From assembly GCA_016195085.1 (NCBI GenBank), contig JACQAG010000036.1, positions 1 to 45,423 on the forward strand: 45,423 bases of DNA. The letters run 5' to 3'. This DNA comes from Pseudomonadota bacterium. Lineage in GTDB: Bacteria; Pseudomonadota; Alphaproteobacteria; SHVZ01. The notes beneath the pieces were generated by a model. The model was not told the origin of the DNA. It worked only from the letters and a program-made list of their open reading frames with translations, and ran no database searches. Shown here in pieces: positions 1-45,423 of this stretch (position 1 is the stretch's first letter; each line of letters begins with the position of its first letter). The position numbers were made by a program, and so were the translations under genes.

Positions 1-81
1 CACCCCTCCCCGACCCTCCCCGGGGGGTGGGATTTGGGAGGGGTGAGGATCACCCCTCCCCGATCCTCCTGGGGGGGTGGG
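1..81. repeat. C/G-rich palindromic repeat, two tandem copies
   Basis: Positions 1-31 and 51-81 are a direct repeat with 28 of 31 bases identical. The first copy is part of a palindrome in which CACCCCTCCC (1-10) is complementary to GGGAGGGGTG (36-45). The element is cut by the window edge. A related copy lies at 37366-37399 in the 3' end of def. Dispersed CCCTCCCC-type palindromes occur in intergenic DNA of many alphaproteobacteria (family knowledge, not searched). The repeats probably follow the end of a gene outside the window. Confidence 0.7.
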
Positions 82-190
82 GCCGCGATCTAAACCGGAT
101 CGCCTGGCGAATGCAACGCTCCCCGGGCGGGGCCGGAGCGACGCCCAATTCTTGAGCAGACGCCGGTTCCAGTGCTAAGTCTCGCCCCCC

Positions 191-541
191 ATGATCGAGT
201 TCGCCGACACCGAACGCTGGCGCCGTCTTTACCCCGCTCTCGGACCCAAGAACGAGCGCGACCATCAGGTGCTGCAGGCGTTCATGGCCGAGTTCGGTCC
301 CATGCAGGAGGACATGGAAATCCACGGCGTCGACTATGATCGCCGGGTGGTGCTGCTCCGGGTCGCCCGTCGGCGGCCGGATGGGCCGCCGGTCGAAATG
401 TATACCTTCGCCGAATGCAATACCGACGGCTGGATCACGGCGAAGAAGCTCTGGCTCGAGCCCGAGGCGCGCCGGCGCGCCGATCTGAGCCGGGTCTTGA
501 TGGCGACCTGGCCGGCACCGCCGGAGACGACCATCTATTAA
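191..541 (+). CDS. Hypothetical protein
   Basis: A 116-residue soluble protein that I do not recognise. It has no signal peptide, no membrane segment and no familiar motif. The N-terminal half is acidic and the centre is rich in arginine (RRVVLLRVARRRPDG). The start at 191 has no clear Shine-Dalgarno sequence in front of it, only a C-rich run, so translation could begin at an internal ATG such as 284. The ArfA-like ORF follows 51 bases downstream on the same strand, so the two may share a transcript. I favour this reading because the opposite-strand frames across it give low-complexity, arginine/proline-rich translations typical of shadows in GC-rich DNA. Confidence 0.6.
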   Translation: MIEFADTERWRRLYPALGPKNERDHQVLQAFMAEFGPMQEDMEIHGVDYDRRVVLLRVARRRPDGPPVEMYTFAECNTDGWITAKKLWLEPEARRRADLSRVLMATWPAPPETTIY

Positions 542-592
542 CCATTGCGGGAATGCCGGGTCGAGCCGGGCGAGCAAGGACGGGGCTAACCA

Positions 593-748
593 ATGGCACG
601 TGTGAAGAACCCGGCGGCAAAGGCGGTGCGCTCGGAGCAATTTCGGCCGCGCCGGGTGAAGGCCCGCAAAGGCATCAAGGCCTATCGCCGACGCTCCAAG
701 CACCCCAGCGGGGTCAAAGCGGACGATCCTGACCCCGATTCGCGGTGA
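593..748 (+). CDS. ArfA-like alternative ribosome-rescue protein (small ORF)
   Basis: A 51-residue, strongly basic protein. The central segment, FRPRRVKARKGIKAYRRR at about residues 17-34, resembles the conserved core of ArfA (a leucine/phenylalanine-arginine patch followed by K-x-x-K-G-x-x-x-Y-x-R-K). In Escherichia coli ArfA enters ribosomes stalled on mRNAs lacking a stop codon and recruits RF2 to release the peptide, backing up tmRNA. A weak AAGGA lies about 13 bases before the ATG. The product is shorter than E. coli ArfA (72 residues) and ends soon after the core with an acidic tail (DDPDPD). E. coli arfA mRNA is itself made as a truncated message; I cannot see whether that applies here. 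The assignment rests on a short motif, so it is tentative. The alternative is an unrelated small basic RNA-binding protein. Confidence 0.55.
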   Translation: MARVKNPAAKAVRSEQFRPRRVKARKGIKAYRRRSKHPSGVKADDPDPDSR

Positions 749-1139
749 GTCGCTCCGCTGCCACAACTGCTTGATCGGGAAGAATTTCCCCCCGCCGCAA
801 CTTTCGGCTGGACGGGCCTTGCGGCAATCGCCATCATCGGCGTCCACGAAATGAGTGGCCGGCGGAGGCGCATGCGGCGCGTCCGATCGCCCATTCAAGC
901 AAGCTGTGGTGTGCGCCGTTTTCCTCGGAAGGTTCCGAAAGCTGCAGCGCCGCTCGTCCTGCGTCCTCTCCATGGACGCCGCGGCGGCTCAGAGGCCTCT
1001 GATCCTTGCTTCCCGGTCAAGCGAGCGCGGGTACCCTTTTGGGAATCCGCCATCTCTGCCGAAAGCCCCTTCGCCACAGCATCACCAACCCGCGGGGGGC
1101 CCTGCCCCATGAGCGGCGGCCAGGCAAGGGACTAAGGCA
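749..1139 (+). other. 391-base non-coding gap, leader of the RRM gene
   Basis: No convincing gene is visible in either strand. The open frames that cross it are arginine/proline-rich and look like chance frames in GC-rich DNA. The last part carries the ribosome binding site of the RRM gene (CAAGGGACTAAGGCA before the ATG at 1140). A long leader would be compatible with cold-inducible control, as is common for bacterial RRM proteins, but I see no defined cold-box motif. Confidence 0.5.
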
Positions 1140-1481
1140 ATGCAAGTGAAGTTATTCGTCGGCAATCTCCCCTACTCGGTCAATTCCGAGGAGTTGAAGG
1201 AGATGTTCACACCATTCGGCAGCGTGGTGTCGGCGAAGGTCGTCAGCGACCGCGAGACCGGCCGCAGCCGCGGCTTCGGCTTCGTTGAGATGGACAGCGA
1301 GGATGCCTGCGAGCGGGCGATCCGCGAGCTCAACGGCACCGATGTGGGCGGACGGCCGATGACCGTGCGCGCCGCCGAGGATCGCGGCGACATGCGCGGA
1401 CCGCGCCGCGGCGGTGGCGGTGGCGGTGGCGGCTTCGATCGCGGGCCTCGCGGCGGCGGGGGCGGCGGCGGCCGGTTCTAA
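1140..1481 (+). CDS. Glycine-rich RRM RNA-binding protein
   Basis: A 113-residue protein with one RNA recognition motif at residues 1-80. RNP2 is LFVGNL at residues 5-10 and RNP1 is RGFGFVEM at about residues 44-51, with the aromatic residues that stack on RNA. A glycine/arginine-rich tail (residues 87-113, ending GGGGGGGRF) follows. Bacterial RRM proteins with such tails bind RNA and are often cold-induced in cyanobacteria and proteobacteria. The start is supported by a purine-rich AAGGGACTAAGG upstream. It is probably monocistronic: a GC-rich hairpin follows the stop codon and the next gene is on the other strand. The tail's glycine runs are encoded by simple GGC repeats and could vary in length between strains. 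Confidence 0.93.
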   Translation: MQVKLFVGNLPYSVNSEELKEMFTPFGSVVSAKVVSDRETGRSRGFGFVEMDSEDACERAIRELNGTDVGGRPMTVRAAEDRGDMRGPRRGGGGGGGGFDRGPRGGGGGGGRF

Positions 1482-1504
1482 CCCGCTGGGCTGACGCCTC
1501 CATT

Positions 1505-1532
1505 CCGGCCGGCGGCGTTCGCCGCCGGGCCG
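1505..1532 (+). terminator. GC-rich hairpin after the RRM gene
   Basis: A stable inverted repeat (GGCGGCG next to CGCCGCC, with outer GGCC/GGCC pairs and one bulge) lies 24 bases after the stop codon. There is no U-tract after it, so it may stabilise the 3' end or act together with Rho rather than terminate on its own. Confidence 0.4.
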
Positions 1533-1601
1533 AACGAGCTATGATCCGGCGCCGCGGAGCCTTGCTCCCGGCGCCGTTGCTTTTGCGGTGAAGCGAAAAA
1601 G

Positions 1602-2027
1602 CTAGAGCTTGCTGACGAAGCCGACCATATGGCCGGCGGCGAACAGCACGATGGCCCCCACCAGCAGCAAGACGCAGACCAGCATCACGACCTTGGTCAA
1701 GGACGAGCCTTGCTTGACCACCGGCTTTCGGGGGCCGCTCCCCTTGAAATCGACCTCGGCCTTCTTCTCCGGCTTCGCCGCCTGCTTGTCTTCCTTGGGT
1801 GGCGGCGCCGCGCGCTCGGTCACGGGCTTGGAGGTGTCGTAGATCACGATCTCCTTGCTCGAATTGGTCTTGGGGTCAAACATGTCCTTGACGACCTTGA
1901 CCCCTTCGAAGCGCTTCTCGCCGTGCAGAGACTTGGCGACCTCGATCGCAGCCTCGCGGTCTGGGTAGGTGGAATCGATCATCCACGTACCACCCTTCAG
2001 GGTATGGACCTCGAACAGTGTCGCCAT
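1602..2027 (-). CDS. Conserved hypothetical protein with C-terminal membrane anchor
   Basis: A 141-residue protein with three visible parts. Residues 1-68 form an alpha/beta-looking domain beginning MATLFEVHTLKGGTW and containing MIDSTYPDREAAI. Residues about 70-108 are a lysine/proline-rich linker. Residues about 113-138 are a single hydrophobic segment (VVMLVCVLLLVGAIVLFAAG) near the C-terminus. It should be a tail-anchored inner-membrane protein with its N-terminal domain in the cytoplasm. I do not recognise a named domain. The ATG at 2027 was chosen over one 45 bases upstream because the extra residues are low-complexity and the domain begins at MATLF. It faces the RRM gene tail to tail and is not obviously in an operon. 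Confidence 0.8.
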   Translation of the reverse strand: MATLFEVHTLKGGTWMIDSTYPDREAAIEVAKSLHGEKRFEGVKVVKDMFDPKTNSSKEIVIYDTSKPVTERAAPPPKEDKQAAKPEKKAEVDFKGSGPRKPVVKQGSSLTKVVMLVCVLLLVGAIVLFAAGHMVGFVSKL

Positions 2028-2151
2028 AGTCGTACTCGTTCCCGTTTTGTGCGGAGTATTATCCCCAGGCACCTAACGGATTAGTCGATAATCCAAGGAA
2101 AATCCACTCCCGCGGCCATAGGCCGGTATGTCGAGGGCCTCCGGACCGGCC

Positions 2152-3000
2152 TCAGCCGGGCCAGGCGCGCAGCTCCTGGCGCTGGCTGCCGAGGCCCGCG
2201 ATGCCGAGCGTGACCACGTCGCCGGGCTTTAGAAACACCGGCGGTTTCTTGCCGGAACCGACCCCGGGGGGCGTGCCGGTCGAAATCACGTCGCCCGGAT
2301 TCAAGGTCATGAATCGGCTGACATAGCTCACCAGATGGGCGCAGCCGAAGATCATGGTCTTGGTATTGCCGTTCTGGAAGCGGGTGCCGTTGACCTCGAG
2401 CCACATGTCGAGATTCTGCGGATCCTTCACTTCGTCCGTGGTCACGAGCCAGGGACCGAGCGGCCCGAAGGTGTCGCAGCCCTTGCCCTTATCCCAGGTG
2501 CCGCCGCGCTCGAGCTGGTATTCGCGCTCCGAGACGTCGTTCGCCACGCAATAACCGGCGACGTAGTCGAAGGCCTTCTCCTCGCTCACATACTGCGCCT
2601 TGGTGCCGATGATGATGGCGAGCTCGACCTCCCAATCGGTCTTCTTCGAATCCTTGGGGATGATGACGGGATCGTTGGGACCCGAGAGCGCGGTATCGGC
2701 CTTGATGAAGATGATCGGCTCTTTGGGCACCGGCATGCCGGCCTCGGCGGCGTGATCGGAATAGTTGAGGCCGATGCAGACGAACTTGCCGATCTGACCG
2801 ACCGGGGGCCCGAGGCGCGGCGAGCCGGAGACCTCGGGAAGCGATTCCGGCTTCAAGCTGCGAAGCTTCGCCAGACCTGCGGATCCCAGCACATCGCCCT
2901 TGATGTCGGCGATGGCGCCGGACAGGTCGCGGATGCGTCCATTGCCGTCGACGAGGCCCGGCTTCTCCCGTCCGGGCTGGCCAAAGCGCAGCAATTTCAT
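2152..3000 (-). CDS. Fumarylacetoacetate hydrolase (FAH) family protein
   Basis: A 282-residue protein of the FAH superfamily, which hydrolyses, decarboxylates or isomerises beta-diketo or 2-oxo acids using a divalent metal. The N-terminal lid domain covers residues 1-65 and the catalytic domain follows. The metal ligands expected for the family are present: E124 and E126 in WEVELAIIIG and D155 in VANDVSERE. The signature GKFVCIGLNYSDHA at residues 71-84 and the C-terminal STGTPPGVG are typical of the family. Length fits the 280-residue bacterial enzymes annotated as 2-hydroxyhepta-2,4-diene-1,7-dioate isomerase or ureidoglycolate-lyase-like proteins; the substrate cannot be told from sequence. 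It is the last gene of a leftward series, 90 bases after the cyclic-nucleotide-binding gene. Confidence 0.93.
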   Translation of the reverse strand: MKLLRFGQPGREKPGLVDGNGRIRDLSGAIADIKGDVLGSAGLAKLRSLKPESLPEVSGSPRLGPPVGQIGKFVCIGLNYSDHAAEAGMPVPKEPIIFIKADTALSGPNDPVIIPKDSKKTDWEVELAIIIGTKAQYVSEEKAFDYVAGYCVANDVSEREYQLERGGTWDKGKGCDTFGPLGPWLVTTDEVKDPQNLDMWLEVNGTRFQNGNTKTMIFGCAHLVSYVSRFMTLNPGDVISTGTPPGVGSGKKPPVFLKPGDVVTLGIAGLGSQRQELRAWPG

Positions 3001-3090
3001 GTTCGTTTCCTCAAGGCAAGCTGTTGGAAGTGCGCGACCATACAGGCGAGATCAAGGGCTAGACAAGCGCCGAGCCGGTACCGGCTGGGC

Positions 3091-3462
3091 CTAAACCTCA
3101 TCCCCCGGCCGGTGCGTCGTCACAAGCGAGCGGACGTTGCGCACGAGAACCCGAAGGAGTCCGCGCAGGAACGGATCGGCGGCGGCGAGCTTCTCCTGAA
3201 ATACCAGGTCGGGAATGACGATGAGCTCAGTGGTCTCCAGCGCGGCCGCGCTCGCGACCCGGGACGAGCGGTCGATGAGCGCCATCTCGCCGAAGATGCC
3301 GCCTGCCGCGATCGTGCCAAGCACCGTCTTGCGTCCGTCGATTTCCCGGAAGATCTCGACCATGCCGGATTCCACGATGTAGGCATGGTGGCCGGCATCT
3401 CCCTCGGTGAAAATGCGGCCGCCTTTCGGGAAGGCCGTGCGGCTGAAATACTCGAAGCTCAT
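3091..3462 (-). CDS. Stand-alone cyclic nucleotide-binding domain protein
   Basis: A 123-residue protein that is essentially one cNMP-binding beta-barrel of the Crp/Fnr sensor type, without a DNA-binding or catalytic domain. The phosphate-binding cassette reads FGEMALIDRSSRVASA, with the glycine-glutamate pair and the arginine that contacts the cyclic phosphate. GDAGHHAYIVESGMVEIF near residues 22-39 is the usual first half of the fold. It overlaps the upstream SAM hydroxide adenosyltransferase gene by 4 bases, so the two are translationally coupled. A free-standing sensor domain suggests it works through a protein partner. Whether it binds cAMP or cGMP is not known. Confidence 0.9.
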   Translation of the reverse strand: MSFEYFSRTAFPKGGRIFTEGDAGHHAYIVESGMVEIFREIDGRKTVLGTIAAGGIFGEMALIDRSSRVASAAALETTELIVIPDLVFQEKLAAADPFLRGLLRVLVRNVRSLVTTHRPGDEV

Positions 3463-4235
3463 CCTCGCCTCTTCGCGTTGCCGCTCCGCCCCGCGCGCGG
3501 CGCCGCGCGCATGTGCACGCGCACGCGATCACCGATCCGCAGCCCGTATATCCGCGCGGCGCGCGCCTGGTTGGCGGCGATCTCGACGAGCCCGTTGGAA
3601 TTCTCGTACCAGAAGCCGCTGCCGGGGTCGACCGATCCGAAGGTGCGGGCGCGCTTGAGCTCATGGCCATTGACCGCGAGCACCGCGCCCGCGTCCAGCA
3701 TGTCCGCCCGGAGCCCGGTCATGCCATTGCCGTAGCGGTCGATATAGACGATCTCGGCCAAGTCGTCGGGCCAGCGCTGGGCCTTGGGATCGGGGCGGCG
3801 GAGCGTCTCGCCCGCCGGCAGCTCGCCCAGCGCCAGGCGCGCTGCGACCGGGGCGAAGAGATCGCGCCCATGAAAGCTGCAGGAGAGCCGCAGCGGGCGC
3901 CAGGAAATCGCCATCGCCCGGCGCCGTCGCGAGCGCCGCCACAGGAGCTCGACCAGCCCATTGTCGGGCCCGACGAACCAGCGCCCATCGAGCTCAGCCG
4001 CGAGCGCTGGGCGGGCTCCGCCGACCCCGGGGTCGACCACCGCCAAGAGCACGGTACCCGCCGGAAACGCGCTTGCATGAGCGGCCAGGAGATAGGCCGA
4101 GCGCTTGGCATCGAAGGCCGGCGCATCGGCAAAGAGATCGATGACCGGCACGCGCGGCGCCAGGCGGAGCAGCACCGCTTTCATCTGCCCGGTGTAGGGC
4201 CCCTCCATGCCGAAATCGGTGAACAGCACGATCAT
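3459..4235 (-). CDS. SAM hydroxide adenosyltransferase (DUF62 family)
   Basis: A 258-residue member of the family that contains SAM hydroxide adenosyltransferases and the actinobacterial chlorinase/fluorinase. Archaeal and bacterial members split S-adenosylmethionine to adenosine and methionine with water as nucleophile. The Asp-Arg-His triad of the hydrolytic subgroup is present as D68 and R75 in VVDPGVGGAR and H122 in FHGRDLFAP. The N-terminal TDFG at residues 6-9 and the C-terminal domain with the aromatic/asparagine motif (FWYENSNG, about residues 213-220) complete the family pattern. Halogenase activity is not expected because this triad marks the hydroxide users. It starts 25 bases after the epimerase gene and overlaps the cNMP-binding gene by 4 bases. 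Confidence 0.9.
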   Translation of the reverse strand: MIVLFTDFGMEGPYTGQMKAVLLRLAPRVPVIDLFADAPAFDAKRSAYLLAAHASAFPAGTVLLAVVDPGVGGARPALAAELDGRWFVGPDNGLVELLWRRSRRRRAMAISWRPLRLSCSFHGRDLFAPVAARLALGELPAGETLRRPDPKAQRWPDDLAEIVYIDRYGNGMTGLRADMLDAGAVLAVNGHELKRARTFGSVDPGSGFWYENSNGLVEIAANQARAARIYGLRIGDRVRVHMRAAPRAGRSGNAKRRG

Positions 4236-4260
4236 GCACGGAACCGAGAGCTCGAAAGGC

Positions 4261-5205
4261 TCAGCCGGTGGCGGCCAGGCTCGGGCGCCAGGCGAAGGTT
4301 TGCCTGAGCCCGTCGGCGAGCTGCGTCTCGGCGCTGAGCCCGAGCTCGCGGCGCGCCAGCGCCGGATCGCCCAAGGAGTGCCTGAGGTCGCCCGGCCGCG
4401 ACGGTACCGAGATGATCTCGACCGCGCCGCCGGCGATCGTCATCAACGTCGTCGCCAGCTCGCGGATCGTGGTCCCGCGTCCGCTGCAGACATTGTAGAC
4501 GCCGGGCTCGCTCGGCCGCCGCGCCATTGCGGCCAAGAGAAAGCGCACGACGTCGCCGACATAGATGAAATCGCGGATCTGGCTGCCGTCACCATGGATG
4601 GTGATGGCGCGGCCCTGGCGAATGCGATCGGCGAAGATGGAGATGACGCCGGAATAGGGCGAGCTCGGATCCTGCCGCGGTCCATAGACATTGAAGAAGC
4701 GCAGGCCCGTGGTCGGCACGCCATGCACCTTGTGGGCGACATAGGCGTGCAGCTCGCTCGCGCGCTTGTCGGCGCCATAGGCGCTCTCCGGCCGCATCGA
4801 CGCCGATTCCAGGATGGCCCCGGCCGCCCCTTCGCCATAGGTCGCCGCCGAGGAGGCGTAGACGACGGGGATCGGCCGTCCGGCACCGGCGCGCCTGGCG
4901 GCATCGAAGACGGCGATCGATCCCGTCGCATTCACCCGGTGCGTTCCGAGCCAGTCCTCGACCGAGCGCTCAACCGAGGCGACCGCGGCCAAGTGGAAGC
5001 AGCCCTCGCAGCCGGCCATCGCGGCGGCGAGCAGGGCGGGATCGGCGACGTCGCCCACCACCAGCTCGGCGGCTCCCGGCAGATTGTCCCGTCTGCCCGT
5101 CGACAAATCGTCGAGCACGCGCACGCCATCGCCCCGCGCCGTCAGCGCGTCGAGGAGATGCGAGCCGATGAAGCCGGCTCCGCCGGTGACCAAATAGCGC
5201 GCCAC
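4261..5205 (-). CDS. NAD-dependent epimerase/dehydratase (UDP-glucose 4-epimerase-like)
   Basis: A 314-residue extended SDR. The nucleotide-binding GGAGFIG follows the start directly (residues 7-13). Catalytic residues are visible in VVYASSAATYG (serine) and ESAYGADKRASE (Y-x3-K). FFNVYGPRQDP and the C-terminal RPGDLRHSLGD are typical of UDP-glucose 4-epimerase and related nucleotide-sugar enzymes. It probably supplies sugars for surface polysaccharide. A GTG start at 5205 was chosen because GGAGGG lies 4 bases upstream and places the Rossmann motif at the N-terminus. Longer readings run into antisense of the aldehyde dehydrogenase remnant. It heads the leftward run that continues with the SAM hydroxide adenosyltransferase gene. 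Confidence 0.92.
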   Translation of the reverse strand: MARYLVTGGAGFIGSHLLDALTARGDGVRVLDDLSTGRRDNLPGAAELVVGDVADPALLAAAMAGCEGCFHLAAVASVERSVEDWLGTHRVNATGSIAVFDAARRAGAGRPIPVVYASSAATYGEGAAGAILESASMRPESAYGADKRASELHAYVAHKVHGVPTTGLRFFNVYGPRQDPSSPYSGVISIFADRIRQGRAITIHGDGSQIRDFIYVGDVVRFLLAAMARRPSEPGVYNVCSGRGTTIRELATTLMTIAGGAVEIISVPSRPGDLRHSLGDPALARRELGLSAETQLADGLRQTFAWRPSLAATG

Positions 5206-5374
5206 ACGCCCTCCAGGATCGGACGCCTGCAACCTATCGCATTCGCCGGTTTCGGGGAAACTCTCGGTTGGTGTGCCGGTTCCGATGCGTGCCGGCATCG
5301 CCGGCGCGCTTCGGAACGGCCGACCCGCGACGGCCGTGACACCTTCGCGGGTCCTTCCGCGGGAGAAACAATCC

Positions 5375-5575
5375 ATGTCGATGGGCGAGGTCTTGATCGG
5401 CGGCAAGTGGCGAGAGGCCGCCTCGGGCGCCAGCTTGCCGGCGATCAATCCGAGCGACGGCGGCGGCGAGCGGCCCTTCGGCGGCATGAAGAAGAGCGGC
5501 TTCGGCCGCGAGACGGGTTTCGAGGCGCTCCACGGCTTCACCACGCTGAAGACGGTGGCGATCGAGCACGGCTGA
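5375..5575 (+). pseudogene. Aldehyde dehydrogenase remnant, internal in-frame deletion
   Basis: Translation gives 66 residues that join the two ends of an NAD-dependent aldehyde dehydrogenase. Residues 1-29 (MSMGEVLIGGKWREAASG, then INPSDG) match the usual N-terminus. Residues 31-66 (ERPFGGMKKSGFGRETG, then KTVAIEHG) match the usual C-terminus. Roughly 400 residues in between, with the NAD site, the catalytic Cys and the general-base Glu, are missing. The join lies at a GGC run near 5461-5470, which suggests slipped-strand or microhomology deletion. The reading frame and the upstream ribosome binding site (GGGAGAAACAATCC) survive. The fragment cannot be an active dehydrogenase. It sits 30 bases before an SDR gene in the same direction, so it probably once formed an operon with it. 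An assembly collapse is a possible alternative. Confidence 0.85.
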
Positions 5576-5605
5576 AATCATCGAACACGGAGGGCGAGAA
5601 TCTCC

Positions 5606-6364
5606 ATGCGACTGCAGGACAAGGTGGCGATCGTGACCGGGGCGGGTTCCGGCTTCGGCGAGGGCATCGCCAAGCGCTTCGCTGCCGAGGGCGCCAAGAT
5701 CGTGGTGAACGACGTCAATCACCAAGCCGGCGACAAGGTCGCCCGCGACATCAAGGCCGCCGGCGGCACCGCAATGTTCCTCAAGGCCGACGTCGCCAAC
5801 AGCGCCGAGGTCAAGGAGATGGTGGCAAGGACGCTTGCCGGCTACGGCCGCGTCGACTGCATGGTGAACAACGCCGGCATCACCCATCGCAACCGGCCGA
5901 TGCTGGAGGTGGGCGAGGAGGAGTTCGACCGCATCTTCGCCGTCAATGTGAAGGCGATCTATCTCTCGGCGGTGCATGTCGTGCCGGTGATGCGCGCCCA
6001 GGGCGGCGGCAGCATCATCACCACCGCCAGCACCGCCGGCCTGCGCCCGCGTCCGGGCCTGACCTGGTACAACGGCTCCAAGGGCGCGGCGATCACGCTG
6101 ACCAAGTCGATGGCGGCCGAGCTCGCCAAGGACAATATCCGCGTCAATTGCCTTTGCCCGGTCATCGGCGAGACCGGTCTCACGGAGATGTTCATGGGCG
6201 TGCCGGACACGCCGGAGAACCGCCAGCGCTTTCTTTCGACCATTCCCTTGGGCCGCATGAGCAAGCCTTCGGACATCGCCAACGCGGCACTCTACCTAGC
6301 CTCAGACGAGGCCTCGTTCATCACCGGCGTGGCGCTCGAAGTCGATGGCGGACGCTGCATCTAG
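5606..6364 (+). CDS. SDR family oxidoreductase
   Basis: A 252-residue classical short-chain dehydrogenase. The cofactor motif TGAGSGFG lies at residues 11-18, NNAG at 88-91, and the catalytic S142, Y155 and K159 are all present. The acidic residue after the second strand (VVNDV, D36) favours NAD over NADP. The C-terminus FITGVALEVDGG is typical of the glucose/3-oxoacyl-ACP reductase-like group. The substrate is unknown. It follows the aldehyde dehydrogenase remnant by 30 bases with a GGAGGGCGAGAATCTCC leader, which suggests an alcohol-to-aldehyde-to-acid pathway now broken. Its 3' end overlaps that of the facing hydrolase gene by 4 bases. Confidence 0.95.
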   Translation: MRLQDKVAIVTGAGSGFGEGIAKRFAAEGAKIVVNDVNHQAGDKVARDIKAAGGTAMFLKADVANSAEVKEMVARTLAGYGRVDCMVNNAGITHRNRPMLEVGEEEFDRIFAVNVKAIYLSAVHVVPVMRAQGGGSIITTASTAGLRPRPGLTWYNGSKGAAITLTKSMAAELAKDNIRVNCLCPVIGETGLTEMFMGVPDTPENRQRFLSTIPLGRMSKPSDIANAALYLASDEASFITGVALEVDGGRCI

Positions 6365-7368
6365 GGCCTGAGCGTCCGCTGGAAGAAGTCGACGATTTCG
6401 GCATTGAGCCTGGCGTGGATCGCCGCACGATCGATCCCCGGCGGATCGGTGCAGATCGCAGGCGCTCTTCGCGCCATCTCCTCTGAGCAAGGCGCGATGA
6501 AAACGAAATGCCCGGCGCCGGGGAGAACCTGGTATTCGGGCGCATTCGGCATGAGCCGGCCGAGGCGCTCGGCGTTCCACTGCCCCGGCAGCACCTCATC
6601 GGCTTGGGCTTGGTAGATGCGCAGCGGCACCTTGATCGAGGCGAGACCGGCTGCGTCGAAGACGAAGCCCAGCGCCGGCGCCATGACGATGGCGGCCTTG
6701 ACCCTGGGGTCGGCGATGAGTGCCAGATCGGGCCGTCGTTGCACCCCGCCGACCGCTTGGGCCCGACGCATCAACGGATCGTCCGGATTGGCCTTCATGT
6801 AGTCGGCGCGGAGAGCGAAATTGGGGCGCCCGCCGATGACGACGATCGTCGTATAGCCGCCGGCGGAGTGCCCGACCATGCCGATGCGCGTCGGATCGAT
6901 GCGGGGACCGAGCCTGGCATCGGCGATGACGCCGTCGATGAGCGCCACGATGTGATGCGGCCGACCAATCGTCTGCAGATCGGTGCCGAAGCCGGAGTCG
7001 TCTCGGTAGTTGTCCCGGGGATGCTGGACCGTGGCGGCGATGAAGCCGGCGCGAGCAAGCGCCGTCAGGCTGTCGTGATGGCCAAGGACGTCGCCGCCGG
7101 TGCCATGGGAGACGACGATGAGCGGGAACCGACCTTCGGCCGGAGCCGCATCCTGCGCGGCATCGATCCGATAAGGACCGAGCACAGTGACGCCGGCGCT
7201 ATCGGCGACGGGATAGGCCGCAACCACCGGCATCTTGCCGCCCTCGACCGGATCGATCAGCGTAAGGAAGGCGAGCCCGGCGGCGTAGCCATCGGCGCCG
7301 GCCGGCGGCGGAGCGGCGGCCGATGCCAATGCGAGAAGGACCAAGGCGGCACGGTTCCAGCGGTGCAT
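6361..7368 (-). CDS. Secreted alpha/beta hydrolase (dienelactone / PAF-acetylhydrolase-like)
   Basis: A 335-residue protein with an N-terminal signal peptide (positive MHRWNR, hydrophobic ALVLLALASAAA, probable cleavage after AGA near residue 25). The alpha/beta-hydrolase fold shows the nucleophile elbow GHSAGG (about residues 168-173), an oxyanion region in IVVSHGTGG and a catalytic histidine in GAGHFVF near the C-terminus. The arrangement resembles periplasmic hydrolases annotated as dienelactone hydrolase or platelet-activating-factor acetylhydrolase-like. The substrate is unknown. Two C-terminal cysteines (APCSEEM and AICTDP) could form a disulfide, which fits an exported enzyme. It lies 20 bases downstream of the winged-helix regulator gene's start side but reads as its own unit before it in the leftward direction. 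Confidence 0.9.
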   Translation of the reverse strand: MHRWNRAALVLLALASAAAPPPAGADGYAAGLAFLTLIDPVEGGKMPVVAAYPVADSAGVTVLGPYRIDAAQDAAPAEGRFPLIVVSHGTGGDVLGHHDSLTALARAGFIAATVQHPRDNYRDDSGFGTDLQTIGRPHHIVALIDGVIADARLGPRIDPTRIGMVGHSAGGYTTIVVIGGRPNFALRADYMKANPDDPLMRRAQAVGGVQRRPDLALIADPRVKAAIVMAPALGFVFDAAGLASIKVPLRIYQAQADEVLPGQWNAERLGRLMPNAPEYQVLPGAGHFVFIAPCSEEMARRAPAICTDPPGIDRAAIHARLNAEIVDFFQRTLRP

Positions 7369-7388
7369 CTAAGACCTCTTATCCATGT

Positions 7389-7715
7389 TCAACGCGGCTT
7401 CTCGGTGCCGAGGAGCCCGGCGAGCCGCTCGACGTAGCGGCGAAAGGCCTCGCGCCCGGCGGGCGTGAGCGCATAGACCGTCTGCGGCTTGCGGCCGACG
7501 AACCGCTTGTCGACCGCGACATAGCCGGCATCTTCGAGCTTGCGCAGATGGACGCTGAGATTGCCGTCGGTGGCGTTCACGACGCGGCGCAGAATAGTGA
7601 ACTCAGCGCTCTCCACCGAGGCGAGATAGGCAACCGCCGCGAGCCTCACGCGGCCGTGGATCACATCGTCGATGGCGTCGTGATCAAAGGCCGTGCTCGG
7701 GTCTTCCTCGATCAT
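7389..7715 (-). CDS. Winged-helix transcriptional regulator
   Basis: A 108-residue protein with a winged helix-turn-helix of the MarR/ArsR-like 'winged helix DNA-binding domain' type. The helix-turn-helix region is FTILRRVVNATDGNLSVHLR (about residues 39-58), followed by LEDAGYV and a basic wing (KRFVGRKPQTVYALT). This is the typical layout of small one-domain regulators that read ATDGNLSxHLxxLE. Its ATG overlaps the stop codon of the upstream membrane-protein gene (ATGA, 7712-7715), so the two are translated together. Such pairs are common in bacteria and suggest that the membrane protein and regulator act in one response. An inverted repeat upstream of the operon (8360-8376) is a candidate operator. 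Confidence 0.92.
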   Translation of the reverse strand: MIEEDPSTAFDHDAIDDVIHGRVRLAAVAYLASVESAEFTILRRVVNATDGNLSVHLRKLEDAGYVAVDKRFVGRKPQTVYALTPAGREAFRRYVERLAGLLGTEKPR

Positions 7716-8311
7716 GCGGTCGCGGCGGCCGGCATCGGCCGGCGCAAGAGCACGAGACCGGGCAATGCCAAAAGACCGAGATTGAGCGCCGCCACCACCA
7801 GCAGGATCGAAGAATCCTGCCTGAGGGACAGCAGAAGCGGCCCCGCGAGCCACCAGCCGAGCGCGATCCAACGGAGCCAGGTATGGCCGCACAGGAAGGA
7901 GCTGACGAAGAAGACGAGGCCCATTGTGACCGCCGCCGGCGCCGGCATGACGACGGCGATGGGCGCTTCCAGCAGCCGCGCACCCAAATAGAGCGAGGTC
8001 AGACTGATGCCGGCGGCGAGCCAGAGCATCGGCATCAGCCGCGTGGCGAAGGATTTGACCTTGGCACGCTGATCGTCGATGACGCCGAGCGCGATCGAGG
8101 CGATCCATCCGATCGCATAGATGCTGCCCCACACCAACCCCGGCTTCGAGGGCAACACACCGGCATAGCCAGCATACTCCGCGAGCGCCGCTAGGCCGAC
8201 GAGCCCACCCCAGATGACGAGGTGGCCGCCGCCCATGGCGGCGTAGCCCCGTCCCTCGTCGATCACCTGGCGGATGAAGGCGAGATCGCGGCGTGCATCA
8301 TCGTCGGTCAT
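7712..8311 (-). CDS. Multi-pass membrane protein paired with the regulator
   Basis: A 199-residue integral membrane protein with a short hydrophilic N-terminus (MTDDDARRDLAFIRQVIDEG) and about five to six membrane segments, at roughly residues 28-47, 58-77, 92-110, 116-137, 143-161 and 165-190. I do not recognise a transport or enzymatic motif. It is the first gene of a two-gene leftward operon with the winged-helix regulator. Its N-terminal region, DDARRDLAFIRQVI, recurs in membrane partners of such regulators in other bacteria (from memory, unverified). A plausible role is sensing or adapting to membrane stress, but this is inference. Confidence 0.85.
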   Translation of the reverse strand: MTDDDARRDLAFIRQVIDEGRGYAAMGGGHLVIWGGLVGLAALAEYAGYAGVLPSKPGLVWGSIYAIGWIASIALGVIDDQRAKVKSFATRLMPMLWLAAGISLTSLYLGARLLEAPIAVVMPAPAAVTMGLVFFVSSFLCGHTWLRWIALGWWLAGPLLLSLRQDSSILLVVAALNLGLLALPGLVLLRRPMPAAATA

Positions 8312-8359
8312 GGTTTCCTCGCTCGGCTGCTCAAGTGCGATAAAACCCTACCACAGAGT

Positions 8360-8376
8360 ACTTTGTAAAACAAAGT
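8360..8376. promoter_or_regulatory. Inverted repeat, candidate operator of the 8311-7389 operon
   Basis: ACTTTG-TAAAA-CAAAGT is a perfect 6-base inverted repeat with a 5-base spacer, 49 bases upstream of the membrane-protein start. It lies in a short AT-rich patch. On the leftward strand it overlaps a possible -35 (TTTACA), with TTTTAT 18 bases further on as a -10. Binding by the co-encoded winged-helix protein would give autorepression; this is inferred from position and symmetry. Confidence 0.5.
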
Positions 8377-8458
8377 TAAATCCGAACGCGGTCGATTCCG
8401 ACGTGCGGGAGCACCCGGGCGGACTCTGACCTAGTCCAGAACCCGCTGAAACGCTGAG

Positions 8459-9100
8459 CTAATCCGCTTTGATCGGGAGTGTGGCGGGGGTCGGCGGCAG
8501 GGTTGCGGTCGCCGTCACGGCGGCGGCCTCGGAGAGCGCCTGGCGCCTGGGGGCGAGCCAGTGGCGGAGCCGGTGGGCGACGCAAGAGAGGGCGATGATC
8601 GCCACCACCGAGGGTAGCACCACGGTCATGCCGTAATGCTCGACCATGCGCCCGATCGCCTTGCCGAAGAAATAGCCGACCGTGCAGAAGGAGGTGGCCC
8701 AGATAGCGGCGGCCACCGTGTTGAGGACGGTGTAGCGCAGCACCCCGATGCCGGCCACGCCGCAGGCGAAGGGCGCGATGTTGCGCACGCCATAGACGAA
8801 GCGGAAGCCGAGGATGAACCAGTTGTCGTAGCGGCGCAGCATGCCCAGCGCGGGTTCGCTTCGCTGCTCGAGCCAGGGGAAGCGATGCATGAGCGGCCGG
8901 CCGAAGCGGCGGCCGAGCCAGTAGTAGAGCTGATCGCCGACGAGGGTGCCGGTAAAGCCGGCCAGCACCACCAAGGGGAAGCTGAGAAGTCCCTTATGCG
9001 CCGCCCAGCCGGCGAAGATCTGGATGGTCTCGCCTTCGAAGAAGGTCGTAACGAAGATCGCTAGATAGCCGTTGTCCGAGATAAGCTGTGAGACATCCAT
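8459..9100 (-). CDS. DedA family membrane protein
   Basis: A 213-residue inner-membrane protein of the DedA/SNARE-associated (VTT) family, which contributes to lipid scrambling, undecaprenyl-phosphate recycling and envelope integrity. The family signature is clear: FVTTFFEGETIQIFAGWAA near residues 15-33, the re-entrant GTLVGDQLYYWLGRRFG at residues 50-66 and FRFVYGVRNIAPFACG at about 99-114. About five hydrophobic segments are present. The C-terminal 35 residues are a low-complexity Ala/Thr/Pro tail with no counterpart in the family core. It is monocistronic as far as I can see: the neighbouring operons are separated by about 150 and 240 bases. Confidence 0.93.
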   Translation of the reverse strand: MDVSQLISDNGYLAIFVTTFFEGETIQIFAGWAAHKGLLSFPLVVLAGFTGTLVGDQLYYWLGRRFGRPLMHRFPWLEQRSEPALGMLRRYDNWFILGFRFVYGVRNIAPFACGVAGIGVLRYTVLNTVAAAIWATSFCTVGYFFGKAIGRMVEHYGMTVVLPSVVAIIALSCVAHRLRHWLAPRRQALSEAAAVTATATLPPTPATLPIKAD

Positions 9101-9267
9101 TCCCGTGCTAGCCCTGCTGATCCACGCACCCTACCCAGAAATCATTGCTTTTTTGTGGTTAGCCTCCGCTCAAGCGCGCTCGCCAACGGCTGCGAACGAC
9201 TGAGGGAAGCAAGACAACACTAGCGACTCTTTTCCCATGGTGCCATGGGGAGGATAAAATAAAGCTT

Positions 9268-9300
9268 AAAAAAATCGCCCGGGCGGGCGGCCCGGGCGAT
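9268..9300 (-). terminator. Rho-independent terminator of the BI-1 gene
   Basis: An 11-base-pair GC-rich stem (ATCGCCCGGGC at 9274-9284 with its complement at 9290-9300, 5-base loop) is followed on the leftward strand by a run of six T. It lies about 40 bases after the stop codon of the Bax-inhibitor-1 gene and matches a textbook intrinsic terminator. Confidence 0.9.
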
Positions 9301-9338
9301 TGATGTCTCAAGCGGCCTGCTGGTGGCCGGTAAGCGAG

Positions 9339-10064
9339 CTATTCGCGCTGGCTGCCGAAGAGCTGCAGCAGCATCACAAACAGGTTGATGAAGTCGAGGT
9401 AAAGCGCCAACGCACCCATGATGGCGAGCTTGCCCAGCGTGCCGTCGTCATAGAGCTCGCTGTACTGCTCCTTGATGCGCTGGGTGTCATAGGCGGTGAG
9501 CCCGACGAAGACCAGGACGCCGATCACGGAGATCGCGAACTGGAGCGCCGAGGAGCCGATGAACATGTTGACCAGGCTTGCCAGCACGATGCCGATCAGC
9601 CCCATGAACAGGAAGCCGCCGAAGTTCGTGAGGTCGCGTTTGGTGGCGTAGCCCCAGAGGCTCATGCCGGCGAAGGTGCCGGCGGTGATGAAGAAGACCC
9701 TGGCGATGCTCTCCCCGGTGAAGACGAGGAAGATCGACGACAAGGAGAGCCCCATCAGCGCCGCATAGCCCCAGAAGACCGCCTGCGCCGTCCCGAAGGA
9801 CATGGCCTGAATCCGGGCGGCGAACAGGAAGACGATGGCCACCGGCGCCAGCATGATCACCCACTTCAGGGGCGACACATAGAGCAGCTGCTTGATCGCC
9901 GGGTCGCTATTGGCATAGTTCGCGGCCGCATAGGCAACGAGCCCGGTCAGCGCGAGACCGCTCGCCATGTAGTTATAGACGCGCAGCATGTACTGCCTGA
10001 GACCGACATCGATGGATGCGGCCTCGGCCTGCGCGGCTGTCATATATCTGCGATCGGTTTCCAT
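9339..10064 (-). CDS. Bax inhibitor-1 / YccA family membrane protein
   Basis: A 241-residue protein with seven hydrophobic segments and the BI-1 family pattern: VYNYMASGLALTG near the start of the membrane part, ALMGLSLSSIFLVF in the middle and the conserved GLTAYDTQRIKE loop followed by GALALYLDFINLFVMLL. The aspartates of AYDTQ and LYLDFIN are those implicated in proton/calcium sensing in the bacterial BsYetJ homologue. In E. coli, YccA modulates FtsH; YbhL is the closest named type. The ATG at 10064 is preferred over a TTG 15 bases upstream because GGAGAGG sits 7 bases in front of it and the TTG codon overlaps this site. A strong terminator follows. Confidence 0.95.
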   Translation of the reverse strand: METDRRYMTAAQAEAASIDVGLRQYMLRVYNYMASGLALTGLVAYAAANYANSDPAIKQLLYVSPLKWVIMLAPVAIVFLFAARIQAMSFGTAQAVFWGYAALMGLSLSSIFLVFTGESIARVFFITAGTFAGMSLWGYATKRDLTNFGGFLFMGLIGIVLASLVNMFIGSSALQFAISVIGVLVFVGLTAYDTQRIKEQYSELYDDGTLGKLAIMGALALYLDFINLFVMLLQLFGSQRE

Positions 10065-10080
10065 AGCATTCCTCTCCAAG

Positions 10081-10104
10081 CCGACGGTCTCAGTCGACCG
10101 CCGG
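10081..10104 (-). promoter_or_regulatory. Hairpin in the BI-1 gene leader
   Basis: On the leftward strand CCGGCGGTC and GACCGTCGG form a 9-base-pair stem (one G-U pair) with a 6-base loop, ending a few bases before the Shine-Dalgarno site at 10071-10077. A structured leader upstream of ybhL-type genes has been described in some alphaproteobacteria, but I cannot match this hairpin to that motif. It may tune translation. Confidence 0.35.
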
Positions 10105-10201
10105 ATGTTATTTGAGGGGTTGTGCCGCGACCTTCAATGGGGCCGGGTAAAACATCGCCGCCATTCTAGTCGGGCGAGGACTTGGCGTCGAGGCGGAAAG
10201 C

Positions 10202-11326
10202 CTAACCCGCGGCGACGGCTGCAAGAATTTCACTCCGGCGGCGCTTTTGACTATCGCTCTTTAGTTGACCGCAGGCGGCCTGGATATCGCGTCCCCGGGG
10301 GGTGCGGACCGGCGAGGCATAGCCTGCCCTATTGACGATGTCGCCGAAACGCTGGATCGCCGCCTCGCTCGAGCATTCGAACGGCGCCCCCGGCCAGGCA
10401 TTGAAGGGGATGAGGTTGATCTTGGCCGGGATGCCGGCGATCAGGCGGACCAGCGCGTGGGCGTCGGCCGGCGCGTCGTTGACCCCCTTCAGCATCACAT
10501 ATTCGAAGGTGATCCGCCTGGCGTTGTTGATCCCGGGATAGGCGCGGCAGGCGGCGATCAGGTCCTTCAGCGGATATTTCTTGTTGAGCGGCACGATGCG
10601 GTCGCGCACCTCGTCGCTGACCGCATGCAGCGAGACCGCGAGATTGACCCCGAGCTCCTCCCCGCAGCGGCGCATCATCGGCACCACGCCGGCGGTCGAC
10701 AAGGTGATGCGCCGCTTGGAAATGGCGATGCCCTCGTGATCCATGACGATCTTGAGCGCCTTTGCCACTGCCTCGAAATTATAGAGGGGCTCGCCCATTC
10801 CCATCATCACCAGGTTGGAGAGCATGCGGCCATCTTTCGGCGACGGCCATTCGCCGAGCTCATCGCGGGCGAGCAGCACCTGGCCGACGATCTCGGCTGC
10901 GGTCAAGTTGCGCACCAGGCGCTGAGTCCCGGTATGGCAGAACCGGCAGCTCAAGGTGCAGCCGACCTGGGAGGAGACGCAGAGCGTGCCGCGATCCTCC
11001 TCGGGGATGTGCACGCTCTCGATCTCATTGCCGTCGGCAAAGCGCAGCAGCCATTTGGCGGTGCCGTCCTCGGATTTGAGCGCGCGGGCGATGCCGGGCC
11101 GACCGATCCGGTAGCGGGGCTCCAACTCCTCGCGAAGATCGCGGGCAAGCGTGGTCATGGCGGCGAAGGAGACGGCGCCGCGGTGGTAGATCCAATGCCA
11201 AATCTGCCGGGCCCGGAACGGCTTCAGGCCGAATTTGGCCAGCTCATCGGCGAGATCCGCGCGCGGCAGACCGACGAGGTCGAGCCGCGCATCGGGGCTC
11301 GCGGCCGGGTTCGAATGGGTGGTCAT
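10202..11326 (-). CDS. rlmN: Dual-specificity rRNA/tRNA adenine-C2 methyltransferase RlmN
   Basis: A 374-residue radical-SAM enzyme that methylates C2 of A2503 in 23S rRNA and of A37 in some tRNAs. The iron-sulfur cluster cysteines are C123, C127 and C130 in CTLSCRFC. The C-terminal cysteine that carries the methyl group during catalysis is C352 in QAACGQL. The N-terminal helical domain contains [14 protein letters not shown], typical of RlmN. The motifs GMGEPLYN and [12 protein letters not shown] are also present. Length and architecture match the family. It lies 49 bases downstream of the IalB-like gene in the same direction and could be cotranscribed with it, though the functions are unrelated. 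Confidence 0.97.
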
Positions 11327-11375
11327 TCGCTTTGATATAGGCCGACCGCACCGGGGGCGCCAGCCGGGAGCGCCG

Positions 11376-11903
11376 TCAGGACTTGAGCCCGCAGGCCTGA
11401 CCGATCGCCTGGTAGGCCTTGGCGAAGCCGGCGAGGGAATAGCTGTCCGCGGTCTCGGTGCCGCGGTTGGAGACGCCCTTCACCACCATCGCGCCGCCCC
11501 GGGCCATCGCTTGCACCAAGGCCTTGTCGGTCTGGGCATCCTTGGCCCAGGCCCGGTCGCCTTCGGTGAACAGCTTGAAGCTGTCGCGGCCGATCGCGAC
11601 CTCGACCTCGCTGCCGGGCTTGTAGTCGTAGCCGGCGACGAGGCTGATGACGTCGTTCGCCTTTGCCGCAGGGCGGTGGGTCACGAGGGCGAAGACCTCG
11701 CCGCGCTTGCTGTAGTTGCCCTTGGCCTCGGTCGGTTGGCTCGCGGCGTAGCAGACGGGCTTGCCGGCCTCCTGAAACGTGAAGGCATTCCACCGCTCGA
11801 AGCTGCCGATCGGGCGCACGTCCTGGGCGGCGGCCGCTCCGGCCGCGGCAAGGAGAGCCAGAATGGCCGCAAGCACGCGAGGCAACGAGATCCCCTTCGG
11901 CAT
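11376..11903 (-). CDS. IalB-like (invasion-associated locus B) secreted protein
   Basis: A 175-residue exported protein. The signal peptide is [27 protein letters not shown] with probable cleavage after AAA near residue 26. The mature part resembles the invasion-associated locus B family ([22 protein letters not shown], a central beta-rich region and the end [11 protein letters not shown]). The two cysteines (in PVCYA and QACGL) probably form a disulfide. Alphaproteobacterial members are small periplasmic proteins; only the Bartonella protein has been tied to erythrocyte invasion, and here the role is unknown. The ATG at 11903 was chosen because GGGAGA lies just upstream and the signal peptide starts there. 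It diverges from the sigma factor gene across a 211-base intergenic region. Confidence 0.88.
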
Positions 11904-11977
11904 CGTCTCCCATATAGCGGCGGCAAGGCCGCTCTGCAAAAGCTTGTTGGCCCGGCGCAATCACGCCCCTTGGGCCA

Positions 11978-12007
11978 TGATCCAACGGGCGGGGCCGTGC
12001 GTATCGA
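11978..12007 (+). promoter_or_regulatory. Candidate sigma-E-type promoter of the sigma/ChrR operon
   Basis: TGATCC at 11978-11983 is followed after 18 bases by TATCGA at 12002-12007. This matches the layout of Rhodobacter sphaeroides sigma-E promoters (TGATCC-type -35, about 18-base spacer, TA-rich -10), and the operon there is autoregulated. It lies 107 bases before the chosen sigma-factor start. Function is inferred from position and similarity only. Confidence 0.5.
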
Positions 12008-12114
12008 CTCCCATGGCCGCGACCATCGCCCTTGCCATATCCGGTTTTGTCCCGGAGCCGCGGTTTGCCGCGGCGCTGCTTGCCACGCGCCGGCGCCCGG
12101 CCATAGAAAACCCC

Positions 12115-12696
12115 ATGCAAGGCGAGCGCGGTGAGCCGATCAGCGGCCAGACATCGGTCGAGCTGGAGCGGCTGATCCTCGCCGTCGCCCGCCAGCGCGA
12201 CCGCGGCGCCTTCGCCAGCCTCTATCGGCATTTCGCCCCCCGGCTCAAATCCTATCTGCTCCGGCTCGGCGCCGATGCCGGCACCGCCGAGGAGGTGATG
12301 CAGGAATCCATGCTGGTGCTCTGGCGCCGGGCCGACAGCTTCGATCCGAGCCAAGCCTCCGCCAGCACCTGGGTATTCACCATCGCCCGCAACAAGCGCA
12401 TCGACGGTTTGCGGCGGGGGCGACGGCCCGAATTCGATCCTGAGGATCCGGCGCTGATGCCGAGCGCGCCCGAGCCCGCCGACCGAAGGCTCGAGACCGC
12501 GGAGCGCAACCATCGGCTGCGCCAAGCGATCGAGGCCTTGCCCGACGAGCAGGCCCGGCTCCTGCAGCTCGCCTACTACGACGACATGTCCCACAGCGCC
12601 ATCGCCGAGACCACCAGGCTGCCTCTCGGCACCGTCAAGTCGCGGCTCAGGCTCGCTTTCGGCCGTCTGCGCCAAGCCCTTGGGGAACCCTCCTAG
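12115..12696 (+). CDS. rpoE: ECF sigma factor, RpoE/ChrR-associated (ECF11-like)
   Basis: A 193-residue ECF sigma factor with region 2 at about residues 25-95 (FASLYRHFAPRLKSYLLRLG, then WVFTIARNKRIDGLRRGRR) and region 4 at about 130-190 (AIEALPDEQARLLQLAYYDD, then LPLGTVKSRLRLAFGRLR). The pairing with a ChrR-type zinc anti-sigma immediately downstream identifies the group that in Rhodobacter sphaeroides responds to singlet oxygen. The stop codon and the chrR start are adjacent with no gap. The ATG at 12115 aligns with the start of known members; an in-frame ATG at 12013 would add 34 residues without family match. Likely targets are photo-oxidative stress genes, but none is identifiable in this window beyond the autoregulated operon. 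Confidence 0.93.
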   Translation: MQGERGEPISGQTSVELERLILAVARQRDRGAFASLYRHFAPRLKSYLLRLGADAGTAEEVMQESMLVLWRRADSFDPSQASASTWVFTIARNKRIDGLRRGRRPEFDPEDPALMPSAPEPADRRLETAERNHRLRQAIEALPDEQARLLQLAYYDDMSHSAIAETTRLPLGTVKSRLRLAFGRLRQALGEPS

Positions 12697-13344
12697 ATGC
12701 CGCGCCACCACGTCGCCAGCGAGCTCCTGGTCGAGTACGCCGCCGGCGCGCTGCCTGAGGCGGAGGCTTTGGTGGTGGCCACGCACCTGGCCCTCTGTCC
12801 GGCGTGCCGGGCCGAGGTCGCCGGGTATGAGGAGGTTGGCGGCGCCCTCCTCGATCGTCTGGAGCCGGCACCCGTCGATGCCGATGCGCTCGATCGCTTG
12901 CTGGGATGCCTGGACGAGAGCCAGCCGGCCGCCAAGCCGCTTCCGATACCGTCCCGCCCGCCGGTGCTGCCGGAGCCGCTCAGGAGCTATCTCGGGTGCG
13001 ATCTCGGCCAAGTCGCATGGCGGCGCCTTGCCCGCGGCATCGAGGAGTATGAGCTGCCGCTCGCCGATGCCACCGGGAGTCGGACGGTGCTGCTGCGGGT
13101 AAAGAGCGGCCGCGCGCTTCCCTGGCACACCCATGAGGGGCAGGAGCTGACCTTGGTCTTGGCCGGAGGCTTCACCGACGGGGACGAGCATTTCCGCCGA
13201 GGCGATGTGGACTGGGCGGACCCGACCGTCAACCACCGGCCGCTCGCCGACCCGGGCGAGGACTGCATTTGCCTCGCCACCACCCATGGCCGTCTCAGGC
13301 TGACCGGCCTCATCGGCCGGATGGCCAACCTGTTCATCCGCTAG
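12697..13344 (+). CDS. chrR: ChrR-type zinc anti-sigma factor with cupin domain
   Basis: A 215-residue protein. The N-terminal anti-sigma domain contains the zinc ligands seen in ChrR: H4 or H5, H30, C34 and C37 ([13 protein letters not shown]). The C-terminal cupin domain (about residues 95-200) has a histidine/glutamate metal motif in [13 protein letters not shown] and a second histidine in VNHRPL. In Rhodobacter sphaeroides ChrR holds sigma-E inactive until singlet oxygen or related signals trigger its proteolysis; the cupin domain is needed for this response. The start codon directly follows the sigma-factor stop codon, so the two products are probably made in fixed ratio. Length agrees with the family (about 210-220 residues). 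Confidence 0.94.
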
Positions 13345-13511
13345 GCCCGTGCATCCGCCGGGAACGCCTTGGGCTTGCGCAACCCGGGTCCGTTGGCTAT
13401 AACCGCGGCCCGGCTGGCACCCCCCTCACCGATAGCGCCGGCCCGGCGTTTGTCGACCGTAAGGCGGCCGACCCAAGCGGGGGAATACCCGGTACGGCGG
13501 AGCTGAAGACG

Positions 13512-13736
13512 ATGAAGGCAGAGATCCATCCCAATTACCACGAGATCACCGTGGTGATGACCGACGGCACCGAGTACAAGACCCGCTCGACCTGGGGCAA
13601 GCCCGGCGATGTCATGCGTCTGGAGGTCGACTCGAAGTCGCACCCGGCCTGGACCGGCGTACACCGCCTGGTCGATGCCGGCGGCCAGGTGGCGAAGTTC
13701 AACAAGCGCTTCAAGAACCTCGGGCTAAAGTCCTAG
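13512..13736 (+). CDS. rpmE: 50S ribosomal protein L31
   Basis: A 74-residue protein with the alphaproteobacterial L31 pattern [19 protein letters not shown], then SHPAWTG and the C-terminal [18 protein letters not shown]31 sits at the central protuberance and forms bridge B1 between the ribosomal subunits. The protein has no cysteines, so it is the zinc-independent (C-minus) form and would not act as a zinc reserve. A GGAG about 10 bases upstream supports the start. The 167-base gap from chrR holds its own leader; no riboswitch or autoregulatory element was recognised. Confidence 0.96.
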
Positions 13737-13855
13737 AGGCCGCGGCGCCAGGCGCACGCGCCTTCCCCCTCCCATCGTCAGGCGCGGACTGGGTCCGCGC
13801 ATCCCGTCTTCCATCGAACGGCGGCGGGACACGGATGCCCGGGCTTGACCAGCTA

Positions 13856-14296
13856 CTATTTGCCCGTCGCGAGCTGGGCCAAGGCGGAGCGGATCGGCTC
13901 GGGGATCGGCGTCGCGGTGCGGCCGGCGCGCTCGACGAAGACATGCACGAAATGTCCTTCCGCCGCCGGCTCGGCCTCGCCTGCTTGGAACAATCCGATC
14001 TCGTAGCGGACGCTGGAGCGGCCGAGCTTGCCCACCCTGAGGCCGGCATCGATCACATCGGGGAAGGCGAGCGGCCGCTTGAAGCTGCAGAAGCTTTCGA
14101 CGCAGAGGCCGATGATCGGGCCTTGGTGGATGTCGAGCTTGCCGGCGCGGATCAGGTACTCGTTGATGACCGTGTCGAAGTAGGAATAGTAGACCACGTT
14201 GTTGACGTGGCCGTAGATGTCGTTGTCCATCCAGCGCGTCGGAATGGGGAGGAAGTGCCGGTAGTCGCTGCGCTTCGCCGCCGCTCGCTCGCTCAT
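13856..14296 (-). CDS. Acyl-CoA thioesterase (4HBT hot-dog fold)
   Basis: A 146-residue single hot-dog domain protein of the YbgC/4-hydroxybenzoyl-CoA thioesterase type, which hydrolyses acyl-CoA thioesters. The active-site motif RWMDNDIYGHVNNVVYYSYFD (about residues 21-41) carries the catalytic aspartate. The long helix with DTVINEYLI and the strand SFCSFKRPLAFPD follow in the expected order. The start overlaps the stop of the upstream alpha/beta-hydrolase gene (ATGA at 14293-14296), so both are translated together. The unit is the last gene of a three-gene leftward run starting with the MetY-type enzyme. Chain-length preference cannot be told. Confidence 0.94.
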   Translation of the reverse strand: MSERAAAKRSDYRHFLPIPTRWMDNDIYGHVNNVVYYSYFDTVINEYLIRAGKLDIHQGPIIGLCVESFCSFKRPLAFPDVIDAGLRVGKLGRSSVRYEIGLFQAGEAEPAAEGHFVHVFVERAGRTATPIPEPIRSALAQLATGK

Positions 14297-15111
14297 GCGC
14301 CGGTCCTCTGGGTGCCGCTGTCCTTCGCCAGGAATCCCTGGAGCACATCCACGGTCTGATCCGGCTGCTCCAGCATCATCATATGGCCGGCCCCCGGCAG
14401 CATCTGAAACTCCGATCCGGCGATGAGGGAAGCGACCGCCCGTCCCTCCTTGGCTGGCGTCATACGGTCCTCGCTGCCGGCGATGACCAAGGTCGGACAG
14501 CGGATTTGGGCGGCGGCATCCCCGGGCTGCCAATCCCGGCAGGCCTCGAGGTCGGCGGCCAGGCCCATGCCCAGGCCCCGCTCGATGAGGCGGCGCGTCG
14601 CCTCGGTCAGCCACAGGCCGGGGGCCACATGGCCGCCGAATTGCGCCTGGGTGCCCAAGCCCCAGAATGCCATCAGGCCCGCCGCCAGATCGGAGCCGGC
14701 GCGGGCGGCCGCCAGGAGATCGGGATGCACGGCATAGCGGGTGGCCGCACCCAAGAGCGCCAATTTGCCGATCGGGCTCTGGGACCGTCCGGCCGCGGTC
14801 AGCGCCACCGCCGCCCCCATGCTGTGGCCGACCACCGCCGCCTTGCCGGCGCCGGCGGCTTTGATGACGCTGAGAAGCCAGTCCGCCGCCGCCTCGATGC
14901 TGGCGAGCGGCGGCCCCTCGGACCGGCCGTGGCCCGGCAGATCGAGGGCGAGCACGGCGTGGCCGTGATGGGCAAAGAAGCGCGCCTGCAGAACCCAGGT
15001 GGTGTGGTCCATGCCGGCGCCATGGAGGAACAGCAACAGCGGGGCATCGGCGCGAAACGGCCTGCCGCCGGTCGCCGCGAATACCGAATGCCCATCGACC
15101 AGCAGCTCCAA
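14293..15111 (-). CDS. Alpha/beta-fold hydrolase
   Basis: A 272-residue cytosolic alpha/beta hydrolase. The oxyanion motif is LLFLHGAGMDHTTW (about residues 26-39), LDLPGHGRSEG is the usual loop and GHSMGAA (about 95-101) carries the nucleophile serine. The acid is probably in AGSEDRMTP and the catalytic histidine in LPGAGHMMMLEQP. It fits the esterase/3-oxoadipate enol-lactonase-like group, with the substrate open. The gene lies 5 bases after the MetY-type gene and overlaps the thioesterase by 4 bases, so it is part of one operon. Confidence 0.93.
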   Translation of the reverse strand: MELLVDGHSVFAATGGRPFRADAPLLLFLHGAGMDHTTWVLQARFFAHHGHAVLALDLPGHGRSEGPPLASIEAAADWLLSVIKAAGAGKAAVVGHSMGAAVALTAAGRSQSPIGKLALLGAATRYAVHPDLLAAARAGSDLAAGLMAFWGLGTQAQFGGHVAPGLWLTEATRRLIERGLGMGLAADLEACRDWQPGDAAAQIRCPTLVIAGSEDRMTPAKEGRAVASLIAGSEFQMLPGAGHMMMLEQPDQTVDVLQGFLAKDSGTQRTGA

Positions 15112-15116
15112 GAGGC

Positions 15117-16412
15117 TCAGGCCTTCTGCGAGGCGATGAGCGCCTGATCCAGATCCTGGGTCAGATCCTCGCCATCCTCGAGCCCGACCGAGAGCCGGAT
15201 CAGATCCTCGCCGACGCCGGCTTGGGCGAGCGCGTCCGCATCCATCTGCTGATGCGTGGTGCTGGCGGGATGGATGACGAGCGACTTGGCATCGCCGACA
15301 TTGGCGAGGTGGGAGAAGAGCCTGAGGCGCTCGATGAAGCGCCGTCCGCCGCCGCGGCCGCCCTTGATGCCGAAGGTCACCATCGAGCCCGCACCGTTCG
15401 GCATCGTCGCCTTGGCGAGGTTATGGTCGGGATGGCTCGGCAGTTCAGGATAGGAGACCCAGCCGACGGCTGGGTGGCCGTCGAGGAACGCAGCCACCCG
15501 CCTGGCATTGGCGACGTGCTTGGCCATGCGCAGAGGCAAGGTTTCCACGCCCTGGAGGATGTGGAAGGCGGTGGTCGGGCTCATGCAGGCGCCGAAATCG
15601 CGCAAACCCTCCGCCCGCGCCCGCATGAGAAAGGCTTCGGGCCCGTATTCCTCGGCGAAGTCGAGGCCGTGATAGCCGGCATAGGGCTCGGTCAAGGTCG
15701 GGAACTTGCCCGATCCCTCCCAGTCGAAGCGGCCGGAATCGACGATTACGCCGCCGATCGCCACGCCATGGCCGCCCAGCCATTTGGTCGCCGAATGCAT
15801 GATGAGGTCGGCGCCGTACTGGAACGGCTTCAAGAGATAGGGCGTGGCGAAGGTGGAATCGATGAGGAGCGGCAGCTTGGCCCGGTGCGCCACCTCGGCG
15901 AGACCGGCGATGTCGAGAACCTCGAGCCCCGGATTGCCCAGGCTCTCGCCGAAGAGGAGCCGTGTCTCCGGCCGGATCGCTCCGCGGAAGCCGGCGAGGT
16001 CGCGGGGATCGACGAAGCTGGTGGCGATGCCGAAGCGCGGCAGCGTGTGGGTGAAGAGATTGTGGCTGCCGCCATAGATCGAGCGCGAGGAGACGATATG
16101 CCCGCCGGCCCCCATCAAGGTCACGATCGCGAGGTGGAGGGCGGCCTGGCCGCTGGCCGTGCAGATGGCACCCACGCCGCCTTCGAGCGCGGCGATGCGC
16201 TCCTCCAGGACCGCCACCGTCGGGTTGGAGATCCTGGAATAGATGTGGCCGGCGCGCTCGAGGTTGAACAGCGAGGCGGCGTGGTCGACGTCGCGGAAGA
16301 CATAGGAGGTGGTCTGGTAGATCGGGACCGCGCGGGCACCCGTCGCCGGATCGGGATGCTGGCCTGCGTGCAGGCTCAAGGTATCGAAGCGGGGGAACTT
16401 GGCCTCGGCCAT
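15117..16412 (-). CDS. metY: O-acetylhomoserine aminocarboxypropyltransferase (sulfhydrylase)
   Basis: A 431-residue PLP enzyme of the Cys/Met metabolism family. It makes homocysteine (or methionine) from O-acetylhomoserine and sulfide (or methanethiol). Diagnostic segments are TLSLHAGQHPDPATGARAVP at the N-terminus, YSRISNPTVAVLEERIA, ASGQAALHLA, and SATKWLGGHG, which carries the lysine that binds PLP. The C-terminus has the usual IRLSVGLEDGEDL. The length and the N-terminal HAGQ motif favour the MetY subgroup over the shorter MetZ. The start is uncertain: a GTG at 16439 has a better spaced AAGG, but the ATG at 16412 aligns with homologues. A short hairpin (AACCC-GTC-GGGTT) lies between the two. 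First gene of a three-gene operon. Confidence 0.93.
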   Translation of the reverse strand: MAEAKFPRFDTLSLHAGQHPDPATGARAVPIYQTTSYVFRDVDHAASLFNLERAGHIYSRISNPTVAVLEERIAALEGGVGAICTASGQAALHLAIVTLMGAGGHIVSSRSIYGGSHNLFTHTLPRFGIATSFVDPRDLAGFRGAIRPETRLLFGESLGNPGLEVLDIAGLAEVAHRAKLPLLIDSTFATPYLLKPFQYGADLIMHSATKWLGGHGVAIGGVIVDSGRFDWEGSGKFPTLTEPYAGYHGLDFAEEYGPEAFLMRARAEGLRDFGACMSPTTAFHILQGVETLPLRMAKHVANARRVAAFLDGHPAVGWVSYPELPSHPDHNLAKATMPNGAGSMVTFGIKGGRGGGRRFIERLRLFSHLANVGDAKSLVIHPASTTHQQMDADALAQAGVGEDLIRLSVGLEDGEDLTQDLDQALIASQKA

Positions 16413-16498
16413 CAGCGACTTAACCCGACGGGTTGCCACGCGACCTTACACGAGGCCGACACCGCCGCCGAACGACTTCTCCCGGGCAAGCCCGGACA

Positions 16499-16530
16499 TG
16501 AAAAAAAGGGCCGTTGAATCGGCCCTTTCT
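16499..16530 (-). terminator. Rho-independent terminator of the DUF1192 gene
   Basis: AAAGGGCCG (16505-16513) and CGGCCCTTT (16520-16528) form a 9-base-pair stem with a 6-base loop. On the leftward strand it is followed by a run of seven or more T. It separates the DUF1192 gene (16659-16841) from the downstream MetY-type gene, so metY needs its own promoter within 16440-16498. Confidence 0.9.
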
Positions 16531-16658
16531 GAAACTCTTTGCAACCCTGTCCAACTTGCCTCGTGAGGCGGGACGCTACCCGCAGACAACCATTCCGTCA
16601 AGTCCGAGGTTTCACATTGCGGACGCCTTTTGGGAGCCGTTCCAAGACGCCTTGGAAC

Positions 16659-16841
16659 CTAACGGCGGAACAGCGCGTCGGCCCCGCCGCGATGGGCTTG
16701 TTTGGCCGTGATCGCCGCCTCGGCGCGGGCGATCTCCGCCTTCAGGCGCTCGATGTAAAGACCAAGCTCTTCCAAGGAGAAGCCCGAGAGATCCTTGATG
16801 GCGGCCGACTTCTTGCGCGGCTCCAGATCTTCCAGATCCAT
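16659..16841 (-). CDS. DUF1192 family protein
   Basis: A 60-residue protein that matches the alphaproteobacterial DUF1192 family along its whole length: an acidic start (MDLEDLEPRKK), DLSGFSLEELGLYIERLKAEI, and the end AHRGGADALFRR. The middle is a predicted amphipathic helix that could form a coiled coil. No function is known for the family. The ATG at 16841 was preferred over a TTG 6 bases upstream; GAGGAG lies about 9 bases before it. It is monocistronic, with an intrinsic terminator after it, and diverges from the quinone oxidoreductase gene. Confidence 0.93.
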   Translation of the reverse strand: MDLEDLEPRKKSAAIKDLSGFSLEELGLYIERLKAEIARAEAAITAKQAHRGGADALFRR

Positions 16842-16943
16842 GGTCAATCCACTCCTCGAGCGAGGGTCCCGGCGACGGCCTTGCGGCGGGGTTGGCGGAG
16901 ATACTAAACCTCACCGGCGCAACCGAGAAAGAGATAGGCCGGA

Positions 16944-17957
16944 ATGACCCTCCCCACGAGCATGACCGCCATCGAGATCAGCCGGCCGGGCGGGCCGGAG
17001 GTGCTGGTGCCGGCCACCCGCCCGGTGCCGACGCCCGGCCCGGGCGAGGTCTTGATCAAGGTCGCGGCCGCCGGGGTCAACCGCCCGGATTGCCTGCAGC
17101 GCCAAGGGGGCTATCCCCCGCCGCCGGGCGCTTCCGACCTCCCGGGCCTCGAAGTCGCGGGCGAGATCGTGGCCTTGGGTCCGCCTGGACCCGCCGCCGC
17201 GCGCGCCGGAAGCCCCCCCTGGAAGCCAGGCGACAAGGTGACCGCGCTTTTGGCCGGCGGCGGCTATGCCGAATACGCCGCGGCACCGGGAGTTCAATGC
17301 CTGCCGGTCCCGGGGCGTCTCGGCATGATCGAGGCCGCCTGCCTGCCGGAGACGGTCTTCACGGTGTGGACCAATCTGTTCGAGCGGGGCGGTCTCAAGA
17401 CGGGCGAGGTCGCCCTCATCCATGGCGGCTCCAGCGGTATCGGCACGACGGCAATCCAGCTCGCCCGCGAGTTCGGCGCCCGGGTGTTCACCACGGCCGG
17501 AAGCCCGGAAAAGCTGGCGGCCTGCCTCGAGCTTGGGGCCGAGCAGGCGATCAATCACCGCGAGGAGGACTTCGTCGAGGTCGTAACCAAGGCGGCCGGC
17601 GGCGCCGACGTGATTCTCGATATGGTCGGCGGGCCCTATGTCGTTCGCAATCTCAACGTGCTGAAGACCGAGGGAAGGCTCGTCCAGATCGCTTTCCTGC
17701 AAGGCAGCAAGGTCCAGCTCGACCTCAGCATCGTCATGCGCAAAAGGCTGATCGTCACCGGCTCCACCTTGCGACCGCGCACGCCCGAACAGAAGGGCGC
17801 CATCGCCGCCTCACTCCTCGCCAAGGTCTGGCCTCTGATCGCCGAAGGCCGAGTTAAACCCATAATCCATAAGACTTTTCCGCTGAAGGAAGCGGCCGCC
17901 GCGCATGCCCTGATGGAGTCGAACGCGCATATCGGCAAGATCGCGCTCACCATCTAA
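16944..17957 (+). CDS. NAD(P)H quinone oxidoreductase, PIG3/zeta-crystallin type
   Basis: A 337-residue medium-chain dehydrogenase/reductase without the catalytic and structural zinc cysteines of alcohol dehydrogenases. The N-terminal half has GEVLIKVAAAGVNRPDCLQR, YPPPPGASDLPGLEVAGEI and the quinone-oxidoreductase loop. The Rossmann part carries the nucleotide motif HGGSSGIGTTAIQLA (about residues 158-172). The C-terminus ends in HIGKIALTI, typical of PIG3-like enzymes. It should reduce quinones or alpha,beta-unsaturated carbonyls with NADPH. A stretch rich in Ala/Pro at about residues 80-92 (GPPGPAAARAGSPP) is longer than in most homologues. It diverges from the DUF1192 gene. Confidence 0.94.
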   Translation: MTLPTSMTAIEISRPGGPEVLVPATRPVPTPGPGEVLIKVAAAGVNRPDCLQRQGGYPPPPGASDLPGLEVAGEIVALGPPGPAAARAGSPPWKPGDKVTALLAGGGYAEYAAAPGVQCLPVPGRLGMIEAACLPETVFTVWTNLFERGGLKTGEVALIHGGSSGIGTTAIQLAREFGARVFTTAGSPEKLAACLELGAEQAINHREEDFVEVVTKAAGGADVILDMVGGPYVVRNLNVLKTEGRLVQIAFLQGSKVQLDLSIVMRKRLIVTGSTLRPRTPEQKGAIAASLLAKVWPLIAEGRVKPIIHKTFPLKEAAAAHALMESNAHIGKIALTI

Positions 17958-18085
17958 CGAAGCCAACAGCGCCCTTCCCCGGCCGCCTGCCACGGCTTAT
18001 ATATCCGGTTATCCCATCAAGCCCGGAGCTCGCGATGCAGCGTGCCTCGTTCGGCACGGGTACGCGATTGCTTCCAGGAGGAGTC

Positions 18086-18718
18086 ATGGCACATCTGTTG
18101 ATGCCCAAGGCGACGGCCGTTTGGCTGGTCGAGAACACGGCCCTCACCTTCGATCAGATCGCAGAATTCTGCGGCCTGCATCCCTTGGAGGTGCAGGCGG
18201 TCGCCGACGGCGAGGTCGCCGTCGGCATGCAGGGCCTGGATCCGATCGTCAACGGCCAGCTCACCAAGGAAGAGCTCGAGCGTTGCCTCAAGGATCCGAA
18301 GTCGCGCCTGAAGCTGACCCAACCCGACCTGCCGCAGCCGGTCGCCCGTCCGAAAGGCCCGCGCTACACCCCCATCGCCAAGCGCCAGGATAAGCCCGAT
18401 GCGATCGCCTGGCTGTTGAAGTCGCATCCGGAGCTGAGCGATTCGCAAATTTCGAAGCTGCTCGGCACGACCAAGCAGACCATCGCGGCGGTGCGCGATC
18501 GCACCCACTGGAACAGCCCGAACATCCGCCAGCGCAACCCGGTGGCGCTCGGCCTGTGCAGCGAGGCTGATCTGAACGAAGCCGTCCAGCGCGCGAGCGC
18601 AAAGGCGCCGGCTCCGGCACAGCCGCCGGCGCCGGCACCGTCCGCCGAGGCCGCGAGCCCAGCGCCCGCGAGTCCGTCTCCCGCCGAGCCCAGCAGCGCT
18701 CCCGCCGAATCCGCTTAA
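18086..18718 (+). CDS. trcR: TrcR-like cell-cycle transcriptional regulator (DUF1013)
   Basis: A 210-residue protein of the alphaproteobacterial DUF1013/TrcR family, which in Rhodobacter and relatives is tied to CtrA-related control of the cell cycle. The conserved core starts at the N-terminus (MAHLLMPKATAVWLVENTAL, residues 1-20) and continues with a helix-turn-helix region, LSDSQISKLLGTTKQTIAAV, and the signature RTHWNSPNIRQRNPVALGLC. The tail (about residues 175-210) is an Ala/Pro/Ser low-complexity extension. The ATG at 18086 is set by CAGGAGGAG just upstream; an earlier in-frame start would add 17 unmatched residues. It lies 128 bases after the quinone oxidoreductase gene and probably has its own promoter. 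Confidence 0.93.
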   Translation: MAHLLMPKATAVWLVENTALTFDQIAEFCGLHPLEVQAVADGEVAVGMQGLDPIVNGQLTKEELERCLKDPKSRLKLTQPDLPQPVARPKGPRYTPIAKRQDKPDAIAWLLKSHPELSDSQISKLLGTTKQTIAAVRDRTHWNSPNIRQRNPVALGLCSEADLNEAVQRASAKAPAPAQPPAPAPSAEAASPAPASPSPAEPSSAPAESA

Positions 18719-18745
18719 GGCGCCAAGGCTGCGTCCGCCGAGCGG

Positions 18746-19249
18746 CTAGCCCTTCCGGACGGCGGTTTGGCGGCGCGCTTTCGCTGGTCGGGGCGCCATG
18801 CCTTTGGCCGCGAGTTCGCCCAGCGCCTTCTTGGTCTTGCCCAGCGCCAGGCCCATGCCGCGCAGGACGTGCGGCGCCTTGGTGAATTGGATGTTGGCGT
18901 ATTCGATCACCTCGATGCGGTTGCCCCAGGGATCGAGGAAATCGAGAAATGGTCCGTCCACCATCTTCGCCCCGGCCGCTTTGGCGAGCTCGACGACCCG
19001 AGAGCGATCGTCGACGACGACGCCGAAATGCCGGCTTCGGTCGCGATGCGGGCTCTTCGTCGCCATGAGCGCGATGAACTGATCGCCCATGTCGATGAAG
19101 GCCTGAGTGCGGCTCCGGCCGCGCAAGCTGAAATCGAAGATTTTTCCATAGAAGGCGAGCGCTGCGTCCACGTCGCCGACTTCGAGCGCCACGTGGTTCA
19201 TGCCCACGAGCTTCGGCTTGGCGGTCTCGGCGTCCTTGCTTTGCTTCAT
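18746..19249 (-). CDS. VOC family (glyoxalase-like) protein
   Basis: A 167-residue protein with one vicinal-oxygen-chelate domain at about residues 14-130. Two beta-alpha-beta-beta-beta modules are recognisable, starting with GMNHVALEVGDVDAALAFY and RHFGVVVDDRSRVVELAKA. The usual metal ligands can be proposed as the histidine of MNHVAL, the histidine of RHFGV and the glutamate of IEVIEYA. Function in this superfamily ranges from lyases to dioxygenases, so the reaction is open. The basic C-terminal 30 residues are unstructured. The ATG at 19249 is set by GGAG 6 bases upstream. It is the last gene of the leftward operon with the SDR, desaturase and propionyl-CoA synthetase. Confidence 0.9.
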   Translation of the reverse strand: MKQSKDAETAKPKLVGMNHVALEVGDVDAALAFYGKIFDFSLRGRSRTQAFIDMGDQFIALMATKSPHRDRSRHFGVVVDDRSRVVELAKAAGAKMVDGPFLDFLDPWGNRIEVIEYANIQFTKAPHVLRGMGLALGKTKKALGELAAKGMAPRPAKARRQTAVRKG

Positions 19250-19287
19250 CGCGTGCTCCATTCCCGTGACGGGCGATCGGTTGTCAG

Positions 19288-20067
19288 TCAATCCGGCACG
19301 GCCACCGTATAGTTGAGGGCGAGCCGGCCGCCATCGGGATAGATGGTCTGACCGGTAATGTAGCTCGCATCCTGGGAGGCGAGAAATACCGCCACGCTCG
19401 CCACCTCGTCGCCGGTGCCGAGCCGCCCCAGGGGTGTCCGCGACAGGATGCGCTTGCGCGCGGCATCATCGGTCAAGACCGCTTGGGCGAGCTCGGTCAG
19501 GATGGTGCCGGGGCCGATGGCATTGACGCGAATCCCGTGCGGCGCCAAGGCCAGCGCCATGGCTTTGGTCAGCTGATTGACCCCGCCCTTGGCGGCCACG
19601 TAGGCCGGAATGCTCGGGATCGCCAGCACGGCGTTGACCGAGCTCATGGTGATGATGCTGCCGGGGGCGCGTCCTTTGGCGATCTGGCGCACCATTTGCC
19701 GGGCGGCCGCCTGGGAGGCGAGGAACACGCCCTTGAGGTTGACCCGGATCACCTTGTCCCAATCGGCCTCGGCCAGCTCCAGGAAGTCGCCCGAATGCAC
19801 GATGCCGGCATTGGCGACCATGATGTCGATGGCGCCGAAGGCGCGCGCGGTCGCCTGGATCAGCCGATCGACCGCTTTCTTGTCGCCGACATCGCAGAGG
19901 ACGAATTTGGCGCCGCGCCCGATCGCCCGTGCCGCGGCACGGCCTTCCTTCGCCTTGACGTCCGCCAGCATTACCTTGGCACCTTCGCTGGCGAACCGCT
20001 CCGCCACGGCGCGGCCGATGCCGCTCGCCGCACCGGTGACGACGGCAATCTTTCCCTTGAGACGCAT
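19288..20067 (-). CDS. SDR family oxidoreductase
   Basis: A 259-residue classical short-chain dehydrogenase. TGAASGIG is the cofactor motif near residues 11-18, ANAG follows in the usual place, and the catalytic serine (MSSVNA) and YVAAKGG (Tyr-x3-Lys) are present. D37 in MLADVK favours NAD. The C-terminus reads SYITGQTIYPDGG. The start at 20067 is set by AAGGA 9 bases upstream. It lies between the desaturase and VOC genes in one leftward operon. The substrate may be a hydroxyacyl or an alcohol made in the same pathway; this is inference. Confidence 0.94.
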   Translation of the reverse strand: MRLKGKIAVVTGAASGIGRAVAERFASEGAKVMLADVKAKEGRAAARAIGRGAKFVLCDVGDKKAVDRLIQATARAFGAIDIMVANAGIVHSGDFLELAEADWDKVIRVNLKGVFLASQAAARQMVRQIAKGRAPGSIITMSSVNAVLAIPSIPAYVAAKGGVNQLTKAMALALAPHGIRVNAIGPGTILTELAQAVLTDDAARKRILSRTPLGRLGTGDEVASVAVFLASQDASYITGQTIYPDGGRLALNYTVAVPD

Positions 20068-20111
20068 GCAAGGCTTCCTTTCCGCAAGCAAAGATCGTCA
20101 GACTGGTTCGA

Positions 20112-21017
20112 TCACGCGCGCAAACCGCCGAGCAGCGCGCGGTGGACGGCAATGTATCCCGAGGCGCGCGTCTGCACATGATCGCCGATGAGTCCGTTCA
20201 GCGCCGGCAGCGCGTGAAACGGCACCGAGGGATAGGCGTGATGCTCGCCATGGTAGGGCATGTTCCAGGCGAGCCAGCGCAGGAGGGCGTTGGTGGATGT
20301 TGTGCGCGAATTGGCCAACATGTCGGCAGTTTCCGGACAGCCCATGTGCTCGGCCAAGAGATAAAGCCTGAGGAAAGGCTGGCCCGCCAGCGCCGGCAGG
20401 ATCCAGATGAGCAAGACGGCCTCGCTGCCGATGAGGATCGAGACCGCAGCCAGCGCCAGATAGCAGGCCCAGAGGAGGCGCGCCTCGCGAATGACCCTGC
20501 GGGCTTTCGCCGGCGCAACGAAGGCCTCCTCGACGCGGCCGGTGACGGCGTGCTTCAGCGTCGTTCTAAGGCCGCTCCACCAATAGGGAAGCCCGGTCAC
20601 GTGCCACAGATAGGCCCAGAGCGTCGCCGGCTTCGGCGTCGTGAGCTCGGGATCGCTGGTTTGATCCTGAGTGAAACGATGATGGGCGAAATGGAATTGC
20701 CGGAAATACTCCGGCGGCAGCAGCAAGAGCGCGCCGGCGAGGAATGCGACACCGTCATTGAGCCAATGGCTGGCGAAGGCTGTGCGGTGGATGGTCTCGT
20801 GCAGCGGGCAGAAGAGAAAGACCAGCAGGATTCCCTCGAGAACGATCGCCGGCACGACCAGGACGCTGCCCAGCGCGAGCCACACCAAACCGGAGGCGGC
20901 GAATAGACACGCCAGATGCGAGACGAGCCGCAGCAGCGCCTGGGCATTGCCGCGCTTGGAGAGCGCCAGGACCGTGGCGCGGTCGAGGCCCGCCGTCTGG
21001 ATCGCGTCGACGTCCAT
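20112..21017 (-). CDS. Fatty acid desaturase family membrane protein
   Basis: A 301-residue membrane di-iron enzyme. The three histidine boxes are HETIH (73-77), HFAHH (109-113) and HGEHH (256-260), with an extra H224 in LLAEHMG. Hydrophobic segments lie at about residues 35-70, 88-101, 182-215 and 245-250, as expected for a desaturase or hydroxylase with its active site on the cytoplasmic face. It could desaturate acyl lipids or hydroxylate a carotenoid-like substrate. A GGAAG 8 bases before the ATG supports the start. The gene follows the propionyl-CoA synthetase gene by 22 bases and precedes the SDR gene by 44 bases. Confidence 0.92.
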   Translation of the reverse strand: MDVDAIQTAGLDRATVLALSKRGNAQALLRLVSHLACLFAASGLVWLALGSVLVVPAIVLEGILLVFLFCPLHETIHRTAFASHWLNDGVAFLAGALLLLPPEYFRQFHFAHHRFTQDQTSDPELTTPKPATLWAYLWHVTGLPYWWSGLRTTLKHAVTGRVEEAFVAPAKARRVIREARLLWACYLALAAVSILIGSEAVLLIWILPALAGQPFLRLYLLAEHMGCPETADMLANSRTTSTNALLRWLAWNMPYHGEHHAYPSVPFHALPALNGLIGDHVQTRASGYIAVHRALLGGLRA

Positions 21018-21039
21018 TGCAGTCTTCCGACGTCCGCCC

Positions 21040-22950
21040 TCAGTCCGCCGCTCTGGGCTTGGCATAGCCGACGCTGGCCAAGCTCTGGCTGATCTCGTCC
21101 AGGATTGCCGGATCGTCGATGGTGGCGGGAACGCGGTACGCCGTCCCATCGGCGATCTTCTGCATGGTGCCGCGCAGAGTCTTGCCCGAGCGGGTCTTGG
21201 GCAGGCGTTTGACCACCACCGCGGTCTTGAATGAGGCGACCGGGCCGATATGCTCGCGCACCATCTGCACGACCTCGCGGGCGACCTTCTCCGGCTCGCG
21301 CCCGGCACCGGCCTTGAGCACCAAGAGACCCAAGGGAACCTGTCCCTTGATCTCGTCGGCGACGCCGATGACGGCGCATTCGGCGACGTCGGGATGGTTC
21401 GACAGCACCTCTTCCATGCCGCCGGTCGACAAGCGATGCCCGGCGACGTTGATGATGTCGTCGGTGCGGGTCATCACATAGACGTAGCCGTCCGCGTCGA
21501 TATAGCCGGCATCGCCGGTCTGGTAGTAGCCGGGAAATTCGGCGAGGTAGGACTTGCGATAGCCGTCGTCGTTCTGCCAGAGCGTCGGCAGGCTGCCCGG
21601 CGGCAGCGGCAGCTTGATCGCCAAGGCACCGATCTCCCCCGGCTTCGCCTCATGGCCCTCGCCGTCGAGCGTGCGCACGTCCCAGCCCGGCACGGAGCGG
21701 CTGGCCGAGCCCGGCTTCACCGTGAGGCGCTCGAGCCCCAAGCAGTTGGCGGCGATCGGCCAGCCGGTCTCGGTCTGCCACCAGTGATCGACCACCGGCA
21801 CCTTGAGATGCTCTTCGGCCCAGGCGAGCGTGTTCGGATCGCAGCGCTCCCCCGCCAGAAACAGCGCCCGGAAGCGACCGAGATCGTAGCGGCGAATGAG
21901 CTGGCCGTCGGGATCCTCGCGCTTGATCGCACGAAAGGCCGTGGGTGCGGTGAACATGGTCACCGCCTTGTGCTCGGCGATCACCCGCCAGAAGACGCCG
22001 GCATCAGGCGTGCCCACCGGCTTCCCCTCGTAGAGGATGGTGGTGGCGCCGCGCAAGAGCGGCCCGTAGACGATGTAGGAGTGGCCGACGACCCAGCCGA
22101 CATCCGAGGCCGTCCAAAACACCTCGCCCGGCTGGATCGCATAGATATTCGCCATGGTCCAGGCGAGCGCCACCGCGTAGCCGCCGGTGTCCCTGACGAC
22201 ACCTTTGGGGATGCCGGTGGTCCCGGAGGTGTAGAGGATGTAAAGCGGGTCCGTCGCCTCGACCTCGACGCAAGCATGCGGCACGGCCTTGGCTTCGAGC
22301 TCGCGCCAATCGAGATCGCGGCCGGCGACCGGATCGGTCCGGTGCTCGCCGCGCTGCAGCAGGAGACAGCGCTCGGGCTGCCACTTGGCGATCGCCAGCG
22401 CGTGGTCGATCATCGGCATGTAGGGAACGATGCGACCGGGCTCGATGCCGGCCGAGGCGAACAGGATCACCTTGGGCTTGGCGTCGTCGATGCGGGTGGC
22501 GAGCTCGGGTCCGGCGAAGCCGCCGAACACCACGGAGTGCACGGCTCCGAGCCTTGCGGCCGCCAGCATGGCGATCACCGCCTCGGGCACCATCGGCATA
22601 TAGATGAGCACGCGGTCGCCTTTGACCACGCCCAAGCCGGCGAGGGCGCCGGCGAGCCGCGCCACGCGCTGGGTCAGCTCGCGATAGCTGAAGCGCGCCT
22701 TGGCCCCGGTGACCGGGCTATCGTAGATGAGTGCTGTGTCATCGCCGCGGCCGGCGGCCACATGCCGGTCAAGCGCATTGTGGCAGATGTTGAGGCGCCC
22801 GCCGCGGTACCAGCGGTAGAAGGGCGGGCGGCTCCGATCCAGGATCTGGCGGGGCATCGCCGCCCAATCGATCGCACCCACTGCCTCGCCCCAGAAGCCC
22901 TCGGGGTCGGCAAGCGAGCGACGGTGGGCTTCTTCGTGCCGGTTGGCCAT
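21040..22950 (-). CDS. prpE: Propionyl-CoA synthetase (ACSS3/PrpE-like)
   Basis: A 636-residue acyl-CoA synthetase of the acetyl/propionyl-CoA class. It activates short-chain carboxylates with ATP and CoA through an acyl-AMP intermediate. Motifs: the phosphate loop YTSGTTGIPKG, the A5 region WWQTETGWP and the hinge plus catalytic C-terminal region YVMTRTDDIINVAGHRLSTG and LPKTRSGKTLRG, in which the lysine forms the adenylate and is a target for acetylation. The N-terminal FWGEAVGAIDWAAMPRQIL is typical of PrpE/ACSS3 rather than Acs. The ATG at 22950 is favoured; a GTG 15 bases upstream is possible and neither has a strong Shine-Dalgarno site. It leads the operon with desaturase, SDR and VOC genes. 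Confidence 0.92.
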   Translation of the reverse strand: MANRHEEAHRRSLADPEGFWGEAVGAIDWAAMPRQILDRSRPPFYRWYRGGRLNICHNALDRHVAAGRGDDTALIYDSPVTGAKARFSYRELTQRVARLAGALAGLGVVKGDRVLIYMPMVPEAVIAMLAAARLGAVHSVVFGGFAGPELATRIDDAKPKVILFASAGIEPGRIVPYMPMIDHALAIAKWQPERCLLLQRGEHRTDPVAGRDLDWRELEAKAVPHACVEVEATDPLYILYTSGTTGIPKGVVRDTGGYAVALAWTMANIYAIQPGEVFWTASDVGWVVGHSYIVYGPLLRGATTILYEGKPVGTPDAGVFWRVIAEHKAVTMFTAPTAFRAIKREDPDGQLIRRYDLGRFRALFLAGERCDPNTLAWAEEHLKVPVVDHWWQTETGWPIAANCLGLERLTVKPGSASRSVPGWDVRTLDGEGHEAKPGEIGALAIKLPLPPGSLPTLWQNDDGYRKSYLAEFPGYYQTGDAGYIDADGYVYVMTRTDDIINVAGHRLSTGGMEEVLSNHPDVAECAVIGVADEIKGQVPLGLLVLKAGAGREPEKVAREVVQMVREHIGPVASFKTAVVVKRLPKTRSGKTLRGTMQKIADGTAYRVPATIDDPAILDEISQSLASVGYAKPRAAD

Positions 22951-22988
22951 GCTGCCCGCACACACCTGTTGGCGATTGAATCGCGGAC

Positions 22989-23249
22989 CTAGATGGATGA
23001 TCCCGCGGGCTCGACGATTCCGAGGCGGCGCTCGATACGGTCCAAGCGATCGTTTTGGCGACCGATCCGGGTTTGCATCGTTGCGAGTGTCGCATGGATG
23101 CTCGCTATCTCGGTACGTAGGCCGGCAACGCTATGTTCGAGAGCGCCGACCCGATCCCTGAGATCGTGCACCTCTCCCCGGAGAAGACGCGTCTCTGCCA
23201 GGACCTGCTCGATCATCGACTGGATAGGCTGGAGACTTGGCTCGCCCAT
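22989..23249 (-). CDS. Small coiled-coil protein
   Basis: An 86-residue protein that is almost entirely predicted coiled coil. Heptads run from about residue 13 to 75 (IEQVLAETRLLRGEVHDLRD, then MQTRIGRQNDRLDRIERRLG), with leucine, isoleucine and valine in core positions. There is no membrane segment or catalytic motif. Similar short coiled-coil ORFs are frequent in alphaproteobacterial genomes and function is unknown. The start at 23249 lacks a strong ribosome binding site. It lies 39 bases upstream of the propionyl-CoA synthetase gene in the same direction, so it could share its transcript. Confidence 0.75.
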   Translation of the reverse strand: MGEPSLQPIQSMIEQVLAETRLLRGEVHDLRDRVGALEHSVAGLRTEIASIHATLATMQTRIGRQNDRLDRIERRLGIVEPAGSSI

Positions 23250-23376
23250 GGGCGATCTTAGCGCCACGCTGCCACGTCCACCAGCCTTGGTCGGGCTCAC
23301 CGCTCGACCCGACTGTCCGTAGTCTTGGCTCCAAATGACGAAAGGGCCGCCCTGCAGCCGCAATTCTCGCGCCGGA

Positions 23377-23628
23377 CTACTCGGCTGCCTGTGCCTTGCC
23401 GCTCTGGATCAATTTGAGCGCCGCCGCGATGTGCTCGGGATGCCGCGAGGCGCGCTCAATCTCCCAGGCCCAGGGTCGGCCATCGCGCGCGTAGTGAACG
23501 ACCAAATCCTCGCCCGCATCCTCGCCGCCGGTGCGCTCCGGGGGACCGGCATCTTCGCCGGGCCACGGCCGCAACTCGATGTGCAGCGTGTCCGTCGATG
23601 GCTCGTAGTAGATGGCAGGCGGCTTCAT
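23377..23628 (-). CDS. DUF2283 family protein
   Basis: An 83-residue protein of the DUF2283 (YuzE-like) type. The beta-hairpin start AIYYEPSTDTLHIELRPWPG (residues 5-24) and the later DLVVHYARDGRPWAWEIERA are diagnostic. The C-terminus is a short helix. Its ATG overlaps the stop codon of the upstream gene (23625-23628), so the two are translated as a pair. DUF2283 genes are often found next to DUF4258-like genes, and the pair has been proposed to be toxin-antitoxin-like from its size and layout. By that model this would be the antitoxin-like partner. No activity is known to me. Confidence 0.88.
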   Translation of the reverse strand: MKPPAIYYEPSTDTLHIELRPWPGEDAGPPERTGGEDAGEDLVVHYARDGRPWAWEIERASRHPEHIAAALKLIQSGKAQAAE

Positions 23629-23900
23629 GGGCGAAACCTTCGATCCCAGAACGCATTATGCACCGTTTCCCCATCGGCTTCCAAGATCACGCGAAGCCAA
23701 CGCCGCCCGGAGTCGATCCAAGCCCACAGTCGGACGCGTCCATCCTCCTGTTTTTGTCGATGGACCGGCTGCGTGATGCATTTGGCGATCATATCTGCGT
23801 CAATGTCGGCTCGGTCGACCGCTCGCATCCGTCGTTCAAAATATACGGTTCGCCAGAATGGCGGTGGCGGCAGGCGTGTCCGCGCTGGTTGCATAGCCAT
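23625..23900 (-). CDS. DUF4258-like protein paired with DUF2283
   Basis: A 91-residue basic protein. The core, VYFERRMRAVDRADIDADMI followed by HRQKQEDGRVRLWAWI and RVILEADGETVHNAFWDRRF, resembles the DUF4258 fold, a small alpha-beta RNase-like (RelE/barnase-class) scaffold. The pattern 'dGR-R-W-x-I ... LRVIL ... T-x-x-A-x-x-D-R' is the visible hallmark. No catalytic residues can be assigned with confidence. It precedes the DUF2283 gene with a 4-base overlap. Start codon is uncertain (23900 or 23894); neither has a strong Shine-Dalgarno site. It diverges from the acyl-CoA ligase gene. Confidence 0.75.
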   Translation of the reverse strand: MAMQPARTRLPPPPFWRTVYFERRMRAVDRADIDADMIAKCITQPVHRQKQEDGRVRLWAWIDSGRRWLRVILEADGETVHNAFWDRRFRP

Positions 23901-23984
23901 ACTTTAGCCATGCCAATATTTTCGGCGCGGCAAATGCAAAGCTCACTCTTGCCCCGAGCCGGCCGAAAGCGAGATAAAGCGGCG

Positions 23985-25619
23985 ATGGCCAATCCCTTCG
24001 GGACCGATCTCGACCGCAACGCGGCCAACTTCGTGCCGCTCTCGCCGCTCTCCTTCCTCGCGCGGGCGGCCGCGGTCTATCCCACCCGCACCGCTCTCGT
24101 GCATGGGTCGGTCCGGCGGAGCTGGGCCGAGACCGCTTCGCGCTGCCGGCGCCTCGCCTCGGCCTTGAAGCGGCGCGGCATCGGCAAGGGCGATACGGTG
24201 GCCGTGATGGCGCCCAATGTGCCGGCACTCTATGAGGCGCATTTCGGCGTGCCGATGGCGGGTGCCGTCCTGAACGCGCTCAACATCCGCCTCGATGCCG
24301 AGGCTCTCGCCTTCATCCTGGAGCACGGCGAGACCAAGCTCCTCATCACCGATGGCGAGTTCGCGGGCGTGATCGGTGCCGCCCTGAAGCGCCTGGCAAA
24401 GCCGCCCGTGGTCGTCGACATCGAGGATGCGCTGGGGCCGAGCGCGCGGCTGGGCGAGGTGACATACGAGGCCCTCCTCGAGGAGGGCGACCCGAATGAC
24501 GCATGGACGCCGCCCGGCGATGAGTGGGATGCGATCGCGCTCAACTACACCTCGGGCACCACCGGCAATCCCAAGGGTGTGGTCTATCACCATCGCGGCG
24601 CCTATCTGAACGCGCTCGGCAATATCCTCGTCTGGCACCTGCAGCCGCATCCGACATATCTGTGGACGCTGCCGATGTTCCACTGCAATGGCTGGTGCTT
24701 CCCCTGGACTTTGGCGGCCCTCGCCGGCACCAGCGTGTGCTTGCGCCGGGTCGAGGCCGGCGCCATCTTCGCCGCTCTCGCGGATGAGAGGGTGAGCCAT
24801 CTCTGCGGTGCTCCCATCGTCATGAACATGCTCCTCAACGCCAAGCCCAACGAGCGCCGCCCGTTCGACCACAAGGTCGAGATGATGACCGCCGCCTCGG
24901 CGCCGCCGGCCGCCGTGATCCAGGGCATGGAAAAGCTCGGCTTCGCCATCACCCATGTCTACGGGCTGACCGAGGTCTACGGGCCCGCGGTGGTTTGCGC
25001 CTGGCATGACGCATGGAATGCCGAGCCGGCCGAAGAGCAGGCGCGCCTCAAGGCCCGCCAAGGTGTCCGCTATCCCGTGCTCGACGGGCTCATGGTCGCC
25101 GATCCCAAGACCTTGGCGCCGGTGCCGGCCGACGGCTTGACCATGGGCGAGGTGTTCATGCGCGGCAACATCGTCATGAAGGGCTACCTCAAGAATGCGC
25201 GCGCCAGCGAGGACGCCTTCCGCGACGGCTGGTTCCACACCGGCGATCTCGGCGTGATGCACGAGGACGGCTATATCGAGCTCAAGGACCGCTCGAAGGA
25301 CATCATCATCTCCGGCGGCGAGAACATCTCGACCATCGAGGTCGAAGGCGTGCTCTACCGGCACCCCGCGGTCTTGGAAGCCGCCGTGGTGGCGCGGCCG
25401 GATGCGAGGTGGGGCGAGAGCCCTTGCGCCTTCGTCACCCTCAAAGACGGGGCGAAGGCCGATTCCGAGGAGATCATCCAATTCTGCCGCCAGCACATGG
25501 CCCGGTTCAAAGTGCCGAAGACCGTGGTGTTCGGCCTCTTGCCGAAGACCTCCACCGGCAAGATCCAGAAATTCGTGCTGCGCGAGAAGGCGAAGGCGAT
25601 CGGCACGAGCGATCGATGA
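23985..25619 (+). CDS. AMP-forming acyl-CoA synthetase
   Basis: A 544-residue acyl-CoA ligase of the medium/long-chain type. The ATP loop is NYTSGTTGNPKGV near residue 187, the A5 motif VYGLTEVYG, the hinge DRSKDIIISGGENIS and the C-terminal lysine region LPKTSTGKIQKFVLR. It resembles enzymes grouped as methylmercaptopropionate-CoA ligase-like (DmdB) or FadD3-like; substrate assignment needs more than motif reading. The ATG at 23985 gives an N-terminus (MANPFGTDLDRNAANFVPLS) that fits homologues, whereas longer readings run through the promoter region. Its stop overlaps the start of the DUF488 gene (ATGA at 25616-25619). Confidence 0.94.
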   Translation: MANPFGTDLDRNAANFVPLSPLSFLARAAAVYPTRTALVHGSVRRSWAETASRCRRLASALKRRGIGKGDTVAVMAPNVPALYEAHFGVPMAGAVLNALNIRLDAEALAFILEHGETKLLITDGEFAGVIGAALKRLAKPPVVVDIEDALGPSARLGEVTYEALLEEGDPNDAWTPPGDEWDAIALNYTSGTTGNPKGVVYHHRGAYLNALGNILVWHLQPHPTYLWTLPMFHCNGWCFPWTLAALAGTSVCLRRVEAGAIFAALADERVSHLCGAPIVMNMLLNAKPNERRPFDHKVEMMTAASAPPAAVIQGMEKLGFAITHVYGLTEVYGPAVVCAWHDAWNAEPAEEQARLKARQGVRYPVLDGLMVADPKTLAPVPADGLTMGEVFMRGNIVMKGYLKNARASEDAFRDGWFHTGDLGVMHEDGYIELKDRSKDIIISGGENISTIEVEGVLYRHPAVLEAAVVARPDARWGESPCAFVTLKDGAKADSEEIIQFCRQHMARFKVPKTVVFGLLPKTSTGKIQKFVLREKAKAIGTSDR

Positions 25620-26215
25620 GCACCAGCGACAAACCGCCAGTCTTCACCATCGGCCATTCGAATCATTCCTGGGAAGCGTTTCTGGACCTGGTGAACCGGC
25701 ACGCGATCGAGATGATCGTCGACGTGCGCTCGGTGCCGAGCTCGCGCCGCTATCCCTGGTTCGCCCGCGACGCACTTGCCAAAGCGCTGAAGGAGGCCGG
25801 CCACGATTATCACTACCTGGGCGACCGCCTCGGCGGCCGGCCCAAGGATTCGATCTGCTATGCCGGCGGCGCCATCGACTATGGCCGGGTCGCCGCCACG
25901 CCGGCCTTCCGCTCCGGCTTGGACGAGCTGGCGGAGCTCGCCGTCAAGCATCGCCTGGCCCTCATGTGCGCTGAGCGCGAGCCCATGGACTGCCATCGCT
26001 CGATCCTGGTTTGCCGGCACCTGGCGCCGCTCGGCTTCGCCGTCTGCCACATCCATGGCGACGGCAGGCCGGAGGCCCAGGATGAATTCGAGGAGCGCTT
26101 GATCCAAGTGACCAGCTCGGATGACGGCCCGCTCTTGGCCGGGCTCGAAGAGCGCCCGCTTCAGGTGCAGCTCGCCTACAACCGCCGCGGCCGCAAGATG
26201 GCGTTCAGGGCGTAG
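25616..26215 (+). CDS. DUF488 family protein
   Basis: A 199-residue protein of the DUF488 family. The N-terminus FTIGHSNHSWEAFLDLV and the motif IVDVRSVPSSRRYPWF (about residues 38-53) are diagnostic, as are HYLGDRLGGRP and the cysteine pair region LALMCAERE...CHRSIL. The conserved cysteine in LMCAE and the histidine of CHR suggest a phosphatase- or rhodanese-like active site, but no reaction is established for the family. The gene is translationally coupled to the acyl-CoA ligase by a 4-base overlap. Nothing suggests a shared pathway. Confidence 0.94.
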   Translation: MSTSDKPPVFTIGHSNHSWEAFLDLVNRHAIEMIVDVRSVPSSRRYPWFARDALAKALKEAGHDYHYLGDRLGGRPKDSICYAGGAIDYGRVAATPAFRSGLDELAELAVKHRLALMCAEREPMDCHRSILVCRHLAPLGFAVCHIHGDGRPEAQDEFEERLIQVTSSDDGPLLAGLEERPLQVQLAYNRRGRKMAFRA

Positions 26216-26238
26216 GGCGCGACGACGAGCTCGCCGGC

Positions 26239-26571
26239 TCAGCCCCCGACCGGCATGAAGTCGTAGACCCCGACGCCCTGCACGATCATGAACTTGGCGG
26301 GACCGCCGTCCTGACCGTGCACATAGTGGGCGATCATCGGCGCGACGGTGCAGGTCTGGCCGGGCTGCAATACGTGGGTGGCGCGCGGCGCCCGGGTCTC
26401 GACCACCAGCGGTCCCGCCATGCAGAAGAAGCTGTCGGTGATCTCAGTGTGGTAGTACCAGGGGATGCACTGCCCGGCCGCCAGGGTCAGGATGGTGACG
26501 CGCAAATCCGCACCTTCGGCCACCGTCTCGCGGCCGGCGATGACATGGTCGCCGCGCGTGCGCTCCTGCAT
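26239..26571 (-). CDS. Cupin domain protein
   Basis: A 110-residue single cupin barrel. The first motif is IPWYYHTEITDSFFCMAGPL (about residues 36-55), with a histidine and a glutamate that could bind metal. The second motif is LQPGQTCTVAPMIAHYVHG with another histidine. The length is that of a one-domain cupin. Such proteins range from dioxygenases to sugar-binding or sensing proteins, and the ligand is unknown. It faces the DUF488 gene tail to tail. The 166 bases upstream to the next gene hold no recognisable feature. Confidence 0.9.
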   Translation of the reverse strand: MQERTRGDHVIAGRETVAEGADLRVTILTLAAGQCIPWYYHTEITDSFFCMAGPLVVETRAPRATHVLQPGQTCTVAPMIAHYVHGQDGGPAKFMIVQGVGVYDFMPVGG

Positions 26572-26737
26572 CGGCCGTCGCTCCGTCCCGTCCTTGCCTG
26601 GGGCGCACGATCCGGGGCGGCCCGCGGCTTGTCAAGCATGGCGGCCGTCGCAACCTGTCCCTAATGCCGTGTCTCACGCCAAGGGTGCAGTCCAGCGTGC
26701 CCGGGACTGGGACAGCGGGACAGGCAGGCGAATACCC

Positions 26738-27655
26738 CTATGTGGCCGGATTTGAGGCTGTCCCCGTCAGCTCAAGCACCGCCTCGACGACCGCCTCCGG
26801 CGCCTCGCGTGGAAAGAAATGCCCGGCCGCGGGCACCACGCGCCGCTGATAGGGGCCGGAGAAATGGCGCGCGTCCGCTTCGGATCCTTCCGGCGGCGTC
26901 ACGCCATCGGCCGCACCATGCAGCACGATCGTCGGCACCGTGATTGGAGGCTGGGCGGCAAGCGAGCGTTCGATCGCCTCCAGCGCCGGATCGCCCGGCG
27001 CGTTGCCGACGCGGTGCCGGTAGGAGTGGATCACCACCTCGACGAAGTCCGGGTTATCGAAGGACGCCGCCGTCCGCTCGTAGCCCGCATCGTCGAGGCT
27101 GAGATTCGGCGACCAGAGCTCAAATAGCAGACGGCAGAGCTGGCGTCGGTTGGCCTCGAGACCGGCATGACCGCGTTCGGTTTGGAAGTACCAGTAGTAC
27201 CAGAGCCGATGCTCTTCACGTGGATCGGCGGGAGCGCCGGAGAGGGCGATGTTCTGGATGTTGTAGCCGGTGATCGAGACCAAGGCGCGGACGCGCTCGG
27301 GCCACAAGGCCGCGACAATGCAAGCGGCGCGGCCGCCCCAATCGTAGCCGACCAGAGTGGCGCGCTCGAGCCGGAGCCCATCCATGAAGGCGCGGAGATC
27401 ATCGCCGAGGGCGGCCTGCTGACCCGAGCGCGGCGTGCGCGCATGGAGAAAACGCGTCGGCCCGTAGCCTCTGAGATAGGGAACGAAGACGCGGTAGCCC
27501 GCGGCGGCAAGCGGGGTTGCGATGCCGTCCCAGGTTCGGGGATCATCGGGAAAGCCGTGGAGCAGGATAACGGGCGCACCATCGCCGGGGCCGCTTTCCT
27601 CGAAGGCGATCTCCAGCGCGTCGGTGCGAACGCGCTTCAACAACGGCCCCGTCAT
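26738..27655 (-). CDS. Alpha/beta hydrolase (epoxide hydrolase / haloacid dehalogenase-like)
   Basis: A 305-residue alpha/beta hydrolase whose nucleophile is an aspartate instead of serine: VGYDWGGRAA, the pattern of epoxide hydrolases and haloalkane or fluoroacetate dehalogenases. The oxyanion motif HGFPDDPRTWDG, the loop YLRGYGPTRFL and the final histidine in PAAGHFFPREAP agree. Cap-domain residues that would distinguish the two activities are not clear; the cap region contains LWYYWYFQTERG with several aromatics. It is the last gene of the leftward operon DUF1127-GFA-GST-hydrolase and starts 4 bases after the GST stop codon. In that setting, opening of epoxides or removal of halogens next to glutathione conjugation is a reasonable idea. 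Confidence 0.92.
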   Translation of the reverse strand: MTGPLLKRVRTDALEIAFEESGPGDGAPVILLHGFPDDPRTWDGIATPLAAAGYRVFVPYLRGYGPTRFLHARTPRSGQQAALGDDLRAFMDGLRLERATLVGYDWGGRAACIVAALWPERVRALVSITGYNIQNIALSGAPADPREEHRLWYYWYFQTERGHAGLEANRRQLCRLLFELWSPNLSLDDAGYERTAASFDNPDFVEVVIHSYRHRVGNAPGDPALEAIERSLAAQPPITVPTIVLHGAADGVTPPEGSEADARHFSGPYQRRVVPAAGHFFPREAPEAVVEAVLELTGTASNPAT

Positions 27656-27659
27656 TGCA

Positions 27660-28265
27660 TCAGCCCTGCGTGATCGGAATGTGTCCCGGCTGTCCTTCGA
27701 CGCGTTTGAACCAACTCTTGATCGCCGCGAAGCGACCGAGATCGAAGCCGCCTTCCTCCGCCACATGGGTATAGGCGTAGAGCGCCACATCGGCGATGGA
27801 ATAGCGCCCGCCCACGAAGTACGCGTTGCGGGCGAGATGATCCTCCATCACATCGAGGGCGGCATAACCCTGCTCGCGCTTGGCCGGAAGCTGCGCCTGC
27901 TGCGCCTCGCTCAGCTTCGGCAGATGCAGCCAGAAGCGGACCGTGGCGATGTTCGGCTCGTGGCTGTACTGCTCGAAGAACATCCATTGCAGCACCTGGG
28001 CGCGGAGGAGCCGGTCTGCCGGCAGCAAGGGCGTGCCGTCGGCCAGGTAGAAGATGATCGCGTTCGATTCGGGGAGGTGGGTCCCGTCATCGAGTGCCAG
28101 GGTCGGGATGCGCCCGTTCGGGTTCTTCTTCAGGAATTCCGGCGTCCTCGTCTCGCGCTTGAAGATGTCGAGCTCGACGCGTCGATAGGGAATGGCGAGC
28201 TGCGCCAAGACCAGGCGCGCCTTGTAGCCATTGCCCGACGGCATGTTGTCATAGAGCGTCAGCAT
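27660..28265 (-). CDS. Glutathione S-transferase family protein
   Basis: A 201-residue GST. The N-terminal thioredoxin-like domain begins MLTLYDNMPSGNGYKARLVL, with a serine (S10 in MPSGNG) where the beta/zeta-type catalytic Ser or Cys is expected. NPNGRIPTLALDDG contains the cis-proline, and LPESNAIIFYLA contains the glutathione-binding Glu-Ser pair. The C-terminal all-helical domain carries the capping-box motif YSIADVALYAY. It lies 26 bases after the GFA gene and 4 bases before the epoxide-hydrolase-like gene, which supports a detoxification role. The ATG at 28265 has GGGGAG just upstream. Confidence 0.95.
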   Translation of the reverse strand: MLTLYDNMPSGNGYKARLVLAQLAIPYRRVELDIFKRETRTPEFLKKNPNGRIPTLALDDGTHLPESNAIIFYLADGTPLLPADRLLRAQVLQWMFFEQYSHEPNIATVRFWLHLPKLSEAQQAQLPAKREQGYAALDVMEDHLARNAYFVGGRYSIADVALYAYTHVAEEGGFDLGRFAAIKSWFKRVEGQPGHIPITQG

Positions 28266-28291
28266 GTCTCCCCACTTCCCTTGAGCGGCCG

Positions 28292-28720
28292 TCAAGCGTA
28301 GCCCGTCGACCGCGGTCCGCGCTTGGAATGCTGTGGTAAGGAATCGGCCACCGCCAGCCAGCGGATCCGGCTCTGGGTCCAGATGTGCTCCTCCGGCGGC
28401 AGCGCATCGGGCTCATCGAAGGCGCCGACGGTGAGGTCGATCCAATTGGGATCCCCCACGCCATGCCACAGGAGCGGCGTGCCGCAGACCGAGCAGAAAC
28501 CCCGCTGCGCCTGGGCCGAGGATTGATAGATGGTGGGACAGCCCAAGGTGAAGGTCACCTGGCCGCGGGCATAGGTGGCCCAGGTCACGACCGGCGCTCC
28601 ACTCGCCTTCTGGCACATCCGGCAATGGCAGTAGTTGACCTTGTGGGGCGGGCCGGATGCCTGGAAGCGCACCGCGCCGCACAGGCATCCGCCCTCACGA
28701 ACCGTGGCGGCTTCGCCCAT
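28292..28720 (-). CDS. GFA family protein (glutathione-dependent formaldehyde-activating type)
   Basis: A 142-residue zinc protein of the GFA/CENP-V family. Zinc ligands are seen in GGCLCGAVRF (C-x-C), NYCHCRMCQKASG (C-x-C-x2-C) and FCSVCGTPL (C-x2-C), the full family set. The Gfa protein of Paracoccus speeds condensation of formaldehyde with glutathione, but most homologues lack tested function. It lies 6 bases after the DUF1127 gene and upstream of a GST gene, so glutathione chemistry is plausible. The C-terminal 30 residues (ADSLPQHSKRGPRSTG) are variable. Confidence 0.94.
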   Translation of the reverse strand: MGEAATVREGGCLCGAVRFQASGPPHKVNYCHCRMCQKASGAPVVTWATYARGQVTFTLGCPTIYQSSAQAQRGFCSVCGTPLLWHGVGDPNWIDLTVGAFDEPDALPPEEHIWTQSRIRWLAVADSLPQHSKRGPRSTGYA

Positions 28721-28726
28721 CGCGGC

Positions 28727-28951
28727 TCAGCCGCGCCAGAACGGCTTGTTGATCTCGCTCTCGGCCAAGGAGCGGCTGAGGCCGATATCCTTGAGCGCCG
28801 CCTCGTCCATCCGGCTCAGCGCATAGCGGCTGCGGGCCCGCTCCTGCCATTGCAGCGCCTTGTCCCAGAGGGTCACGAGCAGATTGCCGATGCCGGTCTG
28901 GCGATGGGCGGCGGCGGCGCTGTGAAGGGAGGTCGAGTCGATCCGGGTCAT
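28727..28951 (-). CDS. DUF1127 family protein
   Basis: A 74-residue protein whose C-terminal half is a DUF1127 domain: WQERARSRYALSRMDEAALK followed by DIGLSRSLAESEINKPFW. DUF1127 proteins are small arginine-rich RNA-binding or regulatory proteins; in Agrobacterium and Rhodobacter some affect phosphate and carbon metabolism through RNA turnover. The start is decided by the ribosome binding site: GAGGAG is 7 bases before the ATG at 28951 and only 1 base before the ATG at 28957. It heads a leftward operon with GFA, GST and hydrolase genes and diverges from a GcvA-like LysR gene, an arrangement that is frequent for DUF1127 genes. Confidence 0.93.
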   Translation of the reverse strand: MTRIDSTSLHSAAAAHRQTGIGNLLVTLWDKALQWQERARSRYALSRMDEAALKDIGLSRSLAESEINKPFWRG

Positions 28952-29050
28952 GGCCATTCTCCTCAATTTCTCTCATATGCAGGCTGCGGCAATCCGCTTC
29001 CTTGAGACTGAGAATGGTGCTATTTTTCTCGAGCCACAAACGACCATTTC

Positions 29051-29081
29051 GCATGATATGCATTATATGGAATAATCCATA
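29051..29081. promoter_or_regulatory. Inverted repeats in the LysR/DUF1127 intergenic region
   Basis: The AT-rich spacer between the divergent genes has GCAT-GAT-ATGC at 29051-29061 and TATGGA-ATAA-TCCATA at 29066-29081, both perfect inverted repeats. The second ends 3 bases before the LysR start codon. LysR-type regulators normally bind dyad sites in such spacers and repress their own gene, so these are candidate sites. The assignment is inferred. Confidence 0.45.
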
Positions 29082-29084
29082 GCG

Positions 29085-30011
29085 ATGAACCAAAGACTGC
29101 CGCCCCTGAATGCGCTCAAGGCCTTCGAGGCCGCGGGCCGGCATTTGAGCTTCACCAAAGCGGCCGAGGAGCTGGGGGTGACCCAGGCGGCCATCAGCCA
29201 TCAGATCAAGTTCCTGGAAGAGCTCTTGGGCCAGAAGCTGTTTCGGCGCATGACCCGGCGGCTGATGCTGACCGATGCGGGGCAGACGTTGCTCCCCGGC
29301 ATTCGCGATGGCTTCGAGACCTTGAGTGCCGCGGTCGCCCGGCTCCGCGCCTCGGGCAGCTCCGGTTCGCTCACCGTCAGCCTGATGGCGACGTTGGCGC
29401 TGCGCTGGCTGGTACCTCGGCTGGCCCGCTGGCAGCAGGCGCATCCCGACATCGATGTCCGGCTCTCGACCACCGCGCGGCTCGTCGACTTCCAGCGCGA
29501 GGATGTGGACGTGGCGATTCGCCATGGCTGGGGCGCGTGGCCGGGCTTGCGCTGCGACAAGCTGTTCGCGCCGCTCTATACGCCCTTGCTCAATCCAGCG
29601 CTGCTGCCGCCTGGCGTCAGGCTCACCCGACCGGCCGACCTCTTCCGGCTGCCGCTGTTGCGCGAGCATGACGAAGAGGTGAACTGGAGAGCCTGGTTTG
29701 CGGCCGCCGGCGAGACCTATGCGCCGATCCAGCGCGGGCCGGAATTCGATTCGACGGTGATGGCGGGACAGGCAGCGATCCAGGGGCTGGGTGCCGCCTT
29801 GGCGCCGCCTGAGTTCTTCGCCGAGGAGCTGTCCGAGGGGCGGTTGATTCAACCCTTCTCCATCATGACCAGCGCCGGCAAAGCCTATTACCTCGTCTGT
29901 CCGGAGGCGCGCGGCGAGCAGCCGAAGATCCAGGCCTTCCGGCAATGGCTGATGGACGAGGTTGCCGCCGATGCCGCCAACAGCAACGGGCGGGCGCGAA
30001 CGGCGGCGTGA
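29085..30011 (+). CDS. LysR family transcriptional regulator, GcvA-like
   Basis: A 308-residue LysR regulator. The DNA-binding domain is typical of the GcvA branch: LPPLNALKAFEAAGRHLSFT at residues 5-24, then KAAEELGVTQAAISHQIKFL and the wing LFRRMTRRLMLTDAG. The effector-binding domain covers about residues 92-295. It diverges from the DUF1127-GFA-GST-hydrolase operon and is the obvious candidate regulator. The ligand is unknown. The 264 bases after its stop codon hold no recognisable gene or terminator. Confidence 0.94.
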   Translation: MNQRLPPLNALKAFEAAGRHLSFTKAAEELGVTQAAISHQIKFLEELLGQKLFRRMTRRLMLTDAGQTLLPGIRDGFETLSAAVARLRASGSSGSLTVSLMATLALRWLVPRLARWQQAHPDIDVRLSTTARLVDFQREDVDVAIRHGWGAWPGLRCDKLFAPLYTPLLNPALLPPGVRLTRPADLFRLPLLREHDEEVNWRAWFAAAGETYAPIQRGPEFDSTVMAGQAAIQGLGAALAPPEFFAEELSEGRLIQPFSIMTSAGKAYYLVCPEARGEQPKIQAFRQWLMDEVAADAANSNGRARTAA

Positions 30012-30275
30012 CCCGGACCGCAGCGTGTCGGCGGCGCAGTCGTCCAACGCAAGCGACGACGACGCACCCCGATCGCGGCCGCGCTCGGATGGACGCGGGG
30101 GCGAACGCCCGTCACGACCGGTTTGGATGCGGGGGATGTGCTACCCCAGGGGCCTCGCGGGCCGGGCGCCTCGATCGGCTGGTGGCGGTCCGACCGCCAT
30201 CGCGGCGGGCCGTCAGCGTCGTCGTCGCGGTCGGCCGAACCCTGGTGCCGGTTCTCCGTTCGCGAATTTCAGGAA

Positions 30276-30446
30276 TCAGTGATGGGTGAGTTTGGCGATC
30301 TCGTCTTTGATGCGCAGCTTTTGGCGCTTTAGATCGGCGATGCGGCCGTCGTCGGGCGCCGGCCTGGTATTCTCTTCCTGGATCATATGCTCCAGATTCG
30401 CATGCTTGGCCTTGAGTTCCTCAATGCGCTGCATGTCGGCCATCAT
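30276..30446 (-). CDS. DUF465 (YdcH) family protein
   Basis: A 56-residue protein of the YdcH/DUF465 family: MQRIEELKAKHANLEHMIQE followed by DDGRIADLKRQKLRIKDEI and AKLTHH. The pattern of paired helices (L-x2-H/K-x2-L-x3-I ... L-K-x2-K-L-x-I-K-D-x-I) is diagnostic. The family is predicted to form a short coiled-coil hairpin, and function is unknown. GGAGG lies 4 and 7 bases before two adjacent ATG codons (30446 and 30443); either could be used. A second DUF465 gene is at 31810-32082. Confidence 0.92.
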   Translation of the reverse strand: MMADMQRIEELKAKHANLEHMIQEENTRPAPDDGRIADLKRQKLRIKDEIAKLTHH

Positions 30447-30582
30447 TGTGCCTCCATCTCCTCTGTTTTGCGCTCCGCCTAGGCTCTCCTGGAGGAAAGG
30501 CTACTCCCGCGACGACGGGCTTGCCAATCTCGATTTCGGGATGGCGATGGACGCTTACAAGCCGTCGTCGTAAACATCGGGG

Positions 30583-31227
30583 ATGAAAGAAAAGATTGAC
30601 TCCCGCCGGCGTCCGCAGCGGCTGATCGTGGCGATCAGCGGCGCATCGGGAGCGATCTATGGCGTGCGGCTCTTGCAGATTCTCCAAGATCAGCCGGTCG
30701 AGACCCACCTCGTCATCTCCGATGCGGCGCGGCTGACCTTGGCGGCGGAGACAGGTTACAAGCTGGCTCATGTCGAATCGCTCGCCGCCGTCGTTCATCC
30801 CAACAAGGACATCGGGGCTGCGATCGCGTCCGGCTCCTATCCGACCCTGGGCATGGTGGTCGCACCCTGTTCGGTCAAGACATTGGGCGAGATCGCCTCG
30901 GGCGTCACCCAGAGCCTCATCAGCCGGGCCGCCGATGTCGTCTTGAAGGAGCGGCGGCGGCTCGTGCTCATGCTGCGCGAAACGCCGCTCCATCTGGGCC
31001 ACATTCGCAACATGCTGGCGGTGAGCGAGATGGGGGCGGTGGTGGCCCCGCCGGTGCCGGCCTTCTATGGCGCGCCGCATACACTGGAAGAGATGGTCGA
31101 TCACACGCTCGGGCGAATCCTCGACCTTTTCGGCTTGGATGCCGGCACCGTCCGGCGGTGGGGCGAAGCCGAGGGCGATGGCGGCCGGCCGCTCAGCACC
31201 AGGACGCGGCGAACCCGGTCGCGCTAG
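30583..31227 (+). CDS. ubiX: Flavin prenyltransferase UbiX
   Basis: A 214-residue enzyme that prenylates FMN to the cofactor used by UbiD-type decarboxylases in ubiquinone synthesis and aromatic acid metabolism. VAISGASGAIYGVRLLQIL at about residues 16-34 is the FMN/phosphate-binding start. MVVAPCSVKTLGEIASGVTQ and LKERRRLVLMLRETPLHLGHIRNM are the family signatures, followed by PPVPAFYGAPHTLEEMVDHT. The C-terminal 20 residues are an Arg-rich extension. UbiD is not in the window. The start at 30583 has a weak upstream GGGGA. The 3' end overlaps that of the facing TIGR02444 gene by 4 bases. Confidence 0.95.
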   Translation: MKEKIDSRRRPQRLIVAISGASGAIYGVRLLQILQDQPVETHLVISDAARLTLAAETGYKLAHVESLAAVVHPNKDIGAAIASGSYPTLGMVVAPCSVKTLGEIASGVTQSLISRAADVVLKERRRLVLMLRETPLHLGHIRNMLAVSEMGAVVAPPVPAFYGAPHTLEEMVDHTLGRILDLFGLDAGTVRRWGEAEGDGGRPLSTRTRRTRSR

Positions 31228-31784
31228 CGACCTCGCGCCGCCTTGGCCATTCCCGCCAGGAGTGCCGCCAGCGCGTGGTGCTCGCGCCGCTTGGGCAAGA
31301 CTCCGGCATGGGCGAGATAGACCAGGAGGTTGTGACGGGCCTGGGTCATCGCTGCGTCCGGTCGGATGCGACCGCCTTGCGGCGCATGCTCGGCCAAGGT
31401 CACCTGCGCCATCTTCTCGGCGGCGAGCTCCGCCTTGGCGAGTTGTCGCCTGAGGCTCACGACCGCCGCCGGCGCCATGCCGAGCGGGTCGTCCTTGAGA
31501 TCGCGCCTCAGCCGGCGCAAGGGTGCTATGAGGCGCGTGCGCCAGCGTCGGATGCGGCGATCGGTCAGCGCTATTCGGCGGCGATCGAGAGCCACGCCCC
31601 TGCTTCCCAGCCAGCAGCAATAGAGCAGCAGGTTCACATCGAGATGACGGCGATCCTGGAGCTCGAGGCAGGCGGCGGCGACACCGTCGCGGCGATACAG
31701 CCTCAACGAAAAACGCCAGAAATTTCCGCTCCTTAGCCTTGCGGGAGGCCGTGCTGTCGGCTTCGGTAGGCTCAAATTGCGCAT
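31224..31784 (-). CDS. TIGR02444 family protein
   Basis: A 186-residue protein of the TIGR02444/DUF2390 family, found in proteobacteria and of unknown function. The hallmark segment is FWRFSLRLYRRDGVAAACLE (about residues 22-41), then LQDRRHLDVNLLLYCCWLG. The remaining part is mostly helical and basic, with RRWRTRLIAPLRRLRR in the middle. The ATG at 31784 is preferred because GAGG lies 4 bases upstream; a start 51 bases further out would overlap the divergent DUF465 gene. It converges on ubiX with a 4-base overlap. Confidence 0.87.
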   Translation of the reverse strand: MRNLSLPKPTARPPARLRSGNFWRFSLRLYRRDGVAAACLELQDRRHLDVNLLLYCCWLGSRGVALDRRRIALTDRRIRRWRTRLIAPLRRLRRDLKDDPLGMAPAAVVSLRRQLAKAELAAEKMAQVTLAEHAPQGGRIRPDAAMTQARHNLLVYLAHAGVLPKRREHHALAALLAGMAKAARGR

Positions 31785-31809
31785 CCGCCTCGATTGAGCT
31801 AGGAGAGTG

Positions 31810-32082
31810 ATGCCCCTGCGCGCGCCCGAGGGCAAGGCGCAAGCGCCGGGGCGCCAAGAACACTATCGTCGGGCGCACCCCATGGATGACCTGGAGCCGT
31901 TGCGCCGCAAGCTCGAAGCGCTCAAGACCGAGCATCGCGATCTGGACGACGTCATCGAGCGGATCGGCGCCAAATTGCCGTTCGATCAGCTGCAATTGCA
32001 GCGGCTGAAGAAGCGGAAGCTGCAGATCAAGGACCAGATCGCCAAGCTGGAAAGCCAGCTCCTGCCCGATATCATCGCGTGA
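31810..32082 (+). CDS. DUF465 (YdcH) family protein
   Basis: A 90-residue protein whose last 66 residues (from MDDLEPLRRKLEALKTEHRD, ATG at 31882) match the DUF465 family: two helices with IERIGAKLPFDQLQLQRLKK and KLQIKDQIAKLESQLLPD. The longer start at 31810 has AGGAG 4 bases upstream, whereas the ATG at 31882 has none. I therefore use 31810, with the shorter form as a possible alternative. The N-terminal 24 residues are basic and proline-rich. It diverges from the TIGR02444 gene. It is the second member of the family within 1.6 kb, on the opposite strand from the first. Confidence 0.83.
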   Translation: MPLRAPEGKAQAPGRQEHYRRAHPMDDLEPLRRKLEALKTEHRDLDDVIERIGAKLPFDQLQLQRLKKRKLQIKDQIAKLESQLLPDIIA

Positions 32083-32215
32083 GTCGCAGCCGCGGCATTT
32101 CGCCAAGCTCGCTTGCACGTTTGGATGCTACAGTGCGGCCCCAAGCCGGCGCCAAGGGGGGGCCGGCCGGGAAGGTTGTCGCCTCCGTCGAGGCGGCGGC
32201 CCAGACCCGGACCGG

Positions 32216-33322
32216 ATGGCCATCGTCGCAATGACCGACCGCAACCTACGCTACAAACTCGATTCCGGGGCGTCCCGCGTCTTCAACTGCCTCGCCATCA
32301 CCCAGCAGATTCTGACCGAGAACAAGGACACCCCGGCCGACGAGCTGTTCTTCAAAAACCGCCGACTGAACAACATCGTCCTCATCAAGGAGCCGAACAT
32401 GGCGGTCGGCGGCGATCCATTCAATGCGCCCTTGCCGATCCGCACCAAGGTGTTCATCCCGTACAATCTGGAGAACCCCTACGAGGGTGGGGAATCGAAG
32501 TTCACCGATGAAGAAGGCATCGAGTCGGCGCTCGAATACTTCACCGGCATGAACCGCAAGCTGGACCCGGTCTTCAAGGACGATTTCCGCAAGATCAAGG
32601 TCCTGGAGCAGATGCCCTCCCTCGACCCGTTCCTGTTGCGCGACAAGCTCACCCTCGAGCGGATCACCACCAGCCACCGCTACTTCAACTTGAGCGAAGA
32701 GGAGTGGAACAACATCCGCGGCCATATCCGCGAAAAGTTCTTCCTCATGTGCCAGTTCGCCACCGACGGCCGGGCCACCGCGGACAAGGTCGACCTGCTC
32801 GTCGACAAGATCTGGGATGGCCGCGACCTGCAGGCGCTGGCGCCGATGCTGGCCGCCTTCAACCTGCCGCCTGACCAGGCGCCGGAGCTGTTCTATTCCT
32901 GGAAGGGCATCAGCTTCTTCAACTACGAGTTCACCAAGAACACCGCTAATGTCCGCGCCTTCTCCCATTGGCTGAACACGACCACGCCGCGCGGTGCCGC
33001 CGACCGCACGATGGGCCAGGAGATCGACCGCGACCGCGACGCAATCAAGGCCAAGCTCCGGGTCGCCTTAAGCGAGACCATCTCGACCTTGAACGAGTTC
33101 AACAACAGCTTCGACCTCCTGTTCAAGAAGCGGGAGACGGCGAAGAACTTCGTCGACTTCATGGGCAGCTCGCGCAAGCATTTCTGGCGGCTCGGCAACC
33201 ATTTGAACGGCATCTACCACGCGGTCTCGCTGTTCAAGGCCTTTACCCGGCGGGCACCCGAGCAGCGGCTCGATGCGCAGAATCTGACCCGGCTGCTCGG
33301 GATCATCCACGAGATCTTGTAA
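32216..33322 (+). CDS. Conserved hypothetical protein upstream of purE
   Basis: A 368-residue soluble protein that I do not recognise. It has no signal peptide, no membrane segment and few low-complexity stretches, so it looks like a folded, well-conserved protein. The N-terminal 110 residues appear to be an alpha/beta region ([19 protein letters not shown], then [15 protein letters not shown]). The rest is strongly helical ([20 protein letters not shown], then [20 protein letters not shown] and [20 protein letters not shown]). No catalytic motif stands out. It ends 8 bases before purE and is in the same direction, so it probably shares a transcript with purE-purK. The ATG at 32216 has no good Shine-Dalgarno site; 32231 is an alternative. 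Confidence 0.88.
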
Positions 33323-33330
33323 GGCAAGCC

Positions 33331-33825
33331 ATGGCCGAGGCCCCGATCGTCGGAATCCTGATGGGCAGCCAGTCGGATTGGGCGACCCTCAAGCATGCGG
33401 CCGAGCTGTTGAGCCAGCTCGGCGTCGCCCATGAGCGGCGGATCGTCTCGGCGCATCGCACGCCGAAGCGGCTTTATGCCTATGCCGAAGGGGCGAGAGC
33501 GCGCGGCCTCAAGGTGATCGTCGCCGGCGCCGGCGGTGCCGCGCATCTGCCGGGGATGGTGGCGGCGCTCACCACGCTGCCGGTCCTCGGCGTTCCGGTG
33601 GAAAGCCAGGCGCTGAAGGGCATGGACAGCCTGTTGTCGATCGTGCAGATGCCGGCGGGCGTGCCGGTGGGCACGCTGGCGATCGGCAAGGCCGGCGCCA
33701 TCAACGCGGCCCTCCTCGCCGCTTCGATCATCGGGCTCGGCGATGAGCGCATCGCCGCTGCGGTCGAGGCGTGGCGCCGGCAACGCACCGAAGAGGTGGC
33801 CGAGGCTCCCCGGGACGACGCTTGA
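33331..33825 (+). CDS. purE: N5-carboxyaminoimidazole ribonucleotide mutase PurE
   Basis: A 164-residue class I PurE, which converts N5-CAIR to CAIR in purine synthesis. The active-site motifs are all present: [15 protein letters not shown] (residues 9-23), [11 protein letters not shown] with the catalytic histidine, [19 protein letters not shown] and the loop [20 protein letters not shown]. Length agrees with bacterial PurE. The gene starts 8 bases after the unknown 368-residue gene. Its stop codon overlaps the TTG start of purK (TTGA, 33822-33825), which is consistent with coupled translation of the two consecutive steps. Confidence 0.97.
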
Positions 33826-34913
33826 AGAAGCCGCCAGGCTCTAGCCCGCTCCCGCCCGGCTCCACCATCGGCATGCTGGGCGGCGGCCAGCTCGGACGGA
33901 TGACCGCACTCGCGGCCGCCAGACTCGGCTACAAGCTGCACGTCTTCTCTCCGGAGCCGGACGGTCCCGCAGCGCAGGTCGCCCACCGCTCGACCGTCGC
34001 CGCCTATGATGACGAGGACGCGCTGGAGGCATTCGCACGTGCCGTCGATGTGGTGACGCTCGAATTCGAGAATCTGCCGCCAGCCGCCCTCGAGCTCATC
34101 CAGCGCATCGTGCCGGTGCACCCCTCGGCCCAGGTGCTGCGGGTGACCCAAGACCGGCTGGAGGAGAAGACCTTCGCCCGCCGCCTCGGCATCGAGACGG
34201 CACCGTTCGCCGGCGTCGACAGCCAGGGCGATCTGGAGAAGGCGGTGGCGATGATCGCGCCTCCGGCGATCTTGAAGACCAGGCGCTTCGGCTATGACGG
34301 CAAGGGCCAGGCACGGCTCGAGCGACGGGAGGATGCGGCACGGGCTTGGCGCGCCATCGGCGAGGCGCCCGCCATCCTGGAGGGATTCGTCGACTTCGCC
34401 CTCGAGCTCTCGGTCATCGTCGCCCGCGGCCAGGACGGCGCCGTCAGGGCCTATCCCGCGGTCGAGAACCGGCACTGCCATCACATCCTGGCGACCACGA
34501 TCGCGCCTGCCGCCATTCCGGCGGCAGCGGCAAAGGAGGCCGAGCGCATCGCGGTGGCGCTCGCCCAGGGCTTGGATGTGGTCGGCCTCCTCGCGGTCGA
34601 GATGTTCATGACCCCAGACGGACGCGTGCTCATGAACGAGATGGCGCCCAGACCGCACAACTCCGGGCATTGGACCATCGATGCCTGCCCCACCAGCCAA
34701 TTCGAGCAGCTGGTGCGCGTCGCCGCCGGCTTGCCGCTCGGCCCGGTCGAGCCTTACACGCCCGCCCTGATGACCAACCTCATCGGCCACGACGTCGATG
34801 CCTGGCCGCGTCTCGTCGCCGATCCCACCGCGCGGCTCCACCTCTACGGCAAGGCCGAAGTGAGGCCGGGCCGCAAGATGGGCCACGTTACCCGGCTGAA
34901 GCGGCAGCCTTGA
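33822..34913 (+). CDS. purK: N5-carboxyaminoimidazole ribonucleotide synthase PurK
   Basis: A 363-residue ATP-grasp enzyme that makes N5-CAIR from AIR, ATP and bicarbonate. [15 protein letters not shown] (about residues 13-27) is the N-terminal signature. The central ATP-grasp domain has [29 protein letters not shown] and the metal-binding [20 protein letters not shown]. The C-terminus ends in [10 protein letters not shown]. The start is inferred as TTG at 33822 because no ATG or GTG lies before the conserved motif in this frame; it overlaps the purE stop. A rare start codon with a weak ribosome binding site would make purK depend on translation of purE. Confidence 0.93.
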
Positions 34914-35037
34914 GGGTTCTGGCGCTGCCCGGACGCCACGGCAGATTTGCCGAAATAGCAAAATTCAGGCAAAATTAGCGACCTAGGCGCTGAGCTTACG
35001 ACGTCGCCGAAGCTGCGCGGCGCCCGGAGGGGGAAAC

Positions 35038-35898
35038 ATGCTGGTCATTGTCGGTTGGGTGATCGTGATCATCAGCATCTTGGCCGGCTACCTGGGCGAG
35101 GGTGGCCATATGGCCGCGCTGGCTCAGCCCTTCGAGCTCCTGATCATCGGCGGCTCGGCGATCGGCACCTTCATCGTCGCGAACAACGTGTCGATCATCA
35201 AGGCGACCGTCGCCTCCGTCAGCGCCGCCTTCAAGGGCAGCAAATACAAGAAAGAGGACTACATCGAGCTGTTGAGCCTGATGTACGCCATCTTCAAGCT
35301 CGCCAAGACCAAGGGCATGCTCGCGATCGAGAGCCATGTCGAGCGCCCGGAGGAGAGCTCGCTCTTTCAGCAATTCCCGAATTTCGCCGCCCAGCACCAT
35401 GCCGTCGAGTTCCTTTGCGATTATCTTCGCATGATGACCTTGGGCACCGACAATCCCAATGAGATGGAGACGCTGATCGACTCCGAGATCGACGCGCACC
35501 ATTCCGACGCGCTGCTGCCCTCGTCCGCAGTGCAGACGGTGGCCGACGCGGCCCCGGCGCTCGGCATCGTCGCCGCCGTCATGGGCGTCGTCATCACCAT
35601 GGGTTCGATCACCGAGCCGCCGGAGGTGCTGGGCCACCTCATCGGCAGCGCGCTGGTCGGCACCTTCTTGGGCGTGCTCATCTCCTACGGCTTCCTCGGC
35701 CCGCTCTCCGGCGCGATGAAAAACACGACCGACGCCGACTCGCGCTACTTCCATTGCATGAAGGCGGGCTTGATCGCGCATATGCAGGGCTACGCGCCGG
35801 CGGTCAGCGTCGAGTTCGCGCGCAAGGTGCTCTCTGAGGTGGTGCGGCCGACCTTCTACGAAGTGGAAGAAGCCGTCGCCGCCCTGCCGCCGGTCTGA
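35038..35898 (+). CDS. motA: Flagellar motor stator protein MotA
   Basis: A 286-residue proton-channel stator subunit. Four membrane segments are visible at about residues 2-22, 32-52, 170-192 and 203-225. The conserved blocks are QPFELLIIGGSAIGTFIVAN, the cytoplasmic loop with KLAKTKGMLAIESHVERPEE and the fourth-helix region PALGIVAAVMGVVITMGSIT with the proline residues needed for torque. Length and order match MotA. MotB, its obligate partner, is not adjacent: the next gene is on the other strand. A GGAGGGGG lies just before the ATG. Upstream AT-rich DNA holds the direct repeat CAAAATTcaggCAAAATT at about 34963-34977. Two large palindromes follow the stop codon. Confidence 0.96.
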   Translation: MLVIVGWVIVIISILAGYLGEGGHMAALAQPFELLIIGGSAIGTFIVANNVSIIKATVASVSAAFKGSKYKKEDYIELLSLMYAIFKLAKTKGMLAIESHVERPEESSLFQQFPNFAAQHHAVEFLCDYLRMMTLGTDNPNEMETLIDSEIDAHHSDALLPSSAVQTVADAAPALGIVAAVMGVVITMGSITEPPEVLGHLIGSALVGTFLGVLISYGFLGPLSGAMKNTTDADSRYFHCMKAGLIAHMQGYAPAVSVEFARKVLSEVVRPTFYEVEEAVAALPPV

Positions 35899-35903
35899 AG
35901 TCT

Positions 35904-35962
35904 AGAGCAGCATCTGGCCAGATGGAATCGCTTTGCGATTTCATCTGGCCAGATGCTGCTCT
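35904..35962. repeat. 59-base palindrome, 28-base-pair hairpin
   Basis: The arms 35904-35924 and 35942-35962 are perfectly complementary over 21 bases (AGAGCAGCATCTGGCCAGATG and its reverse complement). The stem continues through a G-U pair and AATCGC/GCGATT to a TTT loop. It starts 6 bases after motA. It has no U-tract, and its size and symmetry fit a dispersed palindromic repeat more than a simple terminator. Possible roles are transcript-end stabilisation for both convergent genes or a mobile REP-like unit. Confidence 0.85.
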
Positions 35963-35976
35963 GCTCTTTGAAAGAT

Positions 35977-36035
35977 AGGGCAATTTCATCCACCGGGATC
36001 GGACCGTCCGGTTCGATCCCGGTGGATATTGCCCT
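35977..36035. repeat. Second 59-base palindrome next to the first
   Basis: AGGGCAA (35977-35983) pairs with TTGCCCT (36029-36035). After a small internal loop, a 19-base arm beginning ATCCACCGGGATC (35988-36006) pairs with 36009-36027, with one G-U pair. It is exactly as long as the preceding palindrome, from which it is separated by 14 bases, but different in sequence. Its right end reaches 2 bases into the stop codon of the cytochrome gene. Confidence 0.83.
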
Positions 36036-36633
36036 AGTCGCTTTCAGCCTTGGCGTTGATCGCCGCCTGCGCGGCTCTCGCATCCTCGGGCCAGCGGTTC
36101 TTTAAAAAGGCCAGCACCGCCCAGATCTGCCCATTGGTCAGCGTGAATTCGTAGCCAGGCATCTGGCTCTTGGCCCCAGGGGCGGCGAAGGGCTGGCCGC
36201 CATATTTGATGACCTCGAAGAGCAAGCGGTCGGTCACGCGCACGCTGGGCCCGCTCTGGTCGAGGGCCGGCGCCGGGCGGCCGCGTTGGGCGTCGAGGCC
36301 CTGTCCCTCCCGGTTGACGCCATGGCAAAAGGCGCAGTGCTCCCGGTAGAGGTTGGCGCCCATGGAAACTTGCGCGGGATTCAGCGGATCGGCCGATTTG
36401 GCTTTGCCGGCCACGTAACGGTCCCATGCCATCCAGGCCGCCGCGATGGCGACAGAGAACAGGACCGAGATCATCAGAAATTTGGCTTGGCGGCCGAGGA
36501 AGCTGCCGGCCTCGTGCTTTGCCTCCACCTCCACCAGGACACGACGCCGGCGCGGCGCATAGCGCCGCCCGCTGCCGGGTTTTTGTCCGCCTGTCGGCGG
36601 GTGCTTGCGGAGATCGGGTGGGTCGGCAGGCAT
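36034..36633 (-). CDS. Membrane-anchored cytochrome c
   Basis: A 199-residue mono-haem cytochrome c. An arginine-rich cytoplasmic N-terminus (residues 1-45) precedes one membrane helix at about residues 51-70 (FLMISVLFSVAIAAAWMAW), which acts as an uncleaved anchor. The haem-binding CAFCH lies at about 104-108 and the probable axial methionine in KSQMPGYEF. The last helix has GQIWAVLAFLKNRWP. It resembles CycM-like and other anchored class I cytochromes that carry electrons to oxidases from the periplasmic face. A perfect TATAAT lies 7 bases before the ATG, so the mRNA may be leaderless; a downstream GTG near residue 33 is an alternative start. Confidence 0.93.
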   Translation of the reverse strand: MPADPPDLRKHPPTGGQKPGSGRRYAPRRRRVLVEVEAKHEAGSFLGRQAKFLMISVLFSVAIAAAWMAWDRYVAGKAKSADPLNPAQVSMGANLYREHCAFCHGVNREGQGLDAQRGRPAPALDQSGPSVRVTDRLLFEVIKYGGQPFAAPGAKSQMPGYEFTLTNGQIWAVLAFLKNRWPEDARAAQAAINAKAESD

Positions 36634-36640
36634 CGGCGCG

Positions 36641-36646
36641 ATTATA
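36641..36646 (-). promoter_or_regulatory. Consensus -10 element of the cytochrome c gene
   Basis: On the leftward strand TATAAT is separated from the ATG at 36633 by 7 bases, the normal distance from a -10 hexamer to a transcription start. No good -35 is seen 16-18 bases further upstream (best TCGGTC). The location implies a leaderless mRNA if the annotated start is right. Confidence 0.4.
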
Positions 36647-36691
36647 CGTCAAAGGCGGGCTCCGACCGAACCGGTCGCATCACCGGCCCGC

Positions 36692-37342
36692 TCAGCGCGA
36701 GCGTCCAGCGGCGCGGCGAACGCGGCGAAGCGCGTCCGGCAGCTCGGTGAACAGCCGGCCGATGCGCCCGAAGGTCTGCGGTACCTTCATGACATCGGCC
36801 AAGCGCCGCTCGAGAAACGCCCAGCTATCGGCTTGGCCCGGCGAGCGATCCTCCAGCCAGTACATGAGCGTCGCCGCATAGACGCCGGCCAGAAGCGCAC
36901 GCTTGGTGTAGAAGTTGTAGTCGGTCGCGGTGTCGCCGGCGGCGTACCAGATCGCATCGACGGTGCGATAGAGGAGCTTGAAGGCGAGGCCGAGATAGGG
37001 CGGCAATGCCAGAAACCCGACCGCCCGCTTCACCGCCTCGCGATGGGGTGCCACCGCCTCGAGGCGGAGCCGGATCGCGGTCTGGATTCGCTCGCGGACC
37101 TTGAGGAGGGCGAGGTTGCGGGAGGCCAGCGCCTCCAGCATCCGCCGGTCGGCCAGATCGACGAAATGCCCGACGAGATCGGCGGCACCCTCGGGAAAGG
37201 CGTTTTCGGCGATGGCGGCGCTGATCTCGAGCGCGGCCGCCCCCCGGCTGAGCGCGGTCAAGGTCCAGCCATCGAAGGGCACATGGGGCAGCGTCGCCTC
37301 GATCAGGCGGTCGCGGAGCGTTTCGCTCGCGGCATCGGTCAT
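36692..37342 (-). CDS. COQ9 family protein
   Basis: A 216-residue all-helical protein of the COQ9 family, which supports the hydroxylation and deamination steps of ubiquinone synthesis in mitochondria; alphaproteobacteria carry related genes. A TetR-like N-terminal part (LIEATLPHVPFDGWTLTALS) is followed by the conserved lipid-binding region with AVDAIWYAAGDTATDYNFYT and KRALLAGVYAATLMYWLED, the diagnostic block near residues 130-170. The start at 37342 has AGAGGA 6 bases upstream. The def gene ends 1 base upstream of the start codon in the same direction, so the two genes are in one transcript. UbiX in the same window also serves ubiquinone synthesis. Confidence 0.95.
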   Translation of the reverse strand: MTDAASETLRDRLIEATLPHVPFDGWTLTALSRGAAALEISAAIAENAFPEGAADLVGHFVDLADRRMLEALASRNLALLKVRERIQTAIRLRLEAVAPHREAVKRAVGFLALPPYLGLAFKLLYRTVDAIWYAAGDTATDYNFYTKRALLAGVYAATLMYWLEDRSPGQADSWAFLERRLADVMKVPQTFGRIGRLFTELPDALRRVRRAAGRSR

Positions 37343-37343
37343 T

Positions 37344-37991
37344 TCAATCCTCTGCCGCCATCTGGCCCGGGGAGGGTCCGGGAGGGGGGGATCCTCCCGT
37401 CTGTCCGCTCTTCGCGGCCCCGACCCCAAAGTCCACCCCTGGTCTGGGCGCTGCCATGCCCGCCGCCGCCGCCGCCTGGGCTAGCTCCTCGGTGAAGCCG
37501 AAGAGCGACATGTCGGTCATGCGCATGGGATAGAGGATGCCGTCCAAATGGTCGAATTCGTGCTGCACCACCCTTGCGTGCCAGCCCGAGGCGAGGCGCT
37601 CGATGCGCTCGCCGGTCAAGAGCCAGCCGGAGTAGCGCACCCTCGCAAAGCGCGGCACCACGCCGCGCATGCCCGGAACCGACAGGCAGCCCTCCCAACC
37701 CAGCACCGTCTCCTCGCCCAAGGGCTCGATCGTCGGATTGACGATGGCGGTCAGGCCCTGGGGCTGATCTTCCTCCGCACCGGTCGAGCGGCTGGCGGGC
37801 ACCGTGTAGAGCACCACCCGTTGGGAGACGTGCACCTGCGGGGCGGCAATGCCGGCACCGCCGACCGCGTACATGGTCTCGGTCATGTCCTGGACCAGGC
37901 GGGCGATATCCGGGTGGGTGGGGTCCGGCACGTCGGCGGCGCGGGCGCGCAAGACCGGGCTTCCCATCCGGGCGATCGGTAAAATAGCCAT
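37344..37991 (-). CDS. def: Peptide deformylase
   Basis: A 215-residue metalloprotease that removes the formyl group from new proteins. The three family motifs are GAGIAAPQ, EGCLS and QHEFDH, with the cysteine and two histidines as metal ligands and the glutamate as catalyst. The catalytic core ends near residue 165 (DMSLFGF). The last 45 residues are a low-complexity tail that ends GGSPPPGPSPGQMAAED. DNA coding for this end (37366-37399) is a copy of the C/G-rich palindrome seen at the left edge of the window, so a repeat has extended the gene. It diverges from rpsU and is followed by the COQ9 gene. Confidence 0.95.
   Translation of the reverse strand: MAILPIARMGSPVLRARAADVPDPTHPDIARLVQDMTETMYAVGGAGIAAPQVHVSQRVVLYTVPASRSTGAEEDQPQGLTAIVNPTIEPLGEETVLGWEGCLSVPGMRGVVPRFARVRYSGWLLTGERIERLASGWHARVVQHEFDHLDGILYPMRMTDMSLFGFTEELAQAAAAAGMAAPRPGVDFGVGAAKSGQTGGSPPPGPSPGQMAAED
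37366..37399. repeat. C/G-rich palindromic repeat inside the def 3' end
   Basis: Read on the leftward strand this segment has GAGGATCCCCCCCTCCCGG followed by ACCCTCCCCGGG. It aligns with the tandem repeat at 1-81 (GAGGATCACCCCTCCCCGA, then CCTCC). It lies wholly within the deformylase coding frame and encodes the PPPGPSPG portion of the tail. Confidence 0.65.
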
Positions 37992-38205
37992 GCGCCCCAC
38001 TATGTGCGCCAAGGCCGGGCCAGGTCAAAGTGCTGTTCGCGGGCCCCCCGGACGCCGGGCGGGACCGTTGCCCATCGGCCACGGGGCCAGGTGCGATTGC
38101 GAACAAATGCGATACTGCCCCTTCACAAGCCCCCGGGCCTATGATAGACCGCCGCCTCCTTCTCCGCCTAAATCCATCGCTTGAGCATTGGAGGTCGCTT
38201 CCGCC

Positions 38206-38409
38206 GTGCAAGTTCTCGTCCGCGACAACAACGTCGACCAGGCGCTGCGCGCCCTTAAGAAGAAAATGCAGCGCGAGGGTATCTTCCGCGAGATGAAGCT
38301 GCGCCGGAACTATGAGAAGCCATCGGAGAAGCGGGCACGCGAGCGCGCGGAGTCGGTCCGGCGCTACCGCAAGCTCCTGCGCAAGCGCATGGAGCGCGAA
38401 GGTTACTGA
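38206..38409 (+). CDS. rpsU: 30S ribosomal protein S21
   Basis: A 67-residue basic protein that matches alphaproteobacterial S21 throughout: [20 protein letters not shown], then [20 protein letters not shown] and the Arg/Lys-rich end [14 protein letters not shown]21 aids base-pairing between the Shine-Dalgarno site and the anti-Shine-Dalgarno of 16S rRNA. The start is GTG at 38206, with GGAGG about 11 bases before it. It diverges from def, and a terminator lies 26 bases after the stop codon. Confidence 0.96.
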
Positions 38410-38435
38410 GCCGGAGCCTGAGAGAGATGCATTCG

Positions 38436-38465
38436 GGCCGTCCGCATCGCGGGCGGCCTTTTCGT
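38436..38465 (+). terminator. Rho-independent terminator of rpsU
   Basis: GGCCGTCCG (38436-38444) pairs with CGGGCGGCC (38450-38458) through a 5-base loop, with one U-G pair, and is followed by TTTTCGTTT. It ends the rpsU transcript just before the ribosome binding site of the GNAT gene. Confidence 0.87.
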
Positions 38466-38479
38466 TTCCGGAGGCACCG

Positions 38480-39040
38480 ATGCCGGGCGTGGTAGGCGGC
38501 GCGGGGCAGATCCGCCTGGTGGCGCCGGAACCGCGCCATGCCGAGGCGTGGATGAGCTGGCGCAACGATCCGACGACGCTCCGCTTCATGGCCGGCAAGG
38601 TGCAAAGCCTGGAGCGCCTGGTGGCCCGCCTGCAAGCGGTCAAAACCGACCTCGCCGACCGCGGCGGACGCCTCTACCGCTGGATGGCCGTGGTCAAGGA
38701 CGTGCCCATCGGCACCGTCTCCTTGAGCGACCCCGATTGGACCCACGGCCATGCCGAGATCGGCTATCTCGTTGCCCCGGAGCTGCGCGGCCGCGGTGTC
38801 GGCTCGCGCATGGTCAGCCTCGCGATCGAGCGGGCCTTCGCCGGCGGCCTCTACCGGCTGATCGCAATCATCCACGAGGAGAACGGCGCCTCGGAGCGCT
38901 TGGTCGAGCGCCTGGGATTTCGGCGCGAAGGCCTCATGCGCCAGCATAATATCTGCGCGGGCGAGCGCGCCGACCACGTGCTTTACGGCTTGCTGAAGCC
39001 GGAATTTCGGCCGACCGGCACGCGGCGAATTGACAGTTAA
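38480..39040 (+). CDS. GNAT family N-acetyltransferase (RimJ/RimL-like)
   Basis: A 186-residue acetyltransferase. The N-terminal IRLVAPEPRHAEAWMSWRND is typical of the RimJ/RimL branch. The acetyl-CoA motif (motif A) is IGYLVAPELRGRGVGSRMVS, with R/Q-x-x-G-x-G/A present as RGRGVG. The later strand region HEENGASERLVERLGFRREG and LMRQHNICAGERADH agree with the family. The substrate is unknown and could be a protein N-terminus or small amine. GGAGG lies 6 bases before the ATG. The terminator of rpsU lies just upstream, so this gene may be read through from it or have its own start. Confidence 0.93.
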   Translation: MPGVVGGAGQIRLVAPEPRHAEAWMSWRNDPTTLRFMAGKVQSLERLVARLQAVKTDLADRGGRLYRWMAVVKDVPIGTVSLSDPDWTHGHAEIGYLVAPELRGRGVGSRMVSLAIERAFAGGLYRLIAIIHEENGASERLVERLGFRREGLMRQHNICAGERADHVLYGLLKPEFRPTGTRRIDS

Positions 39041-39112
39041 GCGCCCCGGCCAGGCGTGCTCAAATGGCTGTGCGCCCGCTGGCCGACCCACCGGACGCAC
39101 CCCTACCAACGG

Positions 39113-39167
39113 CTAGTGTGATGATTCCGAAGTTCGCCTACGAACTTTGGAATCTGAATCACACTAG
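39113..39167. repeat. 55-base palindrome upstream of the patatin gene
   Basis: CTAGTGTGAT (39113-39122) pairs with ATCACACTAG (39158-39167). Inside it GATTCCGAAGTTCG (39123-39136) pairs with 39141-39154 through a CCTA loop, with one G-U pair and a 3-base bulge on the right arm. It lies in the AT-rich gap between the GNAT and patatin genes. It is unlike the two motA palindromes in sequence but similar in size. Confidence 0.8.
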
Positions 39168-39184
39168 ATTCAATTGATTAGTGG

Positions 39185-39226
39185 CCCGCTTATCCCCGAA
39201 ATTCGCTGACGAATTTCAGGGGCGGG
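39185..39226. repeat. Second palindrome upstream of the patatin gene
   Basis: CCCCGAAATTCG (39194-39205) pairs with CGAATTTC plus GGGG (39210-39222) through a CTGA loop with a one-base bulge. Outer CCCG/CGGG pairs lie at 39185-39188 and 39223-39226. The loop-closing TTCG-CTGA-CGAA parallels TTCG-CCTA-CGAA of the preceding palindrome, so the two look related. Confidence 0.7.
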
Positions 39227-39242
39227 ACACAAGGGAGCGACT

Positions 39243-40439
39243 ATGCCCGAGGGAATCCACGGCACGCCGAATCCGGACGGCGAGCACATACTGCTCCAGC
39301 CGATCCCCCGCCCGCCCTTCGATTGCATCGCCTTGCTGCTGCAGGGGGGCGGCGCCTTGGGCGCCTATCAGGGCGGAGTCTACGAGGCCCTGGCCGAGGC
39401 GGCGCTGGAGCCCGATTGGGTCGCCGGCATCTCGATCGGCGCCATCAACGCCGCCATCATCGCCGGCAACGCCCCGGAGCGGCGGCTGGAGCGGCTTCGC
39501 CAGTTCTGGCATCTGATCAACACCGACCGTTTCTGGTTCGCCGATAACGGGCTTGCTTCCGTCTTCCTCCAAGGCGATGCCGCCCGCCAGCAGCTGAGCC
39601 AGATGCATGCGGCGCTGGCGGTGTTCGATGGTGTCTCCGACTTCTTCGCGCCCCGGCTGCCGCCGCCTTGGCTGCAGCCCTCGGGGACGTTGGAGGCGAC
39701 CAGCTTCTACGATTGCAAGCCGCTCAAGGCGACGTTGGAGCGCCTGGTCGATTTCGATCGCCTGAATGCCGGCCCGATGCGGCTCAGCATCGGCGCGGTC
39801 AACATCCGCAGCGGCAATTTCGTCTATTTCGACACCACCACCCATCGCATCGGCCCCGAGCATGTAATGGCGAGCGGCGCCCTGCCGCCGGGGTTTCCCC
39901 CGGTGGAGATCGAGGGCGAGTTCTATTGGGATGGCGGGCTGGTCTCGAACACGCCGTTGCAATGGATGATCGACTCCGGGCCGCGCCAGGACACGCTCGC
40001 CTTCCAGGTGGATCTGTGGAGCGCGCTGGGCGAGGTGCCGCGCAACCTGGCCGAGGTTTTCACCCGCGAGAAGGAGATCCGCTATTCCAGCCGCACCCGC
40101 GCCGTCACCGACTACGTGAAGAAGCTGCAGGCCGTGCGCTGCGCGCTCGCGGGCTTGCTCAAGGATCTGCCCGACGCGCACAAGGGGAGCCCGGAGGCGG
40201 CCCTCCTCGCAGAGTTCGCCGACAACAAGGTCACTAACATCGCGCATCTCATCTACCGGGCGCAGAACTACGAGGGCTACTCGAAGGATTTCGATTTCTC
40301 GCGCCTGGCGATGACCGAGCATTGGCGTGCCGGCTACTACGACACGGTGAGGACGCTCCGCCATCCCGAAGTGCTGCAGCGCCCCAAGGATATCCAAGGC
40401 GTGCGCACCTTCGATGTCGCCCATGACGGGCAGGGATGA
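39243..40439 (+). CDS. Patatin-like phospholipase
   Basis: A 398-residue patatin-family lipid acyl hydrolase. The oxyanion motif is LLQGGGALGAYQGG (residues 33-45), the nucleophile is S64 in GISIG, and the second catalytic residue is D230 in YWDGGLVSN. The C-terminal 150 residues (DUF3734-type) contain YSSRTRAVTDYVKKLQAVRC and HWRAGYYDTVRTLRHPE, typical of the group sometimes linked to polyhydroxybutyrate metabolism. No signal peptide is seen, so it should act in the cytoplasm. A start at 39243 follows the second palindrome by 16 bases. It is the last gene with the high-GC signature before the lower-GC region. Confidence 0.94.
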   Translation: MPEGIHGTPNPDGEHILLQPIPRPPFDCIALLLQGGGALGAYQGGVYEALAEAALEPDWVAGISIGAINAAIIAGNAPERRLERLRQFWHLINTDRFWFADNGLASVFLQGDAARQQLSQMHAALAVFDGVSDFFAPRLPPPWLQPSGTLEATSFYDCKPLKATLERLVDFDRLNAGPMRLSIGAVNIRSGNFVYFDTTTHRIGPEHVMASGALPPGFPPVEIEGEFYWDGGLVSNTPLQWMIDSGPRQDTLAFQVDLWSALGEVPRNLAEVFTREKEIRYSSRTRAVTDYVKKLQAVRCALAGLLKDLPDAHKGSPEAALLAEFADNKVTNIAHLIYRAQNYEGYSKDFDFSRLAMTEHWRAGYYDTVRTLRHPEVLQRPKDIQGVRTFDVAHDGQG

Positions 40440-40653
40440 GGGGGAGGAGGTGGCGAAAGCGGCCTTTCTGTCCCTCTCCCTTTGGGGGCTTTGCACATAA
40501 TGACCATGAATAACCCAATTTCCTGTGCAGCACGCAATTCTGCACAAAAACCCTCTCTGGGTAACATCTAGCATGGGAGTGATTGATACCCCATTCCGTT
40601 GGCGGGCAAACTACAGTGCGAAAGGCTTTCTAGCTCGCATCATGGAGTTTCCG
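40440..40653. other. Boundary between high-GC core and lower-GC island
   Basis: Composition changes here from strongly GC-rich to nearly balanced. The stretch holds an inverted repeat, TGTGCAG (40524-40530) with CTGCACA (40540-40546), followed by an A-run. No tRNA, integrase or repeated attachment sequence is visible. The reading frame of the protease gene is open back to 40525, but the upstream part lacks a ribosome binding site. Confidence 0.5.
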
Positions 40654-41535
40654 ATGCCACGGATACCGAATGATTTTCTGGAACTGGTGTTCTTTCTATA
40701 TCCGTCTAAGGAAGCAGCCAAGAAGGGGGAGGCATTTGGTGGAAGCGGCTTCTTTACAAGTATCCCATCAAATACCGACGCTAACCTGAGCCATGTCTAT
40801 GCGGTGACCAACAGGCACCTGATCGAAGATGGTCATACGGTTATACGGATCAACACCAATGCCGGCGGACGGAGCTACGTTGAAACTCAGAAGGCAGATT
40901 GGAAATTCGACCAGGACGATGATCTGTGCGTGATACCAGTTGCCATCGATGAGCATCATACCTATCGAGCGCTTTCACGGAGCAGCTATCTCGACCAGAC
41001 CACAATTGATTTGTGGAACATTGGTCCTGGTGATGACGTATTCATGATCGGACGCTTCATCAACCGAGATGGAGCACCACAAAATTCCCCATCTATCCGT
41101 TTCGGCAATATCTCAATCATGCACAAGGAAAAAGTGAAGCATCAGCGGCTTGGTCATTGGCAGGAGAATATCTCCGTTGAGATGAGGTCCATTGGCGGTT
41201 ACAGCGGCTCACCCGTGTTTGTAACTGTTCCTCCGTTTTCGGTGCGACCCGATAAGAATGAGATCTCCCAGGAATCACGTATATGGCTTCTGGGTGTGGA
41301 TTGGGGGCATGTACGAACGCGCGAGCCAGTGATGTTCAAGGGCAGTGAGACACATCATCCCGAAGGCTTGTATGTCGAATACAACACCGGCATGGCCAAT
41401 GTGGTGCCTGCATGGCGATTGACGAAATTGCTTGATATACCGCAGTTCTCATTCGGTAGAGATCAATGGGACCAGGACGAGGCAGAGAGACGCAAATATC
41501 TTGCACCTGCTGACGTATGCGGCACCACACAATGA
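40654..41535 (+). CDS. Trypsin-like serine peptidase
   Basis: A 293-residue chymotrypsin-fold protease. The catalytic triad can be placed as H55 (AVTNRHLIE), D90 (QDDDLCVIPV) and S184 (IGGYSGSPVFV). The substrate-binding GGSGFF at residues 29-34 leads the fold. There is no signal peptide or PDZ domain, so it is a cytosolic stand-alone protease. The start at 40654 is favoured because GGAG lies 6 bases upstream; ATG codons at 40642 and 40573 would give longer forms. Base composition is lower in GC than the preceding core genes. It converges on the membrane coiled-coil gene. Cytosolic trypsin-like proteins of this kind are frequent in accessory and defence-rich regions (general knowledge); the target is unknown. 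Confidence 0.9.
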   Translation: MPRIPNDFLELVFFLYPSKEAAKKGEAFGGSGFFTSIPSNTDANLSHVYAVTNRHLIEDGHTVIRINTNAGGRSYVETQKADWKFDQDDDLCVIPVAIDEHHTYRALSRSSYLDQTTIDLWNIGPGDDVFMIGRFINRDGAPQNSPSIRFGNISIMHKEKVKHQRLGHWQENISVEMRSIGGYSGSPVFVTVPPFSVRPDKNEISQESRIWLLGVDWGHVRTREPVMFKGSETHHPEGLYVEYNTGMANVVPAWRLTKLLDIPQFSFGRDQWDQDEAERRKYLAPADVCGTTQ

Positions 41536-41628
41536 AGTTTGATCCTCGCTCACAAAAACACTCCAATCACCCGAAGCCTGGCAGAGGACGCGACCTGCCA
41601 TGGGCTGGTTAAGCATCAGTGGGGATCT

Positions 41629-42387
41629 TTACGGCTTTGCTCCGATCAAGACGCGAAGCTTGGAATTCTCACCACCTGGTCCATTATACGAATTAGATGG
41701 CTGCTCACCGATTGGGTATGGTTCCCATGGCACTGCATCCAAACCAACTGTATGGAAAGCTGTTACAAGCGTGGATACGGCTGCTTGGATATTGGGAGAT
41801 GCATCTGTCTCACAACGCACCAAAATTCCACCAAAAACTGCTCCGGCGCCAAATGGAGTTAGAATTCTCACAGTCGCACCGGCTGCTTTTAAGGCATTAG
41901 CAATTTCGTGGCTTAATGGTGCTGCATCAGGACTAAGCCCCTCATACACAACTAGGTCGATGCCAATTCCAGCTAAGGCGGTTAATTGGCTGGCCAATTG
42001 GTCTGTGCGTGCTGGCCCGAGAGATCGTGGTGCCAGTTTGATTTCTAGTTTAAGCCGCGCAAGACGCTCAGATTCGGCTTTTTCGTTTGCTTCGGCTGCA
42101 TGCAACTCCGCTTGGGCAATAGCTGCCCGCGCCAGTTCCGCTTCCTTATTCAAAATGGCCGTTTGCAATACCGCGTGGCTCGCGTCGAGTTGTGCCGAGG
42201 CGAGATCGCGTTTCAAAAAATCTTCCTTTACGTTGCCCATCCAAACAACAAGGACCGTAACAACGGCAACAGTCGCAAGGCTAATGATGAGCGCAATATT
42301 TGCAACATCATATATCCAGATTGCCCAGGCTTCTGATGGCCACATTTTTATATCCCCATGGCTCCCACTCGGTTCGATTGTGGTCAT
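41629..42387 (-). CDS. Membrane-anchored coiled-coil protein with C-terminal domain of unknown function
   Basis: A 252-residue protein. One membrane helix lies at about residues 29-50 (ANIALIISLATVAVVTVLVVW). It is followed by a coiled coil at about 55-118 rich in Ala/Glu/Lys (LNKEAELARAAIAQAELHAA). A compact alpha/beta domain occupies about 120-252 (PRSLGPARTDQLASQLTALA, then IGIDLVVYEG, HEIANALKAAGATVRILTPF) and ends in VLIGAKP. The same order (anchor, coiled coil, domain ending near VG-x-KP) occurs in uncharacterised bacterial proteins, from memory and unverified. The start may be 42387 or the ATG at 42345, which has GGGG 8 bases upstream. The gene is in the low-GC island and converges on the protease gene. 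Confidence 0.85.
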   Translation of the reverse strand: MTTIEPSGSHGDIKMWPSEAWAIWIYDVANIALIISLATVAVVTVLVVWMGNVKEDFLKRDLASAQLDASHAVLQTAILNKEAELARAAIAQAELHAAEANEKAESERLARLKLEIKLAPRSLGPARTDQLASQLTALAGIGIDLVVYEGLSPDAAPLSHEIANALKAAGATVRILTPFGAGAVFGGILVRCETDASPNIQAAVSTLVTAFHTVGLDAVPWEPYPIGEQPSNSYNGPGGENSKLRVLIGAKP

Positions 42388-42485
42388 TTTGTTGTCCAGC
42401 GGTTTTGTTTTTTGGAAATTGATTGTGAGAATGTGGGGGCGAAATAAAGGTGGTGGTTAGCGAGTGCTACCCCCATCAGCCCATT

Positions 42486-43724
42486 CTAGGCTGCTTTGGC
42501 CCTCGTCTCGAAATTCAGATCCAATCCGAATTCGTAGACGGTCTGGATGAGGCAGCAGATGTTATGGCAGAGGATCTTGCAGAGAACCTCATTGGCCATC
42601 GCTGTCTCTGTCTTGCTCCGAACGTCATCCCGGAACTTGCTCTTGATCATCATGACCGTGCTCTCGACATTCGAGCGCTGGTGATAGTGGGAAAGGAATT
42701 CAGACCGATTCAAATGGAAAAAATGGAATGCCTTCTCCCACAATCCACCAGCCTTGCCGGTGTGGTTGGATTTGAAAGGGATGTATGCGGTTGCTCCATG
42801 GGTAGCGATGGCCTTGTGGTTGTTGACGCTCCCATACGCTTTGTCAGCCATCACCTCACGGACATCGAAATTCTTCGCGGTCGTATCCAGCAAGCTAGGC
42901 AAGACCGGAGAGTCCTGGGCATCACGCTCATGGATCTCGATTGCCGTGACGATGTTGGTGTTGACGCCACACATCATGTGCGCCTTGACCCAGTCATGCT
43001 CGCGCTTGTCCCACTTCCGGTACTTCTTATCGAACCAGGGAACGAAGCGATTGGTGGTGAAGCCAGTCGAGTCCACGGCGAAGTTGGTTTCCAGAGCCTT
43101 CAACGGCAATGCGCTGGTCTGGATCAGGTTGAGGAGGATCGGCGTCAGATCGGGCTTCTCTAGATAGTTGAAAATCGAATTGAAGTGGGGGACCTTGGTC
43201 ATGTATCCGCGCCCATAGGCATCGCGGAGATCGGACATGAAGCGCCGTCCAGATACGGTCGAGTAGACCTTGAATGTCGTGGCGAACACCATGTCGGCCA
43301 ATGAGAGCCTGGGGCGTCCCATCTGCTGCTCCGGTTCCTCGATGCCCTGGCACAGATCGAACAAGAGGGATTGGAATTCGTGCTTCTCATTCGTCTGGGC
43401 AGCGTTGTAGGCAGCCCAATCCTGTGGATAGGTCTTTCTGGTCGCCTTGGTGACCGTGACCCTCTCTGTGATGGTCGTTGAACCATCGGCATGGGTCTCA
43501 CGCTGGATCACGTATTGGACCGCGTAGATATGCTTGCACCTGAGTCCGGTCTCTTCATGGTCAGGGCATGTGCAATGGGGGTTCATCGGATCTGGGCAGA
43601 CGGTATAGCGCCGGTTGCCTGATTGTGATGGGACCAGCCAGATCGATCCCTTCTGGGTGAGCTTGCACATGGCGGCAATTGCCATGCCCAGTTGCTCTCT
43701 CGGTTGTCCTTGCCAGTCGTGCAT
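42486..43724 (-). CDS. DDE transposase with N-terminal SWIM zinc finger
   Basis: A 412-residue transposase. A SWIM-type zinc finger (C51, C53, C63 and H65 in HCTCPDHEETGLRCKHIYAV) precedes an RNase H-like DDE domain of the IS4/IS5 superfamily. Catalytic residues are D218 (FAVDSTGF), D294 (VMADKAYGS) and E354 (QRSNVESTVMM). The C-terminal ALCKILCHN-like block (NEVLCKILCHNICCLIQTVY) is typical of these transposases. The ATG at 43724 is set by AAAGGTG 7 bases upstream. The frame is intact. No convincing terminal inverted repeats or target duplication were found, so the ends of the element are undefined. An 8-base match (CCCATCAG at 42472 and its complement at 43829) is too short to rely on. Confidence 0.92.
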   Translation of the reverse strand: MHDWQGQPREQLGMAIAAMCKLTQKGSIWLVPSQSGNRRYTVCPDPMNPHCTCPDHEETGLRCKHIYAVQYVIQRETHADGSTTITERVTVTKATRKTYPQDWAAYNAAQTNEKHEFQSLLFDLCQGIEEPEQQMGRPRLSLADMVFATTFKVYSTVSGRRFMSDLRDAYGRGYMTKVPHFNSIFNYLEKPDLTPILLNLIQTSALPLKALETNFAVDSTGFTTNRFVPWFDKKYRKWDKREHDWVKAHMMCGVNTNIVTAIEIHERDAQDSPVLPSLLDTTAKNFDVREVMADKAYGSVNNHKAIATHGATAYIPFKSNHTGKAGGLWEKAFHFFHLNRSEFLSHYHQRSNVESTVMMIKSKFRDDVRSKTETAMANEVLCKILCHNICCLIQTVYEFGLDLNFETRAKAA

Positions 43725-43751
43725 TTTGATCACCTTTCTGTATACCAATAT

Positions 43752-43780
43752 TATATACTACAGAGAGATTGAATTGACAA
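43752..43780 (-). promoter_or_regulatory. Promoter of the transposase gene
   Basis: On the leftward strand TTGTCA (43775-43780) and TATATA (43752-43757) are separated by 17 bases, close to the sigma-70 consensus. The promoter ends 27 bases before the transposase start codon in a strongly AT-rich intergenic region. Confidence 0.6.
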
Positions 43781-43831
43781 GAACAATAGTATATAGTGTC
43801 CTTATATAATTTGGAGGGATGAGGTTCTCTG

Positions 43832-44032
43832 ATGGGCGATCCTATTGAGCAAGTGATTGGAATGGTTATGCTTCCCGGCTGTAGGTGCCGGTGCGGGCAT
43901 GAATGGCTATCCAGGGATAAGGGCGAGAAGCCTAGGGTATGCCCTAAGTGCAAGACGCCCAATTGGGACCGGCCGAAGCAGTTCAGCCGACCAGATCTGG
44001 TAGATAAATATGAGAAGGAAGGAAATTTATAA
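43832..44032 (+). CDS. Small zinc-ribbon protein
   Basis: A 66-residue protein with four paired cysteines: CRC at about residues 17-21 (GCRCRCGHEW) and CPKC at about 37-40 (PRVCPKCKTPNWDRP), the layout of a zinc ribbon. The C-terminus is charged (FSRPDLVDKYEKEGNL). Proteins with 'RC-x-C-GHEW...CPKCK' are common small ribbons without assigned function in accessory DNA. GAGG lies 7 bases before the ATG. It diverges from the transposase. The next small ORF starts just after it. Confidence 0.8.
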   Translation: MGDPIEQVIGMVMLPGCRCRCGHEWLSRDKGEKPRVCPKCKTPNWDRPKQFSRPDLVDKYEKEGNL

Positions 44033-44051
44033 GATAATGAAGGATATAAAA

Positions 44052-44351
44052 ATGAACTCTATTGAAGAAGAATCTCATATGTTATCAGATGAAGAGATTG
44101 AAAGTCTAGATCTTTCTAAGTTTACACTAGAATATCTTTCCCTTGGCATGCCAGGATGGCCCTCGGCTGATATATCTATTTCTTATCATTTACCGCCAAC
44201 AGCCGATCCAAAATTGCTGTTATCCCGTTTGAAAAAACAGCAATTAGCTGGTTTGAAACCCGCGTTACCTCCTGTCGAATTGTTACATTCGGATCCTCGT
44301 GTTCCAGTACCCCAACAGCGGCGTCGCAAGAAGCACATCGCAAAATCTTAA
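44052..44351 (+). CDS. Hypothetical small protein overlapping an opposite-strand gene
   Basis: A 99-residue open frame. The N-terminal half is acidic (MNSIEEESHMLSDEEIESLD, then LSKFTLEYLSLGMPGWPSAD) and looks protein-like. The C-terminal half lies over the antisense of the zinc-ribbon gene at 44176-44433 and is basic (QQRRRKKHIAKS). AAGGA is placed 7 bases before the ATG at 44052, which argues for translation. Both strands cannot easily be coding here, so I rate it low. If real, it ends inside its neighbour. Confidence 0.38.
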   Translation: MNSIEEESHMLSDEEIESLDLSKFTLEYLSLGMPGWPSADISISYHLPPTADPKLLLSRLKKQQLAGLKPALPPVELLHSDPRVPVPQQRRRKKHIAKS

Positions 44352-44433
44352 TTGGGAATTTTGCTCCAGCCACTTGTTCGGTGCTGATCGCGAACCCTGT
44401 TTCTTTGCAATACGGGCATTTTGGCTTTGCCAT
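44176..44433 (-). CDS. Small zinc-ribbon protein
   Basis: An 85-residue protein with a classical two-knuckle zinc ribbon: CPYC at residues 6-9 and CASC at about 33-36 (LRCASCDAAVGVLEHED). The rest is predicted helical (VTRVSNQLIAVFSNGITAIL). Similar ribbons are found as hypothetical proteins in many bacteria. The cysteine pattern and length make this strand the better reading where it overlaps the plus-strand frame. The start at 44433 has weak upstream purines (GAAAG). Confidence 0.8.
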   Translation of the reverse strand: MAKPKCPYCKETGFAISTEQVAGAKFPIKILRCASCDAAVGVLEHEDPNVTIRQEVTRVSNQLIAVFSNGITAILDRLLAVNDKK

Positions 44434-44588
44434 GGTTTTCTTTCCTAGATTGTTTACCTATTAGGACTTCTCCCACATTATTCCATTAGGTTTTCAATTC
44501 TGCCCTACTGTAGAAAACTGCCATAGCCCTTCAAATCCTACTCCCTTATCGTAGATGACGAGCGTCACGGAATCGACCGGAGGTGGCC

Positions 44589-45302
44589 ATGGGCCAGAGA
44601 TGGTTGGTTGCTGGCATTGTTGTGCTGGGCGTTCTGATGGTGCCGTCAGCACATGCTCAGCAAAATCCCTTTGGGGCGCTTCTCCAAAACCTGCAGAAGC
44701 AATTGGAGGAAGGGCAACCTCAACAGGGAGCACCTAATAAACCTGCGGAAGCGCGGCCTGGCTCACAGACAAATGATTCTTGTGAGGCATCATATGAGGC
44801 GCGCCAGTACAAGGCCGCCGTCTCCTGTTGGCGTAATCTGGCCGATAACGGAGATGCGCGTGCGCAAACACGGCTTGGTGAAAGCTACTTTGAAGAAAAG
44901 GGAGTCTCATTACCGAGCGAGTGGCAAGAGCATGCTGAGGCGGTTAAATGGTTTAGGAAAGCCGCAGACCAGGGATACGCAAGAGCACAAGGCGATCTCG
45001 GTTTAATGCTGAGACATGGGAAAGGGACGGCGCGGGATTATCCGCAAGCATTGATGTGGTTCCAAAAGGCTGCGGACCAGGGATACGCAAGCGCCCAATA
45101 TAACTTAGGACAGATGTACGAAGATGGTTTGGGAGTTCAAAAAGATGAAGATACTGCTTTGCAATGGTATAAAAAAGCAGCCGACCAAGGATATAAAAAT
45201 GCAGTTGTAGCGTTTCAGGAATTGCAACATAAACAGCAGAAGGCTCAGCAGGAAAAACAAAAGACGGCATCAAATGTGAAAGTCGCCATAGAAACAAAGT
45301 AA
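44589..45302 (+). CDS. Secreted Sel1-repeat protein
   Basis: A 237-residue exported protein. The signal peptide MGQRWLVAGIVVLGVLMVPS plus AHA is probably cut before QQN. A Gln/Pro-rich spacer (about residues 24-60) precedes three to four Sel1-like repeats at about residues 70-215: AAVSCWRNLADNGDARAQTR, AVKWFRKAADQGYARAQGDL, ALMWFQKAADQGYASAQYNL and ALQWYKKAADQGYKNAVVAF. Sel1 repeats are helical scaffolds for protein binding in the envelope or in host interaction. The C-terminus is a charged Gln/Lys helix. GGAGG 5 bases before the ATG at 44589 decides the start over the GTG at 44583. Confidence 0.93.
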   Translation: MGQRWLVAGIVVLGVLMVPSAHAQQNPFGALLQNLQKQLEEGQPQQGAPNKPAEARPGSQTNDSCEASYEARQYKAAVSCWRNLADNGDARAQTRLGESYFEEKGVSLPSEWQEHAEAVKWFRKAADQGYARAQGDLGLMLRHGKGTARDYPQALMWFQKAADQGYASAQYNLGQMYEDGLGVQKDEDTALQWYKKAADQGYKNAVVAFQELQHKQQKAQQEKQKTASNVKVAIETK

Positions 45303-45375
45303 GCGGTGTTTTGGCGACGGGTAGATGAAGCTTGCGCAGCCAGCATCATCGCACCGTGCGCTTCCGGTGCTGGGA

Positions 45376-45423
45376 TCAGGGCGGTTTTCCGCAACACTTC
45401 TTGAACTTCTTTCCCGAGCCGCA
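45376..45423 (-). CDS. C-terminal end of a SEC-C motif protein (partial)
   Basis: Only the last 15 codons are inside the window. They encode CGSGKKFKKCCGKPP, the second half of the SEC-C zinc-binding motif (C-x-C-x8-C-C/H). The motif occurs at the end of SecA, UPF0149/YecA proteins and many small proteins. The rest of the gene lies to the right. The identity beyond the motif is unknown. Confidence 0.75.
   Translation of the reverse strand, partial: CGSGKKFKKCCGKPP

Follow-up and report, generated by a model that had tools for sequence, protein, structure and literature searches.

The window analysed here is an entire contig of 45,423 bp, one of 95 in a draft assembly, and this study concerns its right-hand tail. 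At about 40.5 kb the GC content falls from 0.65–0.70 to 0.46–0.54 and remains low to the contig end. Codon use changes at the same point, GC3 being 0.42–0.73 in the tail genes (40573–45302) versus 0.82–0.87 in the GNAT, patatin, COQ9 and deformylase genes upstream. Among the individual tail genes, GC3 is 0.54 for a protease, 0.42 for a coiled-coil protein, 0.47 for a Sel1-repeat protein and an intermediate 0.73 for a transposase; the protease, coiled-coil, zinc-ribbon and Sel1 genes together span 0.42–0.57. The low-GC tail with distinct codon use described by the first-pass annotation is therefore real, and its view of the composition as foreign or accessory is supported.

The first gene of the tail (40573..41535, plus strand, with a start at 40573 or 40654) encodes a putative cytosolic trypsin-like serine protease of the HtrA/Deg fold, recognized by a Trypsin_2 match, its catalytic triad, its fold and its homologues in IS1595 elements. 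It converges with a gene for a coiled-coil protein with one transmembrane segment and a small C-terminal alpha/beta domain (41629..42387, minus strand), which is described from its structural model and has no family match above threshold. Next to it lies a DDE transposase with an N-terminal SWIM finger (42486..43748, minus strand; Pfam DDE_Tnp_1 5e-20, SWIM 1.7e-4). Its nearest NCBIfam models are those of IS5 (IS5_2, 112 bits, below the cut-off of 140), it is present as a single copy in the source genome, and a search for its terminal inverted repeats found none. Two small zinc-ribbon-like ORFs follow. One carries a CxCGHEW...CPKC pattern (43832..44032, plus strand) and has no family match above the cut-off; the other, with two CxxC motifs (44176..44433, minus strand), overlaps an ORF at 44010–44351 on the plus strand and is the likelier gene of the two, given its match to PHROG 1934 (2.5e-5). 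The last gene encodes an exported Sel1-repeat protein (44583..45302, plus strand; Sel1 8e-29) and runs into the end of a repeated mobile element (45299..45423). The gene types listed by the first-pass annotation (trypsin-like protease, membrane protein, transposase, zinc ribbons and Sel1-repeat protein) are thus all found by Pfam and ORF analysis, and the convergent orientation of the protease and coiled-coil genes was read correctly. Promoter and terminator scans gave results no better than shuffled sequence.

The borders of the low-GC tail

The terminal 125 bp (45299–45423) are 100% identical to positions 17–141 of another contig of the assembly, C17, that is, to its start. The shared sequence opens sharply at GTAAGCGG in both contigs, whereas the flanks before it differ, which marks it as one end of a mobile element that is repeated in the genome and entered by both contigs. 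Its terminal GTAAGCGG presumably resembles the ends of the IS66 family, and judging from this terminus and its repetition, the repeat is probably an IS66-like element. The minus strand of the repeat reads as a SEC-C/UPF0149-type C-terminus, which a UPF0149 gene carried by a Thioclava plasmid matches weakly. The stop codon of the Sel1 gene falls inside the repeat, so this gene is cut short. Since the contig itself breaks inside the repeat, the earlier remark that no core gene follows the tail describes an assembly artefact rather than a biological feature.

On the left side, five same-family genomes keep the COQ9–deformylase–rpsU–GNAT run, but the stretches retrieved from them contain neither the patatin gene nor the island. 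In two of these genomes (G001 and G004), GNAT is followed by a PPIase gene and then by nar genes, as named by reading the sequences. The source genome has no close counterpart of this PPIase, only partial matches of 30–32% identity elsewhere. The loss of synteny after GNAT in same-family genomes that lack patatin and the island suggests that the site varies between genera. Because the relatives differ after GNAT and their next gene has no close counterpart here, no site could be joined. With the far side missing beyond the contig end, the comparison did not reveal a clean empty site.

A GC content that stays low from about 40.5 kb onwards, up to the end of the contig, would agree with one integrated genomic island having defined ends. 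This scenario seems unlikely, as the window contains no tRNA gene and no convincing direct-repeat ends, the ORFs scanned include no integrase, the two kinds of transposon present are unrelated to each other, and the right end is unassembled. We consider it rather probable that the tail is accumulated mobile-element debris at an unstable site, not a single functional island, and that the protease is an orphaned mobile gene within it. The break in GC and GC3, the transposase, the contig end in a Sel1-truncating repeat and the loss of synteny after GNAT all point to mobile debris. According to this scenario, the coiled-coil protein, the transposase, the zinc ribbons and the Sel1-repeat protein would have arrived separately.

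The protease and its convergent neighbour

The reading frame of the protease is open back to 40525 and contains an in-frame ATG at 40573, whereas the ATG at 40654 has a good GGAG spacing; either may be the start. The product matches Pfam Trypsin_2 (1.5e-7). The residues H55, D90 and S184 (counted from 40654), read from the sequence as the catalytic triad, are invariant in the aligned homologues, as is the G182-x-S-G context of S184. An AlphaFold model (pLDDT 71, pTM 0.74) adopts the chymotrypsin-like double beta-barrel fold and aligns with Deg/HtrA domains at Z 16–19 over about 190–200 residues; in the fold comparison, 995 of the 996 aligned chains reached a Z of at least 8. With its H-D-S triad and GxSG motif, the protein is a putative serine peptidase of the chymotrypsin fold (S1, HtrA/Deg-like). 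The HtrA/Deg (S1C) proteases Deg1, DegQ, DegS and MamO share with it this fold and the H-D-S residues. Unlike them, however, it has neither a signal peptide nor a PDZ domain, its identity to them is 10–22%, and its best sequence-level PDB match has an E-value of 0.026. Given that no PDZ domain (Pfam), N-terminal signal or transmembrane segment was found, the protein is HtrA-like in fold but is not an HtrA protein, and is most likely cytosolic, in agreement with the first-pass reading.

The neighbouring coiled-coil protein is predicted to consist of one N-terminal hydrophobic helix, a 98-residue helix and a small alpha/beta domain. It has no match above threshold in Pfam, NCBIfam, PADLOC or PHROG, and its model has no reliable match in the PDB; the best one, at a VIA Z of 7.6, is to V-ATPase stalk helices and is of little meaning.

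The convergent pair at 40654–42387 had been put forward as a defence or stress module. In such a two-gene module, the anchored protein would sense damage or infection and the protease would act as the effector. The two genes are indeed adjacent, convergent and alike in their low GC, and the protease weakly matches PDC-S45, a defence candidate. Their phylogenetic distribution argues strongly against this proposal. Protease homologues occur in six of the 289 genomes of the class, marking a rare family, and homologues of the coiled-coil protein occur in two; the source genome alone holds both. The coiled-coil protein was not seen beside the protease at any protease locus examined in other genomes, and in all five intact elements described below the gene convergent with the protease is an IS1595 transposase. 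The module is largely refuted by this lack of co-occurrence, and we regard it as highly improbable; the coiled-coil protein is a neighbour of the protease, not its partner. Among the searches of genome contigs with the protease, a three-row alignment yielded six loci, a seven-row alignment was too diverse to use, and a single-protein query returned no match. Searches of viral contigs and phages revealed no relatives, and no relatives of the coiled-coil protein were found on plasmids.

IS1595-family transposons as carriers of protease homologues

Five protease homologues are cargo of IS1595-family transposons of 2.0–2.2 kb. Four of these elements (L004, L005, L007 and L009) belong to Alphaproteobacteria, and the fifth (L031) comes from a Rubrobacter MAG, where the protease gene is frame-broken. 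All have the same layout, namely an inverted repeat, the protease gene convergent with the transposase gene and overlapping its 3' end (by about 37–52 bp in all five), a second inverted repeat and an 8-bp target duplication. The terminal inverted repeats are 24 bp long and of the form CGCGNNTATCCCNTNNCNNCAAGT, being diverged in L031 and at one end of L005. The exact 8-bp duplications are TTATTTTT, ACAAAATC, GTGAAATC, CGAGGGTC and TATGGGAA in L004, L005, L007, L009 and L031, respectively, when the starts of the inverted repeats are given a leeway of one or two bases. The transposases of the four alphaproteobacterial elements and of a further locus, L006, match the NCBIfam IS1595 model with 178–228 bits, those of the four elements lying far above the cut-off, and the L031 transposase is 46% identical to that of L005. 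L006 was rejected as an intact element: its protease gene is convergent with a transposase of another IS1595 subgroup but is truncated, and no inverted repeat or target duplication was found there.

This transposase subgroup also carries other cargo convergent with the transposase. Among 18 further loci, nine (L044, L045, L049, L050, L051, L054, L055, L056 and L060) have inverted repeats together with an 8-bp duplication and antisense ORFs of appreciable size. Shifts of up to 14 bases were permitted in looking for these duplications, which makes individual cases beyond the protease set less secure. The cargo of L044 is doubtful, since the antisense ORF within the element is only 79 aa long. 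L049 carries an M78 (IrrE-like) peptidase (PF06114 6e-18; PADLOC capP 1e-26) and a membrane protein, and L056 carries a DUF7946 protein.

Elements of the IS1595 family usually generate 8-bp duplications and contain a single transposase gene (PMC8101967). Passenger-bearing members (tIS), such as tISCpe8 and MTnSag1, are also known (cited in PMC5704250). The elements with protease genes resemble the tIS elements in their IS1595 transposase, their terminal inverted repeats of about 24 bp and their 8-bp duplications. However, tISCpe8 and MTnSag1 are mobilizable elements, the former conferring lincomycin resistance (PMC5704250), whereas the passenger here is an intracellular protease, and the window copy itself, unlike the tIS elements, lacks a transposase and inverted repeats. 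Leaving aside the original 2009 description of the family, we found no account of protease cargo in IS1595 elements among the papers searched, and whether this cargo is novel is uncertain.

Origin and possible role of the window copy

The window protease is 46% identical to its homologues in L004 and L027 and 39% identical to that in L005. Its closest match (46–47%) is the transposon-borne L027, which is located on the same contig as L004. In the tree of the family, it falls into a clade with the IS1595-borne L027 and L031 and the free copies L028 and L029 (support 94/93), and copies from four phyla, some transposon-borne and others free, are intermixed. No IS1595 remnant was recovered around the window protease. 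The window contains no IS1595 transposase (the IS1595-like transposases of the source genome are confined to contigs C6 and C43), an inverted-repeat matrix scan around the gene gave nothing above noise, and there is no 8-bp duplication. The protein also lacks the HREDF-type C-terminal tail that sits at the transposase overlap in L004, L005, L007 and L009. This absence is no proof of a deletion, since the free copies L028 and L029 are also tailless.

The simplest reading of these sequence relationships is that the window protease is an orphaned cargo gene. Elsewhere, the family travels in compact unit transposons of the IS1595 family, in which the protease gene is the only cargo, and the window copy may descend from an element of this kind that lost its transposase half. 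As an alternative, it could represent a never-mobilised lineage, given that four copies (L028, L029, L032 and L008) are free of any transposon; the tree cannot distinguish gain from loss. The enzyme itself would probably be a conditional intracellular protease at work in the cytosol.

What such a protease might do in the cell can be considered in the light of its genomic contexts. It may be an anti-phage effector or regulator that works on its own and spreads among bacteria both on IS1595 transposons and as a free gene. The window protease matches the PADLOC model PDC-S45 (5e-11) and its relatives do so with values down to 8.5e-19. Three relatives adjoin AbiV (PF18728 3.6e-22), a TIR gene and a plasmid set of methylase, helicase and GIY-YIG genes (restriction-modification), and a CapP-like M78 peptidase is found as cargo in related IS1595 elements. 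There is also general precedent for trypsin-like proteases in antiviral immunity (PMC12799240). On the other hand, PDC-S45 is itself only a candidate, and the only paper found to name it reports a software hit in prophages (PMC12429752). The profile match of the window protease extends over about 200 residues (66–266), yet it is distant, at 40 bits compared with 353 bits for a bona fide member. Furthermore, most PDC-S45 matches in 385 genomes lie in ordinary chromosome away from recognizable defence genes, as judged by reading the neighbouring ORFs. The proteases of the Hachiman, AVAST and related systems are likewise bacterial, cytosolic and trypsin-like, but they are tied to these systems by fusion to a defence enzyme and by pairing with an MBL-type nuclease, of which the window locus has neither (PMC12799240). 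We therefore treat the anti-phage role as tentative. Service as an accessory defence protease, cleaving or activating a target during phage or plasmid attack, is the likeliest use of the enzyme, but it is a guess to which we give a minority chance.

The protease could instead serve the transposon by controlling the transposase level or target use, being retained through the overlap with the 3' end of the transposase gene. The convergent overlap in all five elements fits this possibility, but related transposases occur with unrelated cargo or lack cargo of the protease type, and free protease copies persist with no transposase, which makes such a function improbable. A broader scheme also appears doubtful to us. 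In it, this IS1595 subgroup would ferry small regulatory or defence proteins that work inside the cell, notably trypsin-like proteases of the cytosol and metallopeptidases resembling CapP, each encoded convergently with the transposase. The protease would then form an immune or transposon-control module of one gene, and the window copy would be a stranded one.

The link between the protease family and IS1595 cargo is the useful result of this analysis. It explains the presence of a lone protease among mobile-element debris in the window and, with the protease–coiled-coil pair removed as a false lead, leaves the island as ordinary debris with one instructive gene. If the link holds more widely, IS1595-type transposons would be a simple vehicle that moves single intracellular protease genes between phyla, and a tractable place to seek small defence or regulatory modules.

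SWIM/DDE transposase of the window

The gene at 42486-43748 of the window encodes a DDE transposase with a SWIM finger at its N-terminus, which occurs as a single copy. Its product falls under the cut-off for every NCBIfam IS model, and no recognisable terminal repeats were found for it. Possibly, this gene belongs to an undescribed IS group or to a decayed element.

Cargo and antisense ORFs of related IS1595 elements

Among alphaproteobacterial IS1595 elements akin to the protease carriers (loci L044-L061), the convergent cargo is diverse, including a CapP-like M78 peptidase with a membrane protein at L049 and, as judged from sequence, at L052, single-TM proteins at L045, L050 and L060, and DUF7946 at L056. 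A small ORF (~80-140 aa), antisense to the transposase and overlapping its 3' end, recurs in several elements of this set (L044, L050, L059 and L061), where it carries a motif like LSLEEAR..G.I..F..E.

Gene neighbourhoods of protease relatives and contig C17

On contig C17 of the window's genome, genes for a DNA methylase, a ParB-like protein, an SNF2 helicase and a NO VEIN C-terminal protein adjoin ligA (L011, 325-5386), forming a defence-like set. At its outer edge, this set is bounded by the 125-bp element end that also occupies 45299-45423 of the window.

In the Agrobacterium pusense plasmid pAt2 (L039, 5659-7773), a TIR-domain gene lies downstream of a serine protease relative on the same strand. 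Elsewhere (L038, 1498-2977 / L093, 5051-6530), an AbiV (HEPN) gene is located 1 bp downstream of a protease relative, also on the same strand, and the two genes may constitute a protease-AbiV operon.
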